Below, piece by piece: positions 1-39,673 of a DNA stretch of 39,673 nt (positions are counted from its first letter, which is position 1; every line of letters starts with the position of its first letter). The stretch covers positions 1 to 39,673 of the IMG/VR virus record IMGVR_UViG_3300036818_000079; one strand, 5' to 3'. The translations under genes and the position numbers were made by a program. Origin of the DNA: a virus. The notes beneath the pieces are model-generated. The model searched no databases, was not told the origin of the DNA, and was given only the letters and a program-made list of their open reading frames with translations.

Positions 1-160
1 CGGAGGTCATGGAGCCGTCGTGGCCGACGACGACGAAGTCCGCGTCGGTGGCGCCGGTGGGCTGTGCCCCGTCGTAGATGGGGACCCCGGCCAGGGCGGC
101 CGCGGCGGTGTAGGCGGCGAGCAGCGCGGTCACAGCGTCAGCGAACCGTGTGGTGCTCAC
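1..160 (-). CDS. Tail-completion/head-tail joining-like protein, N-terminal part
   Basis: Partial gene cut by the window start; 53 codons are visible. The GTG start sits in a GTGA overlap with the stop of the head-tail connector gene upstream, so the two are probably translationally coupled. The N-terminus reads MSTTRFADAVTALLAAY, then a short Ala-rich helix, a GVPIYDG stretch and DADFVVVGHDGS. This helix followed by a 'P(I/V)YDG' strand is seen in small tail-completion or minor tail proteins encoded just after the connector in siphophage head-tail modules. The role is inferred from position and this pattern; the rest of the protein is not visible. Confidence 0.6.
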   Translation of the reverse strand, partial: MSTTRFADAVTALLAAYTAAAALAGVPIYDGAQPTGATDADFVVVGHDGSMTS

Positions 161-1041
161 AGGTACGCCTCGGACATGAACGGGATGCCGCCCTGGCTGC
201 CGTTGAGCAGCTCGGCGGCCATGTTCGGGACCGCGAACCCGAACCCTGGCACGGTCACCATCTCGCCGCCGCCCATCGGCAGCGCAGCCGGGCCGCGCTG
301 GCTCGTCCACAGGTGCTGGAGGACGATCCGGGCGAAGCTGTTGAACGCGGCCGGGACCGCGGTGCCCCATCCGGCGACGTAGGTGACGTTGACCTGTGGC
401 AGCCAGGAGAAAAACGGCCCGTAGAACGGCAGGCCCAGCTGGCGCCGGATCAGCCCGGCGTTGACGTCGAGGTCGAGGCCGGCGGAGATGTCGATGGCGC
501 CGCCGGACGCGGAGATGATCGAGGTGACGGAGACCAGGGGCCGCTGCCGGACCGGGATGACCGTCTGGTCTGCCATCATCTCGGATCGTTCGGTGACGGA
601 CCGGTTGACGAGGGGGCCGCCGGTGGCGCGTTCGAGGTTGCTCTCGATCGTCGCGATGTAGCTTTGTATCTCTGTGTCGAAGGTGGTTGTGGCCTGCAGG
701 ATGTTCAGGGTGTCCTTGGCGTCCTGGAGTGGCAGCACGGACGTCTCGAACGGGTCGAAGACGTCGAATTCGCCGAAGGAGACCCCGGCGCCGGTGCCGG
801 TCGCTGTCCACGCGTACTGGTAGTGGCCGGTGGTGGCCAGGTCGGTGATGGGGATGTCCTGGTGGTAATTGCCTGTCGAGTCGAGCGTGGGGGTGGCGTA
901 GGTGCCGGTGGTCAGCTGGGTGCCGTCGGCCTGGGCCAGTTTGGCGGTCAGGGTGAGCGTCCCGGCGTTGACCGGTGTGCCAGCGGTGTCCCGGACGGCG
1001 GTCGACAGGCGGATGGGCTGCCCGAGCGGGTAGCGGCTCAA
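157..1041 (-). CDS. Head-tail connector (gp6-like) with N-terminal Ig-like domain
   Basis: A 294-residue protein. The C-terminal half (from about residue 105, LPLQDAKDTLNI, then a long helix IQSYIATIESNLERATGG, and VTYVAGWGTAVPAAFNSFARIVLQHLW) matches the helical head-tail connector (gp6/adaptor) family, which joins the portal to the tail-completion proteins. The first 100 residues form a separate beta-rich domain with alternating Thr/Gly strands (YPLGQPIRLSTAVRDTAGTPV), like the immunoglobulin-like modules fused to connectors in some actinophages. The start is a TTG overlapping the previous stop (TTGA), supported by AGGAGG 6 nt upstream. The connector assignment is fairly secure; the function of the N-terminal domain is inference. 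Confidence 0.75.
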   Translation of the reverse strand: MSRYPLGQPIRLSTAVRDTAGTPVNAGTLTLTAKLAQADGTQLTTGTYATPTLDSTGNYHQDIPITDLATTGHYQYAWTATGTGAGVSFGEFDVFDPFETSVLPLQDAKDTLNILQATTTFDTEIQSYIATIESNLERATGGPLVNRSVTERSEMMADQTVIPVRQRPLVSVTSIISASGGAIDISAGLDLDVNAGLIRRQLGLPFYGPFFSWLPQVNVTYVAGWGTAVPAAFNSFARIVLQHLWTSQRGPAALPMGGGEMVTVPGFGFAVPNMAAELLNGSQGGIPFMSEAYL

Positions 1042-4000
1042 TCCGGTCCTCCTGTCCGCTGGTCGGCTGCCGTGAGGGTGGCCTGTGCTGCCGTGCTGCC
1101 CGTCAGGGTGCCGACGGTGAACGCCAGGAGCTGCCCGGCGGCCGCGGTCAGGGTGCCGGTGCCGGCGAGTACCGCGGGCGCCCTGGCGGCGGTGGGTGCG
1201 GTCAGGGTGCCGAGCGCGGTCAGCGCCGCGGCGGCGGAGGTCCGGGCGGCCGTGGTGAGGGCTGCGCTGGCGGTGAGGGTGGTGGTGCCGGAGGTGACCG
1301 CGGCCGCGGTCGCGGGCAGCGACCCGGCCGCCGTGAGGGGTGCGCTGGCGGGGGTGACCCCGCCGCCGCTGCCGGTGATCGCCCCGGCCGCGGTCAGGCT
1401 GGTGGTGGCCCGCTGCCCGGGTGTGGTGGTGAGCTGCCCGGCGGCGGCTAGTGTGGTGGCGGCCTGCCCGGCGGCCCCGGCGGTGACCGATCCGGTGCCT
1501 GCCATGGTGGCGGGGGCGGTCACGCCAGCGCCTGCGGTCAGGTGGGCGGCGCCTGGCAGGGAGCTGCCCTGGACGGTGCCGCCCGTGATCGAGGCTGCGG
1601 CGCCGAGGACGGCGCCGGCCTGCTGGGTGACCCCGGTGGCCACCGACCCGGTTCCGGTCAGGGTGACGGCCGCGCCCTGGGCCGCGCCGCCTGTGAGCGT
1701 CCCAGTCGCGGTCAGGGGCGCCCCGGCGCGCAGTGTGACCGGGACGGTGAGGTTTCCCGTGCCATCCAGGGCTGCGCCGCCGCCCTGGACTTCGGTGCTG
1801 CTGAGCGATCCGGCCCCGGCCAGTGTGGCCCCGGCCTGCCCGGCAGGCCCGGCGGACAGTGACGCACGGCCAGCCACGGTGATGGCACCGGCGGCCAGGG
1901 CCGCCCCGGCGGCCAGTGAGGCGGCCCCGCCCAGCGTCTTTCCTGCCTGGACGGCCGTGGCGGGTGCGTCCACCGCCCCGGCGCCGCGCGGCGCCGCGCC
2001 AGCCTGCTGGACGGCGCCGGCGGCCAGCGTCCCGGCCGCGGTCAGGGTGACAGCGGCCGGCTGCAGCCCGGGGGCGGTGCCGAGCGATCCGGCCGCGGCC
2101 AGCATCACGGCCGTCTGCTGCGCTGGGCCGGCCGGAATTGAGCCTGCCCCGGTTAGTGCCGTCCCGGCCCGCTGGGCCGACGGGGCCGCGACCGAACCCG
2201 CAGCGTCCAGGGCCGTCCCGGCCCGCTGTACCGCCGGTGGTGCGCTCACCGACCCGGCCCCGGTCAGGCCCGCTGCCCCGGCGATGCCGCCGCCCGCGGC
2301 CAGCGACCCGGCCCCGGCCAGGTCCGCCGACGGCGTGGGGAACACGTCAGTCTGGCTGACCTGCGCGATGCCGGCGACCGCATCCCAGCCCTGGAACGCG
2401 ACCGTGATGGACGAGCCGTTATCGGTGAACGCTAGCCGGCCGTACTGGCGGCATTCCCCGCCGGAGTTGCTGTAATGCTGGTCGAACGTGGTCTGCATCA
2501 GGCCGCCGCCGACGTTGAGCAGCGGGGCCGCGCAGTACACCGGGAAACCGCCCCAGCTGTTGTTCGCGCCCACAGTGCAGCCGACCAGGTGCGAGTCGCC
2601 GTGCCACAGCACCACGTTCTTGACCAGGTGCCTGTTCGCCGCGATGTAGCTGATGATGGCCTGGCGTTCGGTGTCGTAGGACCACCATTTGTCCGGGCCG
2701 TTGGTGATCGTCGCTGTGCCCATCCAGGCGACGTCGGAGATGATCACTTTCAGCGGCTCGGGCTGGATCAGCTGGTTTTCCAGCCAGGCGAGCTGGGTGG
2801 CGCCCAGCATCGTCTTGGTGCCGTTGTCGGTGTTGCCCCCGGGCGACCGGTCGGTGTTCCGGATGTCGATCATGATGAACCGGACCCGGCCTGATACCCA
2901 CGCCTGGTACAGGCCATGCGGTGGGCTGTTGACCGTATCGCCCAGGACGCCCATCGGGAAAACGGACTGGGCCGCCGCGATGTTCGTCGCGGTGTAGGTG
3001 TTGTCGGAATCGCCGTTGTCCGGGCCGGCCTCGTGGTCGGAGCGGCAGTAGTAGCCCCACGCGGTGGCCACCATGGACGACAGCGACGGGATGAAGCCGA
3101 TCTGGGTTTCGTAGACGCCGACCTGGGTGGCCAGCACGGTGCTGGTGGTGCCGGAGTAGTCGAAGTCTCCGGTGAAGACGTTCAGGTCGGCGCCGTAGCT
3201 GATCCAGTCGCTGATGGCCGCGGCGGTCGCCGGGGGGGTCACCGTGTCGCCCTGGGCGATGCAGGAGACCAGGGCGACGGTGTAGTTCGCGGGGGTCCCG
3301 GCGGTCGCCAGGGTCTTGCATGCCCCGATGGGGCCGATCAGCGATTCCATCCCGCCGGACGGGGTGTTGGCGACCTGCACGTAGTAGCGGGTGAAGGCGG
3401 ACAGTCCGGTCAGGGTGTACCGGAGGTACCCGGATGCGTCCGGGGTCTGCGCTGTGATGTAGGACGGTGAGGTCATCGACGGCGACGTGGAGTACGCCAG
3501 CCTGCAGGAGGTGGCCCCGGAGGTTTTCGCGTACACCTGGAAGCCGGCGGCGGCGGGGGCGCCCGCGACGAGCTGGGAGACGGTGCCGGGTACCGGGCCG
3601 CCCGGCGCGGCGACCGAGATGAGCAGCGCGCCGCCGTCGGCGGAGGCGGCCAGCGTCCCGGACAGGGCGCCGGTGGCCCCGGCGGTGGTCTGGGTCATCG
3701 TGGCCGCGTACACGTCCACGTTGGCGTGGCCCGCGCCGCCGCCGGAGTCAGCCTGGGCCAGGGCGGTGGTGAACCCGGACGGCGGCGTGATGGCCGGTAC
3801 GGCGGCGCCGGCGCCCAGGCGGCCGGTGGCCAGCCAGATCAGCAGGTCGCCGTTCTGGCCGGTGGTGATCCCGGGGGCGGTCAGGGTCGTCCCGACCGAG
3901 CCCAGGCACGTCCCGGAGCCGGACAGTGACGGGTCGAACGGTGAGCTGGTGTCAGCCCCGGATACCGCGATGCCGCCGATCACCACGATGAACGAGCCGG

Positions 4001-5030
4001 TCATCGTGACGGTGAACGTGGCGCCTTCGCTGCCGTCGCTGACCCGCCACAGGAGCTGCTGGGCGATATTCGACCCGTTCGCCACTGTGGCGGCGGTGAA
4101 CCCGGTGCAGGCGAACGTGTCGGTGGCGTTGACCGAGCCGGACCACAGCAGGATCAGCAGCCCCGCGGGGGTGCCTGACCCGTTCCAGCCGGGATTGTTT
4201 ACCGCCTGGCTGGACACGTTGGCGGCGCCGGAGCCGGCGCTGCTGGTCCCGGTGACCGCCAGGGCAGATACCGGGGCTGCGGCCAGCGACCCGGCCCCGG
4301 TCAGGGTGGCGCCGGGCGGCCCGCCGCCGGCTGCGATGGCCGATCCGGTGCCGGTCAGGGTGGCGCCGCCGGAGACGGCGCTCCCGGCCGCCTTGTAGCT
4401 GGCGATCGAGCAGTCGGCGTTGGTGGAACTGGCCGGCGTCCAGGTGACCGAGTACAGCGACGCCGACCCCACGCCGATCTGGTATGCGCCGTCCACGCCG
4501 TTGACGGAGAACGCGTGGTCGTGCCAGGTGCCGCCGGAATCGGGGTCGGATGTGGCCAGGGTGAAGGTGCCGGCGTTGGCCGAGCAGGCCACCGCCGAGA
4601 CCACCAGGTCCCCGGCCGAGCTGGTCGCTGTGGTCGCGGCGGTGATCGCACCGGAAGACGCGTTGTGTGTGCTGGCGGACTGGTCAAGTACGGGGGCGCC
4701 GGAGACTATCTGGAGCCCGGAGTATTCCGCGACCCCGATCTCGCGGTTCGAGGATGCCGACATGGTGACACTGATGGTGTCGCCGGACAGCAGCGCCGTG
4801 GCCAGGTATGCGGAGCAGATATGAGCGGCGGAGTTGGACGATCCGCTGATGACATCCAGGTTCCAGGTGTTGCCCCGGCTGTCGCTGATCGCGGTGGGGT
4901 GCACGCCGCCCGCGCACCGGATGTACATGACCAGGACGTTGCCCTGGGTGGTGTTCACGCCCAGGGTGACGGTCGGGTTGCCGGTCGCCGACGGCACGGT
5001 GCCGGCGATCTGGACGAAGGCGACCGCCAC
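1038..5030 (-). CDS. Giant modular virion protein with PhoD-like phosphatase domain and Ala/Gly repeats
   Basis: A 1330-residue protein with a GTG start behind GGGAGG. Approximate domains: two related beta-sandwich modules (1-215 and 260-475), separated by three repeat-like strings (LTGTGSA, LTGAGSL); a fibronectin-like domain (480-575); and a metallophosphoesterase of PhoD type (580-890). PhoD signatures are visible in order: SCIAQGD, FTGDFDYSG (about 615-623), SDHE (about 663) and WHGDSH (about 808), corresponding to the metal-binding GD, DDHE and GDxH motifs. From about 897 to the end run about 22 degenerate repeats of about 17 residues around a L-T-G/A-x-G-S/T-L core. No signal peptide or membrane segment is seen. 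It lies between a small fibre-like gene and the connector, so a head or neck fibre or decoration is likely. The substrate is unknown. Confidence 0.7.
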   Translation of the reverse strand: MAVAFVQIAGTVPSATGNPTVTLGVNTTQGNVLVMYIRCAGGVHPTAISDSRGNTWNLDVISGSSNSAAHICSAYLATALLSGDTISVTMSASSNREIGVAEYSGLQIVSGAPVLDQSASTHNASSGAITAATTATSSAGDLVVSAVACSANAGTFTLATSDPDSGGTWHDHAFSVNGVDGAYQIGVGSASLYSVTWTPASSTNADCSIASYKAAGSAVSGGATLTGTGSAIAAGGGPPGATLTGAGSLAAAPVSALAVTGTSSAGSGAANVSSQAVNNPGWNGSGTPAGLLILLWSGSVNATDTFACTGFTAATVANGSNIAQQLLWRVSDGSEGATFTVTMTGSFIVVIGGIAVSGADTSSPFDPSLSGSGTCLGSVGTTLTAPGITTGQNGDLLIWLATGRLGAGAAVPAITPPSGFTTALAQADSGGGAGHANVDVYAATMTQTTAGATGALSGTLAASADGGALLISVAAPGGPVPGTVSQLVAGAPAAAGFQVYAKTSGATSCRLAYSTSPSMTSPSYITAQTPDASGYLRYTLTGLSAFTRYYVQVANTPSGGMESLIGPIGACKTLATAGTPANYTVALVSCIAQGDTVTPPATAAAISDWISYGADLNVFTGDFDYSGTTSTVLATQVGVYETQIGFIPSLSSMVATAWGYYCRSDHEAGPDNGDSDNTYTATNIAAAQSVFPMGVLGDTVNSPPHGLYQAWVSGRVRFIMIDIRNTDRSPGGNTDNGTKTMLGATQLAWLENQLIQPEPLKVIISDVAWMGTATITNGPDKWWSYDTERQAIISYIAANRHLVKNVVLWHGDSHLVGCTVGANNSWGGFPVYCAAPLLNVGGGLMQTTFDQHYSNSGGECRQYGRLAFTDNGSSITVAFQGWDAVAGIAQVSQTDVFPTPSADLAGAGSLAAGGGIAGAAGLTGAGSVSAPPAVQRAGTALDAAGSVAAPSAQRAGTALTGAGSIPAGPAQQTAVMLAAAGSLGTAPGLQPAAVTLTAAGTLAAGAVQQAGAAPRGAGAVDAPATAVQAGKTLGGAASLAAGAALAAGAITVAGRASLSAGPAGQAGATLAGAGSLSSTEVQGGGAALDGTGNLTVPVTLRAGAPLTATGTLTGGAAQGAAVTLTGTGSVATGVTQQAGAVLGAAASITGGTVQGSSLPGAAHLTAGAGVTAPATMAGTGSVTAGAAGQAATTLAAAGQLTTTPGQRATTSLTAAGAITGSGGGVTPASAPLTAAGSLPATAAAVTSGTTTLTASAALTTAARTSAAAALTALGTLTAPTAARAPAVLAGTGTLTAAAGQLLAFTVGTLTGSTAAQATLTAADQRTGGPD
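1050..2335 (-). repeat. Degenerate ~50-bp coding repeats (about 22 units)
   Basis: The 3' third of the giant structural gene consists of about 22 imperfect units of roughly 48-54 bp. Each encodes about 17 residues with a core such as LTGAGSL, LDAAGSV or LAAAGSL followed by a short Pro/Gly linker and often QxAG. The units are diverged at DNA level but keep the Gly and aliphatic positions, which suggests selection on a repetitive fold (beta-solenoid or extended fibre) and not recent slippage. Confidence 0.7.
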
Positions 5031-5079
5031 TGCTCACCTCCCGGGAGTCACGGGACCTCGCCCGGAGGTCAGGGCGGCG

Positions 5080-5520
5080 TCAGTACCCGCCTGCCGCGAT
5101 GGCGCCGATCGCGACCTGGAACGTGTTGCCGTTCGCCACCGCGACCGGCTGGCCGTTCCAGTTGCCGTACCACACCCGGGCCGCCGCGCTGTCGGGGATT
5201 TCCAGTGAGACGATCGACCAGGCACCCCCGGACCCGTTGGTCCAGGTGATCGCGGTGAACGGGATGAGGACGTCCGCGCCGCCGGTCGACGTGGTGGGGG
5301 TGCCGGAGAACGCGGTGCCGCCGGAGGTGTACCCGGTGCCGGTCAGCTCAGTGCCCGACGCGGACCCGGTCGACGCGGTGGAGGTCAGCTTCAGCTTCAT
5401 CGCCCCGGTGCCCAGCGCGGTCAGCTGCGTGCCGGGGACACCGGCGGCGCCGACGGGCAGGTTGGCGTTCAGCATCAGCGAGGACCGCGTCTGGTCGATC
5501 GCCGTCTGGTGGTTAGTCAT
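5080..5520 (-). CDS. Small phage fibre-like structural protein
   Basis: A 146-residue protein with an ATG start. It shows the pattern of the small beta-rich 'phage tail fibre protein' family often found in actinophage head modules. The N-terminus lists a copy-like helix (TNHQTAIDQTRSSLMLNANL), then GSASGTELTGTGYTSGG, an ITWTNGSGG strand, WYGNWNG, and a C-terminal NTFQVAIGAIAAGGY strand. The ELTGxGY segment also resembles the repeats of the giant protein encoded next. It probably forms a small beta-sandwich on the virion surface. Despite the family name, its position between capsid and connector genes suggests a head location. No catalytic motif is seen. Confidence 0.6.
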   Translation of the reverse strand: MTNHQTAIDQTRSSLMLNANLPVGAAGVPGTQLTALGTGAMKLKLTSTASTGSASGTELTGTGYTSGGTAFSGTPTTSTGGADVLIPFTAITWTNGSGGAWSIVSLEIPDSAAARVWYGNWNGQPVAVANGNTFQVAIGAIAAGGY

Positions 5521-5524
5521 GACC

Positions 5525-5953
5525 TCACCTGGCTGTGGTGATCGTGGTGCCCGGCAGCACCGTGATGATCAGCGGGCGGCAGACCGTGCAGCCGTCCACG
5601 TCCTTGTGGCAGTGGCCGCCGGGGCACGGCGGCGGGGTGGTGCCCTCGTACAGGGGGTGGCTGCCGTCGCTCAGCGGGTGGGACGCGTCGGCGATCGCGC
5701 CTTTCCACACCCGGCAGACGTCCGGCTCGGGACACGCCGCACCGTCATGGGCGGCCGGGCAGGCGTTCGCTGCCGCGCCGTGATCATGATCTTCGGTGCA
5801 GCACCCTGACCCCGGCGCGCAGCGGACAGCCGCGTCGATGTTCTCGTGAGTGCAGCCGGGCTGATGCGCCCCGGCGGCGGCAACATAACCCGGCGGGCAG
5901 GTGCACTCCAGGAACACCTGCGTCATGCAGCCGGGGCACTGGACTTGGAGCAT
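5525..5953 (-). CDS. Cysteine-rich protein of unknown function
   Basis: A 142-residue protein with about 16 cysteines in pairs: CPGC, CTC, GCC, CPEPDVC, CPGGHC and CTVC, plus many histidines (HDHG, GGHCH). The spacing suggests several zinc sites or disulfides; I recognise no family. The start ATG has a GAGGTGAGG ribosome binding site. It sits in the head/accessory part of the late operon, followed 4 nt later by the fibre-like gene. Coding potential looks good (strong GC at third positions), but the function is unknown. Confidence 0.6.
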   Translation of the reverse strand: MLQVQCPGCMTQVFLECTCPPGYVAAAGAHQPGCTHENIDAAVRCAPGSGCCTEDHDHGAAANACPAAHDGAACPEPDVCRVWKGAIADASHPLSDGSHPLYEGTTPPPCPGGHCHKDVDGCTVCRPLIITVLPGTTITTAR

Positions 5954-5963
5954 GCCTCACCTC

Positions 5964-5987
5964 AGATCAGCATCGTTTGTTTTCATG
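5964..5987. repeat. Copy of the 3' end of the glycosyltransferase gene
   Basis: These 24 bp match positions 7014-7036 except for one extra T. On the minus strand the shared block reads ATGAAAACA, then (A)ACGATGCTGATCT. At 7014-7036 it encodes the last residues (MKTTMLI) of the glycosyltransferase. Here it lies between genes, just upstream of the ribosome binding site of the Cys-rich gene. Confidence 0.7.
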
Positions 5988-6011
5988 CCGCGCCGCGCCC
6001 GGCAGGTGCAT

Positions 6012-6215
6012 CTACTTCGCGTCGCCCGTATCTGCGGCCGCATCCGGGTCCGGGGTACCGCCGGGGTCGTGGACGGGGCCGTTGACCTGATCGCCGGCGA
6101 ACTGCGACCTGTCCGTCCCGAACCTGCCCTGCCCCAGCAGCTTCCGCAGCCGCTCGGCCAGGTCCTGATGGGTGCCCTCGGGGGCGTCACCCTCAGCGTG
6201 CACATGCCACCTCAT
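6012..6215 (-). CDS. Small hydrophilic protein, unknown function
   Basis: A 67-residue protein starting at an ATG that overlaps the methyltransferase stop (ATGA). The sequence (MRWHVHAEGDAPEGTHQDLAE, then RLRKLLGQGRFG and a DPGGTPDPDAAAD tail) has one amphipathic helix and an acidic Pro/Gly tail. A competing frame from 6205 is Arg/Ser-rich and looks like a shadow. No family is recognised. Confidence 0.5.
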   Translation of the reverse strand: MRWHVHAEGDAPEGTHQDLAERLRKLLGQGRFGTDRSQFAGDQVNGPVHDPGGTPDPDAAADTGDAK

Positions 6216-6739
6216 CGCGCCTTCTTCCGTACGACCGCCAGCCCGTAGCGGTAGGTGATGTCCTCAACACTGCTGTCCTTCGTGAGCAGCGTCAGCAGCC
6301 CCTGAGCCGCCGTCAGCATCGACGAGCCGTACTCCGGCCAGATCCCGGGCAGCCCGACCATCCAGTCCTCGACGACGTAAAACCCGCCGGGGCTGACGAG
6401 CGGCCACAGCAGGTCAAATGTCGCCCGGGTCGCCGCCCCGTCGTGGGAGGCGTCGTCCACAACCAGGTCCCACTGCTCCGCGTGCAGGGTCAGGAGCGCC
6501 GGAAGGGCCTGGTCATCCTGGGCGGCCACGATCCGGCCGGTGCCTTCCGGCCAGCGGGACGACGGGTCCGCGTCCACCCCGGTGAGCTGCCCGGCGGGGA
6601 ACAGCGCCTGGAACAAGTCCAGGCCATCACCGCGGTACACGCCGACCTCACACACCCGCGCGGCCGGGCCGAGCTCAGCCGCGATCCGCAGGTACACCGG
6701 GAGGTACCCGTGGGTGACCTTATCGGTCGCGAACCTCAC
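6212..6739 (-). CDS. SAM-dependent methyltransferase (class I)
   Basis: A 175-residue Rossmann-fold methyltransferase. Motif I is CEVGVYRGDGL (30-40), the acidic loop after strand 2 is GVDAD (54-58), VVDDASHDG (93-101) is the motif IV region and PGGFYVVEDW (117-126) the motif VI region. The DASHDG and VVEDW signatures are those of the Methyltransf_24/TylF and cephalosporin-hydroxylase-like group, which modify sugars or small molecules. The start is GTG, 4 nt after the previous stop. It neighbours a glycosyltransferase gene, so modification of a virion glycan is a reasonable inference; the substrate cannot be read from sequence. Confidence 0.8.
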   Translation of the reverse strand: MRFATDKVTHGYLPVYLRIAAELGPAARVCEVGVYRGDGLDLFQALFPAGQLTGVDADPSSRWPEGTGRIVAAQDDQALPALLTLHAEQWDLVVDDASHDGAATRATFDLLWPLVSPGGFYVVEDWMVGLPGIWPEYGSSMLTAAQGLLTLLTKDSSVEDITYRYGLAVVRKKAR

Positions 6740-6745
6740 CCGGGA

Positions 6746-7003
6746 TCAGGACCGGCCGCGCTCATTGGCCCGCGCCTGCTTCTGCGCGGCCTTCTCTTCC
6801 TCCCGGGCGTCGTCGACAGCCGCCTGCGCTGCCAGGTCAGCCTCCGCACGCCGCTTCGCCTGCTTGGCCTGCTCCGCCTCCAGCTCCTCCCGCGTCTGGG
6901 TGGCGTGCTCGGCGGCCTGCGCCGACTGCTGAGCCTGCCCGGCGGCAGCGTCCTTCTCCGCCTGCGTGACAGCTTCCCTGCGTACCTTGCCCGCGTCGCT
7001 CAC
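6746..7003 (-). CDS. Coiled-coil protein, unknown function
   Basis: An 85-residue protein that is almost entirely a charged Ala/Glu/Gln/Lys/Arg helix (MSDAGKVRREAVTQAEKDAA, then EEEKAAQKQARANERGRS). It is predicted to be one long coiled coil. The GTG start follows an AGGAG overlapping the glycosyltransferase stop. Low sequence complexity prevents family assignment. It lies between the glycosyltransferase and methyltransferase genes. Confidence 0.55.
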   Translation of the reverse strand: MSDAGKVRREAVTQAEKDAAAGQAQQSAQAAEHATQTREELEAEQAKQAKRRAEADLAAQAAVDDAREEEKAAQKQARANERGRS

Positions 7004-7011
7004 AGCGTCTC

Positions 7012-7680
7012 CTAGATCAGCATCGTTGTTTTCATGTGCCCGACGTGGACACCCGTTGCTACGTGGACCGGGATCCCGGCGGCGGCGCAGCGCAGGCAGA
7101 ACGTCATGTCCTCACCCACCAGCGCCGACCCGATCACGCTCTCCCGGAACCACGGCGCCGCCCGGTCCCCGGACGCCTCCGCCACACGCCCGAGCGCGTC
7201 CCGGTGCATCAGCAGGAACGCCGCCCCGGTCGCGCCGACAGGCACGCACGCGTCCTCCGCCCAGGTCCTGTACCGGGCGAACCCCACCTGGCCGCCGCCG
7301 GGCTCCTGGACGAGCTCGTACATCGTCGGCTGCTTCTCCCCTGTCGTCCCGTCCTGGGAGTAGCACAGGGCGCCCAGGACGGGACGCGCCACCGGGTCGG
7401 CCGCCTCCGTCAGGCGGTCCACATCGGCGGGACCGAACACCATGTCCGTGTCGGCCATCAGCAGCCACGGCGCCCGGCACTCCTCCAGGAACCGGCGGAC
7501 CAGCAGGTTCCTGGCCTCGGAAATGTTCGGGCCGGACGGCGCGGCCAGGAACACATCCACCCGGGCACCGCCGGGCTTGCGGGCCACGGCCAGCAGCGAT
7601 GCGAGGAACTCCGCGCGCACCTGGCCGCCGTGCACGTAGCCGACCGCGACATGCTGCGGCGGGGTGCGGCCGTGCGGCAT
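7012..7680 (-). CDS. GT-A-like glycosyltransferase
   Basis: A 222-residue protein. After a short beta strand (VAVGYVHGG) come the conserved NISEARNLLVRRFLE helix (52-66) and WLLMADTDMVF (72-82), whose D77-x-D79 is the metal/nucleotide-sugar-binding DxD motif. A VPVGATGAAFLLMHRDAL acceptor-side segment and a C-terminal GVHVGHMK follow. This arrangement is typical of small phage and bacterial glycosyltransferases of GT-A fold (family 2-like). The gene sits in the virion gene cluster beside a methyltransferase, so it probably glycosylates a capsid or tail protein or masks a host surface glycan. The donor and acceptor are unknown. Confidence 0.75.
   Translation of the reverse strand: MPHGRTPPQHVAVGYVHGGQVRAEFLASLLAVARKPGGARVDVFLAAPSGPNISEARNLLVRRFLEECRAPWLLMADTDMVFGPADVDRLTEAADPVARPVLGALCYSQDGTTGEKQPTMYELVQEPGGGQVGFARYRTWAEDACVPVGATGAAFLLMHRDALGRVAEASGDRAAPWFRESVIGSALVGEDMTFCLRCAAAGIPVHVATGVHVGHMKTTMLI
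7014..7036. repeat. 23-bp block also present at 5964-5987
   Basis: This is the 3' end of the glycosyltransferase coding sequence and its stop codon. It is the intact partner of the intergenic copy at 5964-5987, which carries one additional T. Confidence 0.7.
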
Positions 7681-7683
7681 CGC

Positions 7684-8094
7684 CTAGCTGGTGCCGTATG
7701 TCGGCAGGCCGTCCTGCGTCGTGCCGGGATAGTCGCCCATCCCCTGGATGGGGGTCTCCATGTCCGGGCCCGGGCCGATGTCAGCGTTCCCGTAGTCAGC
7801 GAACCCGGCGGTCACGTTCACTGCCCCAGCGCCAGCCGGGGACATCAGCAGCGCCTCCGCCTCGGCCTGCCGTGGCCCGCGCGGGTACAGCACGCCCGAC
7901 CCCGTCAGCGCATTAGCCGCGTCAAACGCACCGCTGATCCCCGTGACGTCCTGCGGCGCGGCGATGTCGTACGGCGCCGTGCCCGGACCGGCCGGGGTCA
8001 CGCCCGAGTACCCGGCGGCATCCCCCGGACTGTCCGCAGGCGTTGCCGGATCGGGCGCGCCGGCCGGGTCCAGGGACTGGAAAAACTCAGACAT
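7684..8094 (-). CDS. Pro/Gly/Asp-rich protein, unknown function
   Basis: A 136-residue acidic, low-complexity protein (SEFFQSLDPAGAPDPATPAD and so on) with a slightly more ordered centre (VTGISGAFDAANALTGSGVLYPRGPRQAEAEALL). I place the start at the ATG of MSEFF, 7 nt behind AGGAG, overlapping the previous stop by 8 nt; a GTG one codon earlier is possible. It resembles the protein encoded at 8315-8815 in composition and in a PMxxP/GxxDY-type C-terminus. Both may be disordered virion linkers. No family is recognised. Confidence 0.5.
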   Translation of the reverse strand: MSEFFQSLDPAGAPDPATPADSPGDAAGYSGVTPAGPGTAPYDIAAPQDVTGISGAFDAANALTGSGVLYPRGPRQAEAEALLMSPAGAGAVNVTAGFADYGNADIGPGPDMETPIQGMGDYPGTTQDGLPTYGTS

Positions 8095-8302
8095 CACTGC
8101 GCTCCTTCGCGTGCTTACGGCAGTAGCCGTTCATGTGGTGCCGCGCGGGACGACGGCAGCGGGGCTCATGGCAGTTCAGGTGATGCCACAGCACCGCGAC
8201 GATGCTGCCCTTCAGGATGAACGAGCCGGAGCCGGAGTAGAAGAGGTAGACCAGCCCGGAGGCGCTGTCCAGGCCGAGCCAGTGAAGCAGCAAGTGCGCC
8301 AC
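8087..8302 (-). CDS. Small membrane protein with C-terminal Cys/His motif
   Basis: A 71-residue protein. The N-terminal 40 residues (AHLLLHWLGLDSASGLVYLFYSG, then SFILKGSIVAVLWHHL) form one or two hydrophobic segments. The tail reads NCHEPRCRRPARHHMNGYCRKH, a C-x4-C-x9-C-x2-H pattern that could bind zinc. Similar short proteins (hydrophobic segment, then Cys/His tail) occur in the late operons of other actinophages. The function is unknown. It overlaps the next gene by 8 nt. Confidence 0.6.
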   Translation of the reverse strand: MAHLLLHWLGLDSASGLVYLFYSGSGSFILKGSIVAVLWHHLNCHEPRCRRPARHHMNGYCRKHAKERSDV

Positions 8303-8314
8303 CCGCCCGGCTCG

Positions 8315-8815
8315 TTACGCAGGGTTGGTCTCGGGGAAGAACGGCCCCTCGAACGGCGGGTTATCCGCCGCGTTCGTGCCCACCGCGGGATTCATCGGCG
8401 AGTGCGGCAGATCCATCAGGTCCCCGATGGTGGATCCCGCGCCGACGTCGCCCTGGAACTCCTGCCAGCGGCCGGCCGCGTTCGCCACCGCGCCGGCCAC
8501 CGTAGCGGACACATCATCGCGGCCGCCCGCGTCGTCATCGCCCATCGCGTTGATAGGCGACAGCGGGCCCGGGTAGTACGGCGCGTCCGAGGGGCCCGCG
8601 TTCACGTCATGAGCGGATGGCGACTCCGTCGTGCCCAGGCCCGTGACCCCGGACATCACGTCTGCGGCCGGGTCGGACAGCGGGCCGATGTCCGCCGCGT
8701 AGCCGGGCGGTTCAGGGGACATGCCCGCGCCCCCGTACGGCACAGGAGCCGGCCCCGGGTTCGGTGCAGCGGGCATCTGCGGCGCATCCGCCGGCGACCC
8801 ATGGATCTCAGTCAT
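8315..8815 (-). CDS. Pro-rich acidic protein, unknown function
   Basis: A 166-residue protein with an ATG start overlapping the previous stop by one base (TGATG). It is rich in Pro, Gly, Ala and Asp, with one short predicted helix (DVSATVAGAVANAAGRWQEF) and the tail NPPFEGPFFPETNPA. It is probably largely disordered and resembles the 7684-8094 product in composition. I assign no family. Confidence 0.5.
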   Translation of the reverse strand: MTEIHGSPADAPQMPAAPNPGPAPVPYGGAGMSPEPPGYAADIGPLSDPAADVMSGVTGLGTTESPSAHDVNAGPSDAPYYPGPLSPINAMGDDDAGGRDDVSATVAGAVANAAGRWQEFQGDVGAGSTIGDLMDLPHSPMNPAVGTNAADNPPFEGPFFPETNPA

Positions 8816-9066
8816 CAGGACCGGCCGCCGGCAGCTGCCCTCGCCGGCGCCTTCGCGGGCATGGCCTTCGCAGGTGCGTTTTTGGGCTCCTCGTCCTCGC
8901 CGCCCAGATCCAGCGGCCGGAACAGCGTCCCGGACCCCTCCCGGTCCCGCTTGACCAGCTCATGGCCAAACGGCAGCACCTGCCCCTTGGTCACCAGCTG
9001 ATCACTGCCGTCCTTCATCGTCGCCACGAACGTGTCCGTCGCCTGCATCGGCGGCTGCTGCGCCAT
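8815..9066 (-). CDS. Small late-operon protein, unknown function
   Basis: An 83-residue protein from an ATG 6 nt behind a strong TAGGAGG; the same frame is open further upstream but that part looks like a shadow. The body (MQATDTFVATMKDGSDQLVTKGQVLPFGHELVKRD, broken by short loops) looks like a small beta-rich domain. It is followed by an Ala/Pro/Lys tail (NAPAKAMPAKAPARAAAGG). Small proteins of this layout ('VTKGQVxPxxHxLV') are frequent near actinophage capsid genes and may decorate the head. That role is inference. Confidence 0.6.
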   Translation of the reverse strand: MAQQPPMQATDTFVATMKDGSDQLVTKGQVLPFGHELVKRDREGSGTLFRPLDLGGEDEEPKNAPAKAMPAKAPARAAAGGRS

Positions 9067-9074
9067 TACGCCTC

Positions 9075-9614
9075 CTAGAATTCCGGGCCCGCCGGGTGAA
9101 CCGCCAGGTACTGCGCCATCGCCGGGCTCACATGTCCCTGGCCGGCCACCGGCGCCACCGTGCTGAACGCATTCGGGTTGGCCACCACCGCCGGGTGGGT
9201 GCTGTCCCGCATCGCGCCCGCCTGCGTCAGCTGCGAGCTGACCTCCGCCGTGGACACCGCGGGCGGCACGGCCGCCACCCCGGCGGTCCCCGTATCCGTG
9301 TAGGTCACCACCGCGCCGAGCGTCGCGACCAGCACATTTTCTGTGTTCGTCACGGTGCCGCGGTACACCTTCACCCCGGTTGTGCCCGACGGCAGCGCCG
9401 CCCACGTCAGCGTCGCCGTCCCGTTCGCGGCGACAGCGGTCGTCGCCTCATTCGAGGCGGTCGTCTCACCGCGGCCGTTGACGCCGGTGATCTTCCAGAA
9501 GTACGTGGCCGCCGCGAACGTCCCGCCGCCCACGTTCGGCGACGCGGCCAGCGTCGACGGGGGCGCCAGGATCGTCGCGAGGACGAAGCTGTCCGTGCAG
9601 TAGCGTGCGGCCAT
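9075..9614 (-). CDS. Fibronectin-III-like structural protein (head decoration candidate)
   Basis: A 179-residue protein starting at ATG, 2 nt after the endonuclease stop. Residues about 20-105 form a fibronectin type III-like domain: TYFWKITGVNGRGETTASNEAT, then TATLTWAALPSGTTGVKVYRGT and VVTYTDTGTAG. The C-terminal third (VSSQLTQAGAMRDSTHPAVVANPNAF) ends in a short Pro/Gly tail. Such Ig/FnIII modules are typical of virion surface proteins that bind carbohydrate. Its place just after the capsid gene, interrupted only by an endonuclease gene, suggests a head decoration protein. Confidence 0.6.
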   Translation of the reverse strand: MAARYCTDSFVLATILAPPSTLAASPNVGGGTFAAATYFWKITGVNGRGETTASNEATTAVAANGTATLTWAALPSGTTGVKVYRGTVTNTENVLVATLGAVVTYTDTGTAGVAAVPPAVSTAEVSSQLTQAGAMRDSTHPAVVANPNAFSTVAPVAGQGHVSPAMAQYLAVHPAGPEF

Positions 9615-9616
9615 CG

Positions 9617-10297
9617 TCAGCCTGCTTTCCCCGGCGGCAGTTCCAGCCGCCGGTGCTTTGCCACGTACCTGGCCGCGGCCCTGATGATCTCCGGGTCGTC
9701 CAGGAGAAACCCGATGCCCATATTGCAGCGATGGCACAGCAGCCCGCGGACCTGGCCCGTCACATGATCGTGATCAATGTGCCAGCGTTCCCCGCGACCG
9801 CCGGGCCTGTCTGTCTTGCACACTGCGCACTGGTTGCCCTGATGCTTGATGAGCGCATCCCAGCCGGCTTGCGTCAGCCCGTACAGCCGCAGCGTGCGGG
9901 CGCGCTCGCGGACCTGAGCGTCCGGGCGCGGGTCCTTCCGGCAGCCTGGGCAGACGGGCTTCCCGACCAGGGTACTGACCTCCGCGCCGCACGCGCAGCG
10001 ACGAGGGCCCAGCGCGGAGTTCCGCTCGATCTTCCGCTGCTCAGATGCCGCCATCGTGCACCGGCGCGAGCAGTAGACCTGCGGGTTACCGGCGGTGCGC
10101 GACCGGGTGAACTTAGCGCCGCACTGCGGGCAGATCATCACCTCGGGTCCATGCACCCGCGGGACGTACCTGGATCTCATGTATTCGAGATGGCATTCCT
10201 TGCAGTCCGACCGGACGCCGCCAGCGCCCGCGATCATCCTGTGAAACTCAGTCAGCGGCTTCGTCTTATGGCAATGCGAGCATGTCTTTTCGTCCAT
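9617..10297 (-). CDS. Recombination endonuclease VII-like HNH nuclease
   Basis: A 226-residue protein. Residues 139-215 match the endonuclease VII (T4 gp49-like) family: YGLTQAGWDALIKHQGNQC, C157-x2-C160, the HIDHDH active-site strand (173-178), then C188-x2-C191-N and a helical tail. The N-terminal 120 residues carry five further CxxC-type pairs (C6/C9, C32/C35, C56/C59, C101/C103, C116/C119), so several zinc ribbons precede the nuclease. The family cuts branched DNA or acts as a free-standing homing endonuclease. Insertion between the capsid gene and the next structural gene, with repeats nearby, favours the homing type; a junction-resolving role in packaging remains possible. Confidence 0.85.
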   Translation of the reverse strand: MDEKTCSHCHKTKPLTEFHRMIAGAGGVRSDCKECHLEYMRSRYVPRVHGPEVMICPQCGAKFTRSRTAGNPQVYCSRRCTMAASEQRKIERNSALGPRRCACGAEVSTLVGKPVCPGCRKDPRPDAQVRERARTLRLYGLTQAGWDALIKHQGNQCAVCKTDRPGGRGERWHIDHDHVTGQVRGLLCHRCNMGIGFLLDDPEIIRAAARYVAKHRRLELPPGKAG

Positions 10298-10314
10298 ACA
10301 GACATACTAGTTCG

Positions 10315-10373
10315 GCTGGTTTCCCCAGGCTGACGACCGGCGGATGCACGATTATCAACTCGGGGAAACCAGC
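10315..10373. repeat. 12-bp perfect inverted repeat after the capsid gene
   Basis: GCTGGTTTCCCC at 10315-10326 is matched by GGGGAAACCAGC at 10362-10373, with a 35-nt spacer. It lies between the capsid stop and the endonuclease start. There is no T-tract, so it is not a standard terminator. It could fold in RNA to insulate the endonuclease ribosome binding site or mark a former insertion boundary. Confidence 0.6.
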
Positions 10374-10468
10374 GCCAGAACATGAACCAGGGAAGGTCAG
10401 AGGCCCTTCATCACGCGGAATGCTCCCGGCACAGCGACCTGGCTGGATGTGCGCCAGAACATGAACCA
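10372..10468. repeat. 18-bp direct repeat spanning the capsid gene end
   Basis: GCGCCAGAACATGAACCA occurs at 10372-10389 (just downstream of the capsid stop) and at 10451-10468 (inside the capsid gene, coding WFMFWR). The copies are 79 bp apart. The downstream copy looks like a duplicated fragment of the capsid C-terminal coding sequence. Confidence 0.75.
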
Positions 10469-11830
10469 TCCGGCCTCGCCCTGGGGCCGGCCGGTGGTGG
10501 GGTCCTTGATCAGAGGCTCATAAATAAGGCTGACCCCCACGCGGTCGACCACGATGAACTGCCCGAAGTCGCCCATGACGGCTTCGAGACTGCCGACAGA
10601 GGTAGCACCAGACATGGTGGTCGACTCGTAGATCGGGGCGCCGAGCAGGGTTTCCGGCTGGCCCTTGCCGAGGTTCGTCCAGAACGACGCGCCACCCGCG
10701 GTGTCGAGCTGCCGGAACTTGTTGATGATCGCCACGTTCGCGACCCACGCGCAGCCCGGCGCGTTCCGGAACCTGGGCGGCAGAGCACCCTGGACGGCGT
10801 AGATGTCGCCGACCGCGATGACCAGCGTGGTCGCGGTGGTGACGACGGTGGTGGCACCGGTAATGACACCCTGCGGGACACCCCCGGAACCCGCGCCGGT
10901 CGCGAACGCGGCCTCTTCCAGCCGGTCCTTGGCGTCCGCGAGGAGCCGCGGGAGCTGCTGCCCGAAGTCGGTGTCCTCCAGCACCTCATAGGTGCCGAAC
11001 ACCCACGCGGCGGCCTTCTGCGGGGTGATCTGGACGTTCCCGACGGTCGGCGTGTTGTCGGTGGCGACGCCGCCCTCAGCAAGCCACGCCGCGTTGACAC
11101 CGGCCGACGTCACACCGTTCCACGTGTTGCTCGTGGTCTGCTTGACGTTGCTGATGCGCCGCCACGGGTTCGCGCTCCCCGTGTTCGTTAGTATGATCGT
11201 TGGGTCTAGTACGAACGGAAGGAGGTACCCTCCGTTGGCCAGGGTGAGCGACAGCGCGGCACGCTGGGCCATGCCCTGCGGGTCCTCGATATACGCGCGG
11301 AACGTCTCCTGGTACTCCTCGGAGCCGGTGGCCAGGATGTGCTCGGCGATACCGCGGCCGTAGGTGCCGGGGTTCTCCTGAACGATCCGCGTGGCGTTCT
11401 CCGCGAAGTCCTGGGCGAGGTTCCCCCGCTTGGCCTCCAGCTCGATCGCGTCGAACGCGCGGCCGCGGAGCTCGGAGGTGCGGACCAGGTGGGACCGCAC
11501 CGCGCCGAGGTCCTCGTACGGGTTGCGGAACTTGCCGCGGGAGCCGAGGTCCGGGGCGCCGTCATGCCACACCCCGGAGGGGGCGGTGCCGCCGTCGCCG
11601 TCGGGGCGCTCGAGGTTCGCCGGGTCGTCAGCGGTGCGGGTGATGGCCTGGATCTGCTCCATCCGCTCGATGATCGGCTTGCACTCCTCATCGAGCTGCT
11701 TCCACCGGTCGACAAGAGTGTCGCGGTAGTCGCCGTCGTTCTCCTCCGTAGTCTCCTCGGAGGTCTCCATCCGCCGGAGCTCGCCCTTAATGCGGGCCAT
11801 CTCGTCCAGCTTGTCTTTCAGCGTCGCCAT
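10397..11830 (-). CDS. HK97-family major capsid protein
   Basis: A 477-residue protein that forms the head shell. The N-terminal about 110 residues are a charged coiled coil (KDKLDEMARIKGELRRMETS, then DRWKQLDEECKPIIERMEQI), the delta/scaffold domain removed by the prohead protease. The HK97 fold follows: LSLTLANGGYLLPFVLDP, SNPWRRISNVKQTT-like E-loop region, AAWLAEGGVATDNTPTVGNVQITPQKAAAWV, VLEDTDFGQQLP and C-terminal WFMFWRTSSQVAVPGAFRVMKGL. ATG start with AGGAG 8 nt upstream. It follows protease and portal in the canonical order. Its length fits a capsid protein with built-in scaffold. Confidence 0.93.
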   Translation of the reverse strand: MATLKDKLDEMARIKGELRRMETSEETTEENDGDYRDTLVDRWKQLDEECKPIIERMEQIQAITRTADDPANLERPDGDGGTAPSGVWHDGAPDLGSRGKFRNPYEDLGAVRSHLVRTSELRGRAFDAIELEAKRGNLAQDFAENATRIVQENPGTYGRGIAEHILATGSEEYQETFRAYIEDPQGMAQRAALSLTLANGGYLLPFVLDPTIILTNTGSANPWRRISNVKQTTSNTWNGVTSAGVNAAWLAEGGVATDNTPTVGNVQITPQKAAAWVFGTYEVLEDTDFGQQLPRLLADAKDRLEEAAFATGAGSGGVPQGVITGATTVVTTATTLVIAVGDIYAVQGALPPRFRNAPGCAWVANVAIINKFRQLDTAGGASFWTNLGKGQPETLLGAPIYESTTMSGATSVGSLEAVMGDFGQFIVVDRVGVSLIYEPLIKDPTTGRPQGEAGWFMFWRTSSQVAVPGAFRVMKGL

Positions 11831-11853
11831 GACGCGGTACTCCTGTCGGCTGG

Positions 11854-13215
11854 TTACCAGACCAGTCCCGCCTGCTCGCGCAGCTCCTTGGAGCGCATCG
11901 CGTAGAGGGCGTGCTGGTGATACCGGGCCGAGTGCTCCTCGCCGTCAGGCTGGGGCGGCTCACCGGCGGCGGCTTCGCCATCGGGGGAAGTGCCAGTGTC
12001 GAACTCTTCGTGCTCTTCGTGCTCGTCGTGCTCGTCCGGCTCCGGGTCGCCGAAGGTGCCGGGAGTGGACATTCGGACGCCGAGGATCTCAGCGCCCGAA
12101 TACGCCTCGAAAGGCGTCGGGCCGAACTCTTTCAGCCCCAGCTCAGTGCGGCGGACCCTGGGCAGCTGCCCGCCACGCGGGCGGTACCTGTCGCCGGGCC
12201 GCAGCTGCGGGGTGGACCGGACGATCCGGCCGGTGAACGACTGGGCGGTGATCGACCCGTTCCGGATGTTCTCCAGGACCTCGTCAGCGAACGGCGTGTC
12301 GGAGTACCTGGCCAGGGTCAGCAGCCCGCGGGCTTCGGGGCGGATCTCCACGGGCGTGGCGATCGGCATGGATCCCCGCTCGGACGGGGTGCCGTGAATC
12401 GTCATGCCGTGGTTGTACATGACCTTGACCTTGCCGAACCCGGCGCGGGACCGGCCGATGTCGGCCAGGACCTTGTTGAACGCGGCCGGGTCGATCTCCT
12501 CGATGTAGTGGCCCTCGAAGTCCTGGATCTCGGCGGGTGAGTTGAACGCTGTGGCGTACGCCTCGACGAGCCGACCGGTCGAGTCGCCCTGGGCCGCGCG
12601 GACGATGTGGATGTCCTCGAGCTCGTAGGTGCGGAAGTACACCGGGTCAGCCCGGGACGCGCTGCTGCCACCACCGCCGTCGTCGCTGGCGTCGACCCCG
12701 AACCTCCTGGCCGCGGCCTTGATCTTGGTCAGAGCCTGCGCCTTGGCCGCGGCGGGGATGTCCGTCTGCGGCAGCCTGGCCAGCGCATTCTGCACGTGGG
12801 TCTTGTCGTGGACCGGCAGGTACCGGTTGCTGCGGGGGACGGTCCTCCCGGAGCCGTCCTTGGTGCCGCCCGGTGCAATGTAGGCGAAGTCGCTGTCGGG
12901 CAGGTCGTTGATCGACGAGGCGGTCATCTCCGCTCGCTGGGTAACCGTCACCGCTGACCTCCCGGTCGCTTTCTTTTCCATTGCCGCGTGCTGCGCGGGC
13001 CAGATGCCGAGGGCCGCGTGATGAGCTAGGTTGCAGTAGCCCTGCGGGTCCTTGATGTACTTGCCGAGCTCGGCCACACACCTGTCAAAGTCCCCGGGCG
13101 TCCCCCAGGCGACCTTGGCCGCGCCTTCACCGTGGACCCAGTACTCGTGCAGCCGCTCGGTGGCACGCGGGTCGGTGACCTGCCCGGCGACCCGGACCGC
13201 GCCGCGTTCATCCAC
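11854..13215 (-). CDS. HK97-family prohead protease with extra N- and C-terminal domains
   Basis: A 453-residue protein. Residues about 195-360 are the Peptidase_S78 (HK97 prohead protease) domain: GRLVEAYATAFNSPAEI, IEEIDPAAFNKVL, MYNHGMTIHG with the likely catalytic His near 269, and NGSITAQSFTG with the likely catalytic Ser near 325. Two N-terminal modules precede it: a WGTPGDFDRCVAELGKYI...GYCNLAHH...W block (36-75), and a DSDFAYIAPGGTKDGSGRTVPRS...YLPVHD helical domain (103-175). The tail is acidic and His-rich (DEHDEHEEHEE) and ends in LYAMRSKELREQAGLVW. It matures the capsid by cutting the scaffold segment. The extra length compared with about 200 residues for a minimal protease reflects these added domains. 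Confidence 0.88.
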   Translation of the reverse strand: MDERGAVRVAGQVTDPRATERLHEYWVHGEGAAKVAWGTPGDFDRCVAELGKYIKDPQGYCNLAHHAALGIWPAQHAAMEKKATGRSAVTVTQRAEMTASSINDLPDSDFAYIAPGGTKDGSGRTVPRSNRYLPVHDKTHVQNALARLPQTDIPAAAKAQALTKIKAAARRFGVDASDDGGGGSSASRADPVYFRTYELEDIHIVRAAQGDSTGRLVEAYATAFNSPAEIQDFEGHYIEEIDPAAFNKVLADIGRSRAGFGKVKVMYNHGMTIHGTPSERGSMPIATPVEIRPEARGLLTLARYSDTPFADEVLENIRNGSITAQSFTGRIVRSTPQLRPGDRYRPRGGQLPRVRRTELGLKEFGPTPFEAYSGAEILGVRMSTPGTFGDPEPDEHDEHEEHEEFDTGTSPDGEAAAGEPPQPDGEEHSARYHQHALYAMRSKELREQAGLVW

Positions 13216-13218
13216 CGG

Positions 13219-13758
13219 CTACCAGGCCAGCCCGGCCGCCTCGCGGAGTTCCCGCGAGCGGAGCACATAGAGGTCGTGGCCGCCGCCCCCGCGTTTGGCT
13301 GCCTTCGGTGCCGCGACGTGCTTCGCGGCCGCATGCTCACCGCGGAGCGCCGCCGTCGTCTTCGGGCCGACGAGCCCGTCGACCTTCAGGCCGTGCGCCT
13401 TCTGGAACTCCCGAACCGCGGCGAGCGTCTTCGGGCCGAAGGTCCCGTCGACCTTCAGTGGCGGCTTCACGCCGAGCGCGTTGAGCCGGGCCTGCAGGTC
13501 CGATACGCGCTTGCCGGTCTCACCGTCGCCGACCGGGTGGGCGTCCGTCGGCGTGGGCCGCGTGTCCTTGGCGGTCTTGCCGGTTTTGCTGCTGCTGCCG
13601 GATGCGGCGGCGAACTGGCCGCCCGTCGCGGACCCGGCCGGGGCGTGGTTCGGGTTGAACCGCCACGCGGCAAAATCATCCCCGGCCGTTCGCCTCCTCG
13701 AGGGCCCGCCGCGCGCTGGCCGGCCGCGGCGTCGGCCGGGTGCTGTTCCCGCCGTCAC
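13219..13758 (-). CDS. Peptidoglycan-binding-domain protein encoded between portal and protease
   Basis: A 179-residue frame. Residues about 85-140 are a PG_binding_1 domain (SDLQARLNALGV, KVDGTFGPKTLAAVREFQKAHG, KVDGLVGPKTTAAL). It is preceded by FNPNHAPAGSATGGQFA, a motif common in actinophage head proteins. The last 19 residues (HDLYVLRSRELREAAGLAW) closely resemble the C-terminus of the neighbouring protease. The start is a problem: after the portal stop no ATG, GTG or TTG lies in this frame before the domain, so the only candidate is a GTG at 13758, overlapping the portal by 83 nt. Frameshifting from the portal is an alternative. No hydrolase domain is present. A head-associated cargo or scaffold role is inferred. 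Confidence 0.7.
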   Translation of the reverse strand: MTAGTAPGRRRGRPARGGPSRRRTAGDDFAAWRFNPNHAPAGSATGGQFAAASGSSSKTGKTAKDTRPTPTDAHPVGDGETGKRVSDLQARLNALGVKPPLKVDGTFGPKTLAAVREFQKAHGLKVDGLVGPKTTAALRGEHAAAKHVAAPKAAKRGGGGHDLYVLRSRELREAAGLAW

Positions 13759-15097
13759 CCGGCGACGTCGACCCGCCCGGCAGCCGCGGCATCGACGGCG
13801 GCAAAGGATCCGCGGTCACCCCCGGCGGCGTCTGGCCCAGCAGATGCTGCACGTTCCCCGCCGGAGGCGGCGGCGCATCCGGCTTTGCCTCCAGCTGGGA
13901 CATGTCCCCGGCCTCGATCGCGGCGACCGCCGACTCCAGCGTCGAACCCGCCTGCACCAGCGCCAGCGCGGCCTGCGCCCGGATCAGCGTCACCTGCGCC
14001 CGGACCTGCTCACCCTCCTGCAAAGCCGCGATGTCACCGGTATCCACCCACAGCCGGGACCCGGCCGGCAGATCCGGGATCAGCGGCTCCAGCGCCGCGC
14101 ACATCGACCGCCACTCCGGCCGCAACGTCAGGTCCGCGAACCGGCGGATCACATCCTCATACGATTTCCCCGCGCCCTTGATCGACTCCAGGCCGATCAG
14201 CATCGCCGGAACCCCCGACGGGGCCAGGATCCGCTCGATCCCGTCCTGGCTGACGTTGGAGAAATCCATGTCGGCCAGGCTGTTCCCCGCCACGGTCAGG
14301 TCCGCGCCCTGGTCCAGGACCAGCGTCTTGCCCGCGTTGTCCGGGCCCGCGTACCGGGCGTTCATCCGCTCCCGGATGCTGTCGACCGTCCCGGGCTGCA
14401 GCTTCTGCGCGTACTTGATGATCACGTTCGGGGTCGCGTTGTTCTGCAGGTACCGGATCTTGTACCGGGCCATGGCGTCGTCACCCTGGATGTCCCGCAT
14501 CACCGGGGTCAGCCAGCTCATGCCACGGAAGTCGGCCTGCGGGTCCGGGATGGGATGCCAGTGGGCGACCTCATCGGCGGGGGCCATGAACCCGCCGCCC
14601 TGGCTGAGGGTGTTCCTGGGCGGCTCACACCAGTAGCCGATCTTGCGGCGGTACCAGCCGCCGCCGGGCACCGCGACCCTCTCGGACACGATCGTGGTCC
14701 AGCCCGGCCGCAGCCGCACCAGCAGCCCCTCACCGGGAGGCGCCCACGTGTAAGAGTTCCCGGCCAGGCAGACGTCCTGCTCCATCCGGGCGATCAGCTC
14801 ACCCGACGTGCCGTCCGGCCACGGCTTCTCCAGCACCTGCAGGGACGTGTTCCCGTACAGGTGCTTGTCGGCTTTCGCCTGGTAGATGAACCGTCCCTCG
14901 GACAGCAGCATCATCCGGACCAGGATCGCGGAGAACACCGGGGAGCCAGAGGCGTTGGCCTGCTGCGCCCACGCGGTGACCTGCGGGAGGATCTGCTCCC
15001 GGTCCGGGCTGCCGTAAGTGGAGGTCAGGACGGCGGCGCCGGACGCCTGGCCTTCCCAGTAGCCCTGGCGGCGGATCAGCCGGTCAATCAGCCTCAC
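13676..15097 (-). CDS. Portal protein (HK97-like)
   Basis: A 473-residue protein of the phage portal family, which forms the dodecameric ring at the head vertex and works with terminase during packaging. Recognisable stretches: SGSPVFSAILVRMMLLSEGRF, LLVRLRPGWTTIV, DEVAHWHPIPDPQADFRGMSWLTP, YLQNNATPNVIIKY, and the clip/stem region (DMDFSNVSQDGIERILAPSGVPAMLIGLESIKGAGKSYEDV in broken form). The C-terminal 60 residues are Pro/Gly-rich (KPDAPPPPAGNVQHLLGQ). GTG start in a GTGA overlap with the upstream small gene. It is transcribed after terminase and before protease and capsid. Confidence 0.92.
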   Translation of the reverse strand: MRLIDRLIRRQGYWEGQASGAAVLTSTYGSPDREQILPQVTAWAQQANASGSPVFSAILVRMMLLSEGRFIYQAKADKHLYGNTSLQVLEKPWPDGTSGELIARMEQDVCLAGNSYTWAPPGEGLLVRLRPGWTTIVSERVAVPGGGWYRRKIGYWCEPPRNTLSQGGGFMAPADEVAHWHPIPDPQADFRGMSWLTPVMRDIQGDDAMARYKIRYLQNNATPNVIIKYAQKLQPGTVDSIRERMNARYAGPDNAGKTLVLDQGADLTVAGNSLADMDFSNVSQDGIERILAPSGVPAMLIGLESIKGAGKSYEDVIRRFADLTLRPEWRSMCAALEPLIPDLPAGSRLWVDTGDIAALQEGEQVRAQVTLIRAQAALALVQAGSTLESAVAAIEAGDMSQLEAKPDAPPPPAGNVQHLLGQTPPGVTADPLPPSMPRLPGGSTSPGDGGNSTRPTPRPASARRALEEANGRG

Positions 15098-15351
15098 TCA
15101 GGCTCACGCCCTACAGCAACCTGCATCCAGCCGTTTCCGACATCGATCGCGCGGAACGCCAGGGACTTACTCTCGGCCATGCGCATGACCATCTCGGTGT
15201 TCTCGGCGTGTATCAGCTGCGCGGCGAAGCCGTCACGCTCCAGCCGCTCCCACAGCTGGCCAGCCTCAAATCCGCGCGTGAACTCGGCGTCATCAGAGTC
15301 GAAGGCCAGGATCAGGCCGTATTCCGCCTTGTATTCTGCGTCGTCGCTCAT
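15094..15351 (-). CDS. Small acidic protein, unknown function
   Basis: An 85-residue protein between terminase and portal, with ATGA and GTGA overlaps on both sides. The sequence (AEYGLILAFDSDDAEFTRGFEAGQLWERLE, broken by a DGF loop, then MVMRMAESKSLAFRAIDVGNGWMQVAV) suggests a compact alpha/beta fold with a FxxGFExGxLWxxL motif. Similar small proteins occur in other bacteria and phages. No role is known to me. Confidence 0.65.
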   Translation of the reverse strand: MSDDAEYKAEYGLILAFDSDDAEFTRGFEAGQLWERLERDGFAAQLIHAENTEMVMRMAESKSLAFRAIDVGNGWMQVAVGREPE

Positions 15352-15569
15352 CCGGACCCTCGCGCCCTTTCCAGGACCTGCGCCAGCGTCGGCACCTCAT
15401 GCACAGACGGCTCCTGCTCACGCCGGCCGTCATCACGGAACAGCACCCACAAGCCCAGCATCATCGAATCGGCCATGACCGCCAGGCCCACCACCCACAT
15501 GCCGATCAGCGCCGCACCGCCGACGAGACCCAGCATCGACACGACCAGGAGGCTGCCGGACAGACGCAC
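15348..15569 (-). CDS. Small two-helix membrane protein
   Basis: A 73-residue protein with a GTG start 5 nt behind GGGAGG; the open frame upstream of it is Arg/Trp-rich shadow. Two hydrophobic segments (LSGSLLVVSMLGLVGGAALIG and MWVVGLAVMADSMMLGLWVLF) are followed by a charged cytoplasmic-type tail (RDDGRREQEPSVHEVP). It overlaps the next gene by ATGA. Size and topology would fit a holin, but holins usually sit with a lysin, which is not nearby, so membrane protein of unknown function is safer. Confidence 0.6.
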   Translation of the reverse strand: MRLSGSLLVVSMLGLVGGAALIGMWVVGLAVMADSMMLGLWVLFRDDGRREQEPSVHEVPTLAQVLERARGSG

Positions 15570-15617
15570 GGGGACCTCCCTGAATGCTTGGCCACGGCCA
15601 CGGCCGCTCGATGCGCC

Positions 15618-15659
15618 GACCTGCGGAAATGTAATACGCGAATCGCGTAATTGCAGGTC
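15618..15659. repeat. Nested inverted repeats between terminase and portal genes
   Basis: The inner palindrome TACGCGAATCGCGTA (15635-15649) lies inside outer arms GACCTGC (15618-15624) and GCAGGTC (15653-15659). The 124-bp gap that holds it has lower GC than its surroundings. On the minus strand a TGACCT and TATTAC pair with an 18-bp spacer overlaps it, so an internal promoter with an operator for portal and capsid genes is possible. There is no U-tract for a terminator. Confidence 0.5.
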
Positions 15660-15693
15660 ATGGGACTGGCCAGGACCTGGGTTCCTCGGACGT

Positions 15694-16200
15694 TCAGACC
15701 TGCCAGACGCCCGGCGTGGCCAGCTCCTCCCAGCGGACGAACGCCCAGCAAGCCAGCGTCGCACCCACCAGCGGCCCCTGATCCACCGCCACCTTCGGAT
15801 CCCACGCCTTCGCACCCGCCAGCGGCCGCTGATGCGCCGCCCGCACCGCGGCGGTAAGCGGCGGCTGATCGAGATGCTCCAGACCTTCATTGCTGACCAG
15901 ATCCAGGAACTCCCCATGCGCGACAGCGACATCCTGCGCCGACACTTCCAGCACCAGAACCCCCGCCTCACCCAGGGGCTTCACCAGCGTCCCCGACTGG
16001 CTCTTAGGGTTCACCACGACCGCCACCGGATCATGCTTCTCCCACAAGACAGCCATCCGGGCCACGAGCAGCCGCGGGTGATCATAGAACGGCGCCAGGT
16101 CCACCAGAATCTTCCCCGACCCGCTGCGGCCAGCCGCCACAATCGACCCATGCTTACGGTCCTCACTGATCGCGCACCCGAACGCGACAGGATCACTCAC
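15694..16200 (-). CDS. Terminase large subunit, nuclease domain (separate gene)
   Basis: A 168-residue protein corresponding to the C-terminal RNase H-like nuclease half of phage large terminases: VAFGCAISEDRKHGSIVAAG (6-24), PVAVVVNPKSQSGTLV (58-73), then LTAAVRAAHQRPL, and AWDPKVAVDQGPLVGATLACWAF (132-154). The ATPase half is encoded just upstream; its TGA overlaps this GTG start (GTGA). Compared from memory with related terminases, the first metal-binding Asp position is Ala (A10) and the second (VVxDP) is Asn (N64), while the third (D140) is kept. Nuclease activity may therefore be weakened or lost, or the ligands may have shifted. Confidence 0.75.
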   Translation of the reverse strand: MSDPVAFGCAISEDRKHGSIVAAGRSGSGKILVDLAPFYDHPRLLVARMAVLWEKHDPVAVVVNPKSQSGTLVKPLGEAGVLVLEVSAQDVAVAHGEFLDLVSNEGLEHLDQPPLTAAVRAAHQRPLAGAKAWDPKVAVDQGPLVGATLACWAFVRWEELATPGVWQV

Positions 16201-17144
16201 AGCAGCCCCCGCGGGACAGCAGCCGCACCCCAGGTGTCCTCACCGATGACACCCCAGCCAGGCTTAGCGACCTCCGGCCACTGGCACAGATAGGCCCGCC
16301 GGAACTCAGGCAGGTCCATCAGCCCGAAATCCGTCTTCACCGTCTCCTCGGACACCGTGATCCCCAGCGCAGGCATCCGCCGCCGCCACGTCACCGGATC
16401 CCCCGGATCCTCATCATCAGCCGCCGAATAGCCGATATAACAGCCGCCCTCCGTCACGCCCATCTCCGCGCGGGCCCGCCCGTCCTCAACCTTGGCGCGG
16501 AAATAAGCCGACCTCTCCGTCCCAGCCGCCGACACAATCCACAGCTGCGCGTCGCGGGTCATCATCGCCGGGCGCATCGCCTGTTCAAGATGATCATCCT
16601 CCTGCGCCCACGCCTCATCGATCACGCCCAGGTCCAGGTTGTCACCATGGCCGCTCGTCTGCGTCCCGGACACCAGACCCAGCATCGACCCGTTACGGAA
16701 CAGGTACGCCTCCGACCCTGAACCCCTGCGCACATCGATGAACCGGCGCAGCTTCGACCGCTCGATCATCGGCCACCACACATCCAGCAGCCGGTGCCGC
16801 GCATCCAGCCGCGTCTGCGCCGTGTAGGAGATCTGCGTCCCCGGCCGCCGCAGCCCGCGGGCGATCATCATCGCCAGCAGATCAACCGTCTTACCCTGCT
16901 GCCGCATCACCTCGACCACCACCTGCCGGTACGCGAACCGGCCCTCCGGCGTCAGCTCCGTCGCCACCGCGTTCACGTCCTCGTGCTGCCACGGCATCAA
17001 ACCTGGCCCCAGCACCGTACGGAAACCGAGCAGCTCGGCGGTCTTGCTGATCCCGCCCGCCAGGTTCGGGCGGCCAGGCGTCGCCGGTGTGGCGAACCTA
17101 GGCTTGCAGAGCGCCGAAGAGCCCGGTGAGGTCGGCGTCGGCAT
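16197..17144 (-). CDS. Terminase large subunit, ATPase domain
   Basis: A 315-residue packaging motor ATPase. Walker A-like VEVMRQQGKT ends at T86, as in terminases (VxxRQxGKT). Walker B is LDLGVIDEA (170-178) with D176/E177, and the coupling motif is SAAGT (205-209). MPWQHEDVNAV (50-60) is the adenine-binding entry motif. The protein ends at PRGLL just where the nuclease domain would begin, so TerL is divided into two cistrons totalling 483 residues, close to the size of an intact terminase. The ATG start overlaps the small-terminase gene by 47 nt; no later start precedes the domain. Confidence 0.9.
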   Translation of the reverse strand: MPTPTSPGSSALCKPRFATPATPGRPNLAGGISKTAELLGFRTVLGPGLMPWQHEDVNAVATELTPEGRFAYRQVVVEVMRQQGKTVDLLAMMIARGLRRPGTQISYTAQTRLDARHRLLDVWWPMIERSKLRRFIDVRRGSGSEAYLFRNGSMLGLVSGTQTSGHGDNLDLGVIDEAWAQEDDHLEQAMRPAMMTRDAQLWIVSAAGTERSAYFRAKVEDGRARAEMGVTEGGCYIGYSAADDEDPGDPVTWRRRMPALGITVSEETVKTDFGLMDLPEFRRAYLCQWPEVAKPGWGVIGEDTWGAAAVPRGLL

Positions 17145-17406
17145 CCTGCTTGCCCTTCGGCATCAACTCGAGCAGCGTCTTGCGCAGCTCCGCACCCAGG
17201 ACCGCGTTGCCCGGGTCGCTCCGGTGCGCCTCGGCCATCCGGTACGCCAGCTGACGCAGCTCCGCGCGGGCGTCAGTCACCTCGCCGGCAGGCGCAGCCG
17301 CGGGCGCAGCCAGCTTCAGGGCCGCGCAGCTGCCACGGCACAGGGAATGGTCACCACCCTTATGCCGGCGCGACCGGCGAGCGCGGAGGGCCTCCGAATC
17401 AGCCAA
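17098..17406 (-). CDS. Putative small terminase subunit
   Basis: A 102-residue protein immediately upstream of the terminase ATPase gene. The N-terminus is basic (ADSEALRARRSRRHKGGDHSLC) with a HxxxCxxxC pair. The C-terminus is helical (ARAELRQLAYRMAEAHRSDPGN, then AELRKTLLELMP). This arrangement is common in actinophage proteins encoded between an HNH gene and TerL and usually called small terminase or terminase-associated. I choose the TTG at 17406 because GGAGG lies 6 nt upstream; the GTG at 17412 directly abuts that site. The assignment rests mainly on position. Confidence 0.6.
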   Translation of the reverse strand: MADSEALRARRSRRHKGGDHSLCRGSCAALKLAAPAAAPAGEVTDARAELRQLAYRMAEAHRSDPGNAVLGAELRKTLLELMPKGKQDADADLTGLFGALQA

Positions 17407-17416
17407 AATCACCCTC

Positions 17417-17428
17417 CGTCACGTGACG
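17417..17428. promoter_or_regulatory. Perfect 12-bp palindrome CGTCACGTGACG
   Basis: The palindrome sits immediately upstream of the GGAGGG ribosome binding site of the small-terminase gene. Its position suggests an operator or RNA hairpin controlling the packaging genes. Confidence 0.4.
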
Positions 17429-17561
17429 CGATACCGGCAAATATATGACCATGGCTGCGGCAGTCATCCGGAATCGGACATTTCGGACGCGATTCGACCT
17501 GTTTTCCGCCCTGGCCGTCTGACCTGCATTGATGCCGGTGCATGGTGGGTGGTTGGCGGGT

Positions 17562-17636
17562 GGTCACTGATGACCGGTCGATGGTCACTGATGACCGGGC
17601 GGGTGGTCGGTGCAGACCGTGGTCACTGTCTGTGAC
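17562..17636. repeat. Cluster of GGTCA/TGACC inverted repeats
   Basis: GGTCACTGATGACC occurs at 17562-17575 and again at 17583-17596, a 21-bp period that places both copies on the same face of the helix. GTCACTGTCTGTGAC follows at 17622-17636. The 283 bp around them (17413-17695) show no convincing gene. Located just upstream of the terminase genes, this could be an operator array for the late operon or a terminase recognition (cos/pac) site. Confidence 0.55.
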
Positions 17637-17695
17637 GGTGGTCGTGGTCGCTATCTGCCGTCTGCATGTGCAGCGGGCGTGTGCGGGTGCAACGG

Positions 17696-17917
17696 TCATA
17701 CCGCGTGTGCACTGCCGGCGCCGTCTGCCGCTTCGGCTTCGGCTCGCTTGATGACCTCGTTGATGTAGGTGCGTGCTTTGTACAGGTCGTCGACGCCGTT
17801 CTTCTTGCGCCAGCGGACGATGTACTTGACGGCGTTGCCTTCGTAGAAGTCGAGGCCGAATGCGTCTATGACGTCGAACGGCTGCATGCCGCCAGCGCCG
17901 TTGTAGTAGTCAGGCAT
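17696..17917 (-). CDS. DUF3310 protein
   Basis: A 73-residue protein matching the DUF3310 pattern over its whole length: YYNGAGGMQPFDVIDAFGLD, FYEGNAVKYIVRW, KKNGVDDLYKARTYINEVI. The family is small, almost confined to phages and mobile elements, and is sometimes annotated as nucleotide-kinase-like. No function is established. ATG start, 9 nt after the upstream stop. Confidence 0.85.
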   Translation of the reverse strand: MPDYYNGAGGMQPFDVIDAFGLDFYEGNAVKYIVRWRKKNGVDDLYKARTYINEVIKRAEAEAADGAGSAHAV

Positions 17918-17926
17918 CCGTCACCA

Positions 17927-18226
17927 CTACCGCAGTTTGGCTGGGCTGCCGTCGACTAGGTGCGGTGTTCCGCCGTCCTCAGTCACGGTGATGTCGTAGC
18001 CGAAAACCATGTCGCCGTGCGCCGGCTTCCACTTCGTCTCATCCCTAGCGTCGTCGTCGGCATCGGGCGACAGGAACGCGCGGCGGATCGCCTTGTACCA
18101 TTCCAGGTTCATCACCCAGTGCGTCGTGCGCAGCTGCCGCCACGCCGGGTGTGCGTCGTACGCGGCGTGGCTGAGCAGGTCGTACATCTTTTTGCCGCTG
18201 GTCACCACCGTCGTGATGTCTGCCAT
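17927..18226 (-). CDS. Phage protein of unknown function
   Basis: A 99-residue protein (ADITTVVTSGKKMYDLLSHA, then HPAWRQLRTTHWVMNLEWYKAIRRAFL and a GDMVFGYDITVTEDGGTPHLV strand pair). ATG start with AGGA 8 nt upstream; it overlaps the HNH gene end by 25 nt. The conserved-looking Trp/Tyr residues suggest a folded protein, but I recognise no family. Confidence 0.6.
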   Translation of the reverse strand: MADITTVVTSGKKMYDLLSHAAYDAHPAWRQLRTTHWVMNLEWYKAIRRAFLSPDADDDARDETKWKPAHGDMVFGYDITVTEDGGTPHLVDGSPAKLR

Positions 18227-18507
18227 GTTCTGATCCTGCCACGTGCCCGGTTGCCGCGTACCGCGCCGTCTGCCCTGTTATGCCGTCTGCACGCGAGTCC
18301 GGGCAGATAACCAGAACGGTCGGCGGTGTGCGGCAAGTCCAGGAACCGGCGTGCGACGGACAGCGGCCACCAGGTGAGTGGTTCGCCGCCGTGTGCGCAG
18401 AGGTCGCCTGGCCGGTACAGGAGCAGGCGGCGTTCCCGTTCGGCCTGGTGTGCTGGCCCGTAGCCACGTTGTGCTGTGGTGCCGCGCCAGCGCACCCGTG
18501 CGGCCAT
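18202..18507 (-). CDS. HNH endonuclease-like protein
   Basis: A 101-residue protein. The N-terminal RWRGTTAQRGYGPAHQAERERRL is the standard lead-in of small actinophage HNH nucleases (TTxxRGYGxxHxxxR). It is followed by CAHGGEPL, then LDLPHTADRSGYLPGLACRRHNRADGA, which holds the D-x2-H and H-N-R of the HNH core. HNH proteins encoded beside terminase are often needed for cos cleavage and packaging. The usual second CxxC pair is incomplete here (CAHG), so zinc binding may be altered. Confidence 0.75.
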   Translation of the reverse strand: MAARVRWRGTTAQRGYGPAHQAERERRLLLYRPGDLCAHGGEPLTWWPLSVARRFLDLPHTADRSGYLPGLACRRHNRADGAVRGNRARGRIRTWQTSRRW

Positions 18508-18510
18508 GGG

Positions 18511-18813
18511 TCAGCTGGCGGCTGGCGGTGCGAGCGCGGTGACGCTGGACACGGCGCCGGTCAGGTCGGCGGCGGCCTTGTCGAGGCCGGACAGGTCGAG
18601 CTGCGGGTTGGCGGCCTTGAGCGCGTCGATCTCGGCCTGGATCGCGGTTACGGCGGTGCCGAGGTTCGCGACGCCGGCCTCGATGGTGGTGACGTCGGCG
18701 GTGATGTCGTCTTGCTGGCTCATGAGCACATCCAGTTTCTTGTTGACGGTTTTGAGCTGGTTGAGGATCTGGGTGAGGGTGACGGGCATTTTGAGCGGGT
18801 TCCAGGTGGGCAC
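18511..18813 (-). CDS. Coiled-coil protein
   Basis: A 100-residue protein. Residues 10-45 (LTQILNQLKTVNKKLDVLMSQ, then DDITADVTTIEAGV) form a heptad-repeat coiled coil, followed by a second helix (TAVTAIQAEIDALKAANP) and an Ala-rich tail. The GTG start is 2 nt after the previous stop; an internal ATG at 18789 is possible. Such proteins are common in phage operons. The function is unknown. Confidence 0.6.
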   Translation of the reverse strand: MPTWNPLKMPVTLTQILNQLKTVNKKLDVLMSQQDDITADVTTIEAGVANLGTAVTAIQAEIDALKAANPQLDLSGLDKAAADLTGAVSSVTALAPPAAS

Positions 18814-18815
18814 GG

Positions 18816-19163
18816 TCAGCGGGTGATAGTGCGGCCGGGATGAGCTTGGGCTTCGGTCATGGCGTCGCGGATCCGGTCCTCATCGGACGGCGCGTCTGCC
18901 ACCGGCTCGTAGGTGGCCGCGAAGATGTCCGGCTTGCACGGGTAGAACTCGCCCTGGACACCCTTGATGATCCAGTCGCCGGGCATGGCGGTCATGGTGC
19001 CTTCGAGCGTGTTGATGCTCAGCGCGCTCGGGTGGTCGTGGTAGCTGGCCGTGCCACCATGGGCGAGTATCCAGTCGATGGTCGCCTTGGCCGCGCTGAC
19101 GGTGCCGTCCCATTGGACAGCCTCGATGACGACGGGCTTCTTGCGGTACAGCGCCATGGTCAC
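18816..19163 (-). CDS. Conserved phage protein (YRKKPVVIEAVQW family)
   Basis: A 115-residue protein carrying the hallmarks of a very widespread phage family of unknown function: YRKKPVVIEAVQWDG at the start, a central LEGTMTAMPGDWIIKGVQGE, and FYPCKPDIFAATYE. The PGDWIIKGVxGEFYPCKPDIF block is almost diagnostic. The GTG at 19163 overlaps the previous stop (GTGA); an ATG two codons later is equally possible. A small beta-barrel-like fold is likely; no activity is known. Confidence 0.85.
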   Translation of the reverse strand: MTMALYRKKPVVIEAVQWDGTVSAAKATIDWILAHGGTASYHDHPSALSINTLEGTMTAMPGDWIIKGVQGEFYPCKPDIFAATYEPVADAPSDEDRIRDAMTEAQAHPGRTITR

Positions 19164-19297
19164 GCGGCTGGCCCTGGGATGCGGATCTGGGCGGTGATGG
19201 TGCCGTCAGGCTCGCGGGCCAGCTCGGCCACGGCTCCATCGATGATGGTGCCGGCGGGGATGGGCGCGGCCGCGGCCAGGGTGAGGATGCTATCCAT
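19160..19297 (-). CDS. Small protein, unknown function
   Basis: A 45-residue protein (MDSILTLAAAAPIPAGTIIDG, then AVAELAREPDGTITAQIRIPG). I use the ATG at 19297 because AGGGAG lies 8 nt upstream. An in-frame ATG at 19372, 2 nt after the previous stop, would add 25 Pro/Gly-rich residues. It overlaps the next gene by GTGA. Confidence 0.5.
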   Translation of the reverse strand: MDSILTLAAAAPIPAGTIIDGAVAELAREPDGTITAQIRIPGPAA

Positions 19298-19374
19298 GGT
19301 GATGCTCCCTGATGGTGTGCACGGCGGCGGCGGTACGAGCCTGGCAGACCCGCCGCCGCGCAGGATGCCCATGG

Positions 19375-19584
19375 TCAGGAATCCTCCACGTGGAGGCTGC
19401 CGGAGACGTGGGAACCGCCGAAGCTGGACGCCGCCGTCCCGTACTTCGGGTCAGCCAGGACCGCCTTGAGCGCCTCGTACAGCTCCACCTCAACCGCCAT
19501 CGCGCTGGGCGCGGGTGCCGCGTCGGGAGAATCGGACTGAGCCGGTACGGGGACGTGACCGGCGGCGTTCAGGCTCCAGGACAT
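19375..19584 (-). CDS. Small conserved phage protein
   Basis: A 69-residue protein. The N-terminus MSWSLNAAGHVP and the C-terminal YGTAASSFGGSHVSGSLH follow a pattern (WSxNAxGH at the start, SSFGGxHVSG at the end) seen in short actinophage and plasmid proteins of unknown role, with a central helix (VEVELYEALKAVLADP). The ATG is preceded by GGAGG at 4 nt, the first gene after a 200-bp spacer. Confidence 0.65.
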   Translation of the reverse strand: MSWSLNAAGHVPVPAQSDSPDAAPAPSAMAVEVELYEALKAVLADPKYGTAASSFGGSHVSGSLHVEDS

Positions 19585-19606
19585 GGGTCCTCCGTATCGC
19601 AGGCGT

Positions 19607-19639
19607 CAGGCCCGGCACGGGGGGGGTGTACCGGGCCTG
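19607..19639. promoter_or_regulatory. 9-bp hairpin in a leader region
   Basis: CAGGCCCGG (19607-19615) pairs perfectly with CCGGGCCTG (19631-19639) over a 15-nt loop containing a run of G. It lies 23 nt upstream of the gene starting at 19584. Without a T-tract on either strand it is a weak terminator candidate; a translational control hairpin or attenuator is as likely. The rest of the 19585-19793 gap shows no gene. Confidence 0.4.
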
Positions 19640-19793
19640 CTGTGCGCCGGGTGGAATCCGCACCAGCAAAGCTTGGGGAGGGGTGCGGGTCCTGACGCGG
19701 TGGAGCTGCCCAGTTGGGGGTCTGGGCATGGGGTGCCAGGGCCAGTTAACTTCACGGAACGGAACTTTGCAAGGAGGCACCCGGAGCTGGACG

Positions 19794-20030
19794 TCATGTC
19801 TCTCCTGATGGCAGGGTGAGCCATGGTGCGAGGGCGGCGTGCAGGCGCTGCAGCTGCCCGATGTCGTAGAGGAGCTGGCCGCGTCCGCCGCGCTGCCCTG
19901 ATGCTGTCTCGCCGACGGCCTTGAGCCGCACGGCGCGGATGGCTATGCGGAACTGGGCCGGGTCGACGGGCAGCCCGGCGCGCTCGAACTCGGCGCAGGC
20001 CTCGCTGAGGGTCCAGCCGTGGACGGTCAC
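19794..20030 (-). CDS. Small phage protein with possible DNA-binding fold
   Basis: A 78-residue protein (WTLSEACAEFERAGLPVDPAQ, FRIAIRAVRLKAVGETASG, QRGGRGQLLYDIGQLQRLHAAL). The first helices resemble a helix-turn-helix/excisionase-like layout in which a short recognition region is followed by GGRGxxLYxIxxLxxLH. This family is common in actinophages. DNA binding is inference. GTG start in a GTGA overlap with the previous gene. Confidence 0.55.
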   Translation of the reverse strand: MTVHGWTLSEACAEFERAGLPVDPAQFRIAIRAVRLKAVGETASGQRGGRGQLLYDIGQLQRLHAALAPWLTLPSGET

Positions 20031-20167
20031 GGCGTCCAGTCCGGCACGTCGAACATGCCCTGGTCGCGCATGACCCAGATCGCCTCGTTCACCTCGTCCT
20101 CGTCGAGGCCCTGGTCGCGCAGCTGGTCGCGGACTTCGGCTTCAAGGATCTCGTCGCGTTCAGCCAC
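20027..20167 (-). CDS. Small acidic helical protein
   Basis: A 46-residue protein from a GTG at 20167 (AERDEILEAEVRDQLRDQGL, then DEDEVNEAIWVMRDQGMF). The start overlaps the previous stop by 8 nt; the frame upstream is Pro/Arg shadow. Two acidic helices; no family recognised. Confidence 0.5.
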   Translation of the reverse strand: MAERDEILEAEVRDQLRDQGLDEDEVNEAIWVMRDQGMFDVPDWTP

Positions 20168-20261
20168 GCCCGTCGGCTTTCGTGGGTGGGTCGCCGCACG
20201 GGTCACCACGGCGGGCGCGTGGCCCGGGAACCCAGCTGCTGTCAGCGAACTCGAGCCACAT
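20160..20261 (-). CDS. Very short protein
   Basis: A 33-residue frame (MWLEFADSSWVPGPRARRGD and a Pro/Thr tail), starting 4 nt after the zinc-finger gene stop. An in-frame ATG at 20318 would give 52 residues but overlaps that gene by 53 nt. GC at third positions and tight packing support coding; there is no clear ribosome binding site. Function unknown. Confidence 0.4.
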   Translation of the reverse strand: MWLEFADSSWVPGPRARRGDPCGDPPTKADGRG

Positions 20262-20265
20262 CGCG

Positions 20266-20469
20266 TCAGCGAAGCCGAGGAACGACGCGGTAGCCGCCGC
20301 GGGACAGGCAAGGCTCATTCTTGCGGTGCGTGGCAGTGCGGGTGTGCGGTGCGAGGGCGACGAACCGGCGGTCGGCGTGGGCGGCCTCGATACCGACGGC
20401 ACGCCCGGAGATGGTCCGGCCGCATTCCGGGCAGACACCCCTGGCTCGCGGCGCGCCCCGATTGGCCAT
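20266..20469 (-). CDS. Zinc-ribbon protein
   Basis: A 67-residue protein. GVCPECGRTISGRAV is a CxxC half-ribbon followed by an ISGR turn; FVALAPHTRTATHRKNEPC supplies His/Cys ligands. This is the pattern of short actinophage 'CPxCGRxVSGR...L.PH' proteins. ATG start at 20469. Function unknown; nucleic-acid binding is possible. Confidence 0.6.
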   Translation of the reverse strand: MANRGAPRARGVCPECGRTISGRAVGIEAAHADRRFVALAPHTRTATHRKNEPCLSRGGYRVVPRLR

Positions 20470-20476
20470 CGCGGCA

Positions 20477-20626
20477 TCATCCGAACGCCATCGGGTGCGC
20501 TTCGGCGACGTGCTTCCACCAGTTCCGGAAAGCGTCCACCACGGCGTCACCGAAGCAGCGGACGCCGCATTCGCAGGTCCACACGGGAGCCGCGTCGCCG
20601 AAATCGGCCGTCACCGTAACTGCCAT
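20477..20626 (-). CDS. Short protein with paired cysteines
   Basis: A 49-residue gene: MAVTVTADFGDAAPVWTCEC, then GVRCFGDAVVDAFRNWWKHV and AEAHPMAFG. ATG with GGAG 10 nt upstream; stop 7 nt before the next gene's ATG. Third positions are strongly G/C. The CEC-x3-C cluster and the amphipathic NWWKHVAEAH helix suggest a small metal-binding fold. It fills an otherwise empty 160-bp gap. Confidence 0.55.
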   Translation of the reverse strand: MAVTVTADFGDAAPVWTCECGVRCFGDAVVDAFRNWWKHVAEAHPMAFG

Positions 20627-20630
20627 GGGA

Positions 20631-21284
20631 TCACGTCTCCACGTCCGCTGCGGTCTCTACCAGGCCGTCCGACCAGGCGAGCGCCGGCCGGCCATGAACA
20701 TCAGTGCCAGCAGCCGCCACCGGCCGCACACCGTTCCTGTCAGCACAGCCGACAGCGAAACACTCAACATGCCCCGTCGGCCGGCCCGCCGCGTCAAGCA
20801 GCACCTTCAGGGTCACCAGGCACCCGCAGTACGGGCACGCCCGGCCGCGCACATGCCGCCACTGCTGCGCCTCATCGATCGCCGGGTCCGCCCGGGCGGC
20901 GTTCACCCACCGGTCCAGGATGCGGATCGCGGCGGCCTCAGCGTCCCGGCCCAGCCCGGCGGCCAGCCGCGGGATGGCATCCAGCGCCGACGACGTGTTC
21001 CCCGGCGAGCCGCCGCGGCGTGCACCCGGATGGCCGGTGACCGCGTACCGGAGGGCGGCTTCGAGGCGGCGTGCACCCTCATGGCCGTCCAGGAGGGCCC
21101 GGCCGGCGGGGGCGTTCCACGGTTCGGGTGTCTCGGCGGCGCGGGGGGCCATGCCGGGTGAGCCGCCTGGCGCCGACGTGGGCTCGGCGACAAGACGTTC
21201 CAGGACGTCCATGTACCCGGCGAGCATGGTGCAGGCTTCACGCACAAGATCGACCGGGTCAGCCAAGGGAGCACCTGCCTGCAT
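20631..21284 (-). CDS. Zinc-ribbon protein of a phage/AICE family, unknown function
   Basis: A 217-residue protein. The N-terminal 130 residues are helical (DPVDLVREACTMLAGYMDVLERL, in two stretches, and ARRLEAALRYAVTGH). The C-terminal part contains ACPYCGCLVTLKVLLDAAGR followed by GHVECFAVGCADRNG, a C-x2-C-x-C plus C-x5-C ribbon. This layout recurs in actinobacterial phages and plasmids, where it has no assigned role. ATG start. Confidence 0.65.
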   Translation of the reverse strand: MQAGAPLADPVDLVREACTMLAGYMDVLERLVAEPTSAPGGSPGMAPRAAETPEPWNAPAGRALLDGHEGARRLEAALRYAVTGHPGARRGGSPGNTSSALDAIPRLAAGLGRDAEAAAIRILDRWVNAARADPAIDEAQQWRHVRGRACPYCGCLVTLKVLLDAAGRPTGHVECFAVGCADRNGVRPVAAAGTDVHGRPALAWSDGLVETAADVET

Positions 21285-21311
21285 CAGGAGTTACCGGGAG
21301 CTAACCGGAGT

Positions 21312-21512
21312 CTAAGGTATTGGCGCAGGTGAGGCGATTGTCTTCCCCGGTGTTTTCCCGGCGGTGCCGATGCCGAACTCGGCGAGCATCAGCGCGCCGA
21401 GCCGGACGAGCCGCGGGCCGTTCTCGTGCGTGATCAGCGGAGCATGGCCGCGCAGAGCCAGCGCCTGTGCCGCGTCGGCGACCAGCGCCGCCGCGTCGGC
21501 CTCGCGGACCAT
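21312..21512 (-). CDS. Small helical protein
   Basis: A 66-residue protein (READAAALVADAAQALALRG, HAPLITHENGPRLVRLGALM, LAEFGIGTAGKTPGK). I choose the ATG at 21512 because GAGGAGG precedes it by 4 nt; the longer frame adds only shadow residues. Function unknown. Confidence 0.55.
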   Translation of the reverse strand: MVREADAAALVADAAQALALRGHAPLITHENGPRLVRLGALMLAEFGIGTAGKTPGKTIASPAPIP

Positions 21513-21592
21513 GCGTCCTCCTCGCGGGGACAAGGCCATGCACGGGCGATGGCGGAAAGCCGATGGGGAACGACCGAACGGTCAGGACAATC

Positions 21593-21757
21593 CTAGCGGC
21601 GCGGGCCGTCGCATGAAGGGCACCGGCCGCACCCTGCGCACGCGGGCCCGTCGCACCTGGGACAGGGAACTGACGGGGTGGCGTGCCGGCATTTCCTGCA
21701 CCAGGCGATGATGATCGCCGTGGGCCTGTCCGGCTCCTGGGGGACGCCGTCAGCCAT
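21593..21757 (-). CDS. Cysteine-rich zinc-ribbon protein
   Basis: A 54-residue protein. The second half, WCRKCRHATPSVPCPRCDG then PACAGCGRCPSCDG, has nine cysteines in CxxC knuckles, enough for two zinc sites. The ATG overlaps the previous stop by 8 nt (ATGGCTGA). Probably a small nucleic-acid- or protein-binding ribbon; no family recognised. Confidence 0.55.
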   Translation of the reverse strand: MADGVPQEPDRPTAIIIAWCRKCRHATPSVPCPRCDGPACAGCGRCPSCDGPRR

Positions 21758-22067
21758 GAGCGGCCTCATCGCCGTCGGGGTCGCGAAGATGACCGGTGTC
21801 CAGGTCATCGTCCCCGTGTTCGCGGATGTAGGCGTCGTCGTCCAGCCGCTCGGCCAGGTCGGCGAGCTCTTTCAGCAGCCATCCGGCCAGCCGGTCACGG
21901 TCGCTGCTGCTGGCGCGCAGCGCGGGTCCCAGCGCGCGGGCGCGGGTGATCATGTCGCGGTCGTCATCGGTGAGACCGGCGCGCGGAGCCGGAGGGCCGG
22001 CGCCGAGTTCATTGATCGCTTCTGACACCTTCCTGGCGCGCTCGGCCCACTCGTGGATGCCGCTCAT
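21750..22067 (-). CDS. Helical protein, unknown function
   Basis: A 105-residue protein (SGIHEWAERARKVSEAINEL, then LTDDDRDMITRARALGPALR and RLAGWLLKELADLAERLDDD). It is acidic and helical, and ends in a DDDLDTGHLRDPDGDE tail. The ATG overlaps the DUF2637 gene stop (ATGA), so the two are probably co-translated. No family recognised. Confidence 0.6.
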   Translation of the reverse strand: MSGIHEWAERARKVSEAINELGAGPPAPRAGLTDDDRDMITRARALGPALRASSSDRDRLAGWLLKELADLAERLDDDAYIREHGDDDLDTGHLRDPDGDEAAHG

Positions 22068-23080
22068 GGTGTGCTCCTTGCGAGGTCGTTCCGGGCGCGC
22101 TGGACCGTCTTGGCGGACACGGCCGCCTGGACGGCTACCTTGTCGTTGTCCCAGCCCGGGTTGGCCCGGATGATGGCCGCGGCCTTGTCCCGGCCGGTGC
22201 GGGGCGCCGCGGTCTTGCGGGGTGCTGGTTTGTCCGCTGTCCTGTCCTCGCGTGGCGGGACAGAACCGCTGGCCGGCGGCGTGTCCTGGCGTGTGTCCTG
22301 AGCCTTGGTGTCCGGCGCCCTGTCCATGGTCCTGTCCTGTCCGCTGACAGGCGCGGGCAGCAGGGCGATGGCGGCCTTCGGCCTGTTCTCACCATCCCAG
22401 GTCGCCAGCCGCATGACCCGGTACGACAGGACCGGATGCCACGTCCACCGGGTCATGCCAAGCCGGACAGCGTGCGCCTCGATCTGATTGTCCGCCTTCA
22501 GCGCGTCCCGGGACACCCGCCGGGAATGCACCGACCACAGCCACGGCGACGACACCGACATCAGCCCGAACGTGACCGCCGCGAACGTCGGCCGCCAGCC
22601 AGCCGCCATGTAGTGGCTGTAGTTCATGGTGCCGATCACCGCGGCGAACGCGTACGCGGCCAGCCGCAGCCGCAGCGCCGAGTCGTCGGCGGCCAGCGCC
22701 AGGTGGGCCTGCCACGCCAGGTAGACCGCGACAGATTCCAGGGTGACGGCAACGAGGACCTGCCCGGCCAGGATCCATGGCAGGTGGCCGCGGAGGAACG
22801 CGAGCTGGCCGGCGAACGCGACAGCGTTGACCAGGACGATGGGGATGGCGGCCAGCCAGCCGCGGTGCGCGGACATGGCATGCCACCAGCGGCTGGCCTT
22901 GTCCGGGATCGTCCGCAGCTGTCCAGGATCGTCCCGCTGCGGCTGACTCGCCGGCGTCAGGGCCGCAGGTGGCCAGTGGGCAAGCCCAGACGCTGCCCTG
23001 AAATCATGCAGAGGGACAGACACCGGCCCGCTATGGCCGTTCGCCTGCGGTGCCGCTGGTGTCGTCAGCATGCCGTTCAT
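22064..23080 (-). CDS. DUF2637 membrane protein with C-terminal HTH-like domain
   Basis: A 338-residue protein. Residues about 70-190 hold four hydrophobic segments (GWLAAIPIVLVNAVAFAGQL, ILAGQVLVAVTLESVAVYLAW, LRLAAYAFAAVIGTMNYSHY, FAAVTFGLMSVSSPWLWSV), the DUF2637 core found almost only in Actinobacteria and often beside tra/ftsK genes of AICEs and plasmids. The C-terminus (RDKAAAIIRANPGWDNDKVA, then VQAAVSAKTVQRARNDL) is a helix-turn-helix-like segment. The link between is Pro/Asp-rich. It probably works at the membrane in element spread or replication; its exact role is unknown. Confidence 0.75.
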   Translation of the reverse strand: MNGMLTTPAAPQANGHSGPVSVPLHDFRAASGLAHWPPAALTPASQPQRDDPGQLRTIPDKASRWWHAMSAHRGWLAAIPIVLVNAVAFAGQLAFLRGHLPWILAGQVLVAVTLESVAVYLAWQAHLALAADDSALRLRLAAYAFAAVIGTMNYSHYMAAGWRPTFAAVTFGLMSVSSPWLWSVHSRRVSRDALKADNQIEAHAVRLGMTRWTWHPVLSYRVMRLATWDGENRPKAAIALLPAPVSGQDRTMDRAPDTKAQDTRQDTPPASGSVPPREDRTADKPAPRKTAAPRTGRDKAAAIIRANPGWDNDKVAVQAAVSAKTVQRARNDLARSTP

Positions 23081-23676
23081 CGTGCCCTCGCTTCCTCGGT
23101 CAGGAAATCGCCGCCGTACGGCAGCTCGCCGCCCTCGCGGACGTACAGGTAAGGCGTCTCATAGGTGCTGTCCAGGTCGACGGGAACCCGCCGCAGGCAG
23201 TCGAGCGCGTGGGCGAGCCGCTGGCCTGCGCCGTCGATGATCTCCAGGGCGGCGTCGCAGTCGGCGATGACGGCGCTGGCCGCGCCCAGGGCGTTCTCGG
23301 CTGCGGCTCTGGCCTGCGGGTTCGCGGCGGAAGCCATCGCCGCCCGCGCGTCGGCCGCGGCGGCGCACGCAGCGGCCCGGTCGGCACGCCAGGCCGCGGC
23401 CATACCACTGGCGCAGCGGAGCATGCTGACCAGGTAACCCTCGATCTCCTCCGCGGCCTCGACCAGGACCTGATCGGATCCGCACGGCCGGTCTGAGGTC
23501 CACAGCAGCGCGCCCGCTTCCCCTGCCGTCAGGGCCAGGGCGGCGCCGATGAGGCCGCCGGTCGCCTGCGGGTTCACCCCGGCCGCCCAGGCGCTGCCGT
23601 TGAGGCGGGCGCAGGCGAATCCGGGTTCGCGGATGTCCTCGGCGAACGTCAGCGCCAGGCCTGTCCGGGTGCTCAC
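23077..23676 (-). CDS. Ala-rich helical protein of phage/AICE type
   Basis: A 199-residue protein. Its centre is a long Ala/Arg helix (RADRAAACAAAADARAAMAS, AENALGAASAVIADCDAALEII) and the C-terminus reads LDSTYETPYLYVREGGELPY. It lies between the TraB-like translocase and DUF2637 genes, overlapping the latter by ATGA. Proteins of similar composition accompany these genes in actinobacterial elements, but I know no function. Confidence 0.55.
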   Translation of the reverse strand: MSTRTGLALTFAEDIREPGFACARLNGSAWAAGVNPQATGGLIGAALALTAGEAGALLWTSDRPCGSDQVLVEAAEEIEGYLVSMLRCASGMAAAWRADRAAACAAAADARAAMASAANPQARAAAENALGAASAVIADCDAALEIIDGAGQRLAHALDCLRRVPVDLDSTYETPYLYVREGGELPYGGDFLTEEARAR

Positions 23677-23704
23677 GGACCCCTCTTTTCGCTACAGGGA
23701 GTGA

Positions 23705-23796
23705 CGCTCAAAGCGGCTGATTTTTGAGCGGGACGAGGGCTGCCGCTCAAAGAAAACCCCTCCCCTATGCAGGGCTGGACGCTCAAACACTCAAAG
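23705..23796. promoter_or_regulatory. Cluster of CGCTCAAA sites
   Basis: CGCTCAAA occurs at 23705-23712, 23744-23751 and 23780-23787, with the inverse TTTGAGCG at 23723-23730 (the first pair forms an inverted repeat) and a half site CTCAAAG at 23790-23796. The cluster fills the 154-bp gap between the translocase and the 199-residue protein. The same octamer recurs at 33518-33525 before the early genes, so a shared regulator is plausible. Confidence 0.55.
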
Positions 23797-23830
23797 ATTG
23801 GGTGAGGATGGCTGTGGGACGAACGCGCGA

Positions 23831-25981
23831 TCACGGTGTGTCACCGCCGGGTGGTTCGGTGAGCAGCCAGCGGGCCGTCCGCTTCTCCCCCGCCATCCGC
23901 ACCAATCCCTCGGTCCGCAGACGCTCGAGGTAGGTGCGGGCTGTCCATTTGGTCACCTCGAGCACGCGGGCGACCTCGCTGATGGTGGTCCCGGCGGACA
24001 GCAGCCCGAGCAGCTTCCCGCGGGCCTCGTCCGGGATCTCGGTGGCCTCGCCGACCTGGCGCCACCGCTCGGCGGCGTGGGCCAGCTGGGCCTCGTGCGG
24101 GATGTCGGGCACGGGCTCGGCGGAGGCCTCGGCGAGCAGCCGGCGGGTTGCGGCGTTGCGTCTCCCCTGCTCGACCCAGCGGCGGCGCAGCGGATCGCTC
24201 TCGTCCAGGGTGCTCAAGTGGTCCTCCGCTTCGCGGTCGTAGGCGTCGAGGCTGGCCCGCTCCTCGATCTTCAGGGCGTTGGCCAGCGTCTCGGCGGTCT
24301 CGCCATCCGCTTCCACGGTGCCGTCGCGGACGGCTAGGGCGAGGGCATGGAGCGGGTTGTGCGGATCCGCGCCACGGGGAGCAGACGGGGACACCGGTTC
24401 CGGTTCCGGCCCGGCACCGATCTTCCGCCGGCCGTGCGCCCACCGGGTGAACGGCTCGTCGCTCAGAAGCCGCGCATAGGAATCACCCAGGAAACTCTCA
24501 AGTTCAGGTTCAAGGTTAGGCTGGTCCATGGCCCGTTCCTCGGCCATCCTCCGCAGGTCACCTGGCTCTTTCAGCAGGAATGTGCGGCCCGTCCGGACGC
24601 TCCCGCCGAGCTCGGCGATTGCCCAGACGCCCTTATGGCCGTCGCCGTAGCTGGCCATGTCGGGCATCTCCAGGCCCAGATCCCCGGCGGCGTGCATCAT
24701 CTCGCCGCGGCGGGACACCGCGCCGATACAGAACACGTCGACCAGGGCGCGGACATCGCCGCCGCCGATCCACTCGGCGGTGCCACGCTGCCCGGCGATC
24801 ACCGGGGCGACCGCTTCGGAACCGCCCTTGCTGTAGATGGTCTTCAGTGCCTCACGGGCCGCGGGGATGGAGGCCAGGGCGTCGATCTCGTCGCCGATGA
24901 ACAGGATCAGGGGATGCCCGGCCGACGGCTGGAACACCGCGGTGTCCCGGGGCTGCTGGGAACGCCATTCGATGGTCCGCTCCAGCATCCGCAGGATCTT
25001 CACGGCCCGGGTCGCCTGCTGGCGGGTGATCGCGGTCAGGTGGCAGGCGACATCCCATTGCCTGTCCTCGATGCCCTTGGACAGGTTGAGGTTGACGACC
25101 AGCACGTCCGGTGCTTTCGTGGCGCGCTCGCGCAGGTTGTTGATCAGGACGGTTTTGCCTGCCCGGCTGGTCGCCACGATGAGGATCCGCTTGGCGCCGT
25201 CCTGATCCCATACGGTCAGGGTGAGCGGGGTGCCGGTCTCAGGGTCCTGGCCGATGATGAACGGCTCCCGGCAGGTGCACAGGCCGGACAGGTCGATCTC
25301 CGGGTCCGGGTCAAGCGCCGGGTGGATGATCGGCTTGGCCCATGGGTCGGTGCGGCGGATGGAGATCTCCACGCGGCCAGCGAGCCTGTGCCGTTTCACC
25401 TGCACCCGCGACACAGGCAGGCCTTCGTCCTCGGCGATCCGCTCGGCGACGTCGCCGCCGGCGATCTGGGAGGCCCGCTTCCCGGTGCCCTTGACGTCGA
25501 TGATCTTCCGCTCGCCCAGCCGGGTCACCTCGTGGTGCAGCAGGTGGGAGCCTTTCAGACCGTACCGGTGGGCGGTGGCCAGCCAGTCTTCCGACGCGAG
25601 CCGCTTGCCTCTGGCCTCCAGGACAGCCGGGTGGCTGCGGGCCCACCGCCAGCCTGTGAACGTCAGGGCCGCCCATGCCCCGGTGAGCGGGAAGTACCAG
25701 CCAGGGCCGGCGAGCGGGCCGAAGCGGGCGGCCAGCGCCGACCAGGCTCCCGCGGCCAGCAGCCAGCCGGCGCCCCCGCGGGCGCCCTTGCCGTAGACGG
25801 CACCCGCGGCGGCGAGCGTCCCGAGGCCGATGTCGAGCCAGGGGATGCCGGTGGCGTGCATGATCTCGGCGGCCGTCCAGACGCCCGCACCGGCCAGCGG
25901 CACCGCGCGGGCCGCTTTCTCGGCAGGCTTGCGCCGCAGCTGCGGCGGGGCAGCTGCCGGGGCGTCCTGGACTTCGGTCAC
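23831..25981 (-). CDS. FtsK/SpoIIIE-type DNA translocase (TraB/TraSA-like)
   Basis: A 716-residue protein. Hydrophobic segments lie near 33-115 (VPLAGAGVWTAAEIMHAT, GWLLAAGAWSALAARFGPLA, PLTGAWAALTFTGW). The FtsK-like ATPase has Walker A ATSRAGKTV (270-278) and Walker B LILFIGDEID (358-366), followed by VIAGQRGTAEWIGGGDVRAL. The C-terminus (about 640-705; ISEVARVLEVTKWTARTYLE, then GLVRMAGEKRTARWLL) is a winged helix, placed like the gamma domain that recognises short repeats in FtsK and TraB. In AICEs such proteins move double-stranded DNA between hyphae. GTG start with GAGAGGA upstream. Its presence beside complete head genes is unusual. Confidence 0.85.
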   Translation of the reverse strand: MTEVQDAPAAAPPQLRRKPAEKAARAVPLAGAGVWTAAEIMHATGIPWLDIGLGTLAAAGAVYGKGARGGAGWLLAAGAWSALAARFGPLAGPGWYFPLTGAWAALTFTGWRWARSHPAVLEARGKRLASEDWLATAHRYGLKGSHLLHHEVTRLGERKIIDVKGTGKRASQIAGGDVAERIAEDEGLPVSRVQVKRHRLAGRVEISIRRTDPWAKPIIHPALDPDPEIDLSGLCTCREPFIIGQDPETGTPLTLTVWDQDGAKRILIVATSRAGKTVLINNLRERATKAPDVLVVNLNLSKGIEDRQWDVACHLTAITRQQATRAVKILRMLERTIEWRSQQPRDTAVFQPSAGHPLILFIGDEIDALASIPAAREALKTIYSKGGSEAVAPVIAGQRGTAEWIGGGDVRALVDVFCIGAVSRRGEMMHAAGDLGLEMPDMASYGDGHKGVWAIAELGGSVRTGRTFLLKEPGDLRRMAEERAMDQPNLEPELESFLGDSYARLLSDEPFTRWAHGRRKIGAGPEPEPVSPSAPRGADPHNPLHALALAVRDGTVEADGETAETLANALKIEERASLDAYDREAEDHLSTLDESDPLRRRWVEQGRRNAATRRLLAEASAEPVPDIPHEAQLAHAAERWRQVGEATEIPDEARGKLLGLLSAGTTISEVARVLEVTKWTARTYLERLRTEGLVRMAGEKRTARWLLTEPPGGDTP

Positions 25982-26002
25982 CGGGATCAGTCCTCTCGCT
26001 AA

Positions 26003-26833
26003 CTACAGGTCGCCAGTGAGAAACTCGCGGGCCTTGTGCGGCAGCGGGCCGTGAGCGGACACCCATTCCTTGACCGCCCCGTAGATCACGCCGAACCGCT
26101 TGTGGATCTGCGCCAGCAGCGACCCGTGGCCGCCCGCGCTGTCCCCGGCCTCGAGGATCCCAGCGACGTACGCGGGGTCCAGGCCGACGCTGTTCAGGCA
26201 GGTGTCGGCGAACGCGTGCCAGGCATCGGCGATCAGGACCGACCCGGCGGCGTTGCCTTCCATGAACATCCGCAGCGCCATGTCGTCCTCGGGTTCGAAC
26301 CCCGCGATGAACTGGGCCAGCGACGCATACGGGGCCGGGGCGACACCATGCCCGGCGAGCAGCTCGGCGGGCTCGGGCATCGGGCCGAGGGCTGCGTCTT
26401 CCAGGATCGAGGGGATGGACCGCCGGGTTATGGCGTCGGCGACGACCGCGGGGGCACTGCCCTGGGCCGGGATCGATCCGCCGTCCCGCCGGCGGCGCAC
26501 CCAGTGCATCAGCTCGCGGGCGTCTTCGGCTGGTGCGGTAAGGGCCTCCCGCAAAGCGGCCGCTAGATCGCGGAGCCCGTTTACGGTCCACGCTCGCGCC
26601 GTGAGGGCGGCAGCGCAGAAGGCGATGCCAGCGACGACTGCCCCCGCATCTGGGCCTGCCGCTCCGGCCAGGGTCAGGGCGGCCATCGTCACGGTGACCT
26701 GGAGGGCCAGTACGGTCCAGTTGGCGAGCACGGCCACAGCGTCTTTCCCGACGCTCAGCATGCGGAATGTGCGCCAGCCGGTGACGGCAGCGAAAAGGAT
26801 GGCCACCAGCCAGCCGATAGCGGTAAGGATCAT
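26003..26833 (-). CDS. Membrane protein of the transfer block
   Basis: A 276-residue protein. Three hydrophobic segments lie in the first 90 residues (ILTAIGWLVAILFAAVTGW, LANWTVLALQVTVTMAALTL, AGAVVAGIAFCAAALTARAW), followed by a soluble domain of about 180 residues ending in KRFGVIYGAVKEWVSAHGPL and HKAREFLTGDL. ATG with GGAAGG 7 nt upstream. It is co-directional with and just upstream of the translocase, so it could be a partner such as a spread (Spd-like) protein. No family is recognised. Confidence 0.6.
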   Translation of the reverse strand: MILTAIGWLVAILFAAVTGWRTFRMLSVGKDAVAVLANWTVLALQVTVTMAALTLAGAAGPDAGAVVAGIAFCAAALTARAWTVNGLRDLAAALREALTAPAEDARELMHWVRRRRDGGSIPAQGSAPAVVADAITRRSIPSILEDAALGPMPEPAELLAGHGVAPAPYASLAQFIAGFEPEDDMALRMFMEGNAAGSVLIADAWHAFADTCLNSVGLDPAYVAGILEAGDSAGGHGSLLAQIHKRFGVIYGAVKEWVSAHGPLPHKAREFLTGDL

Positions 26834-26846
26834 GAAGATGCCTTCC

Positions 26847-27452
26847 TTAGCAGGTCGCGGTCAGGGTGCCGCCGTAGCGGCTGGCCGCCCACGGGCTGGC
26901 CATGATGGCGTTGCATACCGCCTGTGCGCTGGCGCCCCGGCGAAGTGCAGCGAGGATGCCGCTGTAGTAGCCGTTGTTCAGCGTGGCGACCGTGTACCGG
27001 AGGCCCGTCTGGGCGTCAGGAAATGCCCACGCGCCTATGACATTGCGTCCGGGCCAATCTGCGCCAGCGCCCGGATTGACATTCAGCGGGTTATAGGCGG
27101 CCTGGTTGCCGAACCCGCCGCCTTCCCTGGCTTCCCATTCGCGGATCGCGGACAGGTTGCAGGCGGTACGGGGCAGGCTGTCCGCGGCGAGCAGTGCGGC
27201 GGCCCAGCCGGACGGGGTGTTCAGGCTGCTGCCGGACGGGATGGCCGCCTGGGCTTCGGTCGCGTGCCCGGAGCTGCTGCCGTGGTGCGCGGCGGCTGCC
27301 CTGCTGCCGTGGTGCGCGGCGGCTGCCCTGGTGCCGGTCGCGGCGGCCAGCACGACGGCCACGGTCACGGCGATGACCGGGCCCGCGCTGCCGCTCTTGC
27401 CGTAGCTGCGGTAGCGGTACTTGCGCGGCAGGCGGTAGGTGAAGGCGGCCAT
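26847..27452 (-). CDS. Membrane-anchored lysozyme/transglycosylase-like protein
   Basis: A 201-residue protein. After a basic N-terminus (RLPRKYRYRSYGKSG) comes one membrane segment (AGPVIAVTVAVVLAAATG), then a His/Ala linker and a domain of about 120 residues: NLSAIREWEAREGGGFGNQA, YNPLNVNPG, WAFPDAQTGLRYTVATLNNG, YYSGILAALRRGASAQAV. The WExxEGG...A.YNPLN pattern with the GLxxTVATLxNGYY helix is that of transglycosylase-like domains in actinophage and conjugative proteins; E in WEAREGG is the likely acid. It would open peptidoglycan locally for transfer or entry. The ATG at 27452 overlaps the previous stop by one base. Confidence 0.7.
   Translation of the reverse strand: MAAFTYRLPRKYRYRSYGKSGSAGPVIAVTVAVVLAAATGTRAAAAHHGSRAAAAHHGSSSGHATEAQAAIPSGSSLNTPSGWAAALLAADSLPRTACNLSAIREWEAREGGGFGNQAAYNPLNVNPGAGADWPGRNVIGAWAFPDAQTGLRYTVATLNNGYYSGILAALRRGASAQAVCNAIMASPWAASRYGGTLTATC
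27274..27327. repeat. Perfect 27-bp tandem duplication
   Basis: The 27-bp unit starting CTGCTGCCGTGGTGCGC is present twice without a mismatch (27274-27300 and 27301-27327), followed by a partial degraded third. It duplicates an AAAAHHGSR linker in the lysozyme-like protein and must be recent. Confidence 0.8.
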
Positions 27453-27724
27453 CAGCGGCGCCTCCGGCACTGGCGCGCGTTACGACCAGGCAGGACGCGG
27501 GAGCGCATGTTGGTGGACGAAGAAGCGCTGCCGAGCGAGATCCAGCCGCCACAGTTTCGGCACTCGCCTTCGTAAGTGCCGCTGTTAATCTTCCTGAGCC
27601 TCACCGAATGCCCCGTATCACGAAGCTTTCCGGCCCATTCGTTCTTGGATGCGGCCAGCCAGCCGGCCGGGGTATCGGAGTACTCGCGACCGTCGTAGGA
27701 AGACCTGAACTTGCGGCGGGCCAT
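27452..27724 (-). CDS. Small basic protein with CxxC motif
   Basis: A 90-residue protein (ARRKFRSSYDGREYSDTPAG, WLAASKNEWAGKLRDTGHSV, YEGECRNCGGWISLG) with a very basic tail (GRNARQCRRRR). The ECRNCGGWI element is a single zinc-knuckle-like half. One-base TGATG overlaps join it to both neighbours, implying coupled translation. Function unknown. Confidence 0.55.
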   Translation of the reverse strand: MARRKFRSSYDGREYSDTPAGWLAASKNEWAGKLRDTGHSVRLRKINSGTYEGECRNCGGWISLGSASSSTNMRSRVLPGRNARQCRRRR

Positions 27725-28422
27725 CAGAGAATCCTCAGCAGCTTCAGCAGCCCACGGAGGAGCGCGATCCCGACGACGATGACGACCAGCCAGCCAGCCC
27801 AGTCGGAGGGCAGGTGGGTCGGCATCCTGGCGCTATCGGACGCCGGGCTGGCCTGGGCGTGGGCGGGAGCTGCGGTGTCCTGTGACGGGCCGGCAGTCGG
27901 CGGCCCCGAGATCGACGGGACCGGCGCAGGATGCACCGCGCAGGATGCGGGCTGGCCAGCGTGCGGGCCGACGTTCACAACCAGCGGGGTTTCCGCCGCC
28001 GCGCTGAACTGGGCGATTCCGCCCGCGGCCGCCGACTTGGCCCCGGGGCCGGTCTCGGCGATCAGGTTCGCGACGTACCGGCCCGGCCTGGTGCCGGCCG
28101 GGATCGCGACCGACAGCGGCACGCTCGCCGTCTTCCCTGCGTCCACGGGAACGGAGTTCCGCTGGAAGAACCACAGGTCACGGGGGTAGCTGACGTGGAC
28201 CCAGGATGCGGGGAGCGCACGGCCGGCCTGCCCGGCCGGCGCCCCGGCGGCAACCGAGATTGCCTCCTGGGAGTCGCCGGTGTTCGCGACCGTGACCGTT
28301 CCCAGGCTCCAGGTGTGGCCCGGGGACAGGGTGACGTCCATGCACACGGGGCTGGCGGAGATGCCGACGCCGATGCTGGCGGGCAGCAGCAGGCCGAGGG
28401 CCAGGGCCGTCGCGGTGATCAT
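27724..28422 (-). CDS. Secreted, C-terminally membrane-anchored surface protein
   Basis: A 232-residue protein. The N-terminus (ITATALALGLLLPASIGVGI) is a signal peptide. Residues about 30-150 are a beta-sandwich (VTLSPGHTWSLGTVTVANTG, SVPLSVAIPAGTRPGRYVAN), resembling bacterial Ig-like/'NEW3'-type domains with a TRPGRYVANL strand. A Pro/Ala linker follows and then a C-terminal transmembrane helix (WAGWLVVIVVGIALLRGLL) with a short basic end. It should stand on the outer face of the host membrane, possibly for mating contact or exclusion. No specific family. Confidence 0.65.
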   Translation of the reverse strand: MITATALALGLLLPASIGVGISASPVCMDVTLSPGHTWSLGTVTVANTGDSQEAISVAAGAPAGQAGRALPASWVHVSYPRDLWFFQRNSVPVDAGKTASVPLSVAIPAGTRPGRYVANLIAETGPGAKSAAAGGIAQFSAAAETPLVVNVGPHAGQPASCAVHPAPVPSISGPPTAGPSQDTAAPAHAQASPASDSARMPTHLPSDWAGWLVVIVVGIALLRGLLKLLRIL

Positions 28423-28429
28423 CGGTGGC

Positions 28430-28675
28430 TTACCTGCGCTTCGCGGTGCCGTAGGTGTAGCCCGGGGTGCGCGTGGCGGTCTTCTTCTTGGGCTTGATGA
28501 CGGCCAGCACCACGCAGGCGATGACGAAGGCGCCCGCGGCGGTGCCGATCAGCATCGCGTGCTGCGTGCCGGGCGTGGCGGTGTGGTAGGCCTTCAGGGT
28601 CGTCACCCAGCCGACGGCGCCGATAGCGGCGAGGATCAGGATGCCGTTGATGACGGCGCGGAAGAACGTGCGCAT
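28430..28675 (-). CDS. Small two-helix membrane protein
   Basis: An 81-residue protein with two transmembrane helices (VINGILILAAIGAVGWVTTL and AMLIGTAAGAFVIACVVLAVI) and a basic tail (KPKKKTATRTPGYTYGTAKRR). The ATG overlaps the WhiB gene stop (TAATG). A Spd-like or holin-like role cannot be told apart from sequence. Confidence 0.6.
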   Translation of the reverse strand: MRTFFRAVINGILILAAIGAVGWVTTLKAYHTATPGTQHAMLIGTAAGAFVIACVVLAVIKPKKKTATRTPGYTYGTAKRR

Positions 28676-28995
28676 TACGCTGCCTGCTCTCGTGGTTGCG
28701 GGATTGACGCTGGGATGTTCCGGCGGTAGAGCCGGCGGCGTTCCCGTTCGGACATGCCGCCCCAGATGCCGAACCGCTCCTCATGCTCGAGCGCGTACTC
28801 CAGGCACTGCGCGCGCACGTCGCAGGCCGCGCAGACCCGTTTGGCTTCGCGGGTCGAGCCGCCCTTTTCCGGGAAGAAAACCTCCGGATCTGTCTGCGCG
28901 CACAGGGCCAGGTCGGTCCAGTCGGGAGGAGTCAGGCCGATGGGGTCCGGCTCGGCGTGCTCGCCGTACATGCGGGAGATGCTGTAAGGGTTCAC
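28675..28995 (-). CDS. WhiB-family iron-sulfur transcription factor
   Basis: A 106-residue protein. The four cysteines C32, C55, C58 and C64 (LCAQTD, VCAACDVRAQC) are the WhiB [4Fe-4S] ligands; FGIWGGMSERERRRL (75-89) is the conserved G-I/V-W-G-G turn with the basic C-terminal segment. WhiB proteins bind sigma factor region 4 and redirect host transcription; phage copies can repress host whiB genes or block superinfection, as shown for mycobacteriophage TM4. GTG start behind AGGAGG in a GTGA overlap. In this element it could control the leftward transfer and late genes. Confidence 0.92.
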   Translation of the reverse strand: MNPYSISRMYGEHAEPDPIGLTPPDWTDLALCAQTDPEVFFPEKGGSTREAKRVCAACDVRAQCLEYALEHEERFGIWGGMSERERRRLYRRNIPASIPQPREQAA

Positions 28996-29153
28996 CGGGC
29001 CACCTCCTGCGCCTGGTCCTGGTCCTGCGGGACGTCGAACCGCGGCTGCGGCCCGGGCGCGAAGTACGACGCCAGGATGGCGTCCGCTTCGCCGCTGTCG
29101 ATCTCGCCGCGGAACACGGCGAGCACGTCGGCCGCGGTCGCGGGGCCGCTCAT
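28992..29153 (-). CDS. Small protein upstream of WhiB
   Basis: A 53-residue protein from the ATG at 29153 (SGPATAADVLAVFRGEIDSG, EADAILASYFAPGPQPRFDV, PQDQDQAQEVAR). It overlaps the WhiB start by GTGA. The same frame is open without a stop back to an ATG at 29534, so the true protein may be 180 residues long (see the zinc-ribbon entry). A helix followed by a Pro/Gln tail; function unknown. Confidence 0.5.
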   Translation of the reverse strand: MSGPATAADVLAVFRGEIDSGEADAILASYFAPGPQPRFDVPQDQDQAQEVAR

Positions 29154-29534
29154 GGTGCGCTGCCCGGGTGGCGCGCGGTGCCCCTGCGACCGCGCGGCCA
29201 GAATGCGGGCGGCCCTGCCGCCGGGGAAGGTGCGCAGGGCCGCCAGGCTGGTCAGGCCGCCCAGGGCTCCGGTGGCAGCCCACGCTCGGCGGCGGCCTGC
29301 TCGAGCAGCTCGGTGAACAGCGGGGTGATGTTCGGTGGCGGCGGGTCGCCGCCGGGGGGCTGTGCTAGGTTCGGCATGTCTAGGGTGCCTTCCTGGACGG
29401 GTGAGACGGGTGCTGAGAGCGGCGTCGTGGCTAGCGGTGCCGCTCTCGTTTTTCCGGGGTTTGCATGAGTGGCCGTCGGCGGTGAAGTAGATGGCGCCGC
29501 AGCGACCGCACACGGACGTCTGGCCGAGGGCCAT
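29154..29534 (-). other. Open frame with N-terminal zinc ribbon, extension of the 53-residue gene
   Basis: In frame with the gene ending at 28992, an ATG at 29534 directly follows the stop of the excisionase-like gene (TAGATG). It begins ALGQTSVCGRCGAIYFTADGH, a convincing CxxC ribbon with good codon use for about 45 residues. Beyond that it becomes Arg/Pro/His-rich where another small gene (29252-29377) occupies a different frame. Either one 180-residue gene with a nested gene exists, or a small ribbon gene lost its stop. Confidence 0.4.
29252..29377 (-). CDS. Short protein, unknown function
   Basis: A 41-residue gene (PNLAQPPGGDPPPPNITPLF, TELLEQAAAERGLPPEPWAA). The codons end mostly in G or C and the NITPLFTELLEQAAAERGLP helix looks like real protein. 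AGGAAGG lies 10 nt upstream of the ATG. It is nested in another frame of the longer open reading frame described at 29154-29534. Confidence 0.45.
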   Translation of the reverse strand: MPNLAQPPGGDPPPPNITPLFTELLEQAAAERGLPPEPWAA

Positions 29535-29810
29535 CTACGCCACCGCCTCAGGGATCTGATTCCGGGCCGCCCACTGCCGGGCGAACTCGCGCAGCTCAAC
29601 CTGGCCGCCGCCCATCACGGCCGCGTAGGCCTCCTCGATGAGCCGGCGCGGGAGCCGGTGGGCCGTGCGCTCGGCCCCGCGGACCTGCATGGCCGGCATG
29701 TCGCCGTCCTGGATCAGGCGCAGGATCGCCACGGCCGAGAACCCTGTCCGCTCTGAGGCGTACGAGACGTCAACCCAGTCCGCAGCGTCCGCGCTGGCCC
29801 GGCTTCCCAT
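29535..29810 (-). CDS. Excisionase/MerR-like helix-turn-helix protein
   Basis: A 91-residue protein. WVDVSYASERTGFSAVAILR, then LIQDGDMPAMQVRGAERTAH and RLPRRLIEEAYAAV correspond to the HTH_17 excisionase-type fold: VSYASERTGFS as helix 1 and turn, and RLIQDGDMPAMQV as the 'L(I)xxGxIPAxRV' wing. It is the first leftward gene from the divergent promoter region, so it may be an excisionase or a transcription activator of the leftward operon. No obvious ribosome binding site precedes the ATG. Confidence 0.65.
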   Translation of the reverse strand: MGSRASADAADWVDVSYASERTGFSAVAILRLIQDGDMPAMQVRGAERTAHRLPRRLIEEAYAAVMGGGQVELREFARQWAARNQIPEAVA

Positions 29811-29843
29811 CTAGCGCACCATCCCAATGATCGGTTGCTACTC

Positions 29844-29870
29844 AAGCTTTGAAAGCTTCTGTACGTACAG
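29844..29870. promoter_or_regulatory. Two adjacent palindromes in a divergent promoter region
   Basis: AAGCTTTGAAAGCTT (29844-29858, 7-1-7 inverted repeat) directly abuts CTGTACGTACAG (29859-29870, perfect). They lie between the leftward HTH gene and the rightward GntR gene, in the most AT-rich stretch nearby. GTAC-centred palindromes are typical GntR-family operators, so autoregulation by the adjacent GntR protein is likely. Confidence 0.6.
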
Positions 29871-29902
29871 TAACCCTGGCCTGGAGGAACCGTCAACACC
29901 GG

Positions 29903-29936
29903 ATGTACGATCGGTACGTACAAAACCGATGTACGG
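29903..29936. promoter_or_regulatory. Second group of GTAC motifs before gntR
   Basis: TGTACGATCGGTACGTACA (29904-29922), then a further TGTACGG. ATCGGT (29910-29915) and ACCGAT (29925-29930) form an inverted repeat around GTACGTAC-type sequence. The sites reach to within a few bases of the GntR start at 29939, so binding here would block transcription or translation of gntR. Confidence 0.5.
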
Positions 29937-29938
29937 AG

Positions 29939-30706
29939 GTGGGTCCCGTCAGCGAGCAAGCGCTATGGGAAGACGTAGCCGCAGGACTGCGCACGTCGAT
30001 CAGCGGCGGCGAGTACAAGCCCGGGGACACACTGCCGACCGAGGCCGAGCTGGCAGACCGCTACCGGGTCAGCCGCGACACGGTGCGCCGCGCACTCGGC
30101 AAGCTCACCCAGCAGGGCCTGCTCACGCCAGGCCGGGGCAGGCTCGGCAGGCAGGTCCGCACGAGCCGGCCGCTCACCTTCTACGCCAGCCGCTCCGAGT
30201 CCACCGCGCGGGTGGCCGAGCGCCACACCAGGGGGGTGGACGCCTGGGTCGCCGACGCCGCCGACCAGGACCGCGAGGCCGGGCAGCTCATCTCCGTGGC
30301 CCTGGACCAGGCCGCGCCCGAGGTGGCGTCCAGGCTGGAGATCCCCGACGGTGAGCTCGTGGTCGTGCGGCGCAGGCTCCGGACCATCGACGCGGCACCG
30401 CACAACCTCAACGACACGTACTACCCGCGGGAGATCGCGGAAGGCACGCCGATCATGCACCCGGCCGACGTCGTCCAGGGCACGATCGCGCTGATGCGGG
30501 AGCTCGGGTATCAGCAGGTCCAGTACCGCGACGACCTCGAGACCCGCATGCCCGCCCCGGAGGAAGCCGAGCGCCTGCAGATCCCGCCCGGCGTACCCGT
30601 CCTGGTCCAGTACCGCACCGGCTACACGGCCGAGAGGCCCGTGAAGGTCACCATCACCATCTGGCCGGGCGACCGGACCACCCTGGTCTACGAGGTCCCC
30701 GCGTGA
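29939..30706 (+). CDS. GntR-family regulator with UTRA domain
   Basis: A 255-residue protein. The winged helix (about 8-78) contains ALWEDVAAGLRTSISGGEYK, PGDTLPTEAELADRYRVSRD and TVRRALGKLTQQGLL. The C-terminal UTRA effector domain (about 90-250) contains LEIPDGELVVVRRRLRTID, LNDTYYPREIAEGTPI, PPGVPVLVQYRTGYT. GntR/UTRA (HutC subfamily) repressors such as KorSA control pSAM2-type conjugative elements. I take the GTG at 29939; an in-frame ATG at 29903 would place operator sequence inside the gene. Its stop overlaps the GNAT start (TGATG). Confidence 0.88.
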   Translation: MGPVSEQALWEDVAAGLRTSISGGEYKPGDTLPTEAELADRYRVSRDTVRRALGKLTQQGLLTPGRGRLGRQVRTSRPLTFYASRSESTARVAERHTRGVDAWVADAADQDREAGQLISVALDQAAPEVASRLEIPDGELVVVRRRLRTIDAAPHNLNDTYYPREIAEGTPIMHPADVVQGTIALMRELGYQQVQYRDDLETRMPAPEEAERLQIPPGVPVLVQYRTGYTAERPVKVTITIWPGDRTTLVYEVPA

Positions 30707-31503
30707 TGACCATCCGCCGGGCGGTCCCCGGCGATCTGCGCACCGTGACGTCGATCCTGCACTCGGTCGCCCGATGGCTGCACCAGCAGGGCTACGACCA
30801 GTGGCCCGACGGATCGCCGTCCCTCGGGCCGATCAGGGTCAGCGGCCAGATCGACCGCGGCGAGTTCTGGATCGTCAGCGAGGACCGCGACCCGGTCGCG
30901 GTCATCGCGCTGTCCCGGTTCGGGGACATCGACTTCTGGTCGCCCGCCGAGCTGGCCGAACCCGCGGTCTACGTCAGCAAGGCAGCGGTGCTCCGGCGCG
31001 CGGCCGGCCGGGGGCTCGGCGCGATGCTGCTGCGATGGGCTGTCGACCGCGCAGCACAGGGGGGCATTGACCAGGTGCGCCTGGACGTGTGGAAAACCAA
31101 CACCGGGCTGCAGGGCTACTACCGCCGTCAGGGATGGGCCTATCTGCGCACCGTCGACGCCGAGGACCGGAACAGCGGGGCGCTCTTCTGCCGCGCCGCC
31201 ACGCTGGACCCTGAGGCGCGCGGAACGTTCCGGCGGCTGACCGCGCCGGCCGCCCTCACCGGTCCCGTCACGGCCGGGATGCCGGTCATCGTCCCCACCG
31301 ACGCTGGCCCCGTGGCCGCGGTCTGCACGCAGGTCACCAGGGACGGATCAGCCGGCCTCCTGGACGGCGGATGGGAGAGCGGGGGCGGCGACCCTCCGGT
31401 GCTGTACCGGGTAGAGCACGCCGGGCGGACGTGGCTGGCCCGCGAGGCGTGGCCAGATCCCCGCCAGTGCGAGGTAAGCGACAGGAGAGTCACGCGGTGC
31501 TAG
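30706..31503 (+). CDS. GNAT acetyltransferase with C-terminal extension
   Basis: A 265-residue protein. The GNAT domain (1-160) shows IRRAVPGDLRTVTSILHSVA at the start, VYVSKAAVLRRAAGRGLGAM with the acetyl-CoA-binding R-x2-G-x-G motif, and VRLDVWKTNTGLQGYYRRQG as motif B. About 95 further residues (TAGMPVIVPTDAGPVAAVCT, PPVLYRVEHAGRTWLAREAW) form a small beta-rich domain I do not recognise. It is translationally coupled to gntR. GntR plus GNAT pairs occur in actinobacterial mobile elements; the substrate is unknown. Confidence 0.8.
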   Translation: MTIRRAVPGDLRTVTSILHSVARWLHQQGYDQWPDGSPSLGPIRVSGQIDRGEFWIVSEDRDPVAVIALSRFGDIDFWSPAELAEPAVYVSKAAVLRRAAGRGLGAMLLRWAVDRAAQGGIDQVRLDVWKTNTGLQGYYRRQGWAYLRTVDAEDRNSGALFCRAATLDPEARGTFRRLTAPAALTGPVTAGMPVIVPTDAGPVAAVCTQVTRDGSAGLLDGGWESGGGDPPVLYRVEHAGRTWLAREAWPDPRQCEVSDRRVTRC

Positions 31504-31526
31504 CGTGCCCACCGGAGGTGGTCACC

Positions 31527-31667
31527 ATGACCAGCTACAGCAACGGCAACTCCTTTGACGCCCTCGGCTCCCCTCCCGGCGGACCCGTCGGCGACGGCGC
31601 CATCCGCTGGCCCGACCCGCCATGGAAAGGCGGCCTGCGGCCCAGCGACGACCGCGGCGGCATCTAG
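31527..31667 (+). CDS. Short protein, unknown function
   Basis: A 46-residue gene with ATG behind GGAGG (MTSYSNGNSFDALGSPPGGP, then VGDGAIRWPDPPWKGGLRPS, DDRGGI). Codons end mostly in G or C and the ribosome binding site is strong. The Pro/Gly-rich sequence is probably disordered. It follows the GNAT gene by 24 nt. No family recognised. Confidence 0.5.
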   Translation: MTSYSNGNSFDALGSPPGGPVGDGAIRWPDPPWKGGLRPSDDRGGI

Positions 31668-31704
31668 CCGCCCGTATCCGGAGCTGCTTGCTTTCCGTCT
31701 CCCG

Positions 31705-31908
31705 ATGTGCGTACCGTGCGCCATGGAGGGGATCAGCAGGCTGCCCGGATCACGGGCCGCCGAATACGCACGCACTCACCCCGACGTCAGCATCTGCCAG
31801 GTCGACGGCGTCTGGCGGGCGACCGTGAACCTGGACTGCGGGTTCGGCGAGATGCACGGCGCCACCGAGGACGAGCTGCTCGCCAAGCTGGACGCCGTGC
31901 TCACCTGA
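31705..31908 (+). CDS. Small protein, unknown function
   Basis: A 67-residue protein from the ATG at 31705 (61 residues if the ATG at 31723 is used): CVPCAMEGISRLPGSRAAEY, ARTHPDVSICQVDGVWRATV, NLDCGFGEMHGATEDELLAK. A beta hairpin (VWRATVNLDCG) and a C-terminal helix can be seen. The start is uncertain as neither ATG has a clear ribosome binding site. It ends convergently, overlapping the next leftward gene by 8 nt. Confidence 0.5.
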   Translation: MCVPCAMEGISRLPGSRAAEYARTHPDVSICQVDGVWRATVNLDCGFGEMHGATEDELLAKLDAVLT

Positions 31909-32212
31909 CCGCACGCAGGTGACCGCGGCCACGCGGCCACGCCGCCCGGTCCTCAGCGACCGCCCGGGCCCGCTCCGCCTCGATCACCGCCTCGCCGACG
32001 TCAAGGCACCGCGCCATCGCCGCCAGGTCCTCCAGCGCCCCGACAGCCTGACTGGCCGTGACCGCCAGGGGTGCCCCCGCGTCACCGCCGCCAGCGAGGA
32101 ACTCGGCCACCGCCGCCGCGCAGTCCTGCGCGGCGGCCATCATCTGCCGGCGCACATCACCCCACCCGGGTGCTGCGGGGCCGGCTGCGCTTCTTCGCGC
32201 GGGTTCGGCCAT
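31901..32212 (-). CDS. Ala-rich helical protein
   Basis: A 103-residue protein on the opposite strand to its neighbours (GWGDVRRQMMAAAQDCAAAV, AEFLAGGGDAGAPLAVTASQ, AVGALEDLAAMARCLDVGEA). The ATG has GGGAGGG 7 nt upstream. Four-helix-like composition; no family recognised. The 190-bp leader to its right (32213-32403) holds an AT-rich stretch with TCACTTTGTGA (32283-32293) and no other gene. Confidence 0.6.
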   Translation of the reverse strand: MAEPARRSAAGPAAPGWGDVRRQMMAAAQDCAAAVAEFLAGGGDAGAPLAVTASQAVGALEDLAAMARCLDVGEAVIEAERARAVAEDRAAWPRGRGHLRAVR

Positions 32213-32403
32213 CGTTTTTCCCTCCCACAGGACCGGGCCCGCCCAGGGAACACCCAGGCCTTCTCACTCCGCAGCGGGCATCTCACTTTGTGATATTTCC
32301 CCTCTGTTTCGTCATATGCGATTCACACGCGGATGCGCAAGCGGTACGGCATAACCAGTACGGACGTCATGGCCACCAGTCACACCCGCACCGCCGCTGA
32401 GGG

Positions 32404-32979
32404 TCACGCGCCGGTTACGCCCGCGCCGGATCCGGTGCTGCGGCCGGTGGCACGGCGCCGCAGGTCCGCGATGAACCACACCCGGTCGCCGACGTCCAGC
32501 CGGTCGCCGATGCCATCCCACGCTTTCGCGTCGTCGGTGTCCTCGCCGAACATCTGGGCGCCGGACGGGGTGGTGATGCCGCGGGCGGCCAGGGCGACGC
32601 GGCGTTCGTTGATCTCGTCGAAGTAGGGGCGGTCGGAGGCGGCGCGGGCCGGGTCGGCTGTCGGGGGTGCCCATCCGGTGTCCGGGCGGCCCGGGCCGGC
32701 GGGGGTCAGGGTGTCCGCGGTGCCGTCCAGGACGGCGATGAGGGATTCGTAGGTGACCTGGTAGGCCTGCGCGATGTCCTGCAGGGTCGGGGTGAGGAAG
32801 GTGTTGGGCCGGTAGGCGTTCTCGATGTCGGTGACGAGCCGGATGTTGATGCCGTGGTCGCGGGTGAACGCGGGTCTGCGCCGGTAGCCGAGTTCGCCGC
32901 GGCGGAGCTGGAGGAGGCTGCCGAGCCGCTTCCATGCGGCTTCGGGAGCCCGGACGACGGGTCGCCGGTCTGATGCCAT
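32404..32979 (-). CDS. XRE-family repressor-like regulator
   Basis: A 191-residue protein. Residues about 15-75 form a Cro/C1-type helix-turn-helix (WKRLGSLLQLRRGELGYRRR, INIRLVTDIENAYRPNTFLT, LQDIAQAYQVTYESLIAVLD). The C-terminal half (YFDEINERRVALAARGITTP, WDGIGDRLDVGDRVWFIADL) is a separate domain that may sense or dimerise. ATG with AAGGGG 6 nt upstream. It faces a second HTH gene across a 219-bp promoter region, as in an immunity switch, so it is the best lysogeny repressor candidate here. Confidence 0.75.
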   Translation of the reverse strand: MASDRRPVVRAPEAAWKRLGSLLQLRRGELGYRRRPAFTRDHGINIRLVTDIENAYRPNTFLTPTLQDIAQAYQVTYESLIAVLDGTADTLTPAGPGRPDTGWAPPTADPARAASDRPYFDEINERRVALAARGITTPSGAQMFGEDTDDAKAWDGIGDRLDVGDRVWFIADLRRRATGRSTGSGAGVTGA

Positions 32980-33019
32980 CGTGTCCCCTTTGTGCCGGGT
33001 TGTGCCCGCCCCGAACCTT

Positions 33020-33048
33020 ACTTTGACCGTTCAAGAGGTTGCCGTCAA
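33020..33048 (-). promoter_or_regulatory. Putative promoter for the XRE repressor
   Basis: On the minus strand TTGACG (33048-33043) and CAAAGT (33025-33020) are separated by 17 bp, a plausible -35/-10 pair. The sequence between them contains TTGAACGGTCAA, an inverted repeat on which a repressor could act. Confidence 0.4.
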
Positions 33049-33162
33049 GCAACCACATCATACGAGAAGAAGAGGCAGCTTACACCCTCTCTGAGTTGAT
33101 TCGCAGTTGACCGATTCCGCCCTGGACACATCCGCGGCAACAGAATTTTCCTCGCCTGACAG

Positions 33163-33192
33163 TTGACGTCGGCTCCCGATAGCTCCTATTGT
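33163..33192 (+). promoter_or_regulatory. Putative promoter for the Cro-like gene (leaderless)
   Basis: TTGACG (33163-33168) and TATTGT (33187-33192) have an 18-bp spacer. The expected transcription start, about 7 nt after the -10, falls on the A of the ATG at 33199, and no ribosome binding site is present. CAGTTGAC recurs at 33104-33111 and 33160-33167, possibly operator half sites. Confidence 0.5.
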
Positions 33193-33198
33193 CAGCAC

Positions 33199-33462
33199 AT
33201 GCCTGTCGTAGCAACCGCCAAACCGGACGGCGCGAAAATCCGCGCGCTGATCAAGGAACGCGGCTACACCGTGACCGAATTCGCCCGCAAGATCGGCCGC
33301 GCCCGCCAGTCCATCTGGAACATCGCCGGCTACGAGCTGCCGGTCAGCATCACCTTCCTGCGCCAGATCGCCCGCGAGCTCGGCGTGAAGGTCAGCGAAA
33401 TCAGCGACTGGACCGGCGACGGCGACATGGAGAGTGACGCGGAGATGAAGGTCCCCGCCTGA
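33199..33462 (+). CDS. XRE-family Cro-like regulator
   Basis: An 87-residue protein. A five-helix HTH covers about 10-68 (GAKIRALIKERGYTVTEFAR, KIGRARQSIWNIAGYELPVS, FLRQIARELGVKVSEISDW), with a short acidic tail. It is divergent from the larger XRE repressor and first in the rightward early operon, the position of Cro. Translation probably starts on a leaderless transcript. Confidence 0.8.
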   Translation: MPVVATAKPDGAKIRALIKERGYTVTEFARKIGRARQSIWNIAGYELPVSITFLRQIARELGVKVSEISDWTGDGDMESDAEMKVPA

Positions 33463-33470
33463 GAACACGA

Positions 33471-33502
33471 AAAAAGGCCCGGCCGCCGCAAACGACCGGG
33501 CC
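33471..33502 (-). terminator. Rho-independent terminator facing leftward
   Basis: Read on the minus strand, GGCCCGG (33502-33496) and CCGGGCC (33482-33476) form a 7-bp stem with a 13-nt loop, followed by TTTTTT. On the plus strand the hairpin lacks a T-tract. It would stop transcription entering the immunity region from the right; readthrough rightward could be attenuated. Confidence 0.55.
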
Positions 33503-33509
33503 AACGAGC

Positions 33510-33553
33510 GGGATAACCGCTCAAAGAGTACCAAAAGACACGAAGGGATAACC
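33510..33553 (+). promoter_or_regulatory. GGGATAACC repeats and CGCTCAAA site before the early genes
   Basis: GGGATAACC occurs at 33510-33518 and 33545-33553. CGCTCAAA, the motif clustered at 23705-23787, lies at 33518-33525. Together they occupy the short leader of the early operon, a likely regulatory spot. Confidence 0.4.
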
Positions 33554-33557
33554 AGAA

Positions 33558-33974
33558 GTGACACCTGACCAGCGCACCGCCTGGCTCAGCGAGACCCGCA
33601 CGATCCTCGACACCATCGAGGCGCACCCCGAACTGCCGCTGCCGTACATCAGCGGCGACGGCGCCCGCTTCTACCTGATCAGCCTGTGGGGGCCCGCCGC
33701 GCGCCGTGCCATCACCGCGGTGGAAGAAGCCCTCACCGGCAGCCTCGGCCTCACCTTCACCGGCGCCACCGAGGGCGCCGGCACCATGGCCGATTACTAC
33801 TACGTCCTGACCGCCGTCATGCCCGGCGGCCTGCCAGTCGAGATCAAGGCCGTGGCGAACGAAGTCGCCGAGCAGAAGGTCACCGGGCAGACGGTCACCG
33901 AAGTCACCGAATGGGTCCGCCGGCCAGCCGAGCCCCCGGACACGCCCCAGGACAGCACCGGAGGCGCGCCGTGA
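33558..33974 (+). CDS. Early phage protein, unknown function
   Basis: A 138-residue protein with GTG start (TPDQRTAWLSETRTILDTIE, PLPYISGDGARFYLISLWGP, MADYYYVLTAVMPGGLPVEI, KAVANEVAEQKVTGQTVTEV). Alpha/beta, with a conserved-looking YYYVLTAVMPGGLPVEIKAVA strand pair. Similar proteins appear in the early regions of actinophages, but no role is known to me. Its stop overlaps the next start (GTGA). Confidence 0.6.
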   Translation: MTPDQRTAWLSETRTILDTIEAHPELPLPYISGDGARFYLISLWGPAARRAITAVEEALTGSLGLTFTGATEGAGTMADYYYVLTAVMPGGLPVEIKAVANEVAEQKVTGQTVTEVTEWVRRPAEPPDTPQDSTGGAP

Positions 33975-34564
33975 CATTCCACCTGCCCCACTGGAACCGC
34001 CGGCAGCAGCCCACGTTCCGCGGCGACTTCCCCGACAGCAGCCGCGACATCACCGAAGCCATGCAGCGCGCCGACTGGGACGGCCAGACGTACGACGAGC
34101 CGCCAGCACCATGGCGGCCACCCGGCGGAAGGTTCGCCGGCCCCCGCACCTGGCGCGACGCATCCGGCGCGGCCACACCAGCCGGTGTCACCCCGATCGC
34201 GATCAAGCACGCCGGCATGGACACTGAGCCGCTCGCCCGGCTCCGCGCCCAGCCCCGCTACACGCCACCCGTCCCGCCAGCCGAACCGCCGGCGGCGGTC
34301 CTCACCGGACGGCAGGCCCCCTGGGTCATGACCGTCGAACGGCCACGCCCCGGAGGCCCCGGGCCCACACCCGAAGCCCTGGAAGTCGTCGCCTACCTGC
34401 GCGCCAGGGTCGCCATCCTGACCAGCCGCGGCCACCTCGACCGCATCTCCCAGGAAAAACTCGCCATGCTGCCCGCCGACCGGATCAGGAACCGGCGCAC
34501 CACCGCCAGGCTCATCGTCGACGAGGCCGCGGAACTGCTGCGATGCGGAGGCAACCCGCAATGA
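33971..34564 (+). CDS. Early phage protein, unknown function
   Basis: A 197-residue protein. The first 120 residues are Pro/Arg/Trp-rich and probably disordered (PPAPWRPPGGRFAGPRTWRD). The last 65 are helical (PTPEALEVVAYLRARVAILT, SRGHLDRISQEKLAMLPADR, TTARLIVDEAAELLRCGG). The GTG start overlaps the previous stop. No family recognised. Confidence 0.6.
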   Translation: MTFHLPHWNRRQQPTFRGDFPDSSRDITEAMQRADWDGQTYDEPPAPWRPPGGRFAGPRTWRDASGAATPAGVTPIAIKHAGMDTEPLARLRAQPRYTPPVPPAEPPAAVLTGRQAPWVMTVERPRPGGPGPTPEALEVVAYLRARVAILTSRGHLDRISQEKLAMLPADRIRNRRTTARLIVDEAAELLRCGGNPQ

Positions 34565-34857
34565 CCCTGATCAGCGTCACGGCTGAGCACATCGCCAGAG
34601 GCGAACCTGACTCGTGCCGGTTCTGCCCCGTCGCACTCGCGATAAATGGAGCCTTCCCTGATGCCGGGCTGATCGCTGTAGACGGCGACCACGTCGCCTT
34701 GTGCGATGGCCCGTCGCTGAGCAACAACTGGATCGAACTAGACATGCCGGATCCCGCGAGACGCTTCATCGAGGCCTTCGACCAGGGCGGCCACGTTGAG
34801 CCGTTCACGTTCGAGCTGGACTACCAAAGGCGGCGACATCATGACCGCCGCAGATGA
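34561..34857 (+). CDS. Small protein of the 'CPVALAI' phage family (copy 1)
   Basis: A 98-residue protein: ISVTAEHIARGEPDSCRFCP, VALAINGAFPDAGLIAVDGD, ARRFIEAFDQGGHVEPFTFE. The pattern (HI..G....C.CPVALAI ... F...FD.G....PF.FEL) defines a family common in actinophages and plasmids and resembles the protein encoded at 35074-35343. Function unknown. ATGA overlap with the preceding gene; it ends 17 nt into the next. Confidence 0.65.
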   Translation: MTLISVTAEHIARGEPDSCRFCPVALAINGAFPDAGLIAVDGDHVALCDGPSLSNNWIELDMPDPARRFIEAFDQGGHVEPFTFELDYQRRRHHDRRR

Positions 34858-35077
34858 GGCCGCGATGGTGCTGGCCCGGGACGAGGCAGCTGTCACGCTC
34901 GCCCGCGAATCAGCCGCACAGGTCGGCGAGGTCGGCGCGATGGTCGGCGCCACCGCCGAATGGGCCGACGACCAGCTCGCCGGAGGCGCACCAGCCAAAT
35001 GGGTCGCCGCGCAGATGATCGCCGCAGCCCGGATGATCGCCGCAGCCGCCCGCGGAGAAGCGGTGACGGCCCCGTGA
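34841..35077 (+). CDS. Ala-rich helical protein
   Basis: A 78-residue protein (TAADEAAMVLARDEAAVTLA, RESAAQVGEVGAMVGATAEW, APAKWVAAQMIAAARMIAAA). Long amphipathic helices, no family. It lies between two paralogous genes and overlaps both (17 nt and GTGA). Confidence 0.5.
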   Translation: MTAADEAAMVLARDEAAVTLARESAAQVGEVGAMVGATAEWADDQLAGGAPAKWVAAQMIAAARMIAAAARGEAVTAP

Positions 35078-35343
35078 CCACCATCATCGTTGCGCAGCGG
35101 CACCTCACCCAGGGCATCCCCGGTAACCCCTGCACCTGCCCGGTGGCCCTCGCCGTCATCGACGCCTACCCCCACGCCTGGGACGTGACCATCGGCGACC
35201 AGTACATCTCCATGCATCACCAGGCGCTGTTCAGACTCCTGACCATCCCCGCGGGCGTCCGCGCCCTGGTCACTGCCATCGACCGCGGAGAGTTCGTCAA
35301 GCCCTTCTCGTTCGAGCTGGACTATCCGGCGGTGACGCCATGA
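35074..35343 (+). CDS. Small protein of the 'CPVALAI' phage family (copy 2)
   Basis: An 89-residue protein related to the 34561 gene product: TTIIVAQRHLTQGIPGNPCT, CPVALAVIDAYPHAWDVTIG, GEFVKPFSFELDYPAV. The CPVALA core and the PF(S/T)FELDY end are shared. GTG start in a GTGA overlap. Function unknown. Confidence 0.65.
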   Translation: MTTIIVAQRHLTQGIPGNPCTCPVALAVIDAYPHAWDVTIGDQYISMHHQALFRLLTIPAGVRALVTAIDRGEFVKPFSFELDYPAVTP

Positions 35344-35615
35344 GCCTGTCCGAGCTCCTGCCGTCCGGGCCGGCCCCGCGGCCCGCGCTGCCGATCCGGG
35401 ACCTCATCCTCGGTGCGCTCGCCGAAGCCGTCATCACCCGCCGCACCGAAGCCGGATTCTGTGGCGACTGCCGCAAGGCTGCTGACGGGCTCTGCGGCGA
35501 CCACCGGGACGACTCGGCCGTCGCCGACGGCTACGAGGCCGTCTACAAGCTCGTCACGGTCTGCTCCAGCGACCGGGCCCTGCTCGTCCTCGCCGACACC
35601 GGCAGACCACTGTGA
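35340..35615 (+). CDS. Small protein with CxxC and CGDH motif
   Basis: A 91-residue protein (LPIRDLILGALAEAVITRRT, EAGFCGDCRKAADGLCGDHR, DGYEAVYKLVTVCSSDRALL). The FCGDC...LCGDH arrangement suggests one zinc site. ATGA and GTGA overlaps join it to both neighbours. Similar proteins are found just before recE-like genes in actinophages. Function unknown. Confidence 0.6.
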   Translation: MSLSELLPSGPAPRPALPIRDLILGALAEAVITRRTEAGFCGDCRKAADGLCGDHRDDSAVADGYEAVYKLVTVCSSDRALLVLADTGRPL

Positions 35616-36490
35616 CCGCCGCCACGGAGGCCGCCCCCGCAACGATCGTGGTCGACGAACCCGGCGTCTACGACGGCGTGCCCGAGGGCGTCTATCACGG
35701 CGACCCGGTACCGGAAGGGTCCCTGTCGGCGTCCGGCGCGAAGCTGCTTCTGCCGCCATCCTGCCCGGCCCTGTACCGCTACCGGCGCGACCACCCGAAA
35801 GTGTCCGCCGAATTCGACTACGGGACCGCCGCACACAAGCTGGTCCTCGGCACCGGCCCGCAGATCATCCTCATCGACGCCCCGGACTGGCGGACGAAAG
35901 CGGCGCAGGACGCCCGCAAGGCTGCCCGCGCCCAGGGCCACGTGGCCCTGCTGGTCCCCGAGTTCGGCGAGGTGCAGGCGATGGCCGCGGCCATCCGCAA
36001 GCACCCGATCGCCAGCGCCCTGTTCGACCCCGACCGCGGCAAGCCGGAGCAGTCCCTGTTCTGGCGCGACCCGGGCCCCGGGATCTGGCGGCGTGCACGG
36101 CTGGACTGGCTGCCCGAAACCCGGGCCCGCAGGCGGATGGTCATTCCCGACTACAAGACCACCGTCAGCGCCGCCCCGGCCAGCATCCGCAAGCACGTCG
36201 CCGACTTCGGCTACCACATGCAAGCCGCCCAGTACATCGACGGCAGCCGCGCCCTCGGCCTCGACGAGGACCCCGCGTTCCTGTTCGTCTTCCAGGAGAA
36301 AACACCGCCATACCTGGTCACCGTCGCCGAGCTGGACGACGAGGCCGAGACGGCCGGCCGGGCCCGCAACCAGCTCGCCATGGAGATCTGGCGCGACTGC
36401 ACCCAGGCCGGCGTCTGGCCCGGCTACTCCCAAGACATCGAACTCATATCGCTGCCCCCGTGGGCGCGCCGCACAGAGGAACTCCTTTGA
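35612..36490 (+). CDS. PD-(D/E)XK exonuclease, RecE/exonuclease VIII-like
   Basis: A 292-residue protein immediately upstream of recT. Motifs of the PDDEXK-like (DUF3799/RecE) family: LSASGAKLLLPPSCPALYRY (38-57), FDYGTAAHKLVLG with H75, RARLDWL with D165, VIPDYKTT with D180 and K182, and FGYHMQAAQYIDG with Q204/Y208. These are the metal ligands and catalytic Lys of 5'-3' dsDNA exonucleases. It should resect ends so that RecT can coat and anneal the strand. GTG start, GTGA overlap with the previous gene. Confidence 0.85.
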   Translation: MTAATEAAPATIVVDEPGVYDGVPEGVYHGDPVPEGSLSASGAKLLLPPSCPALYRYRRDHPKVSAEFDYGTAAHKLVLGTGPQIILIDAPDWRTKAAQDARKAARAQGHVALLVPEFGEVQAMAAAIRKHPIASALFDPDRGKPEQSLFWRDPGPGIWRRARLDWLPETRARRRMVIPDYKTTVSAAPASIRKHVADFGYHMQAAQYIDGSRALGLDEDPAFLFVFQEKTPPYLVTVAELDDEAETAGRARNQLAMEIWRDCTQAGVWPGYSQDIELISLPPWARRTEELL

Positions 36491-37557
36491 CCAGCACCAC
36501 GCTCGACACGCACTCACCCGCCGCCCTGGCCATCCGCCCCGGCCAGCAGATGTGGAACGAAAAGCAGCAGGCCGCCCTGGCCGTCCTCGGCATCAAAGGC
36601 GCATCCAACGCCGACCTGGCCGTCTTCATGCACGTCTGCCAGAACACCGGCCTCGACCCGTTCACCCGCCAGATCCACGGCATCATGCGCCGCGAGAAGG
36701 TCACCGAATACAGCAACGGCCAGAAGACCGAAACGTGGGTCGACAAGTTCACCATCCAGGTCGGCATCGACGGGTTCCGCGTCATCCGCGACCGCATCGC
36801 CGACCGCAAAGGCCTCCGCGTCGAGTACGAGGACACCGTCTGGTACGACGCCGACGGCAACGGCCGCGACGTCTGGCTGTGGGACGAGCCACCCGCCGCC
36901 TGCCGCGTCGTCGTGCTCGTCGACGGCCGCCGCTTCCCCTCCGTCCTGAAGTTCACCGAATACTGCCAGTACAGCAAGGACGGCAAAAACCCCGTCGCCC
37001 AGTGGGCGTCCAAGCCCGCGCACATGATCGAGAAATGCGCGGAGGCCAACGGGCTCCGCCGGGCGTTCCCCAACGACATGGCCGGGATCCGCCTCGAGGA
37101 CGAGATGCCACCCCCCGAGGTGAACAGCAACGGCGACGGCAACGGCAGCGCGCGGCCCCGCGGCCGCGTCACCGTCGCCGAGGTCATCGACCGGCGCACC
37201 GAGGACTCTTCCGGCCCGGCACCCTCGGGTCAGCCTGCCGGACAGGAGCCGGCGGCCGGACCGGAAGAGGCACCCGAAGGGCAGCCAGGATCAGCCAGCC
37301 ACGACCAGCTCACCCGGCTGCACACCATCCTGACCCGTCTCGGGTTCAACGGCGAGGACCGCGAGCAGAAACTCGTCATCGCCGAGGTCATCACCGGCCG
37401 CTCCCCGCTCACCGGACCCGCACCGGGCCGGTCCAGCAAGAACCTGTCCTTCACCGAAGCCCGCAAGCTCATCGACACCCTCGACGGATTCGGGGACCGC
37501 GACGCCCTCATCGCATTCATGGCCGAACGCCAGCAGGCGGGTGACGGGGATGCCTGA
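36487..37557 (+). CDS. recT: RecT-family single-strand annealing protein
   Basis: A 356-residue protein starting at TTG (TTTGA overlap with the exonuclease stop), with AGAGGA 6 nt upstream. The RecT core (20-200) is visible: VFMHVCQNTGLDPFTRQIHG, KFTIQVGIDGFRVIRDRIAD, EYEDTVWYDADGNG, KNPVAQWASKPAHMIEKCAE, GLRRAFPNDMAG. A Pro/Gly/Glu linker and a C-terminal helical domain (LTRLHTILTRLGFNGEDREQ, LSFTEARKLIDTLDGFG) follow. It forms the Exo/Bet-type recombination pair with the preceding gene. Confidence 0.93.
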   Translation: MTSTTLDTHSPAALAIRPGQQMWNEKQQAALAVLGIKGASNADLAVFMHVCQNTGLDPFTRQIHGIMRREKVTEYSNGQKTETWVDKFTIQVGIDGFRVIRDRIADRKGLRVEYEDTVWYDADGNGRDVWLWDEPPAACRVVVLVDGRRFPSVLKFTEYCQYSKDGKNPVAQWASKPAHMIEKCAEANGLRRAFPNDMAGIRLEDEMPPPEVNSNGDGNGSARPRGRVTVAEVIDRRTEDSSGPAPSGQPAGQEPAAGPEEAPEGQPGSASHDQLTRLHTILTRLGFNGEDREQKLVIAEVITGRSPLTGPAPGRSSKNLSFTEARKLIDTLDGFGDRDALIAFMAERQQAGDGDA

Positions 37558-38044
37558 ATCACACAGCAAGGGTGAGCAGCGGCACTACCGGACCGCCTCG
37601 GTCACCACCGACGACCGGTCCCTGCTGACCAGGGTCAGCGCCGGCCGGCCGTTCAAGCCGTACGTCTACAACGGCGGCGACCTGGAACCCGCCGCCGTGA
37701 CCGCGGCCCGCGAACGGCACCGGGCGCTGACCGCCGAGATGGAACGCGCCCGGGACGAGGCCGCCCAGCGGCAGCGCGAACGCAGCGAGGCCCTCACCGC
37801 CGAACGCGACGGCACCTTCGCTGTCGGGCCCGGCACCGGATGGTGGGATGCCCCGGACCGGGACGAGCTCGCCGAGCTGACCGCCGAACGCGACCGCTAC
37901 CACGCCGCCATGGCCGCTGCAGTGCCCGGGCCGCGCGCACCCGGCCCGGCACCCGCACCCCCCCCCGTTACGGCGGCCAGCCGCTGCGGCGGGTGCGGCT
38001 ACCTGACCACCGCGGCCGGGCACCGGGTGATGTGCGATGACTGA
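37550..38044 (+). CDS. Early protein with coiled coil and C-terminal CxxC
   Basis: A 164-residue protein from the ATG at 37550 (a GTG at 37541 is possible). The N-terminus contains RPFKPYVYNGGDLEPAAVTA, then a charged coiled coil (RERHRALTAEMERARDEAAQ, RQRERSEALTAERDG), a Pro linker and RCGGCGYLTTAAGHRVMCDD, which is half a zinc ribbon with a distal Cys. Function unknown. Confidence 0.6.
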   Translation: MPESHSKGEQRHYRTASVTTDDRSLLTRVSAGRPFKPYVYNGGDLEPAAVTAARERHRALTAEMERARDEAAQRQRERSEALTAERDGTFAVGPGTGWWDAPDRDELAELTAERDRYHAAMAAAVPGPRAPGPAPAPPPVTAASRCGGCGYLTTAAGHRVMCDD

Positions 38045-38381
38045 CGGCCTCCATCCGCTCCACCAGGCATACGCCAGCGCGCTCGACGCCGGAGGACCCG
38101 CCATCATCCCCGTCGGCCGCACGGTCCTCTGCGATATCGACGACACCGACCTGACCGGCGACCCCCGCAGCGGCGGTTACCTCTTCGGCTCCTACGCCGT
38201 CGGCCCGTGCTGCGCCGAGAGACACGAGGCGCGCGTCCGGGGCTACGGCGAGGAATGGAACATCCGCGCCCGCTGCCCAGGAAGCGTCTCCTTCGCCGAC
38301 TGGATTCGCGGCCTGCGCGGGCCGGACGCCGCCATCACCATCACACCTGGATCGCCTGGGGCGGTGAGCCGCGATGAATGA
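38037..38381 (+). CDS. Early phage protein, unknown function
   Basis: A 114-residue protein: RTVLCDIDDTDLTGDPRSGG, YLFGSYAVGPCCAERHEARV, CPGSVSFADWIRGLRGPDAA. The 'GGYLFGSYAVGPCCAER...ADWIR' block is conserved in many actinophage early proteins; cysteines C72/C73 and a later Cys may bind metal. No activity is known. It overlaps neighbours by 8 nt each side. Confidence 0.65.
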   Translation: MTDGLHPLHQAYASALDAGGPAIIPVGRTVLCDIDDTDLTGDPRSGGYLFGSYAVGPCCAERHEARVRGYGEEWNIRARCPGSVSFADWIRGLRGPDAAITITPGSPGAVSRDE

Positions 38382-38631
38382 TCCGCACGTCCGCGAGATC
38401 GGCCGGCTGACCGACAGCCAGGGCCGCACCGTCATCATCGGCGTGAACGACGACGCGGTGACCCTGCGGACACTGCATACCCGCACCAGCGGCGCAGTCG
38501 AGCTCGGCATGATGCAGCAGGAGGAGCTCGGCCAGCTGCTCATCACCGCCGCCTCGCAGGCCGGATGGCGGCGCGGCCAGATGGACGCGGACGCCGCCCA
38601 GTTCGCCCGGGGCCCGGCGGACGCACCATGA
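38374..38631 (+). CDS. Small protein, unknown function
   Basis: An 85-residue protein (VREIGRLTDSQGRTVIIGVN, DDAVTLRTLHTRTSGAVELG, QQEELGQLLITAASQAGW). Beta-rich first half and one helix; no family recognised. The stop overlaps the next ATG (ATGA). Confidence 0.55.
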   Translation: MNDPHVREIGRLTDSQGRTVIIGVNDDAVTLRTLHTRTSGAVELGMMQQEELGQLLITAASQAGWRRGQMDADAAQFARGPADAP

Positions 38632-38966
38632 TCCTCGCCTGCACCGCCATGACCCTCGTGGCCCTCGGCTGCGGCGCCTACGCCGCCGCCGTCCTGGCCG
38701 GCCGGGAACGGCTCGCCCGCCTGGGCGGAGCCGCCACCATCCGGATCCTCATCACCGTCAGCCTCCTGCTCATCGCCGCCGTCCTGATCGGCCGCACCGC
38801 CCGCCACCCGTTCCGCCACGCCGACTACCTCGCCACCCGGATCTTCCGCCGGATCCCCGGCAGACCGGACGACGGTGACCCGCTCACCCGCGAGGAGACG
38901 GCCACCTTCATCAGCATCTGCCGCGGCTGGAAACTCGCCACGCCCGAAAGGACCCGACACACATGA
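38628..38966 (+). CDS. Membrane protein of the early operon
   Basis: A 112-residue protein with two transmembrane helices (ILACTAMTLVALGCGAYAAA and TIRILITVSLLLIAAVLIGR) and a soluble C-terminal tail of about 60 residues (HADYLATRIFRRIPGRPDDG). Function unknown; a superinfection-exclusion role would fit but is only a guess. Confidence 0.6.
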   Translation: MILACTAMTLVALGCGAYAAAVLAGRERLARLGGAATIRILITVSLLLIAAVLIGRTARHPFRHADYLATRIFRRIPGRPDDGDPLTREETATFISICRGWKLATPERTRHT

Positions 38967-39673
38967 CCACCGACCTCGCCGCCATCACCCTCGCCAAAGG
39001 CGGCCACGGCGAACCCTCAGCCGACTGCGGCAACCCGCAACGCTGCCTGTTCGAGTGGTACAACTGGCTCACCCGCGCCGAGCACACCGACAGCCGGCCG
39101 CCCGGCGTCTCACGGGTCCTGCACACGTTCGGGATGCGGCTCAATGACGTCCTGCCCGATGGCCGCCGCCAGGAGCTGAAGCGCTTCCTGCCGAACGGCA
39201 GCGACCGGCTCGCGGGAACCGCGGACGACGGCAAGGACGAGACCCGCGGCTACATCGCACTTGACTGGCTCATCCGCACCTGGACGCCCGCGTGGCTCGA
39301 CCTGGGCGGCCTGCCCGCCGAAGCGACCGCGCTCCGGGACCTCCGCCGCATCGCTGATCTCGTCGCGGCCCAGACTGCCGGTCCCGTCGTCCGCGAGGCC
39401 GACTCTAAGGCGGACGCAGCCAGGGACGCAGCCAGGGACGCAGCCGGGGACGCAGCCGGGGACGCAGCCTGGGCCGCAGCCTGGGACGCAGCCTGGGACG
39501 CAGCCAGGGACGCAGCCTGGGACGCAGCCTGGGACGCAGCCGGGGCCGCAGCCTGGGACGCAGCCTGGGACGCAGCCGGGGACGCAGCCGGGGACGCAGC
39601 CAGGGCCGCAGCCTGGGACGCAGCCGGGGCCGCAGCCGGGGACGCAGCCGGGGCCGCAGCCAGGGCCGCAGCC
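38963..39673 (+). CDS. Phage protein with C-terminal tetrapeptide repeats, cut by window end
   Basis: At least 237 residues are visible; the gene runs off the window. The N-terminal about 150 residues are unique and folded-looking: GNPQRCLFEWYNWLTRAEHT, RPPGVSRVLHTFGMRLNDVL, ETRGYIALDWLIRTWTPAWL, with many aromatic residues. This 'FEWYNWL...ALDWLIRTxTPAWLDLxGL' block is a recurrent actinophage protein of unknown role. From residue 154 the sequence is 21 copies of (R/G/W)(D/A)AA. ATGA overlap with the membrane protein gene. Confidence 0.7.
   Translation, partial: MTTDLAAITLAKGGHGEPSADCGNPQRCLFEWYNWLTRAEHTDSRPPGVSRVLHTFGMRLNDVLPDGRRQELKRFLPNGSDRLAGTADDGKDETRGYIALDWLIRTWTPAWLDLGGLPAEATALRDLRRIADLVAAQTAGPVVREADSKADAARDAARDAAGDAAGDAAWAAAWDAAWDAARDAAWDAAWDAAGAAAWDAAWDAAGDAAGDAARAAAWDAAGAAAGDAAGAAARAAA
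39422..39673 (+). repeat. 21 tandem 12-bp repeats NGG-G(A/C)C-GCA-GCC
   Basis: Exactly 252 bp, 21 units in frame, reaching the window end. Ten of twelve positions are invariant. Position 1 is A, G or T (5, 8 and 8 copies: Arg, Gly, Trp) and position 5 is A or C (15 and 6 copies: Asp, Ala). The encoded repeat is (R/G/W)(D/A)AA. Confidence 0.95.

Follow-up and report, generated by a model that had tools for sequence, protein, structure and literature searches.

A PhoD-like phosphoesterase as a probable exchangeable head of a modular phage protein

The window, that is, the whole stretch of DNA analysed here (39.7 kb; 39,673 nt, positions 1-39,673 of IMG/VR virus record IMGVR_UViG_3300036818_000079), carries a gene for a modular protein with a PhoD phosphatase domain. 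As a whole, the results were best explained by an adsorption protein of the virion that bears a phosphoesterase as its exchangeable head, a reading that we hold with fairly good confidence. Comparison of the locus with its relatives indicated that in other phages the catalytic domain is replaced by different surface-polymer enzymes at this position. PhoD in phage genomes is already known and is named in PHROGs. What is new is an enzyme-swapping slot with a common tail, in which PhoD is one of the heads. That the protein is in the virion, be it on the head, neck or tail, is an inference, and so are its enzymatic activity and its substrate. The features of the gene and its neighbours are listed in Table 1.

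Table 1. Features of the PhoD gene and adjacent genes in the window (aa, residues of the PhoD protein).
Feature	Position (nt)	Strand	Evidence
Complete gene, modular PhoD protein, 1330 aa	1038..5030	minus	ORF, Pfam and PHROG evidence
N-terminal module 1, aa 1-218, all-beta, kin to module 2	4377..5030	minus	Iterated profile E 4e-29; low-confidence model
Linker, two LTGxGSxxA-type repeat copies, aa 219-252	4275..4376	minus	Sequence
N-terminal module 2, aa 253-476	3603..4274	minus	Also in other slot proteins and beside PhoD in other phages
FnIII / purple-acid-phosphatase-N-like domain, aa ~480-575	3306..3593	minus	Weak Pfam PF16656 E 0.05; confident model strands; FnIII PDB matches
PhoD catalytic domain, aa ~583-890	2361..3284	minus	Pfam, 2yeq profile, AlphaFold, Foldseek
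Cys590 = BsPhoD Fe3+ ligand Cys180	3261..3263	minus	Alignment
GD622xxY625 = Asp207 and Tyr210	3156..3170	minus	Alignment; invariant in 24 sequences
S664-D665-H-E667: Asp665 = Asp266, Ser664 in place of Asp265	3030..3041	minus	Alignment
GD812SH814 = Asp436 and GDxH histidine	2589..2600	minus	Alignment; invariant in 24 sequences
C-terminal repeat arm, 18-aa period, ~20 copies, aa ~898-1297	1140..2339	minus	Repeat analysis
Conserved slot C-terminal tail FTVGxLTA...TGGP, aa ~1299-1330	1041..1136	minus	HMM from 20 PhoD-less slot proteins, E 1.1e-5
GGAGG Shine-Dalgarno of adaptor within last codons of PhoD gene	1048..1052	minus	Sequence
Head-tail adaptor	157..1041	minus	phrog_442 E 1.4e-17; overlaps PhoD gene by 4 bases
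146-aa fibre-like protein, upstream of PhoD gene	5080..5520	minus	Kept beside PhoD in L003 and L004
142-aa Cys-rich protein	5525..5953	minus	Kept in L003 and L004

The PhoD gene started with GTG, and GGGAGG was found 5' of the start. The dN/dS of the PhoD core against four relatives was 0.27-0.37. This meant that the frame was real, constrained coding sequence and that the core was under purifying selection. The gene lay between the major capsid protein (MCP) gene and the head-tail adaptor. A previous sequence-only reading had described a 1330-residue protein with PhoD, encoded between a fibre-like gene and the head-tail connector. Both the open reading frame with its PhoD identity and the gene order, with the 146-aa gene upstream and the phrog_442 adaptor downstream, were confirmed. 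The 146-aa protein had no family match. Kinship with the 'capsid fiber protein' of Nostoc phage YongM was rejected because profile comparison showed no relation, and neither protein matched the PDB. No match of the adaptor was found in isolated phages, and MCP relatives in isolated phages were at most ~39% identical among the matches listed.

The identity of the PhoD domain was far beyond chance motif matching. The motif order GD...DHE...GDSH on which the sequence-only reading had relied was present as TGD622FDY625, SD665HE667 and HGD812SH814, and three profile comparisons agreed with it. The protein matched Pfam PF09423 with an E value of 8.6e-9 (35.4 bits, above the cut-off of 27). The family phrog_13624 'hydrolase' of Streptomyces phages (EGole etc.) matched aa 335-894, a range that takes in some of module 2, with an E value of 1.1e-66, and the PhoD family profile matched PDB 2yeq with an E value of 6.5e-12. 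Structure prediction also gave a PhoD/PAP fold. The AlphaFold model of aa 475-897 had a pLDDT of 89.5 and a pTM of 0.92, and in Foldseek its top match was 2yeq (E 1.4e-23), with purple acid phytases next.

The regions around the PhoD domain were modular. Iterated profiles showed that aa 19-168 and aa 273-472 belonged to one module family (E 4e-29 and 2e-66). The N-terminal model was all-beta but weak (mean pLDDT 59.7; aa ~290-475 mostly 60-86), and no fold match was obtained for it, the best E value being 0.16 with a model too weak. Two beta-sandwich modules had been proposed. Two related all-beta modules were supported, and the sandwich fold was only likely at this model quality. The repeats had an 18-aa period. 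Strict copies of the motif numbered 20 in aa 904-1294, and the linker near aa 222-255 contained two more that were similar, which together accounted for the 'about 22' Ala/Gly repeats counted earlier. In the PhoD protein of relative L006, the repeat arm at aa ~1010-1200 appeared, by eye, to carry an inserted lectin-like domain between different repeats.

The position of the gene was surveyed by a scan with the window MCP, which found 64 loci, including one from the same virus. The conserved gene order in the MCP relatives was MCP, small genes, glycosyltransferase, one or more variable genes and, where in range, the adaptor. PhoD occupied this slot only in the window phage and in L003 among the 64 MCP loci. 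A Pfam scan of 20 slot proteins showed other enzymes at the same place. Apiosidase-like domains were found four times (L128, L146, L147, L162), GH26 once (L131), GDSL in L150 and, below the cut-off, in L152, and a polysaccharide deacetylase once (L163). Pectate-lyase-like beta helices (L132, L149) and the K1-lyase C-terminal domain (L153, L154) were each found twice. In these last four loci the helix or lyase gene was a second gene, behind a slot gene bearing the C-terminal tail. One protein had Mtd_N, the start of Mtd-type receptor-binding proteins (L151). Six of the 20 proteins had no Pfam match, and L126 had a sub-threshold match only. The loci of L131, L132, L150, L152, L162 and L163 included no recognised adaptor.

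The slot proteins shared the C-terminus FTVGxLTA...LTA...TGGP. The TGGP ending was invariant because its codons carry the Shine-Dalgarno of the adaptor. It was therefore rejected as protein conservation and left out of the tail HMM, which was built from 20 PhoD-less slot proteins and run on 362 proteins. This HMM matched the PhoD proteins of the window (E 1.1e-5) and L003 (E 1.1e-6), and the next best match was 0.0019. Module 2 was also present in PhoD-less slot proteins, and one of them, L145 (254 aa), was little more than the module and the tail.

The PhoD core was 70-78% identical between the window and L003-L006. These proteins differed in their N-terminal modules, in the kind of repeat and in length (1261-1603 aa). 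MCP identity to the window was 77% for L003 and 34% for L006; the MCP could barely be detected in L005, and L004 gave no match. Since the cores were alike and the capsid proteins, modules and repeats were not, the core moves between phages as a module. The block of the 142-aa gene, the 146-aa gene, PhoD and the adaptor was kept in the window, L003 and L004. In the phage of L006, a single 1473-aa ORF (L046, 1027-5448) matched both the window portal and MCP, which suggested a portal-to-capsid fusion or an assembly artefact.

The PhoD domain is joined to binding modules and a repeat arm, in a slot that holds sugar-cutting enzymes in sister phages. The gene thus probably serves to cut phosphate-containing polymers at the host surface, and not to scavenge phosphate. 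Its product would be a virion protein built of modules, probably a fibre or appendage for adsorption. The N-terminal beta modules and FnIII would bind or position the protein, PhoD would be the exchangeable catalytic head, and the 18-residue repeat arm and short C-terminal tail would form the scaffold common to slot proteins. On contact, PhoD may hydrolyse phosphodiester or phosphomonoester bonds of host surface polymers such as wall teichoic acid or another phosphate-bearing glycan. The polymer layer would then be loosened or trimmed, and the phage would reach the membrane.

A narrower version, in which the virion protein is specific for wall teichoic acid degradation, was judged possible but somewhat doubtful. 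Teichoic acids are the presumed target of B. subtilis PhoD (PMC4223295), Thermobifida fusca, the host of phage P1312, has polyglycerolphosphate lipoteichoic acid (PMC4569894), and tail GDPD domains were proposed to act on teichoic acid (PMC10194240). However, the other slot enzymes indicated varied surface glycans, and PhoD relatives were also found in phages of Nostoc, Anabaena and Dolichospermum. Such Gram-negative-type cells are not known to have teichoic acid. These cyanophage relatives meant that the PhoD family was not tied to teichoic acid, which is nevertheless plausible for an actinobacterial host. The sequence-only reading had proposed a virion-borne depolymerase acting on teichoic-acid-like polymers. 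The metal site, with one calcium ligand changed, and a virion-borne, depolymerase-like role were supported, and teichoic acid is a candidate substrate. The decisive context, the exchange of enzymes in the slot, was not available to that reading.

The metal site was assigned by alignment to BsPhoD, with ligands and mutants taken from PMC4223295. The Fe3+ site of the family (Cys or Asp, Asp, Tyr, His) was complete as Cys590, Asp622, Tyr625 and His814. The calcium ligands of BsPhoD are Asp265, Asp266, Asn271, Asn272 and Asp436. Asp665, Asp812 and the DN pair (671-672) were present, and Ser664 stood at the Asp265 position. The alanine mutant of Asp265 in BsPhoD was inactive (PMC4223295). Serine was found at this position in the window protein and every close relative, and further out Ser and Asp alternated. 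In L012, L013 and L015, Asn was found at the Asp266 position. With one calcium ligand different in the sequence, activity of the window PhoD may not be taken as guaranteed. The replacement of a ligand essential in BsPhoD would fit an inactive PhoD fold retained only for receptor binding. We consider this unlikely, since the Cys, GDxxY and GDxH ligands were invariant across 24 diverse phage and prophage-like sequences, the core was under purifying selection, and the bacterial-genome homologues L041 and L044 also had Ser at the alternating position. The ligands were conserved save at the Asp265 position, so the loss in all close homologues that the sequence-only reading had named as counting against its claim was not seen.

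The PhoD genes of other phages were often found near structural or lysis genes. In Microbacterium phage Hortus1 the gene lay between MCP and a head-to-tail stopper, in Thermobifida phage P1312 it came directly after a tail protein gene, and in L019 it followed tape-measure and tail genes. The prophage-like Actinomadura locus L041 and the Chloroflexi MAG L042 had the same tape-measure and tail placement, judged by gene length and order only. The 78 neighbours of diverse phage PhoD genes were mostly tape-measure families, and tail fibre, tail assembly, endolysin and head fibre were also found. Two counter-examples were seen. In Microbacterium phage A3Wally, PhoD stood beside nucleotide metabolism genes and was not clearly in the structural module, and in the EGole group (Streptomyces) it stood among tRNAs and small genes downstream of the terminase. 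Close to one another in the A3Wally locus (L191, 1-8878) were genes for a PhoD-like phosphoesterase, a 5' nucleotidase, two metallophosphoesterases and a purple acid phosphatase. Placement of the protein in the head was not adopted; the gene order of Hortus1 fits it, but most relatives with an assignable context had tail-tip or fibre positions.

Published particle data were available for two phages. In LC-MS/MS of YongM, the PhoD homologue (5775..7658) had a score of 1132 with 35% coverage and ranked 7 of 32, in a concentrated phage preparation (PMC8875764), the purity of which is not established here. It was listed near lysozyme, tail and capsid fibre proteins, and DNA polymerase and thymidylate kinase had a score of 19; the authors counted the homologue with DNA anabolism (PMC8875764). 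In P1312, no coverage value was given for the PhoD homologue, and 24 other proteins were detected (PMC4569894). The particle evidence was thus one case for and one silent.

Another explanation is a phosphorus-acquisition AMG, in which phage PhoD would release phosphate that the infected cell can use. Bacteria use PhoD under phosphate starvation (PMC4223295), and soil-phage phoD was classed as an AMG with activity measured for PhoD22 (Nat Commun 2024, PMC10987575). On the other side, tail, capsid and virion go unmentioned in the main text of the latter paper. An AMG would be expected outside the structural module. By gene position, the window gene was inside it, at the MCP/adaptor site, overlapping the start of the adaptor. 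Its PhoD domain was also joined to repeats, binding modules and the slot tail that glycosidase-type proteins share. Judged by eye, no signal-like segment was seen at the N-terminus, unlike the extracytoplasmic PhoD family (PMC4223295). Because of the operon position, the fusion and the absent signal-like N-terminus, the AMG explanation was considered quite improbable. It is very improbable that the enzyme protects the phage or blocks superinfection by degrading wall-located nucleic acid, the role put forward for its P1312 homologue (PMC4569894), since the closest fold was PhoD/PAP and not the nuclease-type metallophosphatases, and the slot fits surface polymers.

Several other genes of the window were observed. 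Most MCP relatives shared with the window a glycosyltransferase-like gene (7012-7680, minus) located between MCP and the slot. Its product might add sugars to virion proteins, for example to the repeats rich in Ala, Gly, Ser and Thr; for mycobacteriophage Maravista, phage glycosyltransferases were suggested to glycosylate the capsid (PMC11256854). An endonuclease VII-type gene (9617-10297, minus) directly after MCP was found in only some relatives (L147, L186) and was a probable mobile insertion. A gene looking like WhiB by eye (28675-28995, minus), a GntR/UTRA regulator with an acetyltransferase alongside (29903-31503, plus) and a 716-aa protein with a weak AAA match (23831-25981, minus) were also present, and a longer record (L045) had an integrase-like gene, by eye, at 7529-8797. 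Together these suggested a temperate actinobacterial phage. Among 347 genomes from the order to which the L041 genome (Actinomadura) belongs, the search met distant matches only, and therefore no host was found.

These results raised the idea that PhoD recurs on phage adsorption proteins as a class of catalytic head that has gone unrecognised, exchanged in a dedicated slot for glycosidases, lyases, esterases and deacetylases, and that many soil-phage phoD 'AMGs' are virion depolymerase-type genes. We put this forward tentatively, at somewhat less than even chances. Soil-phage phoD genes counted as phosphorus acquisition may partly be of the virion type. No paper treating phage PhoD as a virion depolymerase was found among open-licence papers, and no relevant one on PhoD in tail fibres. 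If the idea is true, a metallophosphatase is added to the known catalytic heads, and wall polymers that contain phosphate and cannot be cut by glycosidase depolymerases become accessible. Virome phoD should then not be scored as phosphorus-cycle metabolism without a check of gene neighbourhood and domain fusion. The slot, with its common tail and interchangeable heads, offers a natural catalogue of enzymes that act on the surface polymers of uncultured hosts, which are probably actinobacterial.

The window protein was compared with known systems. The phosphoesterase gp38 of Hortus1 is likewise a PhoD homologue at an MCP/stopper position; however, it has 642 aa, 28% identity and no repeat arm. 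For the phosphodiesterase ORF22 of P1312, the preceding tail protein carries a module-2-like stretch, but unlike in the window, CBM_4_9 is C-terminal. The EGole-type proteins of phrog_13624 have ~650 aa, lack both the repeat arm and the slot tail, and are not encoded between MCP and adaptor. Nostoc phage YongM also has a PhoD homologue, with 29% identity to the window and its gene beside the 'capsid fiber protein', but it is a distant cyanobacterial myovirus in which no shared slot parts were found. Phage tail GDPD enzymes also bring a phosphodiesterase domain to the phage, in a tail module, and belong to an unrelated fold and family (PF03009). In contrast to B. subtilis PhoD (2yeq, PF09423), the window protein has Ser for Asp265 and phage modules and repeats fused on, and its modelled core is without the C-terminal helix. 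The two nevertheless share the fold (TMq 0.75), with an FnIII-like N-domain and a metallophosphatase core, the Cys/Asp/Tyr/His iron-site ligands and the equivalents of Asp266 and Asp436.
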